Shown in pieces: positions 1 through 40,396 of a DNA stretch of 40,396 bases (positions are counted from its first letter, which is position 1; every line of letters begins with the position of its first letter). Origin of the DNA: Chloroflexota bacterium (GTDB lineage: Bacteria > Chloroflexota > Dehalococcoidia > Lucifugimonadales > UBA3495); the NCBI GenBank assembly GCA_009840175.1, contig VXOI01000256.1, forward strand, positions 1 through 40,396. Reading direction: 5' to 3'. Position numbers and translations under genes: made by a program. Under the pieces are notes generated by a model that was not told the origin of the DNA, did not search any database, and saw only the letters and a program-made list of their open reading frames with translations.

Positions 1-224
1 CTTTTGTATTCTTGAATGACGTCTCGTATATCCTCGAACGCCGCATCAACATCGTCGGGACTCTCGGAATAGACAGCGTCAATATCGAGGTTATCTAAAC
101 TGGAAACCTGCCCTCCCAAATCATTGCAAGCCTCCGCGTATTCCCTGGCAGTCAGCCGGTCGCCGCCGCAGGCAAGAACTGCTGCCAGGGTCGCCAGAAT
201 CAGGACGCCAAGAACTTTGGGCAT
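1..224 (-). CDS. Small lipoprotein, partial (runs off left edge)
   Basis: The reading frame starts at ATG 222-224 on the minus strand and stays open to the window edge, so the C-terminus is missing. The first 19 residues are a lipoprotein signal peptide: Met-Pro-Lys, a hydrophobic run, then the lipobox LAAVLAC with the lipidated cysteine followed by Gly-Gly-Asp. The visible mature part is acidic (SLDNLDIDAVYSESPDDVD) and has no recognised domain. It is probably exported and anchored to the outer face of the membrane. The neighbouring genes are also membrane or surface proteins on the same strand. Function is unknown. Confidence 0.6.
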   Translation of the reverse strand, partial: MPKVLGVLILATLAAVLACGGDRLTAREYAEACNDLGGQVSSLDNLDIDAVYSESPDDVDAAFEDIRDVIQEYK

Positions 225-349
225 GGTTCACTCCTCAATCGGGCTTGCCTCTGGCCGGAGCAGCCAGGCCTGGCCGTCGATAGGCGGGGGAAGGTGGGCG
301 GTTTTCCCGACATCCGCCGCCGCCGCGATTCTCCCTGAAATGCGGTGCT

Positions 350-382
350 CTGCTTCGTCGGGGCCTCTACCCGAAGAAGCAG
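350..382 (-). terminator. Hairpin downstream of the small membrane protein
   Basis: CTGCTTCGTCGGG (350-362) pairs with CCCGAAGAAGCAG (370-382) with one mismatch across a 7-base loop. It lies 22 bases past the stop codon of the gene ending at 405. No clear U-run follows on the minus strand, so it may be an mRNA 3' stabiliser rather than a strong intrinsic terminator. Confidence 0.4.
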
Positions 383-404
383 GGCGGCCAGACTTTGCGG
401 GCTG

Positions 405-746
405 TCAGAGCCTGAAAACAGTAACTACCATCAGAACCAGCGCAATGAAGCCGAACCCCAGCGTGACAAAAGTGAGAATCCAGCTTGTCAAGCCAATACC
501 TTTTTTCAACCCTTCACGCGAATCGGCTATGCTGGTGTGCCAGATGGAGATGGTGGCTGTGGTGACTGCCAGAAGAATGACAATGAATGGAAAAACCAAC
601 GCGGTTTTCTCGAAGCCGCCGTCATCTCCGACGAGAGTTATCAACGGGAGCATCAAGAAGCTGATGGTGAGGGCGATGCCGAGGTTGAGAGCGCCCAGGC
701 CACTCAGGGAAGGGAGATCAGGGGAAGGGTTCTCAGGGGTGGTCAT
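405..746 (-). CDS. Small three-helix membrane protein
   Basis: A 113-residue protein. I chose ATG 744-746 because AAGGAGG (753-759) sits just upstream. A longer reading from 815 has no such site. After a short Pro/Ser-rich N-terminus there are three hydrophobic segments, near residues 18-40, 46-70 and 84-112, separated by an acidic loop (GDDGG) and a Ser-Arg-Glu-Gly loop. No family was recognised. The leader (820-869) carries an array of four 11-bp direct repeats like the one before the membrane winged-helix gene at 953-2095, so the two genes are probably co-regulated. Confidence 0.6.
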   Translation of the reverse strand: MTTPENPSPDLPSLSGLGALNLGIALTISFLMLPLITLVGDDGGFEKTALVFPFIVILLAVTTATISIWHTSIADSREGLKKGIGLTSWILTFVTLGFGFIALVLMVVTVFRL

Positions 747-819
747 CGCGGTGCCTCCTTCAAAATGCGATAGTGCTAGGTGACTGGCCCTGATTGTTAC
801 TGACGCAGAGGCCAATGTG

Positions 820-869
820 AACCGAAAGTGGCTAGGTTATAGCTAGGTTACGGCTAGGATACAGCTATG
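820..869 (-). promoter_or_regulatory. 11-bp direct-repeat operator array 1
   Basis: GCTAGG cores start at 831, 842 and 853, with GCTATG at 864: four units at an exact 11-base period. Read on the minus strand, toward the gene at 746, they are ATCCTAGCC-type repeats followed by the block AGCCACTTTCGGTT (820-833). The same 14-base block abuts array 2. An 11-bp direct repeat in the leader is typical of sites for OmpR/PhoB/SARP-type winged helices. That a regulator in this window binds it is inference. Confidence 0.6.
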
Positions 870-952
870 ATTGACCCTGATGCGTAGCCGGGTTATACAT
901 CAGGGCTGAGGCAGACTTGAGAGGTGGCTACAAGACCGAACCAGGCGGGAGG

Positions 953-2095
953 TTAGAAGCCGTTCATGGGCGGCGCGTCATGGTAGTCCAGGAAGCAGAC
1001 CTTGACCGTCTCCGGGATATACGAGCCGTCGTCGTCCCGGTGTACGGGAACCAGGGGCGCGCGTTTATACAGTTGGGCAAAGATATCGCTGACGTTGAAC
1101 CCTTCCCGGCCTGGCAGGTCGGGCTCCAGCATGGTTTCCAGCTCCCCCGCGGTAAAAGGCGTTCCCGGATGCCGGGCATAGACGCACAGCAACAGGAATG
1201 GCCCTTTGCGCCGTCCCCGGAAGGATATCTTCTTCCACTGACCGTCCGCTTTGGCGAAAGCGGTTCCCGACGCCTTGTCCACCAGCAGATCGGTGTCCGT
1301 GAGGAGATCATCTTTGTTGGCGAGCATATCTTCGTACTGGCTCCGGCTGATGACGGACTCCTCTCCGTTCAGCACCGCCACAAAGGCTGAAGAGTCCTGG
1401 GGCGCCGTCTGTTCGGTGTCGGCTTCCCTTTCTTCGCCGGGCACGGTCCACCTCAGGGCCGCCCCCAGCATGGAACCGCCGAGAGCCACGGCCATATAGC
1501 AGGTTCCCGCGATGCCATAGGCCAGCAGCCCGTTTCTATGACGCTGATTGAACTCTTCCGCCGGGTATCCCAAGTCGCTCCAGGCAAATTCCCAGGTCCA
1601 GAAGAAGTTGCTGCCGGAGGGCGAGTGCTCGATGAGATACATCACCAGCATTCCCGACACGGCCAAGGCGGTCAATAACAGGATGATGGCGGCCCCGACG
1701 ACGAACAGGATGCGGGCCATTCCGGTATCAAGACGGGTTTTGGGGTCATTGAGGGCGGCAGTGATGCAGAGCGAAGCCGCCATGATTCCCGCCACGCCTA
1801 AAACGACAGGTTTATTGTCGTATCCGGTGAGAAAGAATGCCGGGAGGAAAGCGACGGCCACCGGCACTCCGAAGATTACCGCGTTGCGGTGGTAAGCCTC
1901 GTACCTGCTGTTGGCGAACCAGGCCCGTTTCCGCAACGGCAGATAGGCAAGATAACCCGCTCCGGCGGATAGTGTGCCCAAGGCAAGAGAAAGCGCCAGC
2001 GGCCAGGGACGGGTCGCCACCGGCTCAAGGGTAAAGAAACCGTACTGGTCCATTCCGGTGGTGGCGGTCGAGACCGCGGGCAGGTTCAACATCAC
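953..2095 (-). CDS. Membrane-anchored OmpR-like winged-helix protein, paralogue 1
   Basis: 380 residues from GTG 2093-2095. Five hydrophobic segments lie near residues 31-53, 71-91, 95-115, 127-155 and 189-213, followed by an acidic linker and a C-terminal domain (about 237-380). In that domain, KGPFLLLCVYARHPG, FTAGELETML, NVSDIFAQLYKR and a GSYIPETVKVCF hairpin follow the alpha1-alpha2-alpha3-wing order of an OmpR-type DNA-binding domain. The loop before the last helix is aromatic and ends LGYPAEEFNQRHR. The protein at 8957-10324 is a clear paralogue with one more N-terminal helix. The equivalent helix is encoded upstream here, but no ATG/GTG/TTG precedes it. ATT 2171-2173, 7 bases after AAGGA, is a possible rare start that would give 406 residues. 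Proposed role: a membrane-tethered transcription regulator. Confidence 0.72.
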   Translation of the reverse strand: MMLNLPAVSTATTGMDQYGFFTLEPVATRPWPLALSLALGTLSAGAGYLAYLPLRKRAWFANSRYEAYHRNAVIFGVPVAVAFLPAFFLTGYDNKPVVLGVAGIMAASLCITAALNDPKTRLDTGMARILFVVGAAIILLLTALAVSGMLVMYLIEHSPSGSNFFWTWEFAWSDLGYPAEEFNQRHRNGLLAYGIAGTCYMAVALGGSMLGAALRWTVPGEEREADTEQTAPQDSSAFVAVLNGEESVISRSQYEDMLANKDDLLTDTDLLVDKASGTAFAKADGQWKKISFRGRRKGPFLLLCVYARHPGTPFTAGELETMLEPDLPGREGFNVSDIFAQLYKRAPLVPVHRDDDGSYIPETVKVCFLDYHDAPPMNGF

Positions 2096-2257
2096 CAGAA
2101 GAGAGATGACCAGCAGCCTTCCCAGCCATGGCGCCGGAGGTGAAGCTGCGGATGCCGCCTTGCTTATCCCAATTTGACTATCCTTATTGGCGACAAGGGG
2201 AAATGTCTTCAGTCACCGCCTGTTTAATCAAGGATAGGGGAAGCAGGATTGCAAATA

Positions 2258-2322
2258 AACCGAAAGTGGCTAGGATATGGCTAGGATATAACTAGGATTA
2301 GGATATGACTAGGATATGGATA
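2258..2322 (-). promoter_or_regulatory. 11-bp direct-repeat operator array 2
   Basis: Units GCTAGG 2269, GCTAGG 2280, ACTAGG 2291, ATTAGG 2297 and ACTAGG 2308 are spaced 11, 11, 6 and 11 bases, so two 11-bp phases are offset by half a turn. The array is bordered on the gene-proximal side by the same AGCCACTTTCGGTT block (2258-2271) as array 1. It precedes the membrane winged-helix gene at 953-2095, which suggests autoregulation (inference). Confidence 0.62.
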
Positions 2323-2470
2323 TGATTTGCTCGTATTTGTTGGCGCAGGCAGTTAGAAAGAGCGCCGGGAGGAAAGGTATGGAGACTGGCGCTCTCAAGA
2401 CCTCTGGTTGCGACGGTAAACCCTTGTATGCGTGAGGAAGTGGGAGACCGCCCCGGCAGTGGGGGTCTTG

Positions 2471-2510
2471 CTAATGCCCGCGGTGCTGCTGGAACTCGCG
2501 CTCGGTGTCC
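2471..2510 (-). pseudogene. Fossil 3' end of a PEP-mutase/isocitrate-lyase family gene
   Basis: Twenty-seven bases (2481-2507) are identical to 5129-5155, the 3' end of the intact lyase gene at 5119-6006. The reading frame and stop are kept: the minus strand reads LDTEREFQQHRGH then TAG, against ETTEREFQQHREH then TGA in the intact gene. No similarity is visible further upstream. It looks like the residue of a deleted paralogue left between the MFS gene and array 2. Confidence 0.5.
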
Positions 2511-2570
2511 AGGCCAACGAGCAGGGGACGATGGCGGGGACATCTGCAAGGCGCTGCGGCCAACGGACGG

Positions 2571-4127
2571 TCAGCGTCCGGCCAACGCAGGCTGCGGCGC
2601 CAGCGTCTCGACTGGTTCAGCGCCTTCAACGCACTCCGGCACCCACGGCATGGAGCAATCGGCTACCCACTCCAGGCTGACACCCGGTTTCGGGGCCGGA
2701 GCAGCCGGCGCGGCGGCTTGGCTTACGGTCTTTGGCAACGCCAAGGACAGCGCGATGGCGGACAGCACGGGCAGGGCCAGGAGCAAGAAACCGTCGCTGA
2801 AGCCGACGGATGCACCCGAGTGGAACGGATTCAGCGAACTAACGTCTGCTCCGGCGCGGGAATTCACTACCGCCATCAACACGGCGGTTCCGAAACTGCC
2901 TCCCAGAAAGAAAAGCATCGAGTTTATGCCGAGAGCCGAGGCCAGCATCGGCCCGCGCACGATCCGGGAAACCGTCGCCGCTATCGGCGTGTTCATCAGT
3001 CCGAAACCGGCCCCCAACATCCCGGTGAAGGCTGCAATCACCATTACCGAAGCATCCGCAGAAGTTGATAGCGCAAGGATGGCAGCCAGCATCAGGGGAG
3101 CGCCGCTCCAGGTTGGCAGGCGCGCTCCGAAGCGGTCGGTCAGCTTTCCTGCCAGCACTCCGAAGGCGGAGCTGAAAACTGCGCCAGGCAGCATAACCAA
3201 GCCTATTTCAAGGGGCGATAGCCCATGGAACAGGGTGAGCAGTATCGGCAGGGCGATGAGTATTGACAGGTTGGCCGCCATGACCGAAAAGCCCATTGCG
3301 ATCAATGAGAGATAACGAACATTTTGCATCAACTCCCTTGGTATGAAAGGAGAGACAGCGCTTATCTGGCGCGCCAGAAGCGCCGTGATCCCCACCATCG
3401 CCATAGCAGCCCCGGCCACTGTGATAGGTGAACTCCAGCCTGCTCGTGCCCATTCGGCTGGTACGAGCAGGACGCCGCAGACCAGCAGGCCCAGGGCCAC
3501 TCCGCCCCATAAGTCCAGCTTCCCGCCGCTTTTGTCTTCGTCCCTAGGCAGCACCAAGAGGGCAAAGGGGATGGTGACTGCGGCAAGGGAGGTGGCGACG
3601 AAGACAGACTGCCAGCCGAAGGACTGAGACAGCGCCCCGCCCAAGAGCGGTCCCACGGCAGCGCCTCCGCCGATGGTTGCGGCGATAACTCCCAGGACTG
3701 TGCCCCGGGACTGCGGCCCGAAGGCGCGGCTGGCCAGGGTCATTCCCAACCCCGGCACGGCGGCGCCGCCGATTGCCTGCACCGCCCTCGCCGCAAGGAG
3801 GAACCAGAAGCCGGAGGCCAAGGCCGACAGGATGGAACCCATGGCGAAAACGGCAACTCAGAAAATAAAAAGCGGGCGCGCTCCATGGAGGTCGGCCAAC
3901 CGGCCGTAGAACGGTATCGCTATGCCGTAGATAAGCAGGAATCCGGTCATCAACCAACTGAGCCGCCCGGTTTCTATCGCCAGGTCCTCGGCGATCTGAG
4001 GCAGAGTCACTCCGACGGCCGATGCGTTCAGCACGCCGAAGAACAGGGCGGCGCAAACAACCAGCAGCACTCTGCGGCCAGGGCCTCCCGCGCCGTTATC
4101 CCTGACTATTGAACTGGCATCCTCCAA
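2571..4127 (-). pseudogene. MFS drug exporter (DHA2-like), interrupted by in-frame TGA
   Basis: A single frame of about 518 codons is broken at codon 90 by TGA (3858-3860). Piece one (4127-3858) has the first two or three helices, with SWLMTGFLLIYGIAIPFYGRLADLHGARP, the MFS loop 2-3 motif. Piece two (from ATG 3842 to the stop at 2571) continues without frame change: ARAVQAIGGAAVPGLGMTLASRAF, the motif-C-like GAAVGPLLGGAL, and helices through residue 380 or so. About 14 helices in total suggest the DHA2 family of proton-coupled multidrug exporters. The tail (WVPECVEGAEPVETL) looks repeat-derived. The gene follows the MarR-type regulator by 90 bases, a usual regulator-exporter pair. The stop could be a real nonsense mutation or a base error (GGA or TGG to TGA). 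Confidence 0.75.
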
Positions 4128-4217
4128 AGCTGCCTCCTGCTTACCGGGCCTAATTCCAAATTCGCGCCAGGCTGCGCGGCGCGGCCCAGTTGGTTGATGA
4201 CTGAGAGCTTAGGAAGG

Positions 4218-4979
4218 TTACACACTCTTGGGCAAGTGAACGTTCATCAGTTCCATAAACCCGTTGAAATCGTAGTCGGCCATGTTCAACCGGCCCAGTT
4301 CGGCCATCACCGCTTCCCACGTTACAGGAATCGCGCCGGCCTGGATTATCCGCTGCATACCGCGCTCGTGGGCGTCAACACTGGTTCCGCCGGACGAATC
4401 CGACACGGCGTACACCTGGTAGCCTTCGTTGAGCAGGTCCAGCGCGGGAAACACCAGGCAAACCTCCGTCCACAGACCGGCCATTATCAGCTTGCGGCGT
4501 CCGGTGGCGGCCACCGCCTCGCGGAAGGCTGGTTCCTCCCCGCTTGCCTCGTTGCTCAGGATTTTTAGCAGCATCCGCACGAATTCCGCCTGTTCTTCAA
4601 CGTCCAGCCGGTTCAGGAAATGGTCGTTGTTGGCGTGTACGTGGTGGGCCAGTCGCGGCACCAGCTCTCGCCCGGCGGCGGTCAGGGTGATACGCACGGC
4701 GCGGCGGTCCCTGGCGCTGCGCCTCCGCTGGACCAGCCCCTTCTCAACCAGCCGGTCAACCTGGCGGCTGATGGCGGCGGGGTCTACCGGTATGTACCGG
4801 CACAGCGTTGATACCGAGTCGGCCTCGCCCTTGTAGCAGGTCTCCAGAATGGCCCACTGGGGCGTGGTGATGCCGTGTGGCGCCAGGCGGCGGTTGAGGC
4901 CGTTCCTCAACGCCGAGCCCAGAGAGCCGAGCCAAAACCCAAACCCGTCCTGCGGCGTTTCCCTTTGCTGACTATACAT
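4218..4979 (-). CDS. MarR-family regulator fused to the C-terminal half of an isochorismatase-like hydrolase
   Basis: 253 residues. Residues 1-145 form a MarR winged helix: TPQWAILETC, DPAAISRQVDRLVEKGLVQR (recognition helix) and the wing SARDRRAVRITLTAAG. Residues 148-225 match the second half of YcaC-type cysteine hydrolases: AVAATGRRKLIMAGLWTEVC, with the family's nucleophilic cysteine at C174, then FPALDLLNEGYQVYAVSDSSGG and QRIIQAGAIPVTWEAV. The first half of that fold, which holds the catalytic Asp and Lys, is absent, so hydrolase activity is unlikely. The half-domain may sense a ligand or form a dimer interface (inference). The gene precedes the MFS exporter, and its promoter overlaps an inverted repeat suited to autorepression. 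Confidence 0.82.
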   Translation of the reverse strand: MYSQQRETPQDGFGFWLGSLGSALRNGLNRRLAPHGITTPQWAILETCYKGEADSVSTLCRYIPVDPAAISRQVDRLVEKGLVQRRRSARDRRAVRITLTAAGRELVPRLAHHVHANNDHFLNRLDVEEQAEFVRMLLKILSNEASGEEPAFREAVAATGRRKLIMAGLWTEVCLVFPALDLLNEGYQVYAVSDSSGGTSVDAHERGMQRIIQAGAIPVTWEAVMAELGRLNMADYDFNGFMELMNVHLPKSV

Positions 4980-4984
4980 GACTA

Positions 4985-5014
4985 GACAATATATGACTTA
5001 TCAATAATTGTCAA
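4985..5014 (-). promoter_or_regulatory. Promoter and putative MarR operator before the fusion regulator
   Basis: On the minus strand, TTGACA (5009-5014) is followed after 17 bases by TATTGT (4986-4991), a good sigma-70-type pair. The inverted repeat GACAAT (4985-4990)/ATTGTC (5007-5012) covers both boxes, as expected for MarR autorepression. The ATG at 4979 lies 7 bases after the -10 box, where transcription would begin, so the mRNA may be leaderless. Confidence 0.55.
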
Positions 5015-5049
5015 GACATATATAAGCAGAAAAATCAGCCAAAGAGAAA

Positions 5050-5075
5050 CCCCCACCGTTAAAGGACGGTGGGGG
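5050..5075 (-). terminator. Intrinsic terminator after the lyase gene
   Basis: CCCCCACCGT (5050-5059) and ACGGTGGGGG (5066-5075) form a perfect 10-bp stem with a 6-base loop, 43 bases past the stop of the lyase gene. The minus strand then reads a T-rich tract (TTTCTCTTTGGCTGATTTTT). Confidence 0.7.
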
Positions 5076-5118
5076 CTCACGAGGCGCAATGGCCTGGGAT
5101 ATAACCCGGGTCTGCGGG

Positions 5119-6006
5119 TCAGTGTTCCCGGTGCTGCTGGAACTCGCGCTCGGTGGTCTCGGCTTCGACCTGCTGGTATTCCGGGAGGCTGATAAGGGCC
5201 TCCACCCCGGCGCGCATCCGGGCCACCTGGGGGGCATTGATGCCGATGTGGCCGGTGTCGCGCAGGCTCTCGTAGATTTGTCGGATGCCGTCAACTGCCG
5301 CGATGATTGATGACGTGGCGTAGATGAGGAACTGGCAACCGAGGTCGCGGTATTCCTCCACCGTGATGTCGTCGGCCCCGGCAATCACCATCAGCGGCAC
5401 ATCGGGCACGCCCCGGCGGAAGGTCGCCAGGTCTTCGCGGCTGCGGACGCCGCGTGGCATTACAAGGTCCACGCCCAGGTCGCGCAGCGCGTTGCCCCGG
5501 CGGATGGCCTCGTCCATGTCGCCCTCGACGGCGGTGAAGGCATCGGTGCGGCCCACGATGAGGAAGTCGGGGTCGGTGCGGGCCTGGAGCGCGTAGCTTA
5601 TCTTCTGGAGGAACTCGTCCATGGGGATGACGTGCTCCAGCCCGGCATGGTATGAGGCTCGCTTGGGGAAGAACTGGTCTTCGATGTGGATGCCGGCCAC
5701 TCCCGCCTTCTCGAAGGAGCGCACCGTGTGCATGGCGTGCACCGGCTCGCCGTAGCCCGCGTCGGCGTCAACGATGACGGGCAGCGGCACCGCCCGCACC
5801 ACCCTTTCGGCCACGGAAAGCTGCTCGGTCATGGTCATCAGCGGCTCGGTCACCGCTAGGTGCGCGCCGGAAATGTAGCCGCCGCAGTAGACGGCGTTGA
5901 AGCCCAGCGACTGCACCAGCCGCGCCGATATGGGGTCGTAGGCGCCGGGAGCCACAATCTGCTCCCCTGAGTTGATTCTGGCTCTTAGGTCAGTTCGTAC
6001 AGACAT
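5119..6006 (-). CDS. Isocitrate lyase/PEP mutase superfamily enzyme
   Basis: 295 residues from ATG 6004-6006, chosen for the GGAGG 8 bases upstream. An in-frame start at 6027 lacks a site. The sequence is a TIM-barrel lyase of the PEP mutase/2-methylisocitrate lyase group: PGAYDPISARLVQSLGFNAVYCGGY at the N-terminus, the metal-binding VDADAGYGEP, and GVAGIHIEDQ followed by FPKRASYHAG in place of the KKCG loop of isocitrate lyase. IVGRTDAF follows. Without the Cys of KKCG it is more likely a C-C lyase on a small 2-oxo acid (oxaloacetate decarboxylase or carboxyphosphonoenolpyruvate mutase type) than isocitrate lyase. The exact substrate cannot be read. The gene is monocistronic, with a terminator downstream. 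Confidence 0.85.
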   Translation of the reverse strand: MSVRTDLRARINSGEQIVAPGAYDPISARLVQSLGFNAVYCGGYISGAHLAVTEPLMTMTEQLSVAERVVRAVPLPVIVDADAGYGEPVHAMHTVRSFEKAGVAGIHIEDQFFPKRASYHAGLEHVIPMDEFLQKISYALQARTDPDFLIVGRTDAFTAVEGDMDEAIRRGNALRDLGVDLVMPRGVRSREDLATFRRGVPDVPLMVIAGADDITVEEYRDLGCQFLIYATSSIIAAVDGIRQIYESLRDTGHIGINAPQVARMRAGVEALISLPEYQQVEAETTEREFQQHREH

Positions 6007-6211
6007 TGTTTCTGCCTCCGAAAACAATTTTTAGCCACAGAGACCACGGAGGGCACAGAGTTCTTGCTGTCATTATACCTGTGGTATCTGGGGTTATTTT
6101 ATCTTTGGGAGATGACGGACATCATCTCCCAAGGGAAGCCGGTGTTCTCAGTAGCGGACACCAGTGAGTGCTGAAACCGGAAGAGCCTGATTCCCGGCCG
6201 CTGCCCTGGCG

Positions 6212-7505
6212 TCATTCTAGCGTTACGCTTTCCGAAAACGCCGAGCAGCCAGCCTTATTGCACGCCTTGACGCGGTAGGTGGTAGTGTAAAACGCGAACC
6301 AGGATGAGTTCGGTGAGCCGTCGTGATAGCCCGTTTGCGGGGCGCTCACCTCGGCATCCAGGGTTTCATTGCCACTGTCGGACTGATACACCTGGTAATA
6401 GGTCGCTCCATCCACCCTGTTCCAGGTGACTTTCGCCTCATCGGTGCCGCCGGACACGTCTATCTTCTGTCCTCGAATGCTGGGGGCAGAAGGGATAGCG
6501 ACAGGGCCGTCGGCCTCTGTCAACCCTGCCGTTTGCGTGGGTGGGGAACACCCGACTTCGTTGCAGGCTTGCAGCGCGTAGGAGTACACGGTGCTTGGCA
6601 GCAGTCCGACATCGCGGTGCTTGCCGCCGGCGGGTATCTCCATTGTGGCCTCACCGCTGGCCGACTGGTCCTCCTGGGAACTGCGGCGCAGCGCAAAGTG
6701 CTGAATGTCGTGGGGGATACCGGCACGCGCCCTTGGGGAAAAGGCGTCGGAGCATCCGACGCTGTTGCAAGCCGAAACCGTATAGGCGATATCGTAACTT
6801 TCTTGATATAAGGGAGGTTCCCACTCAATCGTCAGCGATCGGAGGTCCTTCCCGTTACACTGACACTCCATGGAGCATCCGGCACCGGCTTCACCTGGTC
6901 CTGAAGAGCGAAGGTGGTTTCGCTCACGTTCTTAGCCAATGGGTACATACACCCGTACCAACCACCACGAGACTGCACTTCGTAATAGATGTTGTAGTGA
7001 GTAGGTCTTGGCCCTGGAGAGGGCACCCAGTTGAATCGTACCGCCGCCCCGTCCCAGGAACTGCTTACAGCCGGTTCGGATGGGCTGCCCTGGACGGGCC
7101 CGGCCCTGTCGCATACCAGCCCCTCAGGCATGGGAGGGCCGCTCAGTCGCGCGGGATTTGAATCGTCGATTTCTGAGCATCCGGAACTGTTGCAGGCCGC
7201 CACCCAGTAGTAGTTCTCTCTGCCTGGGCTGGGGTGGGTGTAGCTGGTTCCCACGACGTTCCCGGCCAACTGCTCGCAAAAACTGGGAGCCCCCGGGAAT
7301 CTACTCTGCAATTATCACCGAAGAAGTCGTCGTAGTAGATGATATAGTGCGTTGCCTCCCTCGAAGCCTCCCAGGTGACAACCGTCGCCAGGCCTTCGAG
7401 GCGGTAGCTCTGGTTGGCTGGCGTCTTGATGTCCGAACTTGATCCACAAGCCATCGTGACCGACAAGGTCAAGACGGCGAGCAGCGCCGGTATCGTCATT
7501 CTCAT
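6212..7505 (-). pseudogene. Fibronectin type III-repeat lipoprotein with two frameshifts
   Basis: The start at 7505 gives a signal peptide with lipobox SVTMAC, so the product should be an exported lipoprotein. Frame A runs to YYDDFFGDN. A shift near 7311-7318 moves to frame B, starting QSRFPGAPSFC. A second shift near 6832-6845 moves to frame C, from SLTIEWEPP to the stop at 6212. Reassembled, the product has about 430 residues and four repeats, each ending in an aromatic strand with ACN-x-x-GCS (ACNSSGCS, ACNSVGCS, ACNEVGCS, ACNKAGCS). These are the F-G strands of fibronectin type III-like domains, with a repeated Cys pair that may form disulfides. It could bind polysaccharide or protein outside the cell. 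Two frameshifts in one gene mean either decay or read errors. Confidence 0.65.
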
Positions 7506-7534
7506 GGTTGGCTTCTCCCTGCGGCCTTTCAGGC

Positions 7535-7587
7535 AGTGTCTCAGTTTGACGGAAAATCAGCTTGGAAAACTATCAAACCGAGACACT
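7535..7587. repeat. 15-bp imperfect inverted repeat between ankyrin and FnIII genes
   Basis: AGTGTCTCAGTTTGA (7535-7549) and TCAAACCGAGACACT (7573-7587) pair with one mismatch over a 23-base spacer. It lies in the leader of the FnIII lipoprotein gene, which starts at 7505. It could be an operator or a transcript hairpin. Confidence 0.4.
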
Positions 7588-7614
7588 ACAGGTATTGTTG
7601 GATTCCAGGGTTTA

Positions 7615-7652
7615 CGGCTTCTCAGAATGCAGTTGAGAATGCCGAGAAGCCG
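7615..7652 (-). terminator. Hairpin after the ankyrin gene
   Basis: CGGCTTCTC (7615-7623) pairs with GAGAAGCCG (7644-7652), directly behind the stop at 7654. The 20-base loop has GAATGC twice. No T-run follows, so the terminator call is weak. Confidence 0.35.
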
Positions 7653-7653
7653 C

Positions 7654-8706
7654 TTACTGAAAGTCCAGGGGGCTTTGGGTCTCAGCTTGTCTTCTCCGGC
7701 GACTAATCAGCCAGAGGAGGATGACAGCCAGGAGCAGCGCGACAGCGATTACAACTGCGATCAGCAATATGAACAGCAGGGTCATATTATCGCCTTCATC
7801 TTCCTCACCTCCATCGGATGGCAGCGGGGATGCCGTGCTGTCTGTGCGAGGCGCAGGGGTGAATTGGAGTGAAGCGCTTGCGGTTGGCTCGGGTGTAGGA
7901 GTGGATTCAGCCGTCGGAGTCGGTTGCGGCTCTGCGGTGGACGTAGGTTCGGGAGCCGCCGTGGGTTCAGGCGTCGAGGTTGGCTGGGGAGCGGCAGTGG
8001 TCGTTGGCTGCGCTGTGGGTTCGGGAGCCGGCGTTGGCTGAGGTGCGGCAGTAGGCGTCGGTTGCGCCGTGGGTTCAGGCGTTGGAGTTGGCTCAGGTGC
8101 GCCAGCCAGGATCTCCAAAATTTCGGCATGTCCGCGCCATGCCGCTTCGCTGACAGCGGTTGTTCCGTCCGGGGCGCGGGCCAGCGGGTCTGCTCCCGCT
8201 TCCACCAATATCCTCACTATCTCGGTGTGTCTGCGCCATGTCGCCTCAATCAAAATTGGAACATCATCTGCATCCAGGGCGTTGGGGTTTGCTCCGGCGT
8301 CCACTAACATCTGTACTATCTCTCGATGGTCACGCCATACAGCTTCGTACAGAATAGGATTGCCGTCCGAATCGCGAGCATTTACGTCCGCTCCGGCTCT
8401 GATCAATGCCTCGACTGCGCCCTTATTCCCTCGCCAGACCGGATCGTACAGAATGGAGTTGCCCTCAGCGTCCCGTTCGTTGGTTAGCCTGGTTGTCGGT
8501 TCGGGCGTTGGCGTCGGGGCTGCCGCCGGTTCGGGAGTTTCCGGGGTGTCCGCCTGCCGTGCCGGGGGCGCTTCGCCGCTCATCGCGTCCGCGTATGCTG
8601 TCCCCGGCGGCGCAGAGACTACCGTGACTAGGACGGCCAGCGACAAGGCGGCCAAGAGCGCGATGGAGAGCGCGGTTTTCGGGATGGTTGCCAGGTTGAT
8701 GCCCAT
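7654..8706 (-). CDS. Secreted, membrane-anchored ankyrin-repeat protein
   Basis: 350 residues. ATG 8704-8706 has AAGGAGA about 9 bases upstream. Residues 1-38 are a signal peptide (hydrophobic 12-32, then APPGTAYA). Residues about 75-208 are four ankyrin repeats with a shared Trp-Arg helix (PVWRGNKGAVEALIRAGADV, AVWRDHREIVQMLVDAGANP, ATWRRHTEIVRILVEAGADP, AAWRGHAEILEIL). Residues 210-300 are a Thr/Pro/Glu/Ala low-complexity stalk. Residues about 313-338 are a membrane helix, followed by SRRRRQ as an inside-positive stop. The repeats should therefore face outward on a stalk, which is unusual for ankyrins in bacteria. Array 3 of the 11-bp repeats is in its leader. The protein is probably a surface receptor or adhesin (inference). 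Confidence 0.85.
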   Translation of the reverse strand: MGINLATIPKTALSIALLAALSLAVLVTVVSAPPGTAYADAMSGEAPPARQADTPETPEPAAAPTPTPEPTTRLTNERDAEGNSILYDPVWRGNKGAVEALIRAGADVNARDSDGNPILYEAVWRDHREIVQMLVDAGANPNALDADDVPILIEATWRRHTEIVRILVEAGADPLARAPDGTTAVSEAAWRGHAEILEILAGAPEPTPTPEPTAQPTPTAAPQPTPAPEPTAQPTTTAAPQPTSTPEPTAAPEPTSTAEPQPTPTAESTPTPEPTASASLQFTPAPRTDSTASPLPSDGGEEDEGDNMTLLFILLIAVVIAVALLLAVILLWLISRRRRQAETQSPLDFQ

Positions 8707-8860
8707 AACGTGCTATCTCCTTTTGTTCTCCCAGTCCTTGCGGATTTCGGGAATGATTTTGGGCAGGAGGGCTGGGAGATACCGGGTATTGAGCCGTCTC
8801 CCTGGCCTGCCCTTCCACCCCACCCTAGAACCGCGCCCGTGTAGAGAACAAGGAAAAATG

Positions 8861-8899
8861 GCTACGATATGGGTAGAGTATGGGTACGATATGGCTTTA
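8861..8899 (-). promoter_or_regulatory. 11-bp direct-repeat operator array 3
   Basis: GCTACG 8861, GGTAGA 8872, GGTACG 8883 and GCTTTA 8894 keep an exact 11-base period. The unit is a diverged form of arrays 1 and 2 (GGCTACGATAT against GGCTAGGATAT). On the minus strand it ends in AGCCATTTTTCCTT, which matches the AGCCACTTTCGGTT border of the other two arrays at 10 of 14 bases. It lies 155 bases before the ankyrin gene. Confidence 0.55.
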
Positions 8900-8956
8900 T
8901 TTTGCCCGGCGTATTGGGTGGGGCAAGAAATGGAGCGGGAACACCGCAGCCGGAGG

Positions 8957-10324
8957 TTAGAGGCGGGTGCTGTCCGAGGCGGTCAACATCGCTGGCCTGA
9001 CGCCCGGTCGGTTGTCCAGAAAGCAAATGTTGACCGTTTCCGGGATATAAGAGCCTTCGGCGTCGCGCCGGACAGGAACGCGGGGACTTTGCCGCTTCTG
9101 CAACTGGGCGAAAAAGTTGCTGACGTTGAGGTCCGAACGGTCCGGCAGTTCCATTCGTAACAGGGATTCCAGTTCCGATGAGGTGAACCGCCTGCCGGGA
9201 TGCCGGGCGTAAAGGCACAAGAGCAGGAACGGCCCCTTGAGCCTACCCCGGAATGCTATCCTCTTCCATCTGCCGCCGTCATTGACGAAGGCGGTTCCCG
9301 ATGCCTTGTCCACCAGCAGGCCAGCCTCTTGGAGCAGCCGCTCCTTGTCGGCCAGCAGGCCCTCGTACTGCCTTGCGCTGATGGCGATTTCGCGCCCGTT
9401 CAGCGAGGCCACGAAGTCCGGCTCGTCACTGGATTGGTTATGCTCCCCGGCCAGTACGCTCAATACTGCGTCGGCCCAGTCCGGAGGTGACTCCCCGTCC
9501 AGGTTTTCCGGCGCTGGCCAGGGCGGCGGCGACGGTGGTTCTGGGACTGCCGGTTGGCCCTGCCGGACTTGCGGCGCCTCATCCTGCATTGCTGTGGCGC
9601 TGGCCCGGCGCGATAAAGGACCCAGGAACAGCCCGATTGGAATCAAGGTCATGCAACCGGCCCCAGCGGCAGTAAAGGCAAGGAAAGCTGTACGCTGGCG
9701 CTGGTCGAACTGCTCCGGCGGGTATCCCAGACTGCCCCAGGAAAAATCCCATGACCAGAGGAAATTGCCAGTGGGCGCTATCTGGCTGACATAATGCAGA
9801 ACCAGCATCCCGGCCATCCATACTGCCAGCAGCAGCAAAAGAGCAATGGCGCCGCTGATAAACCAGTATCGCGCTATTTCGGGATGCAGCCGGACCTCCC
9901 CGTCTTTCAAAGCGGCGGCGATACCCAAAAAGCCAGCCGTCCCAACGCCGATAAAGATGAAGTAAGGCTTCGTGCCGTAACTGGTCAGTAACAGGGAAGG
10001 AAGCATGGCCAGAGCCACCGGGGGGCCGAACAACAGCGCGTAACGCCTCAAGCCGCCTTGTATCTCGTAGAGCCGGGCGGCGAAGCCGGTGTCAGGCCGC
10101 AGTTCGCTAATGGCGCGGTATGAGGCATAGGCCAGCAGGGATAAAGCGACGTTGGCGGCAGCAGCCAGAATCAAAGGCCATCCCGCCGCCAACCCCAGTG
10201 AGAAGAAGCCGTATTGGTCCATGCCGGTGAAGCCGACGAATATCAGCGGCAGGTTCAGCCCCGCCAGCAACGATACCAGCAGTAGAACGCCTACGGATGG
10301 CAAACGAGTCTGAGGCATTAACAT
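8957..10324 (-). CDS. Membrane-anchored OmpR-like winged-helix protein, paralogue 2
   Basis: 455 residues. Six membrane segments lie near residues 10-32, 48-70, 93-115, 119-138, 152-178 and 212-236, followed by a Pro-rich linker (about 245-305) and a C-terminal domain (about 311-445) nearly collinear with that of paralogue 1: QYEGLLADKERLL, LLVDKASGTAF, FRGRLKGPFLLLCLYARHPG, FTSSELESLL, NVSNFFAQLQKR, GSYIPETVNICF. This resembles an OmpR-type winged helix placed in the cytoplasm at the end of the protein, the reverse of ToxR/CadC order. Both paralogues share an aromatic loop between the last two helices (LWSWDFSWGSLGYPPEQF) that could be the sensing surface. A second ATG at 10318 is equally possible. 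It is probably a tethered regulator. DNA binding is inferred, not shown. Confidence 0.75.
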   Translation of the reverse strand: MLMPQTRLPSVGVLLLVSLLAGLNLPLIFVGFTGMDQYGFFSLGLAAGWPLILAAAANVALSLLAYASYRAISELRPDTGFAARLYEIQGGLRRYALLFGPPVALAMLPSLLLTSYGTKPYFIFIGVGTAGFLGIAAALKDGEVRLHPEIARYWFISGAIALLLLLAVWMAGMLVLHYVSQIAPTGNFLWSWDFSWGSLGYPPEQFDQRQRTAFLAFTAAGAGCMTLIPIGLFLGPLSRRASATAMQDEAPQVRQGQPAVPEPPSPPPWPAPENLDGESPPDWADAVLSVLAGEHNQSSDEPDFVASLNGREIAISARQYEGLLADKERLLQEAGLLVDKASGTAFVNDGGRWKRIAFRGRLKGPFLLLCLYARHPGRRFTSSELESLLRMELPDRSDLNVSNFFAQLQKRQSPRVPVRRDAEGSYIPETVNICFLDNRPGVRPAMLTASDSTRL

Positions 10325-10342
10325 ATCGTCTGCTTCCCGGTA

Positions 10343-10412
10343 TCACTCCCCGGATCGAGGCCAAGTTCGGGGGCCTGTTCGCACTAACATCGTTCCTGCC
10401 TCCGAAAAAATT
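10343..10412 (-). pseudogene. Fossil 5' end resembling the lyase gene start
   Basis: The minus strand reads TTTTCGGAGGCAGGAACG, then ATG (10388-10390) and LVRTGPR. The intact lyase gene starts with TTTTCGGAGGCAGAAACA, ATG, SVRTDLR. Leader, ribosome site and first codons match, and both are followed outward by the CACAGAG-type repeat. The frame closes after 15 codons. It appears to be a truncated copy of a lyase-family 5' end. Confidence 0.35.
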
Positions 10413-10413
10413 A

Positions 10414-10476
10414 ACCACAGAGGACACAGAGACCACAGAGGACACAGAGTTTTTCTTTGTCTCTGTGTCCTCTGTG
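10414..10476 (-). terminator. CACAGAGGACACAGAG hairpin, likely terminator
   Basis: An 18-base unit (10414-10431) is repeated in tandem (10432-10449). The second copy pairs with CTCTGTGTCCTCTGTG (10461-10476) in a perfect 16-bp stem with an 11-base loop. It starts 24 bases beyond the stop of the LLM oxidoreductase at 10500, and a T6 run follows on the minus strand at 10405-10410. A related fragment occurs at 6034-6058, so this is also a dispersed repeat. Confidence 0.5.
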
Positions 10477-10499
10477 CGCTCCATGCTGAAAACTCCCGG

Positions 10500-11456
10500 T
10501 TAGTCCTGCGGGATGAGGGGAACCACCTCGCGGGAGAACTGCTCCATGTTTTCCTGGAGCGACGCCACGCTGTCGCCTGCCGGGAAGCCGATGATGAAGT
10601 TGGAGACGCCCAGGTCCATGTACTGGCGCAGGTCGGCGGCAATCTGTTCCGGGCGGCCATTCATCCACGGACGGGAGCCGTCGGCGGCGTTGTTGAAACG
10701 GACGTCGGTGCTGAAGGTCAGGTCAACGGCGTTCTCGTCGCGCCCTGCCTGTACCGTCAGGCGGCGCAGGCGGGCGATGAGGCCGGACAGTTCCTCCGGC
10801 TCCAGTATCGCGGGCGGGCGCAGGCCGATGGGCATCCAGCCGTCGCCGTGGCGGGCGGCGCGGCGGATGGCCGGGCCGGTGTGTCCGCCAATCCAGATGG
10901 GCGGGTGCGGCTGCTGCGTTGGCTTGGGCGAGAATCCGCTGCCGGAAATCTGATAGAACTCGCCATCGAAGGACGGGGTATCGCTGGTCCACAGCTCCTT
11001 GTACAGCTCGATGTACTCATCGGTAACCGCGCCGCGCCTGGCGTAGCTGTCCAGGCCCAGGGCCTCGAACTCTTCCTCCATCCAGCCCACGCCTGCGCCC
11101 AGGATGACCCGCCCGCCGGACAGAACGTCGAGGGTCGAAATCATCTTGGCGGCCAGCACCGGGTTGCGGTAAGGGAGGATGAGCACGTGGGTGCCAAGCC
11201 GTACCCGCTGGGTGCAGCCGGCGAGGAAGTTCAGAGCGGCCAGAGGGTCAAAGTAGGGCTCGTCGGGCCGGAAGGTGGCGACGCCGTCGGCGGCGTAGGG
11301 ATAGAAGGAGCTGACTTCGCGGGGCAGGATGACGTGGTCGCTGACCCAGATGTGGTCGAAGCCCAAATCGTCGGCCCGCTGGGCCAGGGCGCGCAGCTCG
11401 TCGGGCCCGGCCAGCGGGCCGCGAGTGGGAACGGAAGTGCCGAAGGTGACTGGCAT
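10500..11456 (-). CDS. LLM-class flavin/F420-dependent oxidoreductase
   Basis: 318 residues from ATG 11454-11456, chosen for GGAGG 5 bases upstream. An upstream extension to 11534 is not luciferase-like. It is a luciferase-like TIM barrel: GFDHIWVSDHVILP, FDPLAALNFLAGCTQRVRLGTHVLILPYRNP, the strongly conserved DVLSGGRVILGAGVGWMEEEFEALG, then QQPHPPIWIGGHTGPAIRRAARHGDGW. These match the probable F420-dependent TIGR-type subgroup, which reduces or oxygenates an organic substrate with a reduced flavin or deazaflavin cofactor. The substrate is unknown. SAR202-type genomes carry many such paralogues (family knowledge), and a second, distinct one is at 23820-25046. Confidence 0.88.
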   Translation of the reverse strand: MPVTFGTSVPTRGPLAGPDELRALAQRADDLGFDHIWVSDHVILPREVSSFYPYAADGVATFRPDEPYFDPLAALNFLAGCTQRVRLGTHVLILPYRNPVLAAKMISTLDVLSGGRVILGAGVGWMEEEFEALGLDSYARRGAVTDEYIELYKELWTSDTPSFDGEFYQISGSGFSPKPTQQPHPPIWIGGHTGPAIRRAARHGDGWMPIGLRPPAILEPEELSGLIARLRRLTVQAGRDENAVDLTFSTDVRFNNAADGSRPWMNGRPEQIAADLRQYMDLGVSNFIIGFPAGDSVASLQENMEQFSREVVPLIPQD

Positions 11457-11539
11457 GATGTCCTCCGGTAGCGCGGATTCGCGCTTTACCTGTTCTAGAG
11501 TTGTGGCGCAAGTGTAGCAGATGCTCCGGTTCAAGCGAA

Positions 11540-12433
11540 CTAGAAGCCCCGGTTAGACGGCCCGGCGTTGCGCTGCTTGCGGACCACGTAGCTGCCGCCG
11601 AGGTAGTCGTGGAGGCCGCGCTTGCGGGTGTCCAAAGCTACCCACAAATACAGCAGACCGAGGGGGAACAAGGCGAGAGAGATTACCCCCCGCAGCAGTT
11701 CGCGCGCCACGGCCCGGGGCCACGGCGGAACATTGCCGCCCGCATCCACCACCTGAATCCGCAGCAGCATCTTGCCCAGGGTCTGGCCGCGCAGGGCGGT
11801 CATCAAAGTCCCGTAGACCGTGAACGCGCCACAGAAGAGTAGAAGGAAGCTGTAGTTGAAGTTCTCGAGGATTACGGCGATGTCATCAGTGCCCGTGGTG
11901 TCAGCGTCGCCGGCAATGAGAGGAATGCCGATGAGCGCGGCAATCAGGGCGGAAGCCGCGTATATGAGTATCCAGTCTACTACGTAGGCGGCGACACGGA
12001 TCCAGAAGCCCATGTACTCCGTGCCTGCATAAGGCACAGCCAGCGCCCGCCCGCAGTTGGAGCAGAAGCCGACGCCGGGCGCTACCCAAGCGCCGCAAGC
12101 CCCGCAGTGCAGCCCGCCGGCTGGCTGCGGCGTGGGCCTGGCATAGGAGGGATCCGCCGAGCAGTCAAAGCAGAGCCCGGTGTTTGCCTGGAAGTGCAGT
12201 TCGCACAGCGGCATTACCCCGCATCTCTGGCACGTGTGCCCCATTCCCCACGGCACTCCCACGCCGCAACTTCGGCAGTAGGGTATGTAGTCCGTCGGAG
12301 ACGGGCCGGTCTGCTCTGTCGAATCCACCACTGGCTGCCCGCAGACGCTACAGGCCGCGCTGCCCGCCTGAACTGCGGCACCGCAGTTACCGCAGAATGA
12401 CGCCCCCGTTCCCTGGCTGGATTGGCTTGTCAT
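11540..12433 (-). CDS. Zinc-ribbon RDD-family membrane protein
   Basis: 297 residues from ATG 12431-12433. Alternative in-frame ATGs at 12460 and 12478 are possible, and 12460 has a GAAGGAT site. The N-terminal half has several CxxC ribbons: FCGNCGAAVQAG with CSVC, YCRSCGVGV with CQRCG, LHCGACG with FCSNCGRAL. The C-terminal half is an RDD domain: YMGFWIRVAAYVVDWILIY (helix 1 with Arg and Asp), ALRGQTLGKMLLRIQVVDAGG, and RELLRGVISLALFPLGLLYL ending KRGLHDYLGGSYVVRK. RDD proteins sit in the cytoplasmic membrane, and their transport role is poorly defined. The gene follows a divergent intergenic region shared with the secreted nuclease. Confidence 0.82.
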   Translation of the reverse strand: MTSQSSQGTGASFCGNCGAAVQAGSAACSVCGQPVVDSTEQTGPSPTDYIPYCRSCGVGVPWGMGHTCQRCGVMPLCELHFQANTGLCFDCSADPSYARPTPQPAGGLHCGACGAWVAPGVGFCSNCGRALAVPYAGTEYMGFWIRVAAYVVDWILIYAASALIAALIGIPLIAGDADTTGTDDIAVILENFNYSFLLLFCGAFTVYGTLMTALRGQTLGKMLLRIQVVDAGGNVPPWPRAVARELLRGVISLALFPLGLLYLWVALDTRKRGLHDYLGGSYVVRKQRNAGPSNRGF

Positions 12434-12512
12434 CGCTCCAAAACACCTTGTGCGTCGCATTTTATCCTTCAACAGCATACGCGGACGGGACCCACCGCTC
12501 AACCCAAAGTAG

Positions 12513-12540
12513 TTTACATAACAATAAAACTCAATATAAT
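12513..12540 (+). promoter_or_regulatory. Sigma-70-type promoter for the secreted nuclease
   Basis: TTTACA (12513-12518) and a perfect TATAAT (12535-12540) are separated by 16 bases in a locally AT-rich stretch. Transcription would start near 12547, about 75 bases before the TTG start at 12623. Confidence 0.6.
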
Positions 12541-12622
12541 TCGTAGCCGCCGGATTCATTATTGCGACATTGGTTGGGCACTGCCTTCGTGACGGGAGGG
12601 GATTTGTCGCAGGGAATGTTGC

Positions 12623-14575
12623 TTGAGCTCTGAAACCGTCGGCTTCATTTTCCCCGGGAGAGGATTCAGGGGATACCGGGCTGCTGTCCGGGCGCTAACC
12701 CTGTTAGTTCTGTTGACGTTTGGGGCCATCGCCTGCGACCTGCTGGAAACTCCCGAACCTTCGCCGACAGCTACCCCGGTCCGCCCTACCGAGAGGGCTG
12801 CGCCGACCCCTGAGCCGATGGAACCCACTCCTCAGCCCGGGGGCGGGCTGGTCTTGCAGGTCTCGGTTGCTCTCGTTCCTGAGAACATCCCTGAATACGA
12901 CCGTGGCGAATGGCGTCACTGGACCGATGAAGACAGCGATTGCCAGAATGCCCGGCAGGAAGTGCTGATTGCCGAGTCCACCGTCGCCGTAAGGTTTCAG
13001 ACGCCCGACGAATGCCGGGTGGCGTCTGGACGCTGGCAGGGGCCGTACACCGGAGAAGTGGAGACCGATCCAGGGAAGCTGGACATTGACCACCTGGTTC
13101 CGCTGGAGAACGCCCATCGCTCCGGCGCGTGGGCATGGGACCGGGAGCGCAAGCGCGAATTTGCCAATTACATTGGCTATGACAATCATCTCCTCGCCAC
13201 TAGCAGTTCGGCCAACCGTTCCAAGGGGTCGAAAGGCCCGGAAAGGTGGCGGCCTCCCTTGGAAAGCTACTGGTGCGTTTACGCCATAGACTGGATTGTG
13301 GTCAAGAGCGATTGGGGATTAACCGTCACCGAAGCCGAATTCGGAGCGCTGCGGCAAATGCTTGCAACCTGCCCCATGCCGGCGCTGCTGCAACGCGCCG
13401 GTGAAATTCGCCAGCCAGCCCAAACAATCGCCGCCACGCCTGCGCCAATGGCTACGGAAACTCCGACACCAACCGCGGCTGTTGCAACCCCTACCCCGCG
13501 ACCCACTGCGCCACCGGGGCTGAAGTATGATCCCTTCGGCCCCGACCGAAACTGCGGAGACTTCGACACCTATGAAGAGGCATTGGATTTCTACCTGGCC
13601 GCCGGAGGGCCTGCTCAAGACCCGCACAACCTGGATTCCAACGGCGACGGGAAGCCGTGCGATTCCTTGCCCAGATCCAGGTCCATCGGTCAGTCTGCGA
13701 TGGTTCCGGCTTCCGGCTCATCTGCGATGGCTGTTCCGGTGTCCTTCAGCCCGATGGCGCACCAGGCGCTCGCAGTTCCAACCTTGACGCCAACTCCGGC
13801 CTTGTTGCCCACACCTGCGGAGGTAATTGCCCTCGTCCCAACAGCTAATCCTACTCCTGTGCCGACTCCTCCCCCCTTGCCATCGCCAACCCCAATCCCT
13901 GCGCTGGCCGCCACTCCTGTGCCAGCGCTGATGTCCTCTTCCAGTCCTGAGCCTGCCTCCGTGGCAACACCGCCCGTTGAACTATTGCCCGTCCCCGAGT
14001 TCCCAAACCTTCCGTATGACCCTGATGGGCCTGATAGAAGCTGCGCAGACTTCGCTTCGTGGTGGGAAGCCCAGAACTTCTATTACGCTGCCGGAGGCCC
14101 AGGCAGTGATCCGCACCGTCTCGACGGGAATGGGGACGGTGTGGCCTGCCAGTCCTTAAGGGATATGCCTGCCGAAGTACCGGAACCTGTCCAGCTTGAG
14201 CCTGAAACAACACCGGCAGAGGATGTGTCTGGCTTCGCAGACCGGGACTGTGGCGACTTCGACACTTGGCAAGAGGCGCATGAGTTCTTCATTTCCGAAG
14301 GCGGGCCTGGTGGCGACTCGCATGGATTGGACAGAGACGGGAACGGCGTGGCGTGCCAGTCGCTTCCCGGCGGGAAGGAGAAAGACCTTGAACCGCCCCT
14401 GTCTGCGGGTGAGATACCGCCCCCGGAAGAGAGCGTCTTTGTTGACCGCAACTGCGGCGACTTCGGCACGTGGCAGGAAGCGCAGGATTTCTTCCTGTCG
14501 GAGGGCGGCCCGGAAAATGATCCACACCGACTCGACAGGAACGGAGACGGCATCGCCTGCGAATCCCTTGCCTGA
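12623..14575 (+). CDS. Secreted lipoprotein HNH nuclease with four Excalibur domains
   Basis: 650 residues from TTG 12623, with AGGGA upstream. The signal peptide ends in lipobox FGAIAC (C38), followed by a Thr/Pro linker. Residues about 85-245 are an HNH domain of the DUF1524/GmrSD C-terminal type: DIDHLVPLENAHRSG (His157 in the D-H pair), NYIGYDNHLLATSSSANRSKG (the N and second part of the finger) and a Cys-bearing tail. Thr/Pro linkers then join four Excalibur calcium-binding domains near residues 309-350, 472-513, 540-583 and 606-650. Each has RxC-x-DF at the front and a Dx(N/D)GDGxxC loop at the end (NGDGKPC, NGDGVAC, DGNGVAC, NGDGIAC). It is likely a surface nuclease for extracellular DNA, scavenging phosphate or nucleosides or degrading competitor DNA. 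Confidence 0.87.
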   Translation: MSSETVGFIFPGRGFRGYRAAVRALTLLVLLTFGAIACDLLETPEPSPTATPVRPTERAAPTPEPMEPTPQPGGGLVLQVSVALVPENIPEYDRGEWRHWTDEDSDCQNARQEVLIAESTVAVRFQTPDECRVASGRWQGPYTGEVETDPGKLDIDHLVPLENAHRSGAWAWDRERKREFANYIGYDNHLLATSSSANRSKGSKGPERWRPPLESYWCVYAIDWIVVKSDWGLTVTEAEFGALRQMLATCPMPALLQRAGEIRQPAQTIAATPAPMATETPTPTAAVATPTPRPTAPPGLKYDPFGPDRNCGDFDTYEEALDFYLAAGGPAQDPHNLDSNGDGKPCDSLPRSRSIGQSAMVPASGSSAMAVPVSFSPMAHQALAVPTLTPTPALLPTPAEVIALVPTANPTPVPTPPPLPSPTPIPALAATPVPALMSSSSPEPASVATPPVELLPVPEFPNLPYDPDGPDRSCADFASWWEAQNFYYAAGGPGSDPHRLDGNGDGVACQSLRDMPAEVPEPVQLEPETTPAEDVSGFADRDCGDFDTWQEAHEFFISEGGPGGDSHGLDRDGNGVACQSLPGGKEKDLEPPLSAGEIPPPEESVFVDRNCGDFGTWQEAQDFFLSEGGPENDPHRLDRNGDGIACESLA

Positions 14576-14659
14576 CGTCCTCAAACGGCAGCCCCGGCTA
14601 TGCCGCATTCCGCCCTTTTCCGCAATGAAGGACGGGCCAAGTATTCGGGGAGCCTGAAA

Positions 14660-14815
14660 CAGGGCCTTTCGATTATTCCCTCTCCTTTGAGGGAGAGGGT
14701 TAGGGTGAGGGTGAAATTCCAGGCGTCGGCAGCTTTGCGTATAGAAGAAGACGGGGAATCCTGATCATCCTTTAATCCTGAAAATCCTGATTCAGACAAT
14801 AATCGAAAGGCCCTG
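14660..14815. mobile_element. MITE-like element, copy 1
   Basis: It begins CAGGGCCTTTCGATTAT (14660-14676) and ends with the exact reverse complement, ATAATCGAAAGGCCCTG (14799-14815). It is flanked on both sides by GAGCCTGAAA (14650-14659 and 14816-14825), which fits a 10-11 bp target duplication. The inside holds a GAGGGAGAGGG palindrome and the segment CATCCTTTAATCCTGAAAAT. It has no coding capacity, so movement would need a transposase elsewhere. Confidence 0.7.
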
Positions 14816-14885
14816 GAGCCTGAAAGGCCAGGTTGTACCGCCCGGCGGCGGTATGCTAGGCTGAATTCAGAGGTCTGCTGTATAT

Positions 14886-16025
14886 ATGATTGAGAATTTT
14901 TCGCCGAGCCGGGTTGTCGTAGCCATGAGCGGGGGGGTTGACTCCTCCGTCGCTGCGCTGTTGCTGCATCGCGCCGGGTGGGACGTCGTGGGCGTCACGC
15001 TGAAGCTGTACAGCCTGGACGAAGCCGCGCTGCCCGCCGACCACCAGGGATGCTGCACACTGGACGACGTAGAGGATGCCCGTTCCGTCTGCCGCCGGCT
15101 GGGCATACCCCACTATGTGCTGAATATGGAGCGCGAGTTCCACGACCGGGTAATGGACTACTTCGTGGACGAGTACCGCCGCGGGCGCACTCCGCATCCC
15201 TGCATCGCCTGCAACGACAAGATAAAATTCAGCCAGCTTATGTCCCGGGCCGACGCTCTCGGAGCGCAGTACGTCGCCACCGGCCATTACGCCCGCATCA
15301 CGCGAACCCCGGAAGGCGCGACACTCCACAAGGGAATTGACCACACCAAGGACCAGTCCTACGTCCTGTACGGCATGACGCAGGCCCAACTGGCCCGTAC
15401 GCTGCTGCCTGTCGGCGGCTACCGCAAGGACGAAATCCGCGATATGGCTCTGGACGCCGGTCTTATCACCGCAGACAAGCCGGACAGCCAGGACATCTGC
15501 TTCATCCCGCTGGGCGACTACCGCGAGTTCCTGCGCCAGCGCAGTGAGGGTATACCCGGGGAGATCGTAGACCTGGAGGACAGAACTCTAGGGACGCACC
15601 TGGGCATCGAATACTACACTGTGGGCCAGCGCCGGGGCTTGGGTTCGCTGCCATACAGCGAGGAGCCGCGCTACGTCGTGCGGCTGGACGCCGCCGCCAA
15701 CCGCGTGGTGGTCGGGCCGGAGAGCGCTCTTTACGCCGGGGAGGCGTGGCTTTCGGGCGTCAACTACGTCAGCGGCCACCCGCCTGCCGACGGCACGCCG
15801 GTCGCCGTCAAGATACGCTACAAGGCATACGAGGCTCCGGCAACGCTGCACCCCCGGCCCGACGGCGCGCTGGTGCGCTTTCGCGACCCGCAGCGGGCCG
15901 TCACGCCGGGCCAGGCAGCCGTCTTCTACGACGGCGACACCCTGCTGGGCGGCGGCGCCATCGAGCCGCCGGAAGAAATGTACTCCGGAGCCGGAGAGGG
16001 AATTGAGTTCCTTTCCACAGTATGA
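14886..16025 (+). CDS. mnmA: tRNA-specific 2-thiouridylase MnmA
   Basis: 379 residues, the usual length. The enzyme makes 2-thiouridine at wobble position 34 of Lys, Glu and Gln tRNAs, using ATP and a sulfur relay. Visible features are the PP-loop SGGVDSS (residues 15-21), the catalytic Cys109 in HPCIACNDKIKF, YVATGHYARI, KDQSYVLYGM and the second catalytic Cys205 in DSQDICFIPLG. The C-terminus carries the beta-barrel end (PGQAAVFYDGDTLLGGG). It is the first gene of a packed plus-strand run that continues with a two-gene cassette, rnhB and yraN. The stop overlaps, or nearly touches, the next start. Confidence 0.96.
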   Translation: MIENFSPSRVVVAMSGGVDSSVAALLLHRAGWDVVGVTLKLYSLDEAALPADHQGCCTLDDVEDARSVCRRLGIPHYVLNMEREFHDRVMDYFVDEYRRGRTPHPCIACNDKIKFSQLMSRADALGAQYVATGHYARITRTPEGATLHKGIDHTKDQSYVLYGMTQAQLARTLLPVGGYRKDEIRDMALDAGLITADKPDSQDICFIPLGDYREFLRQRSEGIPGEIVDLEDRTLGTHLGIEYYTVGQRRGLGSLPYSEEPRYVVRLDAAANRVVVGPESALYAGEAWLSGVNYVSGHPPADGTPVAVKIRYKAYEAPATLHPRPDGALVRFRDPQRAVTPGQAAVFYDGDTLLGGGAIEPPEEMYSGAGEGIEFLSTV

Positions 16026-16365
16026 TTTCAATGCGTTGCCCACAAGCAGGTACTGGCGAAGGACAAGCTCACACAGGCATCTGAACCAGTTCGGACTGAC
16101 GCCGGATGTTATTCTAGCAACGCTGGCTCATCCGACGGATACAGAATCGCAAGATGATGCCACTGGTCGCTATGAGGAGTTTTACCGGTATTACCCACCA
16201 GGGACGACCGAGACGGAACACTTGGATGATGCTCAAGGCGGCGCGTGGTTCCGGGTGGTAATTGACCCGAATGGAGCTCTATATACCGCATTCCGTGACC
16301 ATTTCACCGAGTTGCAAGGAGGACGAGAGTGCTGTCCGACACCGGATACCAGAACAAATTTCTAA
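16003..16365 (+). CDS. DUF4258-like putative toxin, cassette A
   Basis: About 120 residues from TTG 16003, inside the mnmA end, or about 109 from TTG 16036. The sequence RYWRRTSSHRHLNQFGLTPDVILATLAHPTDTE aligns with WYYHASRSRHPEVPEEWIARVLAKPTKSE of the gene at 36595, then WFRVVIDPNGALYTAFRD parallels WLKVVVEDGRVHNSYID. This is the layout of DUF4258-like small proteins: basic start, helix, 'L..P', and a beta sheet. The stop lies inside the next gene, which is a DUF2283-like partner, as in proposed toxin-antitoxin pairs. Family assignment is by eye. The function as a toxin is inferred. Confidence 0.6.
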   Translation: MSSFPQYDFNALPTSRYWRRTSSHRHLNQFGLTPDVILATLAHPTDTESQDDATGRYEEFYRYYPPGTTETEHLDDAQGGAWFRVVIDPNGALYTAFRDHFTELQGGRECCPTPDTRTNF

Positions 16366-16589
16366 CCCCGTCCGATCTCCAACGGGAAATCGAATACGAT
16401 GAAGAGTCCGACACATTGTGGCTGGGTAATGGCAAGCCTGCCCCAGGCGGGATGGACCTTTTCCCTGGCTGCATTGTCTTTTTCGACAAGGACGGTAGAA
16501 CCGTGACCGGCGTTATGATCAGAGGAGCCAAACGACTGCTTCAACCCCATCTACTCGGCGATGCTTCGCATTGCAACGGCGCGGAGTAA
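16329..16589 (+). CDS. DUF2283-like putative antitoxin, cassette A
   Basis: 86 residues from GTG 16329, with AGGAGG 6 bases before it. It overlaps the preceding gene by 37 bases, which suggests coupled translation. The core IEYDEESDTLWLGNG ... IVFFDKDGRTVTGVMIRGAKRLL fits the DUF2283 pattern (Y-D-x-x-x-D-x-L, then D-x-x-G-x-V-x-G-x-x-I-x-x-A). The stop TAA touches the rnhB ATG without a gap, so the cassette is inserted seamlessly between mnmA and rnhB. Confidence 0.65.
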   Translation: MLSDTGYQNKFLTPSDLQREIEYDEESDTLWLGNGKPAPGGMDLFPGCIVFFDKDGRTVTGVMIRGAKRLLQPHLLGDASHCNGAE

Positions 16590-17234
16590 ATGCCCGACCT
16601 CTCGCTGGAACTAGCGTTACTGCGCCGGGGTGTGCAGCCCGTGGCCGGGGCCGACGAGGCCGGGCGCGGGCCGCTGGCCGGGCCGGTGGTCGCCGCCGCC
16701 GTGGTGCTGCCACCGGATTTGAGTGGATGCGAGGGTTGGCTCCAGCTGCTGGACGACTCCAAGCGGCTCACGGCGTCGCGTAGGGAGCAGGCTTTTGAGG
16801 TGGTGCAGGAACACTCCCTGGCATGGGCTGTAGCAATAGTTGAGCCAGCCGAAATTGATTGCATAGGTGTCGGCGTCGCAGCGTTGCGCGCCATGCTTGC
16901 GGCAGCGGACGCCCTCAGCGTCAGGCCGGCTCACCTGCTCCTCGACTACATACCCGTGCGCCATTGCGACTATCCCTACGATACCTTGGTCAAGGGCGAC
17001 AGCCGCAGCTACAGCATCGCCGCTGCCTCCAATGTGGCAAAGGTCACCCGCGACCGGATAATGCGCGACTACGAGGAGTCATACCCAGGCTATGGCTTCG
17101 CCCGTCACAAAGGCTACGCCACTGCTCTTCACCTCGAAAGGCTGCGCGAAATCGGTCCCTGCGACATCCACCGCCGTTCCTTCGCTCCCGTAGCGCAGGC
17201 CCGGCTTGAATTCGACGAGCATACGGATCAGTGA
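16590..17234 (+). CDS. rnhB: Ribonuclease HII
   Basis: 214 residues. It cleaves RNA in RNA-DNA hybrids and at single ribonucleotides. The metal-binding motif ADEAGRGPLAGPVVAAAVVL gives D22 and E23. LDDSKRLTASRREQ and the later acidic residue in LLLDYIPVR complete the site, and KGDSRSYSIAAASNVAKVTRDR is the conserved substrate-binding stretch, followed by YGFARHKGYATALHLERLREIGPCDIHRRSF. The stop overlaps the yraN start in a GTGA tetranucleotide. Confidence 0.95.
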   Translation: MPDLSLELALLRRGVQPVAGADEAGRGPLAGPVVAAAVVLPPDLSGCEGWLQLLDDSKRLTASRREQAFEVVQEHSLAWAVAIVEPAEIDCIGVGVAALRAMLAAADALSVRPAHLLLDYIPVRHCDYPYDTLVKGDSRSYSIAAASNVAKVTRDRIMRDYEESYPGYGFARHKGYATALHLERLREIGPCDIHRRSFAPVAQARLEFDEHTDQ

Positions 17235-17608
17235 CCAGCCGCGTCAGACTGGGTCAGTGGGGTGAGCGGCAGGCCCGGTTATACCTGGAGGCTGAAGGTT
17301 ACGGGATCGTCGCTGCCAACTTCCGCTGCCGCGCCGGAGAGATGGACATCGTTGCCATAGAGTGCGACGAGCTTGTCTTCGTAGAAGTCAAGACCCGTCG
17401 CGGCGACGCTTACGGACAGGCCGAAGAGTCCATCTCCTCTGTCAGGGCCGGACGGCTGGTCACCGTCGCCGAAGAGTTCCTGCAATCGCGCAGTGCCTTT
17501 CCCTACGATTCCGAAACGCCCTGGCGCATAGACCTGGTATGCGTGAACCTGGACAGCAGCGGAAGGCTGCTCAACATCAACCACATCAGGCACGCTGTGG
17601 AGTTCTAA
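17231..17608 (+). CDS. YraN/UPF0102 family nuclease-like protein
   Basis: 125 residues from GTG 17231, overlapping the rnhB stop by 4 bases. The pattern LGQWGERQARLYLEAEGYGIVAANFRCRAGEMDIVAIECDELVFVEVKTRRG has the PD-(D/E)xK nuclease core (E-M-D, then V-E-V-K). NPSDDE-type variants are absent. The rnhB-yraN pairing is common across bacteria, and the protein is thought to act in DNA processing, though its role is not settled. The C-terminus WRIDLVCVNLDSSGR is typical. Confidence 0.93.
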   Translation: MTSRVRLGQWGERQARLYLEAEGYGIVAANFRCRAGEMDIVAIECDELVFVEVKTRRGDAYGQAEESISSVRAGRLVTVAEEFLQSRSAFPYDSETPWRIDLVCVNLDSSGRLLNINHIRHAVEF

Positions 17609-17749
17609 GCGCCCCTCTTGTGAAACCGGGACGGACTGCGCCGGTTCCTCCGGGCTGATGGGCAAAGCGAGGCGGCACATCATACCCCAGAAAATGAAAA
17701 GCAGCGCGAACAGGAGCGCGAGAATCAGGCAACCCACTCGGCGGTTCAC
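17279..17749 (-). CDS. Possible small membrane protein after larB (uncertain)
   Basis: GTG 17747-17749 overlaps the larB stop as GTGA, a common coupling signal. The frame opens with MNRRVGCLILALLFALLFIFWGMMC, a clear membrane or lipoprotein signal (Cys at 7 and 25). From 17608 downward the frame lies opposite yraN, so its later part may be a shadow of that gene. Only the 140 bases between yraN and larB could be uniquely its own. Confidence 0.25.
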   Translation of the reverse strand: MNRRVGCLILALLFALLFIFWGMMCRLALPISPEEPAQSVPVSQEGRLELHSVPDVVDVEQPSAAVQVHAYQVYAPGRFGIVGKGTARLQELFGDGDQPSGPDRGDGLFGLSVSVAATGLDFYEDKLVALYGNDVHLSGAAAEVGSDDPVTFSLQV

Positions 17750-18552
17750 GGCTGCGCTTGCTCCTCAACCTGTTCCGAAGATGGCGCAGCGCGGCGGTTT
17801 ATCTGGGCGGCCAGGTAGCCCGCACCGAATCCGTTGTCTATGTTGACTACCGCCACGCCCGGAGCGCAACTGTTCAACGTCGCCAATAACGCAGCCAGCC
17901 CGTCGAAGCTGGCCCCGTAACCCGCGCTGGTGGGCACGGCTATGACTGGCGCAGACACTAGCCCGGCCAGGACCGACGGCAGAGCAGCGTCCATACCGGC
18001 AACTACCACAATAACTTTCGCCTCGCGTATCTCCGGCAGGCGGGCCAGCAGCCGGTGCAGCCCGGCCACGCCCACGTCGGCGATGAGGGTGGGATCCTGC
18101 CCCATCAGCCTCGCTGTCAGCAGTGCCTCCTCCGCTACCGATAGGTCGGCAGTGCCAGCGGTGACGATGAGCGTCCCCGGCGTCTTTGGTTCGCCGGACT
18201 TAGACTCTATTACGATGGCGCCCGCCGGTTCGTGGTACTCAGCTTCAGGTGAAGCCTCCACCACTGCGGCATAGGCGTCCCACCCGGTCTTGGTGACCAG
18301 CACGGGATGCCCGCGCCCGCGCAGCGCCGCCACGATGCCCGCGATCTGCTGCGGCGTCTTGCCCTTGCCCAGCACCACTTCCGGCGAGCCGGTTCGCAGC
18401 GGGCGATGGTGGTCAACGCGGGCATATCCCAAGTCCTGGTAGGGCAGGTCGCGTAGCCGCTCCATCGCCTGCTGGGTGGTCAGTTGCCCGTCGCGCACCT
18501 GCTCCAGCAACCGCAGGATGTCGCCGCCATCGCTTGCCGGATTGTCGCTCAT
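17746..18552 (-). CDS. larB: Nickel pincer cofactor biosynthesis protein LarB
   Basis: 268 residues from ATG 18550-18552, 4 bases after the larC stop. LarB carboxylates and hydrolyses the pyridinium ring of nicotinic acid adenine dinucleotide, the first step toward the nickel-pincer nucleotide. The C-terminal PurE-like fold is clear: LIVTAGTADLSVAEEALLTA, GVAGLHRLLARLPEIREAKVIVVVAGMDAALPSVLAGL, and PVIAVPTSAGYGASFDGLAALLATLNSCAPGVAVVNIDNGFGAG. The N-terminal helix region LRLLEQVRDGQLTTQQAMERL precedes it. It is the third gene of larE-larC-larB. Confidence 0.93.
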   Translation of the reverse strand: MSDNPASDGGDILRLLEQVRDGQLTTQQAMERLRDLPYQDLGYARVDHHRPLRTGSPEVVLGKGKTPQQIAGIVAALRGRGHPVLVTKTGWDAYAAVVEASPEAEYHEPAGAIVIESKSGEPKTPGTLIVTAGTADLSVAEEALLTARLMGQDPTLIADVGVAGLHRLLARLPEIREAKVIVVVAGMDAALPSVLAGLVSAPVIAVPTSAGYGASFDGLAALLATLNSCAPGVAVVNIDNGFGAGYLAAQINRRAAPSSEQVEEQAQP

Positions 18553-18556
18553 TGGC

Positions 18557-19774
18557 TCAGTCCAGGATCTGCTGCCGGGCGGCTTCGGCAACACGCTGGT
18601 AGACTTCCTGGAAAGGCAGACCGGTCTCGATGGCGATGCGGCGGCAGTCGTCCGGCTCCGGGGCGGCGCTGACTGGCACACCTTCAAGGCGTTTCACCTT
18701 GACGCTGACCGGGCCAAGCTCGGTTTCGATGGTAACGCTATGGCGATGGGCCACGTAGCGGTCCACCAACCGGGAGCGTATGCCCAGCGTGGGCGTTTCC
18801 CGCAGTATCAGCTCCACGGCGGCCTGCTCCAGGTGTGGAGGCACCAGCGCGGACAGCACCGCGCCGGGGCGATTCTTCTTCATCTGCACCGGCGTATGCC
18901 ACACATCCAGCGCGCCCAGGGCGAACAGCCGCTCCTGCGCGTAGCCCAGCACCAGCCCCGGCGCATCGTCCAGGTTGGTTTCCAGCAGCAGAACACTGGC
19001 GGGCTGGAAGATGTCGGGTTTTCCTTCCTCCGATGTTGGCGCGTCAGCGGTCTCCCCAAGCCACACCCGCAGAGCGTTGGGAAAGCCCGGCGGATCTTTC
19101 GTCCCCAGACCTACGCCTACCTTCTGTACGGAGAAGGCAGGGCGGCGGAACTCGGACAGTGTGGTAATCAGTGCTGCCCCGGTGGGTGTGGTCAACTCGC
19201 CCGCCCCGGCGTGGGCCGGGCTGTCGGCGGCCACCGGGGCGCCCGACGCGGCTATGAGCTCCAGCGTGGCTGGCGCGGGGTTGGAGTACCCGCCCACCCG
19301 ACGCGGCGGCGAGGGTTCGCCCAACACCAGTGGAGCAGCGTACACCTCATCCACACCCAGCTCCCGCAGACCTGCACAGAACCCGACCACGTCAACCAGC
19401 GTGTCCACGCTACCCAGTTCTTCCAGCTCCAGCGCCTCTTCCCGCTCGCCATGTACTCTGGCTTCGGCTTTCCACAGAGTTCGGAGGACTTCGCTGGCCT
19501 GCTCCTTCACCACTGGGTTGAGGGGGCTGGTCTCGACTGTGCGGAGCAACACGGCAGGAGAGTAGCGAGTGCGGTCTTCCAGATGGACCTTGAGGTGGGT
19601 ACCACGGATTTCGCAGCGAGTTTCTTCCGCAGCGGCCAAAGCGTATCCGTCCACGGGCAGCTTTGCCAACTCCCTACGCAGAAGTTCCAGCGGTAGCCCG
19701 GCGTCAACCAGCGCGCCCAGCAGCATATCGCCGCTGGCCCCGCCGATGGGCTGGATGTAGGCAATTTTCGTCAT
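18557..19774 (-). CDS. larC: Nickel pincer cofactor biosynthesis protein LarC (single frame)
   Basis: 405 residues. LarC inserts nickel into the pincer cofactor using CTP. MTKIAYIQPIGGASGDMLLGALVDAGLP is the typical start. LGSVDTLVDVVGFCAGLRELGVDEVYAAPLVLG and GELTTPTGAALI follow, then LLETNLDDAPGLVLGYAQERLFALGALDVWHTPVQMKKNRPGAVLS, the C2 part. In some lactobacilli the C1 and C2 parts are joined by programmed frameshifting, but here both are in one frame. The ATG directly follows a GAGGGAGAGGG palindromic repeat (19776-19810), whose sequence supplies the only purine-rich site in front of the start. Confidence 0.94.
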   Translation of the reverse strand: MTKIAYIQPIGGASGDMLLGALVDAGLPLELLRRELAKLPVDGYALAAAEETRCEIRGTHLKVHLEDRTRYSPAVLLRTVETSPLNPVVKEQASEVLRTLWKAEARVHGEREEALELEELGSVDTLVDVVGFCAGLRELGVDEVYAAPLVLGEPSPPRRVGGYSNPAPATLELIAASGAPVAADSPAHAGAGELTTPTGAALITTLSEFRRPAFSVQKVGVGLGTKDPPGFPNALRVWLGETADAPTSEEGKPDIFQPASVLLLETNLDDAPGLVLGYAQERLFALGALDVWHTPVQMKKNRPGAVLSALVPPHLEQAAVELILRETPTLGIRSRLVDRYVAHRHSVTIETELGPVSVKVKRLEGVPVSAAPEPDDCRRIAIETGLPFQEVYQRVAEAARQQILD

Positions 19775-19775
19775 T

Positions 19776-19810
19776 CCCTCTCCCTCTGGGAGAGGGTTAG
19801 GGTGAGGGCG
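19776..19810. repeat. Palindromic GAGGGAGAGGG repeat before larC
   Basis: CCCTCTCCCTCTGGGAGAGGG followed by TTAGGGTGAGGGCG: a short hairpin with a GGGTGAGGG tail. Related copies are at 14677-14711, 23160-23192, about 26003-26050 (reversed), 31460-31494, 32256-32289, 32785-32819, 38269-38303 and 40343 onward. All but the one at 23160 lie between genes. Confidence 0.8.
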
Positions 19811-19820
19811 TCCCCCATCC

Positions 19821-20633
19821 CTACCTCTTCAACACGTCGTTGAGGCTGCCGGAACGCAGAGGGGCCAGATCCAGCGAGACCCACAAGTAGCCGATTTTCT
19901 TGAGCCCGGCGACGATTTCCTCACGGCGGCGGAAGGCGATTTCCATGTCGGACTCGGAAGCCTCGACGCGGCAGAGCTTGTCGTGGTGCCGGGCGCGTAC
20001 TTCCCGCATCCCCAGGCCGCGCAGCAAGTCCTCGGCCTGCTCGATTTTCGACAGTGTTTCCACGGTTACGGGCGTACCATAGGGCACCCGCGACGACAGG
20101 CAGGGCTGGGCGGGCTTGTCCCACACGGGTATGTTCAGTTGTCGGGCGATGGCGCGTACCGCCGCCTTGTCTAGCCCGGCCTCCAGCAGCGGGCTGCGGG
20201 CCCGGTGCTCCGCAGCAGCCTCCATACCGGGTCGGTAGTCGCCCTGGTCATCGGTGTTGGCCCCGTTGGCGACCCAGGCGTAGCCCTCTGCTTGAGCCAG
20301 CGCGGTCAAATGCGTATACAGTTCTGTCTTGCAGAAGTAGCAGCGGCGGGGCGAGTTGGCGGTGTAGCCCTCGCGCTCCATCTCGTTGGTGCGGATGACG
20401 CGATGGGCGATGTCGAACTGCCGGGCTAGTGCCTCGGCCTCATTCAGCTCGCGGGTCGCCAGCGCCGGAGATACCGCCGTCACCGCCAGCGCGTTGCCGC
20501 CCAGCGCCTGATGGGCCGCCACGGCCACCAGCGCACTGTCCACCCCCCCGGAAAAGGCGGTAACCACCGATCCCATCTCCCGCAGGATGCCTTGCAGCTT
20601 TTCGAACTGTATGTCCAGACTTTTCTCGGCCAT
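19821..20633 (-). CDS. larE: ATP-dependent sulfur transferase LarE, three-cysteine type
   Basis: 270 residues. LarE adenylates the LarB product and transfers sulfur to it. The PP-loop is SGGVDSALVAVAAHQAL (from residue 28). RRCYFCKTELY gives Cys98 and Cys101, and DKPAQPCLSSRVPYG gives Cys178 at the site of the sacrificial cysteine known from the one-Cys enzymes. The CxxC plus third Cys is the arrangement of LarE variants that hold a [4Fe-4S] cluster and work catalytically (family knowledge; assignment by motif). It is first in larE-larC-larB on the minus strand. No larA lactate racemase is within the window. Confidence 0.94.
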   Translation of the reverse strand: MAEKSLDIQFEKLQGILREMGSVVTAFSGGVDSALVAVAAHQALGGNALAVTAVSPALATRELNEAEALARQFDIAHRVIRTNEMEREGYTANSPRRCYFCKTELYTHLTALAQAEGYAWVANGANTDDQGDYRPGMEAAAEHRARSPLLEAGLDKAAVRAIARQLNIPVWDKPAQPCLSSRVPYGTPVTVETLSKIEQAEDLLRGLGMREVRARHHDKLCRVEASESDMEIAFRRREEIVAGLKKIGYLWVSLDLAPLRSGSLNDVLKR

Positions 20634-20656
20634 ACCACCACTATTCTAACTCAGTA

Positions 20657-20756
20657 CCCGTCATTCCAGCGAAAGCAGGAGTCCAGGAATACTGACGGAT
20701 ACCAACTTTACTGCACCTATGACGCTCTGGATTCCCGCGAAAGCGGGAGTGACGGG
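20657..20756. repeat. Inverted-repeat element of the GTCATTCCxGCGAAxGC family
   Basis: An arm CCCGTCATTCCAGCGAAAGC... (20657-20686) faces an imperfect inverse arm CTGGATTCCCGCGAAAGCGG... (20727-20756) over a 40-base centre. A better-conserved relative is at 38911-39009. It lies between larE and the alpha/beta hydrolase gene. Confidence 0.6.
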
Positions 20757-20775
20757 GTGGAAGTGCAGTTTAACC

Positions 20776-21540
20776 TCACTCGTTGAGAAACGCCTTTACG
20801 GCGTCGGCGAAGGCATCGGGCTGTTCCAGCATAAGCAAATGTCCGGCGTTGGCAACCGTTCCAGTTCGGGCTCCGGCAATCAGGCTTTGGAAGTCGGAGG
20901 CGTAGGATGGCGGGTTGATGCGGTCCTGCTCGCCCCAGAGGATGAGGGTCGGAGCCTTGATGCGGTAGGCGCGGCGATGCAGCCCCTTGTCGGGCAGGGG
21001 CCAGAGGAACTTGCCGGCGGCGGCAATGTCCTGCATCCGGTCGCGGGCCAGTTCATCGGCCACGCCGTCCAGCGCGGCTGTGCCGTCAGGGGTTGCCGTG
21101 AGCCGCTCCGAGAGTTCGCTGGCGTTCAGGGCAAGGAGGTCGGCCACCGGCTCCTCGTCGCGCCAAACTCCCGCCGGAGATACGAGCACGAGGCTATGCA
21201 CGGATGATGGCGAAAAAGCGGCCATCTCGGCGGCTATCATCCCGCCAAGGAAGTGGCCCACGATGTGGGCGCGGGCTACGCCCAACTGGTTCAGCAATTC
21301 CAGGTGATACAGGGTGAGATCGGTCAGGTCGGTCAAGTGCTCCAGTCCTGCCGCCGAGCCGTAGCCAGGCATAACCGGCGCATAGACGGTGAAGGTCTGC
21401 GCCAGCCGGTCCAGGAACGGCGCCCATCCCTTCTGCCCCACGGCCCCATGCAGGTAAAGCAGCGGTGGCCCCTTGCCAGCCCTTGCGACCTCCGCGCTGA
21501 AGTCGCCGCGGCGGGTCTCTACGTTGATAGTTTCAGGCAT
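20776..21540 (-). CDS. Alpha/beta hydrolase-fold protein lacking the nucleophilic serine
   Basis: 254 residues. The fold is clear: PPLLYLHGAVG (oxyanion HG), FTVYAPVMPGYG, the nucleophile elbow IVGHFLGGMIAAEMAAF, TLILWGEQDRINPP (acid Asp), and TVANAGHLLMLEQPDAF (catalytic His). The elbow should read G-H-S-x-G. Here the codon is TTC (Phe) in place of TCC or another Ser codon, so the usual ester, epoxide or C-C hydrolase chemistry should be lost unless another residue serves. Everything else is intact, which suggests either a recent point mutation or a non-hydrolytic role. Overall it is nearest to 2-hydroxy-6-oxo-dienoate hydrolase-like members. Confidence 0.82.
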   Translation of the reverse strand: MPETINVETRRGDFSAEVARAGKGPPLLYLHGAVGQKGWAPFLDRLAQTFTVYAPVMPGYGSAAGLEHLTDLTDLTLYHLELLNQLGVARAHIVGHFLGGMIAAEMAAFSPSSVHSLVLVSPAGVWRDEEPVADLLALNASELSERLTATPDGTAALDGVADELARDRMQDIAAAGKFLWPLPDKGLHRRAYRIKAPTLILWGEQDRINPPSYASDFQSLIAGARTGTVANAGHLLMLEQPDAFADAVKAFLNE

Positions 21541-21788
21541 CGTTGCTCCGAGAGGAATCTTGTCAGCGTATCCAGTGCTTTACGCCTACTAGGTTACATC
21601 GCAACGGGCGATTTATCAAAGCTGAGCATCTCGTCCCAAATTCTGCCGTCCAAGTCTCGCGGTCTATCTAATTATTACCCTTGCATAGATTGCGTCGGCG
21701 GCTTTGAGTTGCAGGTTCAGTAGTCGTTGATGACAACCTCTTCCCCGTAATGGTTCATTACTAGATCTAAATCGATTCTCCATTTACT

Positions 21789-22013
21789 TTATAGGCTGTC
21801 TTCGACGTAGGTAAGTACGTGATACCTAATTCGGTCAACCTGTACACCCTGCACCGATTCCTGTTGCCCATCTTCAGAAATAGCAAGCGCTTTAATGAAT
21901 AGCATCGGCGTTTGTCGGGCAATAGTGCGAGCGGCAGCGTGACATCCCCCAATTATTGAATACCACTGGTTGGTCAATGCTCGACTGGATGGTGTAAGTG
22001 TCCAACAGTGCAT
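21789..22013 (-). CDS. Hypothetical 74-residue protein in the low-GC gap
   Basis: The second half (ARTIARQTPMLFIKALAISEDGQQ, then VDRIRYHVLTYVEDSL) looks like a folded alpha/beta piece. No family was recognised and no good ribosome site was seen. It possibly continues from the small frame at 21974-22102 through a frameshift. Confidence 0.25.
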   Translation of the reverse strand: MHCWTLTPSSRALTNQWYSIIGGCHAAARTIARQTPMLFIKALAISEDGQQESVQGVQVDRIRYHVLTYVEDSL

Positions 22014-22105
22014 ATGGTGGTGCTTTTGCAGAGAGCATGTGGTGTCGTTACGCTCAGTATCTGTAACATCGTGACAGCATCAGTTACCTGCTTACGATTC
22101 AAGCC

Positions 22106-22270
22106 TTAATTCCCTCTTATCCAGTATTCGAACAAACATGATCTCCCTCCATGAGCCGCATGTTGAATAAACAAGTCAACAATACGAACCTCTGGAGAAC
22201 AACTACACACCTTATCCCAGGGCGAACCTGTTTCTCGGCAATTCATCGCTTCATCTAATCGTAACGACAT
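22106..22270 (-). CDS. Hypothetical 54-residue protein in the low-GC gap
   Basis: ATG 22268-22270 has AGGAAAGGATT just upstream. The product MSLRLDEAMNCRETGSPWDK... has three Cys and ends in FEYWIRGN. Nothing recognisable was seen. It could be a decayed remnant. Confidence 0.25.
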   Translation of the reverse strand: MSLRLDEAMNCRETGSPWDKVCSCSPEVRIVDLFIQHAAHGGRSCLFEYWIRGN

Positions 22271-22375
22271 AACCCAATCCTTTCCTGCCAATGAGACTAA
22301 GAGTGCCTTATGCAATATCGTAGCCGCGAATGTTCACCATTCGATGAGGTTCCATCAACACACCAGTGTAACGGT

Positions 22376-23284
22376 TCACAACCCCGCGTACCACTCCGCG
22401 ATGGCGGCGCCGATTTCGTGCGGCGAGTCTTCCTGGATGAAGTGGACGCCTGGGACAGTGACCTCGCGCTGGTTGGTGAAAGTGCGGCAGAACTCGCGCT
22501 GGGGGCCGGTGAGGATGGCTCCGGGTTCGGCGTTGACGAACAGCTTGGGCGTCAGCGTCTGCGACAGCCATTCGGCGTACTCGGCGACGATGGCCACCAC
22601 GTCGGGCGGTTCGCCTTCGATGGGGATTTCGCGGGGCCATGACAGCGTGGGACGGCGCGACTCGCCGGGATCGGCGTAGCGGCGGCGGTAGACCCCCATC
22701 GCCTCGTCGCTGATGCCATTGATGGTACTGCCGGGCAGGACTCGCTCGACGAAGATGTTGCGCTCCAGCACCATGCTCTCGCCCGCCTCCGAGCGGAAGC
22801 CCTGGAACACCTGCCGCGCAGCCTCGGGCCACTCGTCCCAGGTCACAGGGCGCACGATGGCCTCCATGTAAACCAGTCCGCGCACTCGCTCCGGGTGGCG
22901 TCGCGCCCAGTGGAAGCCGAGGGCCGAACCCCAGTCGTGCACCACCAGCGTCACCGGGCCATCGGGAAGCGTGGCGTCGAACCAGGCATCGAGGTAGCGG
23001 CTGTGGTCGGCGAAGCGGTACGAGCCGTCGGGGGTGGCGTCGGACTCGCCCATGCCCATCAGGTCGGGGGCCAGACAGCGGGCCAGGGGCGAGACGTGGG
23101 GGATGATGTTGCGCCACAGGTAGGACGACGTGGGGTTGCCGTGCAGGAACACAATAACTCCCTCTCCCAGGGGGAGAGGGTTGGGGTGAGGACTGCCGGT
23201 GTCAACGTAGGCCATCTCTATCCCGCCGACGTCGGCGCGGCGGTGGGGATGGGGGTCTTGGGCGGAAATCGGAGTATCAGCCAA
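22376..23284 (-). CDS. Haloalkane dehalogenase (DhaA-like) with repeat-derived insert
   Basis: 302 residues. It hydrolyses carbon-halogen bonds of haloalkanes to alcohol plus halide. Visible catalytic features are VFLHGNPTSSYLWRN (Asn50, halide), VVHDWGSALGFHWA (nucleophile Asp117, Trp118), VYMEAI (Glu141, the acid position of the DhaA group) and VPGVHFIQEDSPHEIG (His281). These match the HLD-II/DhaA pattern. Residues 31-42 (SPHPNPLPLGEG), between MAYVDTG and VIVFLHG, are encoded by a palindromic GAGGGAGAGGG repeat (23160-23192) of exactly 33 bases, so the frame is kept. The insert falls in the loop between the first two strands and may be tolerated. The substrate is unknown. Confidence 0.92.
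   Translation of the reverse strand: MADTPISAQDPHPHRRADVGGIEMAYVDTGSPHPNPLPLGEGVIVFLHGNPTSSYLWRNIIPHVSPLARCLAPDLMGMGESDATPDGSYRFADHSRYLDAWFDATLPDGPVTLVVHDWGSALGFHWARRHPERVRGLVYMEAIVRPVTWDEWPEAARQVFQGFRSEAGESMVLERNIFVERVLPGSTINGISDEAMGVYRRRYADPGESRRPTLSWPREIPIEGEPPDVVAIVAEYAEWLSQTLTPKLFVNAEPGAILTGPQREFCRTFTNQREVTVPGVHFIQEDSPHEIGAAIAEWYAGL
23160..23192. repeat. In-frame palindromic repeat inside the dehalogenase gene
   Basis: CCCTCTCCCAGGGGGAGAGGG followed by TTGGGGTGAGGA, the same family as the intergenic copies. It is 33 bases long, or eleven codons. Confidence 0.75.
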
Positions 23285-23295
23285 AGATGCGCTCC

Positions 23296-23589
23296 TTAAA
23301 GTCCAAGCCTGCTGATGTCCATTGAAGTGTGGTATACGCCCAATATCAAGACATCCCTGTTGTCATATACCAGATAGGGTATCTGATAATGCCCGTGAAG
23401 TAATATCCTCACGTGGCGTTCAGAATCCTGGTAACGATGACCCATTTCGGGAAAATCCGCCAGCGGCAAGACCTGCTGTCGAATGCCTCGAATCGTGCGT
23501 AAGGCAGCTTGTGGATTATCTCCAGCAATGTACTGAAATATGTCGTCCACACAGAGCTGCGCCTCCACGCTCCATCTTATTTGCCCCAT
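23296..23589 (-). CDS. ParE/RelE-family toxin
   Basis: 97 residues. IRWSVEAQLCVDDIFQYIAGDNPQAALRTIRGIRQQVLPLADFPEMGHRYQDSERHVRILLHGHYQIPYLVYDNRDVLILGVYH follows the ParE fold: two N-terminal helices, then 'L..FP.mG', then the strand 'Y.I.Y.v....v.Il.v.H'. ParE toxins poison gyrase, and RelE relatives cut mRNA. The target cannot be told here. It overlaps its antitoxin gene by 13 bases, antitoxin first. Confidence 0.88.
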   Translation of the reverse strand: MGQIRWSVEAQLCVDDIFQYIAGDNPQAALRTIRGIRQQVLPLADFPEMGHRYQDSERHVRILLHGHYQIPYLVYDNRDVLILGVYHTSMDISRLGL

Positions 23590-23762
23590 GACTCAATGCG
23601 CCGCGCCATTTCTTCGTCGGAGATGACGCGGCCCGCGTCGGCATCAGCCAACCCGCGTTGCACCATCAGGTAAAAGGCCAGCTCTTGGGTGATTTCCTCG
23701 AGGGTGCTGTCGTCGGGTTGGCCTTCAATCAACTTTATCAATTCTTCTTTGAGAGTTGACAT
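23577..23762 (-). CDS. Antitoxin partner of the ParE-like toxin
   Basis: 61 residues from ATG 23760-23762, with AGGAGG (23773-23778) about 10 bases upstream. A TTG two codons earlier is too close to that site. The protein is acidic and helical: EELIKLIEGQPDDSTLEEITQELAFYLMVQRGLADADAGRVISDEEMARRIESW. This is the addiction-module type in which the last 20 residues wrap the toxin. Its position directly before and overlapping the toxin supports the pair. Confidence 0.82.
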   Translation of the reverse strand: MSTLKEELIKLIEGQPDDSTLEEITQELAFYLMVQRGLADADAGRVISDEEMARRIESWGK

Positions 23763-23819
23763 CGCCAAAAGCCTCCTGGAGTCCCGTCTTTGCGGGGTGG
23801 CTATTTGGGTATCGGAACG

Positions 23820-25046
23820 CTACCCCACCGCCACCGGCGCGGGGGCGTTGGGGTTGGTGACGCCCTCCGGCCACCAGCGGTTGTCGTACTCCGACCAGAT
23901 GTCGCGGACGTAGGGCATTACCTCGCGGGCGAAGAGCTCGGTGTTCTTCATCGCCAGCTCCTTGGGCATGTCGCCGAACTGGAGCAGCAGCATCAGGTTG
24001 CCGACCTTCAACTCCTTGATGGCGTGGGCCAGGTGCTGACGCACCGTCTCCGGCCCGCCGACGATGACGTTGCCCGCCTCCAGGTAGTCGGTCCAGGTGA
24101 ACTCGCGGAGCTGCTCCTCCCGCGACTGGGTGGTTGAGTTGGAAAGCTGCGAGTTGTTGCTGCGCACCGAGCGGTAGCCCGGCGGGTTGCCGAACCCGGA
24201 GTGGATGTGCAGGCATTTCTTGAAGAAGTATTCAATGGACTCCTTGTACTCCTCGGCCTGGCCGTCGGTCTCCGACACGGCCACCAGTTGCAGGAACCCG
24301 GCGTGGTAGGGGTTGAACTCCTTGCCCTGCCGGTCCATCTCTTCCCAGAAGCCGTCCAGCACCGTCTTGCCGACCTTGTAGCCGGAGTAGGAGAGGTAGC
24401 AGTAGACGTAGTCGTTGCGGATGGTCCAGTCCCAGGTCTCCAGGCTGCCGCTTCCCGGCACCCAGATGGGCGGGCGTGGCTGCTGGTAGGGGCGCGGCCA
24501 GATGTTGACGTAGCGTTGCTGGTTGTACTTGCCGTTGAAGGAGAAGGGTTCCCGCTCGGTCCAGGCCTTCACGACGAGATCGTGGGCCTCCTGGTACTTC
24601 TCACGTAGCGTGATGGGCACCTGGCCGTAGCCGAAGATGGTGTCCATCGCCGTGCCCAGCGGGAAGCCGGCGATGAGCCGCCCGCCACTCAGTACGTCCA
24701 GCATGGCGAACTCCTCGGCCACGCGGATGGGCGGATTGTAGAGCGCGAGGCTGTTGCCCAGCACCACGATGGCGGCGTCGGACGTGTCGCGGGCCATGGC
24801 CGAGGCCATCAGGTTGGGCGAGGGCATCAAACCGTAGGCGTTGGCGTGGTGCTCGTTTACGCAGATGCCGTCGAAGCCCATGGCCTCGGCGAACTTCAAC
24901 TCGTCGAGGTAGTCGGTATACAGCCGGTGGCCCTGGCTGGGGTCGAACAGCGAGTTGGGCACATCCACCCACACGCTGTGGTAATCTTGTTCGAAGTTGC
25001 TGGGCAGCCCCTGGTAGGGCATCAGGTGGAAAAAGCACAGCTTCAT
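23820..25046 (-). CDS. LLM-class flavin-dependent monooxygenase
   Basis: 408 residues from ATG 25044-25046 (MKLCFFHLMPYQGL). The upstream reading MKDCIA is less likely. The luciferase fold shows in FAEAMGFDGICVNEHH, DAAIVVLGNSLALYNPPIRVAEEFAMLDVLSGGRLIAGFPLG, YNQQRYVNIWPRPYQQPRPPIWVPGSGS and VGGPETVRQHLAHAIKELKVGNLMLLLQFGDMP. It is longer than the gene at 10500-11456 and belongs to the FMN-dependent group that oxygenates recalcitrant organics, typical of SAR202 expansions (family knowledge). A low-complexity stretch NNSQLSNSTTQSREEQ in the middle looks like a linker insertion. The substrate is unknown. Confidence 0.88.
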   Translation of the reverse strand: MKLCFFHLMPYQGLPSNFEQDYHSVWVDVPNSLFDPSQGHRLYTDYLDELKFAEAMGFDGICVNEHHANAYGLMPSPNLMASAMARDTSDAAIVVLGNSLALYNPPIRVAEEFAMLDVLSGGRLIAGFPLGTAMDTIFGYGQVPITLREKYQEAHDLVVKAWTEREPFSFNGKYNQQRYVNIWPRPYQQPRPPIWVPGSGSLETWDWTIRNDYVYCYLSYSGYKVGKTVLDGFWEEMDRQGKEFNPYHAGFLQLVAVSETDGQAEEYKESIEYFFKKCLHIHSGFGNPPGYRSVRSNNSQLSNSTTQSREEQLREFTWTDYLEAGNVIVGGPETVRQHLAHAIKELKVGNLMLLLQFGDMPKELAMKNTELFAREVMPYVRDIWSEYDNRWWPEGVTNPNAPAPVAVG

Positions 25047-25152
25047 GGCAATACAGTCCTTCACGGGGGCGTTTCGCAGGATTTTACACTGAACGGGAAT
25101 GCCCCGCCACCGCAGCCCTCCGCACTACTTGAAGAATGAACGGAGCAAAACC

Positions 25153-25986
25153 ATGCCGAGCATCGAGCAGCAGATCGAGTTGGTTAAGACCTTGGTGAAC
25201 GACATCCACACCCGCGTCGCCTCCCTTTCGCCGGAGCAGTTGGCCCGGCCCAGCGCTTGCGCCGACTGGCAGGTTCACGACGTCCTCAGCCACCTCATCG
25301 GCGGGGCCGAGCGTCAGACCGACAGTATGCGCCGGGGCCGCGCCGGGGATTCGGGGCCAGCGCCGGGCTTCACGCCCGCCGACAGCACGACGCTTTCGGT
25401 CAACAACGCCCAGCGCGACATCCAGCGGCGGGAGCAGTTGGGCGACGGCCTGCTGTCGGCCTTCGATACCGCCTACGCCAGCCTCCAAGAGCAGATTGAC
25501 GGGCTGGGGCCGGACGACTGGGAAACACCCTGCTGGCACCTGCGCCGGGGAGCCATTTCCGCCGCCGACTACCTGGAGCTGCGGATACAGGAGTTGGCCA
25601 TCCACGACTGGGATATGCGCCACGGGCTGGAGGACTCGCCGCAGCTCAACGCCGACTGCGTGTCCACCCTGCTGAGCGCCACTCCCAAGTGGCTGGGTAT
25701 GTGCTTTCGCCCAGGCGAGAAGCTGGATTCTCCCGTGGTCTACGAGTTCGACCTGGCCCCGCCCTACGAGACCAGCATCATTGTCCGGGTGCAGGGCGAC
25801 AGCTTCGACTTCCCGGCGGAGGATGAGGCCCCCGACCGCTGGACGGTGTGCGGTGAAGCCCCGGCGTTCCTGCTGTTCATCTACGGGCGCATCACTGGAC
25901 GAGAGGCCATCGCCGCCAATGAGTTCGCCATCACCGGAGACCCCGCCCTGCTCGACCAGTTTGAGGCGTGGTTCCGGGGGGTGTAG
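25153..25986 (+). CDS. Maleylpyruvate isomerase/DinB-fold family protein
   Basis: 277 residues from ATG 25153, with GGAG 8 bases upstream. The N-terminal half is a DinB-like four-helix bundle: CADWQVHDVLSHLIGGAERQ (His in helix 2) and YLELRIQELAIHDWDMRHGL (two His in helix 4), the usual three-His metal site of mycothiol-dependent maleylpyruvate isomerase-like proteins (TIGR03083). The C-terminal half is an SCP2-like sheet (TSIIVRVQGDSFDFP, WTVCGEAPAFLLFIYGRITG). It may act on thiol conjugates. The substrate is unknown. Confidence 0.83.
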   Translation: MPSIEQQIELVKTLVNDIHTRVASLSPEQLARPSACADWQVHDVLSHLIGGAERQTDSMRRGRAGDSGPAPGFTPADSTTLSVNNAQRDIQRREQLGDGLLSAFDTAYASLQEQIDGLGPDDWETPCWHLRRGAISAADYLELRIQELAIHDWDMRHGLEDSPQLNADCVSTLLSATPKWLGMCFRPGEKLDSPVVYEFDLAPPYETSIIVRVQGDSFDFPAEDEAPDRWTVCGEAPAFLLFIYGRITGREAIAANEFAITGDPALLDQFEAWFRGV

Positions 25987-26002
25987 GCTTTGTATTTCTT
26001 CT

Positions 26003-26050
26003 CCTGAGAGGGGAGAGGCGCTCTCACCCTAACCCCGGGGGAGGGGGTTT
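26003..26050. repeat. Degenerate palindromic repeat, reverse orientation
   Basis: CTGAGAGGGGAGAGGCGCTCTCACCCTAACCCCGGGGGAGGGGG, the GAGGGAGAGGG family read on the other strand, between the isomerase-like gene and the DAO-family gene. Confidence 0.5.
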
Positions 26051-26069
26051 TCGGTAAGGAGTTGAAGCA

Positions 26070-27194
26070 TTGAGTAATAGCGTCAGGGATGTTGTAGTCA
26101 TCGGTGCAGGCATTATTGGCACTATGAGCAGCTACCTGCTGTCCAAGCGTGGCTTGAACGTTGCCATTGTGGACGCCGATGCCCTGGGCAGCCACGCTTC
26201 CGGGCTGGCCTTCGGCGGGCTGGATCCGCTGCATGGCATGGGACTGCCGGAGCCTCTGCTGGATTTCAGCCTCCACTGCTTCACCCGGCACCAGGACATA
26301 GCGCGGGAACTGCGGGACGTAACAGGAATAGACCACCACTTCCAGACCCGCAACCGCCTGTACCTGGCCTTCGACGAGGACGACGTCAGGCAGTACGACA
26401 CCAGCCTGGCCTGGATGAAGGATGTTTCGATGTTCGATGTCGGCTGGGTAGACGGCGACGACGCCCGCCGACTGGAGCCGAAGGTGAACCCCGCCTGTGT
26501 CGGCGCGATGTACCAGCAGGGCGCGGCCTCGGTGGACGCCTATAACCTGACCCTGGCCGCCGCTCGCGCCGCCGAGCAGCAGGGGACGGAGCTGGTGCCG
26601 CAACGGGCCACCGGCTTTAAGTCTCGCGGCAGCCGGGTCGATGCGGTCACCTTTGCTGATGGCCAGGTCAACGCCGGAGCAGTTATCATCGCCATGGGGC
26701 CATGGTCTCAACTGATTGCCGACTGGTGCGACACGGAACTCCCGGTTCAGCCGCTGAAAGGCCAGATACTCCGACTGCGTTACGACGGCCCCGCCTTCGA
26801 TGTAGCCTTGAACTATCGTGGCAACTACATCGACACCAAGCCCGACGGGCTGGTGTGGACCGGCTCCACTGAGGAAGAGGAGGGCTTCGACGCCACTCCT
26901 TCCGCAACGGCCCGCGACGTCATCTGGCAGAACGCCGTCCAGATGGCGCCGGATTTGGGAAAAGCTGAACTGGTGCGGCAGACCGCTTGCCTGCGCCCGG
27001 TAACCCCTGACGGAATGCCCATCGTGGACCGGCTGCCCGGCTGGGACAACCTCTACGTCGCCACCGGGGCTGGGCGAAAGGGCATCCTCTGGAGTACCGG
27101 AATGTGTGACATCATCGCCAACATGGTGATGCAGGGAGACGTGGAAGTGGCGGGAGCGGAGCACCTGAGAGTCGACCGCTTCGCCAGGGTCTGA
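26070..27194 (+). CDS. DAO-family FAD-dependent oxidoreductase
   Basis: 374 residues from TTG 26070. AAGGAG lies 8 bases before it. The FAD-binding Rossmann motif is VVVIGAGIIGTMSSYLLSKRGLNVAIVDAD, followed by SHASGLAFGGLDP. The ATG-type motif GAVIIAMGPWSQLI and the C-terminal CLRPVTPDGMPIVDRLPGWDNLYVATGAGRKGILWSTGMCDIIANMV identify the D-amino acid oxidase/glycine oxidase/sarcosine oxidase group, which oxidises C-N bonds of amino acids or N-methyl amines. The exact substrate cannot be read. Confidence 0.9.
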   Translation: MSNSVRDVVVIGAGIIGTMSSYLLSKRGLNVAIVDADALGSHASGLAFGGLDPLHGMGLPEPLLDFSLHCFTRHQDIARELRDVTGIDHHFQTRNRLYLAFDEDDVRQYDTSLAWMKDVSMFDVGWVDGDDARRLEPKVNPACVGAMYQQGAASVDAYNLTLAAARAAEQQGTELVPQRATGFKSRGSRVDAVTFADGQVNAGAVIIAMGPWSQLIADWCDTELPVQPLKGQILRLRYDGPAFDVALNYRGNYIDTKPDGLVWTGSTEEEEGFDATPSATARDVIWQNAVQMAPDLGKAELVRQTACLRPVTPDGMPIVDRLPGWDNLYVATGAGRKGILWSTGMCDIIANMVMQGDVEVAGAEHLRVDRFARV

Positions 27195-27213
27195 CCGAGA
27201 CATTGTCCCCGAT

Positions 27214-27918
27214 TCAGAGCACGTAGCGGCGCAGGACGTGTTTTCGCGCCACCAATAGCCCGTCCTCGCGGCTGATGCGCATGGCGAAGTCGTAGCGGTC
27301 CACTTCCAGGGCCAACGACACGTCCTGCGGGTGATACTGCGGCTGGTTGTCGTCGAAGAACTTCTGAGTCGCGCCGCCGGTCATAATCAGCGACTTCACG
27401 GCGTCGAAGTCGGGCTTGCGGCCCTCGATGATGTTGCGCAGGTAGATGCCGCACTGCTCGTCCTCGTCGGAGCGCACCCGGCCCTGGTCTCCCATTGCGA
27501 TGATGGAAAGCACGTCGGGCCGCTGGCGGCGGACGGCGTCGGCGGTGGCCTGGGCCACCACGAAGGAACCGAGATAGATGACGTCGGTGTTGGCGGCGGC
27601 GGCCACGCCCACGGTACCGGCGCGGGTGGACTGCACCAGGCTCTTGCCCGCCACGTCGGCCTGGGAAATCTCGTGGGGCGAGTTGCCGAAGTCGAAGCCC
27701 TCGGGCCGCTTCCCGTCCACCTCGCCCATCAGCAGGTCGCCGACGCCGCTGCGGTGCAGTTCCACCGCATCCTGGGCCTCGGCCACCAACGTAATCTGCG
27801 TCGCCCCCCGGTCGAAGGCGATGGCGGCGGTGGTGAAGGCCCGGAACACGTCTATGATGATGGTTGTGCCAGCGGCTTCCCGGGCGTCGCGCACTAGGCT
27901 GCCCATGCGAATTTCCAT
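27214..27918 (-). CDS. comB: 2-phosphosulfolactate phosphatase (ComB family)
   Basis: 234 residues. The family signature is visible in TTIIIDVFRAFTTAAIAFDRGA (Asp), GEVDGKRPEGFDFGNSPHEI, LVQSTRAGTVGVAAAANTDVIYLGSFVVAQATADAV, and IIAMGDQGRVRSDEDEQCGIYLRNIIEGR (Mg-binding acidic patch). The archetype removes phosphate from 2-phospho-3-sulfolactate in coenzyme M synthesis. Bacteria carry homologues without that pathway, probably for sulfolactate or unrelated phosphates. It faces the DAO-family gene tail to tail. Confidence 0.88.
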   Translation of the reverse strand: MEIRMGSLVRDAREAAGTTIIIDVFRAFTTAAIAFDRGATQITLVAEAQDAVELHRSGVGDLLMGEVDGKRPEGFDFGNSPHEISQADVAGKSLVQSTRAGTVGVAAAANTDVIYLGSFVVAQATADAVRRQRPDVLSIIAMGDQGRVRSDEDEQCGIYLRNIIEGRKPDFDAVKSLIMTGGATQKFFDDNQPQYHPQDVSLALEVDRYDFAMRISREDGLLVARKHVLRRYVL

Positions 27919-27997
27919 GCTGGATACACTCTGCTCTGCGATAGACTCCCAACCCCCTGCATCGGCGCGAAGCGGGCTGGGTCGCCGCCGGATTCTA

Positions 27998-29128
27998 TCA
28001 CGGGGTGAAGGTGCGCGCCTTATCGTTAACTTTCACAGTGTATTCCCTTCCCGCCTCAAACTCGTACCTAAGCGGCACCAGCGTTTCGGTGATCGGGAAG
28101 TCCTTGGTGCATATTACGGTAGGGTCCGACACCTGGTGATGAGTGATCCTAACCTCGACAACGGCCAGCTCCCTGCGGATGACCTCGTACCCGTTGACCC
28201 TGGTGCAGCTTCCGCTGGGCCTGCCGGATACCACCCGCAGCCGGTAGGCGGGAGGGTCGCCGCCGGCCTTTTCAATCTCGAAGTCCTGGACGAGGGACTC
28301 CGCCAAGTGAGTGAATCCCAAGGCCGGGTCCGGCGGGGTGAAGGATGCCCATTTCTGTCCATTTACGATGATGCTATAACCTTTGCTCCCGAGCATCTGC
28401 TTCTCTAGGGCCAGCACCTCGTCCACCTCCACTGTTTCCTCGTCGCAAGGAATGGCCCACGGGGTATCGGGCGGCTGCATCAAGGTGATATCGACGATGA
28501 CGTCCGTCCCTGCAACCTCCAGTGTTTGGTTGCCCCGGCGCGCGCATCCTTCGACAGCGGACTGATGATGTACCACTCTGAGGAGGAGTTCAGGCCCGTT
28601 GAATATCAGGTTGGCGCTGACCACCCGCGCCGGTACTTCCACCCAGGCGGTTTCCCCGGTTCTTTCCCCGGCTTCGCCGGGCGGAGGCTGGACCATCACG
28701 AGCCCCATATCCACCCTGCTGGGATTCCCGCGAGTGATCACCTCGTAGGCGGTATCGTTGGTGAAGGCCATCCGTCCGTCGGACTCGAAGATGGTGGCGC
28801 TGACCGAGTAGGTCCTCCTATGGTCGATTTCTGCCTCGTCGTAATTCAGCCTGAAATGGATAGGCACTTGTCCAGGACCAACAATTGTCATGCTCGAAAT
28901 CAGGGGAGCGGGTGCGTCGGCGAGGGATACATCCCGCAGCTCAATGACTAGCCTCGCGTCCGGGGTCAGGGCTATCCTCTCCCTGTAAGTCACCGACCCC
29001 TTTACCGCTGCATCCCCACGGACTACCGGCCCCTCGCCCGGAATGCCGCCGGGGGGCAGCCCTATGCCGGCATCGCAGGTGGCCGGGGCGAACATGAGCG
29101 CGAAGAACAGGGCGAAGAAGGGCGCCAT
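27998..29128 (-). CDS. YbaY-like exported protein with two repeated C-terminal domains
   Basis: 376 residues. ATG 29126-29128 follows AGGAG by 7 bases. An N-terminal signal (FFALFFALMFAPATC) leads to a YbaY/YscW-like beta domain at about 40-150: VKGSVTYRERIALTPDARLVIELRDVSLADAP, MTIVGPGQVPIHFRLNYDEAEI, RTYSVSATIFESDGRMAFTNDTAYEVITRGNPSRVDM. Two further repeated domains follow, the second being YRLRVVSGRPSGSCTRVNGYEVIRRELAVVEVRITHHQV ... EAGREYTVKVND. The first of the pair is more diverged. The lipobox (APATC) is imperfect. The role is unknown; it is probably outside the membrane. Confidence 0.7.
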   Translation of the reverse strand: MAPFFALFFALMFAPATCDAGIGLPPGGIPGEGPVVRGDAAVKGSVTYRERIALTPDARLVIELRDVSLADAPAPLISSMTIVGPGQVPIHFRLNYDEAEIDHRRTYSVSATIFESDGRMAFTNDTAYEVITRGNPSRVDMGLVMVQPPPGEAGERTGETAWVEVPARVVSANLIFNGPELLLRVVHHQSAVEGCARRGNQTLEVAGTDVIVDITLMQPPDTPWAIPCDEETVEVDEVLALEKQMLGSKGYSIIVNGQKWASFTPPDPALGFTHLAESLVQDFEIEKAGGDPPAYRLRVVSGRPSGSCTRVNGYEVIRRELAVVEVRITHHQVSDPTVICTKDFPITETLVPLRYEFEAGREYTVKVNDKARTFTP

Positions 29129-29249
29129 GGCAGGCTCCTGCTGTTGGAAGGACTAACCGGCTCCGGTGTGGGCAATGTTTCATACGCCCTATTGACGCTA
29201 ACCGGATGTCCTTGTCGCTCCGGGCCGCCTTGGGTATATGTCCAGTCGG

Positions 29250-29684
29250 CTAGACTGCTGGCCCGGTCAGCGGCTCAAGGATGTCAAGCAGTTCCGCCAC
29301 AGAATTCAGGTCCCGTCCAATGATGTCGGCGTTCAGCAAGAATTCACGCTTGTAGTAATTGCCGTGCAAATCGTTCGCGATACCTCGCAACCCACGTAGC
29401 CTGTCGTCTCCTAGCGTGAGAGAGGCGTTGTTCAACACAACGCTGAACTGGTCGTGTCGGCTGTATTCCCAGCCCTGTGCTGTTGCCACGGCTTTGGCCA
29501 TCCACGCGGCGGCTCCCCACCCTTTTTCGGAGGCTTGGTACAAGTCCCCCTCGGTTAGGAAGGCCAGCCCTCTGGTCAGAAACTCGCGGGAACGGCTCCG
29601 GTATTCCTCAATGGCAACAGGGTCGAAAAACTCATTGTGGCCGTCGCTGGGGTTGTTGTTTTGATTGGCAGGGGGTTGATTCAT
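29250..29684 (-). CDS. PaREP1/HEPN-like helical protein
   Basis: 144 residues from ATG 29682-29684, 5 bases after the stop of the beta-propeller gene, so the two are probably one transcript. RSREFLTRGLAFLTEGDLYQASEKGWGAAAWMAKAVATAQGWEYSRHDQF is the PaREP1-type HEPN signature (E..lekGD..qAsEK.wgAa...ka.a...gw...H). GIANDLHGNYYKREF could be the second helix of the fold. The Arg-x4-6-His nuclease motif of HEPN RNases is not evident. The longer upstream frame lies opposite the propeller gene and is rejected. Confidence 0.72.
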   Translation of the reverse strand: MNQPPANQNNNPSDGHNEFFDPVAIEEYRSRSREFLTRGLAFLTEGDLYQASEKGWGAAAWMAKAVATAQGWEYSRHDQFSVVLNNASLTLGDDRLRGLRGIANDLHGNYYKREFLLNADIIGRDLNSVAELLDILEPLTGPAV

Positions 29685-29689
29685 GGCTA

Positions 29690-30640
29690 TCACCCCACCT
29701 TGGTCAGCTTTTGCAGCGACCGTATCTCGCGGGGCGGGTTGAGGTGGCTGCCGGTGTGGGTCCATGAGACCTCGCCCACGAAGATGTCGCCCCTGGAGTT
29801 GATGCAGACGCCGTGGGGGGCGATGAAATGCCCTAGTTCCTCGCTCTCCGGGGCATCGCCGAGCCGGGCCAGCACGTTGCCCGAAACGTCGTGGATAGCG
29901 ACGCGGGGGCCGAGGCCGTAGGCCTGCGAGTTGGGGCCAATGGCGACGCCAAGCTCGCCGACGTACACCTTCTGGTCGCCGCTCTGGTCGATGTACAGAC
30001 CGCAGGGACGGGCCATGTTCTTCCACTGGGTCTCGAACTTGCCGTTCTTGTCAAACACCTGGATGCGCTGGTTCTCCCGGTCGGCCACGTAGACCCAGCC
30101 ATCCCTGTCGGTACAGACGTTGTGGGCGATGTTGAACTGCCCCTCGCCGGTGCCAGACTCGCCCCAGGAGAACAGCAGCTTGCCTTCCGGGTCGTACTTA
30201 TGGACGCGGGCATTGCCATAGCCGTCGGACACGTAGAAGTCGGCGGTCTGGGGGTCTATTGCAACGTGAGTGCAGCGGTTGAACGGGTCGCCGCTCATAA
30301 AGGGCGCGGGCGTGCCGGGGATGCCCAGGGTGAACAGCACCGTGCCGTCCAGGTTGCACTTGCGGACGGTGTGGTCACCGTCGTCGGTCAGGAAGATGGT
30401 ATCGTCGGGACTCATGGTGATGCCGTGGGCCCGGGGATACAGCCCCTCGCCCCAGGAGCGCAGGAAGTTTCCCTCGACGTCGAACACGATTACCGGATGC
30501 TCGCCGCGATTGAACACGTACACATTGTCGTTGGCGTCGCAGCCGACGGCGGCGCACTCCTTGAACCCCCACCCGTCGGGCAGCTTGCCCCAGCCCTCGG
30601 CGACTTCGTACTTGTACTGGCTTTCTCCCAATACCACCAT
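29690..30640 (-). CDS. NHL-repeat beta-propeller protein
   Basis: 316 residues with no signal peptide. Repeated blades each end in a V/F-Y/F-V-x-D/N strand: GCDANDNVYVFNRGEHPVIVFD, ITMSPDDTIFLTDDGDHTVRKCN, VAIDPQTADFYVSDGYGNARVHKYD, VCTDRDGWVYVADRENQRIQVFDKNG, and GVCINSRGDIFVGEVSWTHTG. This is the six-bladed NHL/peptidylglycine amidating lyase-like fold. Such proteins often bind ligands or act as lactonases. No catalytic set can be named here. Confidence 0.82.
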   Translation of the reverse strand: MVVLGESQYKYEVAEGWGKLPDGWGFKECAAVGCDANDNVYVFNRGEHPVIVFDVEGNFLRSWGEGLYPRAHGITMSPDDTIFLTDDGDHTVRKCNLDGTVLFTLGIPGTPAPFMSGDPFNRCTHVAIDPQTADFYVSDGYGNARVHKYDPEGKLLFSWGESGTGEGQFNIAHNVCTDRDGWVYVADRENQRIQVFDKNGKFETQWKNMARPCGLYIDQSGDQKVYVGELGVAIGPNSQAYGLGPRVAIHDVSGNVLARLGDAPESEELGHFIAPHGVCINSRGDIFVGEVSWTHTGSHLNPPREIRSLQKLTKVG

Positions 30641-30707
30641 TTCAACGCCTCCCGAATTTTCGGACTTTGGCTGTTATTACTACCGTCTTGACTGGATTCA
30701 CCGTTTA

Positions 30708-31295
30708 CTAAAGCTCCCGGAAGGTAGTGTAGCCCGCCGAGCCGGGAGCGTTGGGTCTGTCGTCGTCCGGCCCGGTGGGGCCGCCGCGGCGGGCCTTGGC
30801 GTTCCACTCTTCGATTCGCACCTCCACCAGGGCGGTCACGCCCAGATCGGATGCCGGCGGCGGGTTGTAGTCGCGTTCCAGCAGCCGGTCGGGGAAGTAG
30901 CGCTGCACCATTTGGTCGAAGAGCGCGAACTTCTCGTCGTGGCCGGTCACCTCGCGGGCCGTGCCGAACAGCACCACGCTGCGGTAGTTCATCGAGTGGT
31001 TCATCGCCTTGCGCGAGTACACCAGCCCGTCGGTCAGGGTGACCGTGACACAGACCGGCGCGCCCGATGCAAGTATCTCCAGCGCCCGGCTGCGAATCGA
31101 GCCGTGCAGGTACAGTCGGTCGGGCTGCTCGCTGTCGTAGTGGTATGAAAGGGGTATCACATAGGGTAGCCCGTCCTCTATGAACCCCACATGTGCCACG
31201 AAACCGGCGCTCAGGATTTCCGCGGCCTCTTCGGGCACCGCCCGCTCCGGGTGGTTCTTGATTCGTGTTCGCTCGCTGATTTGCAACTCTCTCAT
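30708..31295 (-). CDS. Pyridoxamine 5'-phosphate oxidase-like FMN protein (NimA-type)
   Basis: 195 residues. A split-barrel flavin fold: ILSAGFVAHVGFIEDGLPYVIPLSYHYDSEQPDRLYLHGSIRSRALEILASGAPVCVTVTLTDGLV, with the typical SYRSVVLFGTAREV strand (NYRSVVLFG here) and LFDQMVQRYFP. It is the group annotated as nitroimidazole-resistance or FMN-binding PNPOx-like proteins, which reduce a xenobiotic with FMN or F420. The actual cofactor cannot be fixed from sequence. RR-x-D-type endings are missing, and the C-terminus is long and polar. Confidence 0.85.
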   Translation of the reverse strand: MRELQISERTRIKNHPERAVPEEAAEILSAGFVAHVGFIEDGLPYVIPLSYHYDSEQPDRLYLHGSIRSRALEILASGAPVCVTVTLTDGLVYSRKAMNHSMNYRSVVLFGTAREVTGHDEKFALFDQMVQRYFPDRLLERDYNPPPASDLGVTALVEVRIEEWNAKARRGGPTGPDDDRPNAPGSAGYTTFREL

Positions 31296-31459
31296 CCTCG
31301 ATTTCCGCCAGCAACGGACCGTCGCCGTCCCCGCTGCTGGTCAAGTATCAAAAACAACCTGCTTTGGATTTTAGCACGGCTGCCACCGACTGCCACGCAA
31401 TTTGCCAGCCCCAACGCCGGGTTGCTAAGATGGCGGCAGTTTTCCGCGTATGAAAAATC

Positions 31460-31494
31460 CCCTCTCCCAGAGGGAGAGGGTCAGGGTGAGGGCG
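31460..31494. repeat. Palindromic repeat before the chlorite-dismutase-family gene
   Basis: CCCTCTCCCAGAGGGAGAGGG followed by TCAGGGTGAGGGCG. The terminal GTGAGGG sits 9 bases before ATG 31503 and is the only purine-rich stretch there. Confidence 0.75.
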
Positions 31495-31502
31495 CTTCTT
31501 TT

Positions 31503-32246
31503 ATGCCGCATCACGAGGAACAACAGACACGGCGCGATTTCGTCAAGTACACTTTCTTCAAGGTTGATCCGAAGTGGCGGGCGCCTGCCAGGTACGACTT
31601 CGTTGGCCCCGAAATCTCGGAAAACCGGCCCAGCCCGGCCAAGATGAAGGCCGAGTTCGCCGCCGTCCTCGATGAGTTCTCCGGCCGGGTGGACGTTTCC
31701 AGCTACAGCCTGGTGGGAACGCGGGGCGATGCCGACTTGATGTTGTGGATGGTCAGCCCGGCGCTGGAGGCCATCAACGAGCTGGCTGCCCAGCTCAACC
31801 GCACGGCGCTGGCCCCCTTCCTCTCAACGCCCTATTCCTACCTGGCGATGACCCGCCGCTCTCCCTACGTGGTCAACCACCGCCACGAGGGGCAGGAAGG
31901 CACGTCGTCCACCATGCGCATGGTGGGGCGCAAGTACCTGTTCGTCTACCCCTTCGTCAAGACCCACGACTGGTATCAACTCCCCAAGGAGGAGCGGCAG
32001 GAGCTGATGAACGAGCACTTCGTCATCGGCCACAAGTACCCCGACGTGAAAATCAGCACAGCCTACTCCTTCGGCCTGGACGACCAGGAGTTCGTGCTGG
32101 GCTTCGAGACCGACGACCCGTCCAACTTCCTGGACCTGGTGATGGAGCTGCGGGAGTCCAAGGCGCGACCTTACACCCTGCTGGACACCCCCATATTCTC
32201 CTGCATCAGCAAGCCCATCGCGGCCTGCCTGGACGATCTGGGGTAG
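31503..32246 (+). CDS. Chlorite dismutase-family heme protein (coproheme decarboxylase-like)
   Basis: 247 residues from ATG 31503; a longer reading from 31191 is not protein-like. The fold is read from RRDFVKYTFFKVDPKWRAP, YSLVGTRGDADLMLWMVSP, YSYLAMTRRSPY, KYLFVYPFVKTHDWYQLPKEERQELMNEHFVIGHKYPDVKISTAYSFGLDDQEFVLGFETDDPSNFLDLVMELRES. His177 in IGHKYPD is the expected proximal heme ligand. Most such proteins of this length are HemQ/ChdC, which turns coproheme into heme b. True chlorite dismutases carry a distal Arg I could not place. A palindromic repeat supplies its ribosome site. Confidence 0.86.
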   Translation: MPHHEEQQTRRDFVKYTFFKVDPKWRAPARYDFVGPEISENRPSPAKMKAEFAAVLDEFSGRVDVSSYSLVGTRGDADLMLWMVSPALEAINELAAQLNRTALAPFLSTPYSYLAMTRRSPYVVNHRHEGQEGTSSTMRMVGRKYLFVYPFVKTHDWYQLPKEERQELMNEHFVIGHKYPDVKISTAYSFGLDDQEFVLGFETDDPSNFLDLVMELRESKARPYTLLDTPIFSCISKPIAACLDDLG

Positions 32247-32308
32247 AAAGGACTTCCTCTCCCTCCGGGGCAGGGTTAGGATGGGGGCGTAGCTAGGGCA
32301 ACAGTTTT

Positions 32309-32333
32309 AGGGGCGGGCAACATACCCGCCCCT
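32309..32333. terminator. Hairpin between convergent genes
   Basis: AGGGGCGGG (32309-32317) and CCCGCCCCT (32325-32333) form a perfect 9-bp stem with a 7-base loop between the chlorite-dismutase-family gene and the convergent ferredoxin gene. No T-run, so strength is uncertain. A degenerate palindromic repeat precedes it (32256-32289). Confidence 0.45.
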
Positions 32334-32373
32334 ATGATGTTCCATGGGGAATCGAGACGACTCGGGGCGAAGG

Positions 32374-32643
32374 CTACTTCCGCTTCATCTCGGCGGGATC
32401 GGTGTTCTTGAAGTAGTCGTAGTTCTTGGCGATGTAGTCCTGCCACTCAGCGGGAACGGAATCCTCGGCGAAGATGGCGGTGACGGGACAGACCGGCTCG
32501 CAGGCGGCGCAGTCGATACACTCGTCGGGGCTGATGTAGTACTGGTCGTCTTCGTCGCGGGTGTAGATGCAGTCCACCGGGCAGACATCGACACAAGCGG
32601 AGTCTTTCAGGCCAACACAGGGCTCAGCGATGATGTAGGTCAT
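32374..32643 (-). CDS. 7Fe-type ferredoxin
   Basis: 89 residues, acidic. Cysteines at 9, 17, 21, 25, 42, 45, 48 and 52: C9/C17/C52 fit the [3Fe-4S] set, and C21, C42, C45, C48 the [4Fe-4S] set, the FdxA pattern (CVDVCPVDCIY and CIDCAACEPVCP). The C-terminus DYFKNTDPAEMKRK is typical. An electron carrier for redox enzymes. A single-gene transcript here. Confidence 0.92.
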   Translation of the reverse strand: MTYIIAEPCVGLKDSACVDVCPVDCIYTRDEDDQYYISPDECIDCAACEPVCPVTAIFAEDSVPAEWQDYIAKNYDYFKNTDPAEMKRK

Positions 32644-32766
32644 TGCGGTCGGCTCTCTTCAAGGATTCGCGCCGGATTCGCTTAACCGCAGGCGGGGCGG
32701 TCAAGAACCGGGCACGCGGAGATTATAGCACAGCGCAAGGCGTTTGCAATAAGCTCGCGGCGGCTC

Positions 32767-32900
32767 CAGGGCCTTTCGATTATTCCCTCTCCCTCTGGGA
32801 GAGGGTTAGGGTGAGGGCGTCCTCTCCAATTGCGTAACTCCAATCCTGTTCATCCTTTAATCCTGAAAATCCTGATTCAGACAATAATCGAAAGGCCCTG
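32767..32900. mobile_element. MITE-like element, copy 2
   Basis: Begins CAGGGCCTTTCGATTAT (32767-32783) and ends ATAATCGAAAGGCCCTG (32884-32900). Flanked by GCGGCGGCTC (32757-32766) and the same 10 bases at 32900-32909, a target duplication with a sequence unlike copy 1. It carries a palindromic repeat (32785-32819) and the CATCCTTTAATCCTGAAAAT segment shared with copy 1. Confidence 0.72.
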
Positions 32901-32945
32901 CGGCGGCTCCGTCGCAGGCGCTGAGACTGTGGCTTCGCCGGTCGT

Positions 32946-33386
32946 TTACAGCACCAATCCGTAGGCCCGCTTTTTGATGGAAAGGTTGACAAAGGTTTGC
33001 GTGCCTTGTACGCCGTCCACCACGCCAACCTTCGTGCGGAGAAAGTTTCCTAGGTTTTCCGCCGACTCCAGCCCGGCCCACACGAAAACGTCAAAGGAGC
33101 CGGTGGTTATGGCTACGTAGTGAGCCTCTTCCATGGCAGATATGGCATCGGCGACCGCGTCGGACTTTCCAGGCCCGGTGGAAATGCCGATAAGGGCAGT
33201 GGTGGCGTAACCGAGCTTCTCCAGGTTGGGCACCGCGATAACTTTCACCACGTCCTCTTTGACCAGTCGCCTTAGTCGGCGGCGCACCGTCCCTTCGCTG
33301 ACTCCCACTTCGCGGGCAATCTTGGCGTTGGAGGCTCTTCCATCCAGTTGCAACAGGGCTATAATTTTGCGGTCCAGCTCGTCCAT
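32946..33386 (-). CDS. Lrp/AsnC-family transcription regulator
   Basis: 146 residues from ATG 33384-33386, with GGGAG 9 bases upstream; an upstream in-frame start at 33452 lacks one. DNA-binding helix-turn-helix DELDRKIIALLQLDGRASNAKIAREVGVSEGTVRRRLRRLVKEDVV (residues 2-47), then the RAM ligand-binding domain ALIGISTGPGKSDAVADAISAMEEAHYVAITTGSFDVFVWAGLESAENLGNFLRTKV. Lrp-type regulators form octamers and often bind amino acids. Two ATAGCG-x-ATTTC boxes, at 33525 and 33555, are a candidate binding site upstream. Confidence 0.9.
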   Translation of the reverse strand: MDELDRKIIALLQLDGRASNAKIAREVGVSEGTVRRRLRRLVKEDVVKVIAVPNLEKLGYATTALIGISTGPGKSDAVADAISAMEEAHYVAITTGSFDVFVWAGLESAENLGNFLRTKVGVVDGVQGTQTFVNLSIKKRAYGLVL

Positions 33387-33524
33387 TGCGCTATGCTCCC
33401 TTTTGCTCAGATAGCGCCCGCGTGAGAAACTTGGCGGGATCACTTCCGTCATCAGTCCTACGCAGGGTCACCTTGGGCGGTTTGCCACGATGGAACATCA
33501 TATTTCCGACTTTCCGGGGTGTCA

Positions 33525-33569
33525 ATAGCGAATTTCACCTTTACGCAGTATATTATAGCGCATTTCGCT
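33525..33569 (-). promoter_or_regulatory. Repeated ATAGCGnATTTC boxes upstream of the Lrp gene
   Basis: ATAGCGAATTTCAC at 33525 and ATAGCGCATTTCGC at 33555 are 30 bases apart, about three helical turns. The second is an inverted repeat AGCG-CATTT-CGCT. They sit about 140-180 bases before the Lrp start at 33386 and could be an autoregulatory site (inference). Confidence 0.4.
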
Positions 33570-33980
33570 CAGAATAGGCAGCATTATGTCTGATTTGGTT
33601 ATCCCATACCTAATTTGCTCTGGATACCTTATTTTAGGCAACTCTTCCATTGATTCAGTACGGCAGCATTAACTACCGCGCCTTCCGCTTTATCAGTACT
33701 CCGCTTGATTATCAATCCCCGCGCCCGGATGGAGAAGGAATTTTCGTCCAGGTGTCGGTGGTCCCGGCCACGTTCCCAAGTATGGATTGTCTTTTCGGAT
33801 GTCGCGCAGTTACAATACGCTAATCTGGTGGCGAGGGATGCAACGGGGAAAGGCGGCGCATTCGGAATCGGCCGTTTTGCTCCACCGAGCGAGGAATAGG
33901 ATTCCAATCTCTCCCCTATACTCCGCCCGTGACTCCTTACTGCCCATCTTCCATTACCAAGATTAGCCGTTATCGCCGTT
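33570..33980. other. Non-coding gap between Lrp gene and miaB
   Basis: Lower-GC stretch with no convincing gene. A minus-strand frame (33629-33907) has no ribosome site and no recognisable motif. Just before miaB the sequence GCCGTTATCGCCGTTATG has a short direct repeat but no clear ribosome site. Confidence 0.4.
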
Positions 33981-35276
33981 ATGAACAGTTATCACATCTG
34001 GACCATCGGCTGTCAGATGAACACCGCAGATTCCGAGCGCCTTGCTTCAGCCTTGGAGCAGATGGGTTTGGAGTCAGCCGATAACGCCAGGGACGCCGAT
34101 GTGGTGGTCCTGAATTCCTGCGTGGTGCGGCAGTCGGCGGAAGACAAGGTGGTCGGCAACCTGGGAGCGGTGTCGCGGCTGAAGAAGCAGGATCCTGACC
34201 GGGTTATCGCCCTCATGGGCTGCATGGTGGGGCCGAAGTCGGACCAACTGGCCCGCCGCTTCCCCTACGTTGACGTGTTCATGCGCCCGCAGCAGTTCGA
34301 GCCGCTGCTGGACATGGTGGGCGAGCGGCTGAGCCTCGATTGGGAGGGCTGCGTCGGCAACCTGGCGCCTAGCCGTCCCGACGTTGCCTGCCACGTTCCC
34401 ATCATCCACGGCTGCGACCTGATGTGCACCTTCTGCATCATCCCTTATCGCCGGGGGCGGCAGGTGAGCCGTCCAGTGGATGAGGTGGCGCGGGAGGTGG
34501 AATTGCTGGTGTCGCGGGGCGTGAGGGAAGTCACCGTGCTGGGGCAGACGGTGGACGCCTACGGCCACGATCTACCGGACACAAACGGCGGGCGTCCCGA
34601 CCTGGCGACGCTGCTGACGCGGCTGAACGACGTGGACGGGCTTGAACGCATACGCTTCCTGACCTCGCACCCCAACTATATGAGCCGCAGCATCATCGAA
34701 GCCGTGGCCGAGCTGCCCAAGGTGTGCGAGCACATCAACCTGCCGGTACAGGCCGGGGACGACGAAGTGCTGGCCCGTATGCGCCGCAACTACACCCGCG
34801 CCGACTACATCGCGCTGGTGGAGGAAATCCGCGACACCGTACCGGGCGCGTCGCTCAGCACCGACATCATCGTCGGCTTCCCCGGAGAGACCGAAGCGCA
34901 GTTCCAGCGTACCCTGAAACTGGTGGAGCAACTGCGGATGGACAAGGTGCACTGCGCTGCCTATTCCACCCGCCCAGGAACCATAGCGGATCGAACCATG
35001 GAAGACGATATACCGCAGGCGGAGAAAACCAGCCGCCGCGAACGGATAGACGCCCTGCAACAAAGCATCCTCACCGAGATCAACGCCGAACTGGTCGGCA
35101 GCGAGTTCGAGGTACTGGTCGAGGCGAGGAACAAGGGCAAGTGGCAGGGCCGCACCCGTTCCAACAAGCTGGTGTTCTTCCCCATCGCAGAGGACGACGG
35201 AAACCGGCTGGGAGATATGGTCAACGTCAAGATTGACCGGGCCGGGCCATGGTCACTGCAAGGCCAACCGAAGTAG
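33981..35276 (+). CDS. miaB: tRNA methylthiotransferase MiaB
   Basis: 431 residues. It adds a methylthio group to i6A at position 37 of tRNA. The N-terminal cluster cysteines are Cys11 (TIGCQMN), Cys47 (NSCVVR) and Cys81 (MGCMVG). The radical-SAM cluster is Cys145, Cys149, Cys152 (HGCDLMCTFCIIPYRRGRQVSRP). STDIIVGFPGETE and the C-terminal TRAM-like part (SEFEVLVEARNKGKWQGRTRSNKLVFF) follow. CSYCIVPYVRG-type residues read CTFCIIPYRRG here, still the MiaB subgroup rather than RimO or MtaB. Confidence 0.94.
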   Translation: MNSYHIWTIGCQMNTADSERLASALEQMGLESADNARDADVVVLNSCVVRQSAEDKVVGNLGAVSRLKKQDPDRVIALMGCMVGPKSDQLARRFPYVDVFMRPQQFEPLLDMVGERLSLDWEGCVGNLAPSRPDVACHVPIIHGCDLMCTFCIIPYRRGRQVSRPVDEVAREVELLVSRGVREVTVLGQTVDAYGHDLPDTNGGRPDLATLLTRLNDVDGLERIRFLTSHPNYMSRSIIEAVAELPKVCEHINLPVQAGDDEVLARMRRNYTRADYIALVEEIRDTVPGASLSTDIIVGFPGETEAQFQRTLKLVEQLRMDKVHCAAYSTRPGTIADRTMEDDIPQAEKTSRRERIDALQQSILTEINAELVGSEFEVLVEARNKGKWQGRTRSNKLVFFPIAEDDGNRLGDMVNVKIDRAGPWSLQGQPK

Positions 35277-35350
35277 CATAGGATTGCGGAGCAGGGGAAG
35301 CGCAGTGAGACGAAACCCAGCTTTGCATTCCCATTGAGAGGGAATGGAAA

Positions 35351-36553
35351 ATGACAACCCGTCGCCGTCCCATCGTACCCATCACCGAGTTGGAACACTC
35401 GGCCTTCTGCAAGACGGAAGACGAACTGCCCGCTAAGCCCCTGGCCGAAGAACTGACCGTAAACGTCCGCTGGCAACAGATTCCCACCGATTACCTGCAC
35501 TACACCGCCGACGAGCTTGACGCCCGCATCCATGCCGCCAGGCAGAAGCTGGGCAGCTCGGTGACGGTGCTGGGCCACCACTACCAGCGCGAAGAGGTTA
35601 TCAAGTACGCTGACTTCCAGGGCGATTCCTTCCTGCTGTCGCAGCAGGCGGCCAGCAAGCCCGACGCCGACTACATCATCTTCTGCGGCGTGCACTTCAT
35701 GGCTGAGACTGCCTGCGTGCTGTCGGCGGAGCACCAGCGGGTCATCCTGCCCAACATCACCGCCGGCTGCTCCATGGCCGACATGGCGCCTATGGACGAC
35801 GTCGAGGACGCCTGGGACGACCTGATGGAAGTCCTGGGGCCGGGCGAAATAGTGCCGGTCACCTACATGAACTCCATCGCGGGCATCAAGGCCCTGTGCG
35901 GGCGCAACGACGGGGCCGTCTGCACCTCATCCAACGCCGACGCGGTGCTGAAGTGGGCCTTCGAGCAGGGCAGGCGGGTGTTATTCCTGCCCGACCAGCA
36001 CCTGGGACGCAACACGGCGCTGAAGATGGGCGTGCCGCTGGACGAGATGGTGGTCTGGAACCCCTTCCGCAACATGGGCGGCAACACGCCGGAGCAACTG
36101 CGCCGGGCGAAGATGGTGCTGTGGCAGGGGCACTGCTCGGTGCATACCCGTTTTACCGTCAAGCAGGTCGAGCTGGCCCGCCAGCGCTTCCCCGACGTCA
36201 ACGTGCTGGTGCATCCCGAGTGCGTGATGGAAACGGTACAGGCCGCCGACCTGGTTGGCTCCACCGAGTTCATCCGCAACCAGATAAACAACGCACCGTC
36301 GGGCAGCGTGTGGGCCGTGGGCACCGAGATCAGCCTGGTCAACCGTCTCGCCCTGAACAACCCCGACAAGACCGTCTTCTGCCTGGACCCGGTGACCTGC
36401 CCCTGCTCCACAATGTACCGCATCCACCCGGCCTATGTGCTGTGGGTGATGGAAGAGCTGCTGGAGGGCCGGGTGAGGAACGAGATCACTGTGCCGGAGG
36501 ACATCCGCCGCGAGGCGCTCGTGGCCCTGGACCGGATGCTGGCGCTGCGGTAG
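35351..36553 (+). CDS. nadA: Quinolinate synthase NadA
   Basis: 400 residues. Condenses iminoaspartate with dihydroxyacetone phosphate to quinolinate, the second step of NAD synthesis from aspartate. VTVLGHHYQREEVIKYADFQGDSFLLSQ, the cluster ligands in FCGVHFMAETACVL, HPECVM and DPVTCPCSTMYRIHP, and AGCSMADMAP are all present. It has about 40 extra N-terminal residues compared with short forms. Separated from nadC by a two-gene DUF4258/DUF2283-like cassette. No nadB is seen in the window. Confidence 0.95.
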   Translation: MTTRRRPIVPITELEHSAFCKTEDELPAKPLAEELTVNVRWQQIPTDYLHYTADELDARIHAARQKLGSSVTVLGHHYQREEVIKYADFQGDSFLLSQQAASKPDADYIIFCGVHFMAETACVLSAEHQRVILPNITAGCSMADMAPMDDVEDAWDDLMEVLGPGEIVPVTYMNSIAGIKALCGRNDGAVCTSSNADAVLKWAFEQGRRVLFLPDQHLGRNTALKMGVPLDEMVVWNPFRNMGGNTPEQLRRAKMVLWQGHCSVHTRFTVKQVELARQRFPDVNVLVHPECVMETVQAADLVGSTEFIRNQINNAPSGSVWAVGTEISLVNRLALNNPDKTVFCLDPVTCPCSTMYRIHPAYVLWVMEELLEGRVRNEITVPEDIRREALVALDRMLALR

Positions 36554-36594
36554 CGGACCCGCGATTGGTATTTCAATAGACTAGGAAACTCCGC

Positions 36595-36861
36595 TTGCAG
36601 TCTGACGGCGAATTGAGATTCTCTTGGTATTATCATGCCAGCAGGAGCAGGCACCCGGAAGTACCGGAAGAATGGATAGCTCGCGTATTGGCAAAGCCAA
36701 CCAAGAGCGAAATTCAGGGAGCAAGCACGGTATATTGGAGGCACATCAAAGAAAGGGGCCGCTGGCTTAAAGTGGTCGTAGAAGACGGAAGGGTGCATAA
36801 CTCGTACATTGACGGCAGGAATTATACCCGAGAATGGGATATCCCCGATGAAGACAGATGA
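36595..36861 (+). CDS. DUF4258-like putative toxin, cassette B
   Basis: 88 residues from TTG 36595, weakly preceded by AGGA. WYYHASRSRHPEVPEEWIARVLAKPTKSE ... VYWRHIKERGRWLKVVVEDGRVHNSYID aligns along its length with the gene at 16003. Both have a basic start, an amphipathic helix, 'L..PT', and a closing beta sheet. It ends 14 bases inside the next gene, ATG 36848, the DUF2283-like partner. A toxin role is inferred from gene order. Confidence 0.62.
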   Translation: MQSDGELRFSWYYHASRSRHPEVPEEWIARVLAKPTKSEIQGASTVYWRHIKERGRWLKVVVEDGRVHNSYIDGRNYTREWDIPDEDR

Positions 36862-37351
36862 CCCGCTGTATTACAGCGGACGAAAGTTGAGCGTTTCATA
36901 TTGCAGGAACACCGATACGCTCGAAATCCGCAACGGCGAAGGGGACGCTTACACTTACGCCGTTGCCGATGGTCTGACGGCCAATCTCGACGCGGATGGG
37001 GAAGTGGCCGGGTTCACTCTGGAAAATGCGCGGAATTTATTGCTGACCAAGTTGCTCAAGTATGAGAAAACGTCCATGAAGGACCGTTTGTACTACCGCC
37101 CTTCCGTGTTCTTTCCAGACACTCCTTCCAAGAATACGCGAAAGGAAGTGGGACGAAATACCAGAAATAGCCTCCAGGTTGCCTATTTCCCCGAAACCGA
37201 TACCCTGGACTTGTGGAATGAAGAGGGCGCCAGTTTCGGTTGGGATGTAGGAGCAATTTTGGTAGCCTTTTCCACTGACGAAGAAGGAAAGTGCATCAAG
37301 GGTTTCACGATGGATGGAGCGGCCCAAATGCTCTTGCCAACATTGAAATAG
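36848..37351 (+). CDS. Tandem DUF2283-like putative antitoxin, cassette B
   Basis: 167 residues from ATG 36848. Two copies of one domain: LSVSYCRNTDTLEIRNGEGDAYTYAVADGLTANLDADGEVAGFTLENARNLLL (about residues 13-66) and LQVAYFPETDTLDLWNEEGASFGWDVGAILVAFSTDEEGKCIKGFTMDGAAQMLL (about 110-163), joined by a basic linker. Cassette A has only one such domain. It could bind two toxin molecules or form its own dimer (inference). The stop lies 36 bases before the nadC start. Confidence 0.68.
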   Translation: MKTDDPLYYSGRKLSVSYCRNTDTLEIRNGEGDAYTYAVADGLTANLDADGEVAGFTLENARNLLLTKLLKYEKTSMKDRLYYRPSVFFPDTPSKNTRKEVGRNTRNSLQVAYFPETDTLDLWNEEGASFGWDVGAILVAFSTDEEGKCIKGFTMDGAAQMLLPTLK

Positions 37352-37386
37352 CACCACCTATCGGATTGTTGATTCAGGAGGTCCCC

Positions 37387-38244
37387 TTGCCCCAATTCCC
37401 CCCCGAAGTCTACGCCCTGATTGACGCGGCCATCGCCGAGGATCAGACCTTCAACGACCCCACCACCGCCGCGGTGGTGCCGCCGGAGATTCGCGGCGTC
37501 GGGATGCTGCGGGCCAAGGCCCACGGCGTGCTGGCTGGAGTCGAGGTGGGGCTGGCCGTGTTCCGGCGGGTGGAGCCGGAGCTGGAGCTGGAGGCTCTGC
37601 TGGCAGACGGCGCATCCCTGGCCCCCGGCGACAGCATCGCGCGGGTGGTCGGCCCGGCCGCGGGCATCCTGCAAGCCGAGCGCATTGCCCTGAACTTCAT
37701 GCAGCGCATGAGCGGCATTGCCAGCCTGACCAACCGCTACGTCCGCGCCGTCGAGGGCACCCGCTCGCGCATCGTGGACACCCGCAAGACCGCGCCGGGG
37801 CATCGCTACCTCGACAAGTATGCCGTGCGGGCCGGAGGCGGCTACAATCACCGCTACAACCTGGCCGACGGCATCCTGATAAAGGACAACCACATCGAGG
37901 CCAACCGCTTCCGGGAGATGGGTCTGCGGCAGGTAATCGAGTTGGCGTTGGAACGCGCGTCCCACACCATCCGCGTAGAGGTGGAAGTCGAGTCACTGGA
38001 GGCCGCCCGCGAGGCGCTGGACGCTGGCGCTCACATCATCATGCTGGACAATATGCCGGTGGACATGATGGGCGAGGCCATGGGTTTCATCGGCGACAAG
38101 GCCGTGGTCGAGGCGTCCGGCGGCATCAACTTCGACACCGTTCGCGCCGTGGCCGAGACCGGCGTACATCTCATATCAATCGGCGAACTGACCCACTCAA
38201 TGTCTGCCCTGGACATCAGCCTCGACCTGGAATTTGAGCAATAG
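37387..38244 (+). CDS. nadC: Nicotinate-nucleotide pyrophosphorylase NadC
   Basis: 285 residues from TTG 37387, since AGGAGG lies 5 bases before it; an upstream reading from 37291 overlaps the preceding gene. Converts quinolinate and PRPP to nicotinate mononucleotide. LNFMQRMSGIASLTNRYV, IVDTRKTAPGHRYLDKYAVRAGGGYNHRYNLADGILIKDNHI, VEVEVESLEAAREALDAGAHIIMLDNM and VVEASGGINFDTVRAVAETGVHLISIGELTHS are all canonical. The gene would form an operon with nadA but for the cassette in between. Confidence 0.95.
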   Translation: MPQFPPEVYALIDAAIAEDQTFNDPTTAAVVPPEIRGVGMLRAKAHGVLAGVEVGLAVFRRVEPELELEALLADGASLAPGDSIARVVGPAAGILQAERIALNFMQRMSGIASLTNRYVRAVEGTRSRIVDTRKTAPGHRYLDKYAVRAGGGYNHRYNLADGILIKDNHIEANRFREMGLRQVIELALERASHTIRVEVEVESLEAAREALDAGAHIIMLDNMPVDMMGEAMGFIGDKAVVEASGGINFDTVRAVAETGVHLISIGELTHSMSALDISLDLEFEQ

Positions 38245-38268
38245 TTCCCACTCCATACAGCCCCAATT

Positions 38269-38303
38269 CCCTCCCCCTTAGGGGGAGGGTCAGGGTTGGG
38301 GCG
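38269..38303. repeat. Palindromic repeat between nadC and the DinB-like gene
   Basis: CCCTCCCCCTTAGGGGGAGGG followed by TCAGGGTTGGGGCG, a diverged member of the GAGGGAGAGGG family. Confidence 0.65.
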
Positions 38304-38336
38304 AACCTCCCGCCAGCATCACCGAAAGGGGGAACC

Positions 38337-38867
38337 ATGGCCAATACCACCGACCCCATCAACCACTGCCTGCAACGTAATTGGGACATGATCGAGTCCG
38401 CCCTTGCCGGGATGGATGACGAGATGCTAACCCGCGCCCCTGCCGCCGAATGCAACTCCGCCGCCTGGATTCTGTGGCACCTCTCGCGGGTGATGGATAT
38501 GTTTGTCCACTATCGCCTTCAGGATGCCGAGCAGCTATGGACCAAGGACGGCTGGGCGGAGAAGTTCAACGTGCAGCCGGGCATCGAGGACCGGGGCGTG
38601 GGCTGGACCGCGGAGCAGGTGGCAGCGTGGACATCCCCCTCCCGCGATGTGCTGGAAGGCTACTACCACGCCGTCAATGACGCCATTCGCGCCTATCTGG
38701 CGCAGGTCAGCGAGGAGGAACTGGCCCGCGAGATTGTGCTTCCGCCGCTGCCGGAGCCGCGCACCATAGCCGCCTGCTTCGGGCAGGTGATGTGGGACAA
38801 CCTGGCCCACGGCGGCCAGATTGCCTACCTGCGGGGCCTCTTCCTCGGCATGGGCTGGCACCGCTGA
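38337..38867 (+). CDS. DinB-family protein
   Basis: 176 residues. ATG 38337 follows AAAGGGGGAACC. Four-helix bundle with the metal-binding pattern: NSAAWILWHLSRVMDMFVHYRL (His) and CFGQVMWDNLAHGGQIAYLRGLFLGMGW (His). DinB-like proteins often use bacillithiol or mycothiol in thiol transfer, but no activity can be assigned. Not linked by overlap to its neighbours. Confidence 0.85.
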   Translation: MANTTDPINHCLQRNWDMIESALAGMDDEMLTRAPAAECNSAAWILWHLSRVMDMFVHYRLQDAEQLWTKDGWAEKFNVQPGIEDRGVGWTAEQVAAWTSPSRDVLEGYYHAVNDAIRAYLAQVSEEELAREIVLPPLPEPRTIAACFGQVMWDNLAHGGQIAYLRGLFLGMGWHR

Positions 38868-38910
38868 TTGCTGATATGTGAGTGGAAAGCTAATCTCTGG
38901 AATGCTCTAG

Positions 38911-39009
38911 CCGTCATTCCTGCGAAGGCAGGAATCCAGTGCGAAGCCCTCGGCAATCTTTACTCCATTCAATTGCCCCGCTGGATTCCTGCCTTCGCAG
39001 GAATGACGG
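38911..39009. repeat. Element with 29-bp perfect inverted repeats
   Basis: Arm 38911-38939 (CCGTCATTCCTGCGAAGGCA...) is the exact reverse complement of 38981-39009, with a 41-base centre. It is a clean relative of the diverged element at 20657-20756. No clear target duplication was seen. In RNA it would form a long hairpin between the convergent DinB-like and dtd genes and could act as a terminator. Confidence 0.72.
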
Positions 39010-39043
39010 GATGGTTTGGAAACTCATTCGCGCTTCGGTACTT

Positions 39044-39505
39044 CTACCGCCGTGACCGCTGGCGGTCCGCGCTGTCCAGCAGGATAGTGACCGGGCCGTC
39101 GTTCTGCGACTTGACCTGCATATAGGCTTGGAACCGGCCCGTGGCGACGGACAGCCCGGTGTCGCGAAGTAGGGCTATGGTATGCTCGTAAAGCCGCTCG
39201 GCCAGTTCGGGGGGCGCGGCGTGGGTGAAGTCGGGACGGCGGCCCCGCCGGGTGTCGGCGTAGAGGGTGAACTGACTCACCACCAGCGCTTCGGCCCCTA
39301 CGTCCAGGGCGGAGAGGTTGAAGCGGCTGGCGCCATCGGCAAAGATGCGCAGGTTGGCTATCTTGAGTACCAGATACTCAGCGTCGGCTTCCTCGTCGTC
39401 CGCTGCTACGCCCAGCAGTATCAGCAGGCCGTGCCCGATGCGGGCAAACTCCGCTCCGCCGATTTCCACAGAGGCTTGGGCGACCCGCTGAACCAACGCG
39501 CGCAT
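39044..39505 (-). CDS. dtd: D-aminoacyl-tRNA deacylase
   Basis: 153 residues. Hydrolyses D-amino acids from mischarged tRNAs. MRALVQRVAQASVEIGG, LLILLGVAADD, YLVLKIANLRIFAD, the active-site SQFTLYADTRRGRRPDFTHAAPPELAERLYE (SQFTL), and the cross-subunit motif NDGPVTILLDS (Gly-cisPro) are all present. Confidence 0.95.
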   Translation of the reverse strand: MRALVQRVAQASVEIGGAEFARIGHGLLILLGVAADDEEADAEYLVLKIANLRIFADGASRFNLSALDVGAEALVVSQFTLYADTRRGRRPDFTHAAPPELAERLYEHTIALLRDTGLSVATGRFQAYMQVKSQNDGPVTILLDSADRQRSRR

Positions 39506-39547
39506 AGGTTATGCCACTCTATTCCGGGGATTGGAAACTATGAAAAC

Positions 39548-39578
39548 CAGCCGGTGCGCCCAATTGCGCAACCGGCTG
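39548..39578 (-). terminator. Hairpin between fmdB-like gene and dtd
   Basis: CAGCCGGTGCGC (39548-39559) pairs with GCGCAACCGGCTG (39566-39578) with one bulged base. On the minus strand it is followed by GTTTTC, a short T-run. Probably ends the zinc-ribbon gene transcript. Confidence 0.5.
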
Positions 39579-39629
39579 AAATGGCACGGGCCGGACTGAG
39601 TATTCCGAGCAGGCCGAAGAAGTATAGAG

Positions 39630-39971
39630 TTAGCTGGATGCGGTGGCTCCGGCTGTGGCAGAAGCTGACTCGCTGCTGCCGGAACTTCCCGAGCTGTCGG
39701 AGCCGGAGGAAGAGTCGGCGGACTTGCTGTCGCTGCCGGACTTGGAAGTTTCGTTGCCGCTCTTGCTTGAGCCGTTTTCCACGGGGGGCTTGGGGCGCCC
39801 GTAGTCAGTGGTGTAGAAGCCGCTGCCCTTATAGATTACGGGGACGGCGTGGTAGACCCGGCGGCCTTCGCCGGAACACTGCGGGCAGGTTCCCTTGCCT
39901 GCTTCGCTGAAGCTCTGCCTCAACTCGAAATAGTTATCACATTCAACGCAACGGTAGTCGTATCGAGGCAC
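39630..39971 (-). CDS. FmdB-family zinc-ribbon protein
   Basis: 113 residues from GTG 39969-39971, with GGAG upstream. MPRYDYRCVECDNYFELRQSFSEAGKGTCPQCSGEGRRVYHAVPVIYKGSGFYTTDYG is the FmdB signature: CxxC pairs at 8/11 and 29/32. The C-terminal 45 residues are a Ser/Gly-rich low-complexity tail. Described as a putative regulator in formamide and related genes, but the cellular role is unclear. Confidence 0.92.
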   Translation of the reverse strand: MPRYDYRCVECDNYFELRQSFSEAGKGTCPQCSGEGRRVYHAVPVIYKGSGFYTTDYGRPKPPVENGSSKSGNETSKSGSDSKSADSSSGSDSSGSSGSSESASATAGATASS

Positions 39972-40004
39972 TGATCATCTCCTGGCGTTCCCTGGCTTTT
40001 CATT

Positions 40005-40030
40005 ACATGGCATCGCCACATGGCATCGCC
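40005..40030. repeat. 13-bp tandem duplication
   Basis: ACATGGCATCGCC at 40005-40017 is repeated at 40018-40030 in the region upstream of the zinc-ribbon gene. No function visible. The stretch 40031-40325 has no gene or clear signal. Confidence 0.6.
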
Positions 40031-40325
40031 GCTGCCGGTCTGCTCGTTCAGCCGGCCGGTGGCTGCGGCGCATCAAGCGGGTAGGTGGAGGGTTGGCACT
40101 CGGTCAGCGTGACTGCTAACTCACAACTGAAACAATTTATCAGTCACGGCCCATACTGTCAAACGAGTTGCCAGTGTCGAAAGCGCCGCGAGCTGGTAAA
40201 TAGCGAACTGTCTCGCCCAGGTTTTCCTGTCCGGCCCCTACACTTCTGCGGCGAGTCGTAGCGCATGCATACCTTTGTCCATCCTGAGGATTGGATGTCG
40301 TCAGCGCATCGGGGGGATATTTGCG

Positions 40326-40396
40326 CAGGGCCTTTCGATTATTCCCTCTCCCTCTGGGAGAGGGTTAGAGCCTGCCCCGCACTTGATGCGGGGGTG
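40326..40396. mobile_element. MITE-like element, copy 3, partial at right edge
   Basis: CAGGGCCTTTCGATTAT begins at 40326 followed by the palindromic repeat CCCTCTCCCTCTGGGAGAGGG, as in copies 1 and 2, but the tail differs after GTTAGAG. The far end is outside the window. Confidence 0.55.

Follow-up and report, generated by a model that had tools for sequence, protein, structure and literature searches.

The window, that is, the whole analysed stretch of 40,396 nucleotides, carries two related genes that encode putative membrane-anchored transcriptional regulators. The first of them, P0001, has an intact open reading frame at exactly the position assigned to it by the initial annotation, and the presence of homologous genes in other genomes indicates that this frame is not a chance one. 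The second copy, also claimed in that annotation, is present and is 45% identical to P0001 over nearly the whole length (E 8e-94); no third copy of the architecture of six helices plus a winged helix is found in the genome of origin (G000, 268 contigs). The features of these two genes are the following:

8957..10324, minus strand: P0001 (regulator 1), 455 aa, a six-helix membrane module followed by an OmpR-type winged helix
9614..10294, minus strand: membrane module of P0001, with six helices predicted in residues 11-237 (from hydropathy; homologous to the module of XRE-type relatives)
9698..9766, minus strand: conserved aromatic loop of P0001, residues 187-209, between helices 5 and 6 (from the alignment and the predicted topology)
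9011..9421, minus strand: winged-helix domain of P0001, residues 302-438 (from AlphaFold2 and fold matches)
953..2095, minus strand: regulator 2, paralogue of P0001, frame open to 2212
986..1384, minus strand: winged-helix domain of regulator 2, sharing 60% identity with the P0001 domain

The only standard start of regulator 2, a GTG at 2095, would fall inside helix 1. Since the frame remains open to 2212, a non-ATG start upstream of 2095 is likely, for example the ATT at 2173, which is preceded by AAGGAT. Searches of Pfam, NCBIfam, and PADLOC with the regulator proteins returned no usable family, and no description of a family with six helices and a C-terminal winged helix was found in the literature search. 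Directly upstream of P0001, at 10414-10484, ACCACAGAGGACACAGAG occurs twice in tandem and then as an inverted copy, forming a strong hairpin, which would either act as terminator for the gene upstream or represent a small mobile repeat. Elsewhere in the window, a reading frame at 4218-4979 on the minus strand joins a MarR-type domain (residues 35-94) to only the C-terminal half of an isochorismatase/YcaC-like hydrolase (148-251), being either a fusion or a deletion product. Another frame, at 12623-14575 on the plus strand, encodes a secreted lipoprotein that contains an HNH-like region together with several DRNCGDFDTWQEAQDFF..GGPxxDPHxLDxNGDGxACESL repeats (excalibur-like).

The C-terminal domain of P0001, modelled alone with AlphaFold2 (pLDDT 79.9, pTM 0.75), shows the element order b-b-a-b-b-b-a-a-a-b-b-b. 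Foldseek matched this model to BaeR with a probability of 1.0 and to ToxR with 0.90-0.93, with E-values of only 0.007-0.08. The VIA-align Z scores were 9.4 for BaeR, 8.5 for VicR, 8.4 for CovR, 8.0 for PhoB, and 7.7 for ToxR (89-99 residues, 2.5-3.2 A); values of 7-8 can reflect a common arrangement, but nearly all top rows in this case belong to the OmpR-type family. The OmpR-like nature that the initial annotation had proposed for this domain is thus confirmed in the predicted structure, which is that of a winged helix. The support at the sequence level is weaker than the structural one, yet in register: hhalign aligned P0001-type domains with the ordinary OmpR-type domains of the same genome over 49 columns (E 1e-4), and a profile match of the winged helix to a SARP-like regulator reached 23.8 bits. 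None of five members matched the Pfam model Trans_reg_C (PF00486), even at E-values up to 10. A profile search of PDB sequences with the domain returned nothing significant, only weak ArlR matches at E 1.5, and a fold search was required. No receiver domain (Response_reg) is matched in P0001, the membrane module standing in its place.

According to the hydropathy averaged over the alignment, six helices (residues 11-29, 46-64, 96-114, 121-139, 158-176, and 219-237) precede the winged helix, which points to six where five or six helices had been suggested. The lysine and arginine counts of P0001 are 11 and 3 on the two sides of the membrane, placing both termini inside, and the trend per loop over five homologues agrees with this. 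The predicted topology is therefore N-in/C-in with a cytoplasmic C-terminal domain, as had been claimed; it rests on hydropathy and charge, the full-length AlphaFold2 model being poor in the membrane part (pLDDT 28-48). The longest predicted outer loop of P0001 comprises about 42 residues. Between helices 5 and 6, the aromatic loop highlighted by the initial annotation follows the motif W-x-W-[DE]-[FY]-x-W-x-x-[LM]-GYP-x-E-x-F-x-QR, whose key positions (W190, W192, W196, G200, Y201, P202, E204, F206, Q208, and R209) are invariant in five homologues. By the same hydropathy and charge this loop is predicted to be extracytoplasmic; it is a candidate sensing site.

The same architecture is found in four other genomes (G016, G089, G122, and G017) among the 250 searched of the order, and all the genomes with it belong to this one order of Dehalococcoidia. 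The full-length relative in G016 is 50% identical, while the copy in G017, partial because its contig ends inside the gene, is 97% identical over 286 aa. A sample of 400 genomes of the phylum provided no additional member; in the class-wide and phylum-wide samples the architecture appeared nowhere else, the sole match being a SARP-like protein, to the winged helix. On the other hand, relatives of the membrane part only (matching residues ~14-262) are many in the order, with up to five per genome. These proteins start with an XRE-type helix-turn-helix (Pfam HTH_31/HTH_3) and stop soon after the last helix. About 30 such relatives share the membrane module, with profile E-values down to 4e-29 over query residues 14-262, and they retain a reduced form of the aromatic loop, W-[ED]-x-[FYL]..LG[YFH]..E. 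The six-helix core, the MDxYGF loop, and the W..LGYP loop are common to both types; however, the XRE-type eight-helix proteins possess the N-terminal XRE domain and two extra helices and lack the C-terminal winged helix, whereas P0001 begins at helix 1, without the XRE domain. The shared module implies that DNA-binding domains have been attached to it twice over. For the XRE plus eight-helix proteins (L007-L025, L033-L057, L060), a good family model of the membrane part was not found either.

In a tree of the membrane module, the six winged-helix proteins form one clade (100/100), apart from 29 XRE and three other rows. Within this clade, regulator 2 groups with the G016 protein, and P0001 with that of G017 on a long branch. 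The G016 regulator is surrounded by genes for a PEP-mutase, a luciferase-like monooxygenase, mnmA, rnhB, and yraN, and in the window this gene order is broken by P0001, the ankyrin gene, and two fn3 genes. Together with the tree grouping, this gene order suggests that regulator 2 is probably the ancestral copy. The end of contig C15 of G017 (L064, 1-1994) is 91% identical in DNA to window positions 9466-11467, falling to ~69-70% further along, which suggests either a recent transfer or a chimeric assembly join.

Both regulator genes are flanked by three arrays of 11-bp direct repeats (GGCTAGGATAT), a motif that was first spotted by eye in the flanks of these two genes. The arrays and the candidate target genes beside them are:

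819..873, plus strand: array of 11-bp direct repeats close to the 3' end of regulator 2, preceding the small membrane protein gene
2257..2328, plus strand: array of 11-bp direct repeats ahead of regulator 2, a candidate for auto-regulation
8849..8892, plus strand: array of 11-bp direct repeats close to the 3' end of regulator 1, preceding the ankyrin gene
405..746, minus strand: candidate target, small membrane protein of 113 aa without a Pfam match, array 84 bp upstream
7654..8706, minus strand: candidate target, ankyrin-repeat protein with a signal sequence and a C-terminal membrane helix, array 154 bp upstream

No array is present upstream of P0001 itself. When the window was scanned for two tandem units of GGSTASGATAT with up to five mismatches, all ten matches fell within the three arrays (830-873, 2268-2328, and 8860-8892), against 0.1 in shuffled sequences, and Tandem Repeats Finder returned the same three with a period of 11. 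In the whole genome, a 22-mer with up to three mismatches gave nine matches and none for the reversed control, and a three-unit pattern gave seven against none; the strict form of the latter had no match in 49 members of the family, among them the congeneric G001. With further patterns included, the element is found at ten places on eight contigs of the genome: the window holds three, and C190, C100, C149, C49, C134, C256, and C4 hold one each, the C4 copy being decayed to about one unit plus the flank. The full element spans about 44 bp, equivalent to four 11-bp steps, and reads AAATCATAGyy-RTATCCTAnCC-ATATCCTAnCT-AyTTTcgGTTG on the target strand. Several positions of the last step (AyTTTcgGTT on the gene strand), which lies outside the scoring matrix, are conserved in nine of nine copies. 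No conserved -10 element could be demonstrated downstream of the arrays. Several other candidates were discarded: a match on C160 (two units inside a gene), one on C43 (no array), positions 1993910 and 2049546 of G122 (without a surrounding array, the second also intragenic), and positions 981524 and 1166498 of G016 (no array by the matrix).

Intact sites are invariably located 20-274 bp ahead of a start codon, on the strand opposite to that of the gene. The sites with a single possible target (the three of the window and that of C149) all have one orientation, so that orientation can be used to pick the target in divergent regions. In this way an ankyrin lipoprotein is selected over a glyA-like gene, a leucine-rich-repeat lipoprotein over a P450-like gene, a lectin/leucine-rich-repeat protein over a dinB-like gene, a lipoprotein over an antitoxin-like gene, and a VWA operon over a small membrane gene, these names being read from the sequence where Pfam was not run. 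Regulator 2 and an EamA-like membrane protein are further candidates, and the candidate targets belong for the most part to the membrane or the cell surface (ankyrin, leucine-rich-repeat, and lectin proteins, lipoproteins). The initial annotation had placed the targets between the two copies, but the MFS, MarR, and PEP-mutase genes located there have no array; instead, the arrays mark the ankyrin gene (8706), the small membrane gene (746), and the promoter of regulator 2. Neither these arrays nor the XRE-type relatives figured in the initial annotation. The upstream DNA is visible for four ankyrin genes, and three of them have an array; the probability of this is ~2e-7 by a rough hypergeometric calculation that assumed 3,900 genes and is biased, since one of these sites helped to find the motif. 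The operon behind the C100 array (L087, 6474-11555) encodes two VWA-like proteins, a PP2C-like phosphatase, a kinase-like protein, and a zinc-ribbon/protease-like protein. On C4 (L182, ~4600-5850), an ankyrin lipoprotein frame contains one in-frame TAG and has the decayed operator upstream; this gene and its site seem to be decaying together.

Factors of the OmpR family recognise direct repeats, and 11-bp units are known from the Streptomyces PHO box (PMC9019756, PMC10294691). The link between the regulators and the arrays consists solely of co-location and this repeat geometry. With the scoring matrix, built from G000 sites only, a weaker two-unit site was found just 3' of the regulator in G016, 160 bp ahead of a small membrane-protein gene, and likewise beside the regulator in G122, before a DUF805 gene and in the same orientation. 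The score of each was reached by none of 3,000 dinucleotide-preserving shuffles of its intergenic region, nor was any site scoring as high found in ~214 kb of other loci, the exception in L027 being the same G016 locus. No recognisable array stands beside the regulator of G089. None was found in the G017 genome, in which the contig ends inside the gene, where a neighbouring array would follow. G001, of the same genus, has neither the regulator nor good sites. It is probable, on balance, that these proteins act as one-component regulators with a multi-pass membrane module, reading an external cue and controlling envelope genes by binding to the tandem 11-bp repeats.

According to the proposed mechanism, the six helices would hold the regulator in the cytoplasmic membrane, and the short outer loops (GMDxYGFF after helix 1 and WxW[DE]FxW..LGYPxExFxQR before helix 6) would probably sense a cue from the envelope or from outside. 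A change in the helix bundle would then shift the position or the clustering of the winged helices, which would reach into the cytoplasm on a variable linker. Several winged-helix monomers could bind head to tail, one helical turn apart, on the ~44-bp element upstream of the promoters, and the bound regulators would adjust the expression of mostly envelope proteins, including regulator 2 itself, plus the VWA/PP2C operon. We infer that the regulators bind DNA, respond to a sensed cue, activate rather than repress transcription, and act without proteolytic release. The more complete reading, to which we would commit only about halfway, is that one membrane sensor module has been fitted with an XRE domain in front and with an OmpR-type winged helix at the back. 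In it, the winged-helix branch acts anchored on the 11-bp-repeat operators of a lineage-specific regulon of mostly surface proteins, the regulator having been duplicated and the operator having spread from the neighbour to about ten promoters.

Other explanations can be considered. The arrays might be operators of another regulator, for example an ordinary OmpR-type response regulator, the membrane proteins being merely targets or neighbours. Such 11-bp direct repeats would fit any OmpR-type factor, and the genome encodes about nine ordinary Trans_reg_C proteins, two of them next to large secreted proteins; nevertheless, three of the ten arrays lie within ~200 bp of the two regulator genes, a matching site stands beside the orthologue in two other genomes, and G001 lacks both the regulator and good sites; this explanation is considered unlikely. 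It has also to be asked whether the winged helix is freed from the membrane by a regulated protease and acts as a soluble factor. The long, variable linker that joins the domain to helix 6 (residues 238-300) would be suitable for it, and the membrane regulator TcpP is known to be under proteolytic control (PMC11323476). However, no conserved cleavage motif was seen and the length of the linker varies strongly among homologues, and we regard release as quite unlikely.

A role of the winged helix in protein contacts instead of DNA binding, the membrane module being then a transporter or a receptor of other function, appears very improbable. Winged helices can certainly bind proteins, the WHB domains of cullins are among the fold matches, and no Pfam DNA-binding model matches the domain. 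Against this, the best structural matches are DNA-binding OmpR-type domains, the same module bears a bona fide XRE domain in its relatives, and operator-like arrays adjoin the regulator genes. For the anchored, DNA-binding regulator, a simple history can be proposed in which it would first have controlled its neighbour and would later have been duplicated as the operator spread in the lineage.

In ToxR and CadC the DNA-binding domain comes first, while it comes last in TfoS, ChiS, and the hybrid two-component systems. The order found here is unusual beside ToxR and CadC, but not unique among membrane regulators. Like the ToxR-like receptors (ToxR, CadC, TcpP), these proteins are predicted to be one-component regulators that are anchored in the membrane and carry an OmpR-type winged helix on its cytoplasmic side, and structures of ToxR with DNA rank among the best fold matches. 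The definition of those receptors comprises a periplasmic sensor, a single helix, and the OmpR-type cytoplasmic domain (PMC5430869); here, by contrast, six helices are predicted instead of one, and the winged helix is last and no periplasmic domain exists, whereas theirs is first and is combined with a periplasmic sensor. Since two of the defining features are absent, the regulators are not placed among the ToxR-like receptors. The order of strands and helices matches that of the CadC DNA-binding domain (PMC5430869), plus a helical insertion. With the OmpR/PhoB response regulators they share the C-terminal fold, and direct repeats of ~11 bp, which are binding sites there, lie beside the genes here as candidate operators; they differ in having the membrane module instead of a receiver domain, no Trans_reg_C match, and the extra helical insertion, located after strand 2. 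Among the ordinary members of this class in the genome, OmpR-type response regulator genes on C169 and C36 (L199, L200) are each followed directly by the gene of a large secreted lipoprotein, of 1838 aa and with ankyrin repeats on C169 and of 584 aa on C36, and open frames of ~790-820 residues on C163, C200, and C19 (L134-L136) end in an OmpR-type winged helix and are possibly hybrid sensor-regulators.

The transmembrane transcription regulators (TTRs) combine a DNA-binding domain with a membrane region, and multi-pass members exist (Demey et al., 2023; PMC10269533). The present proteins resemble them in uniting a predicted DNA-binding domain and membrane helices in a single chain, although that survey (PMC10269533), which looked for genes coding for both a DNA-binding domain and a membrane region, would probably miss them, as no library model matches their domain. 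They constitute a family that is new to the libraries and the literature searched, within the broad TTR class.

Membrane-anchored regulators have to locate their sites on the DNA while remaining in the membrane, and the full target set is known for few of them. In this uncultured lineage of Dehalococcoidia, the sequence alone yields a regulator pair, a precise candidate operator, and about ten candidate targets. A domain without a library model means that family-based surveys probably overlook such regulators. Moreover, the attachment of distinct DNA-binding domains to the front or the back of one membrane sensor represents a natural experiment on the coupling of sensing to DNA binding.
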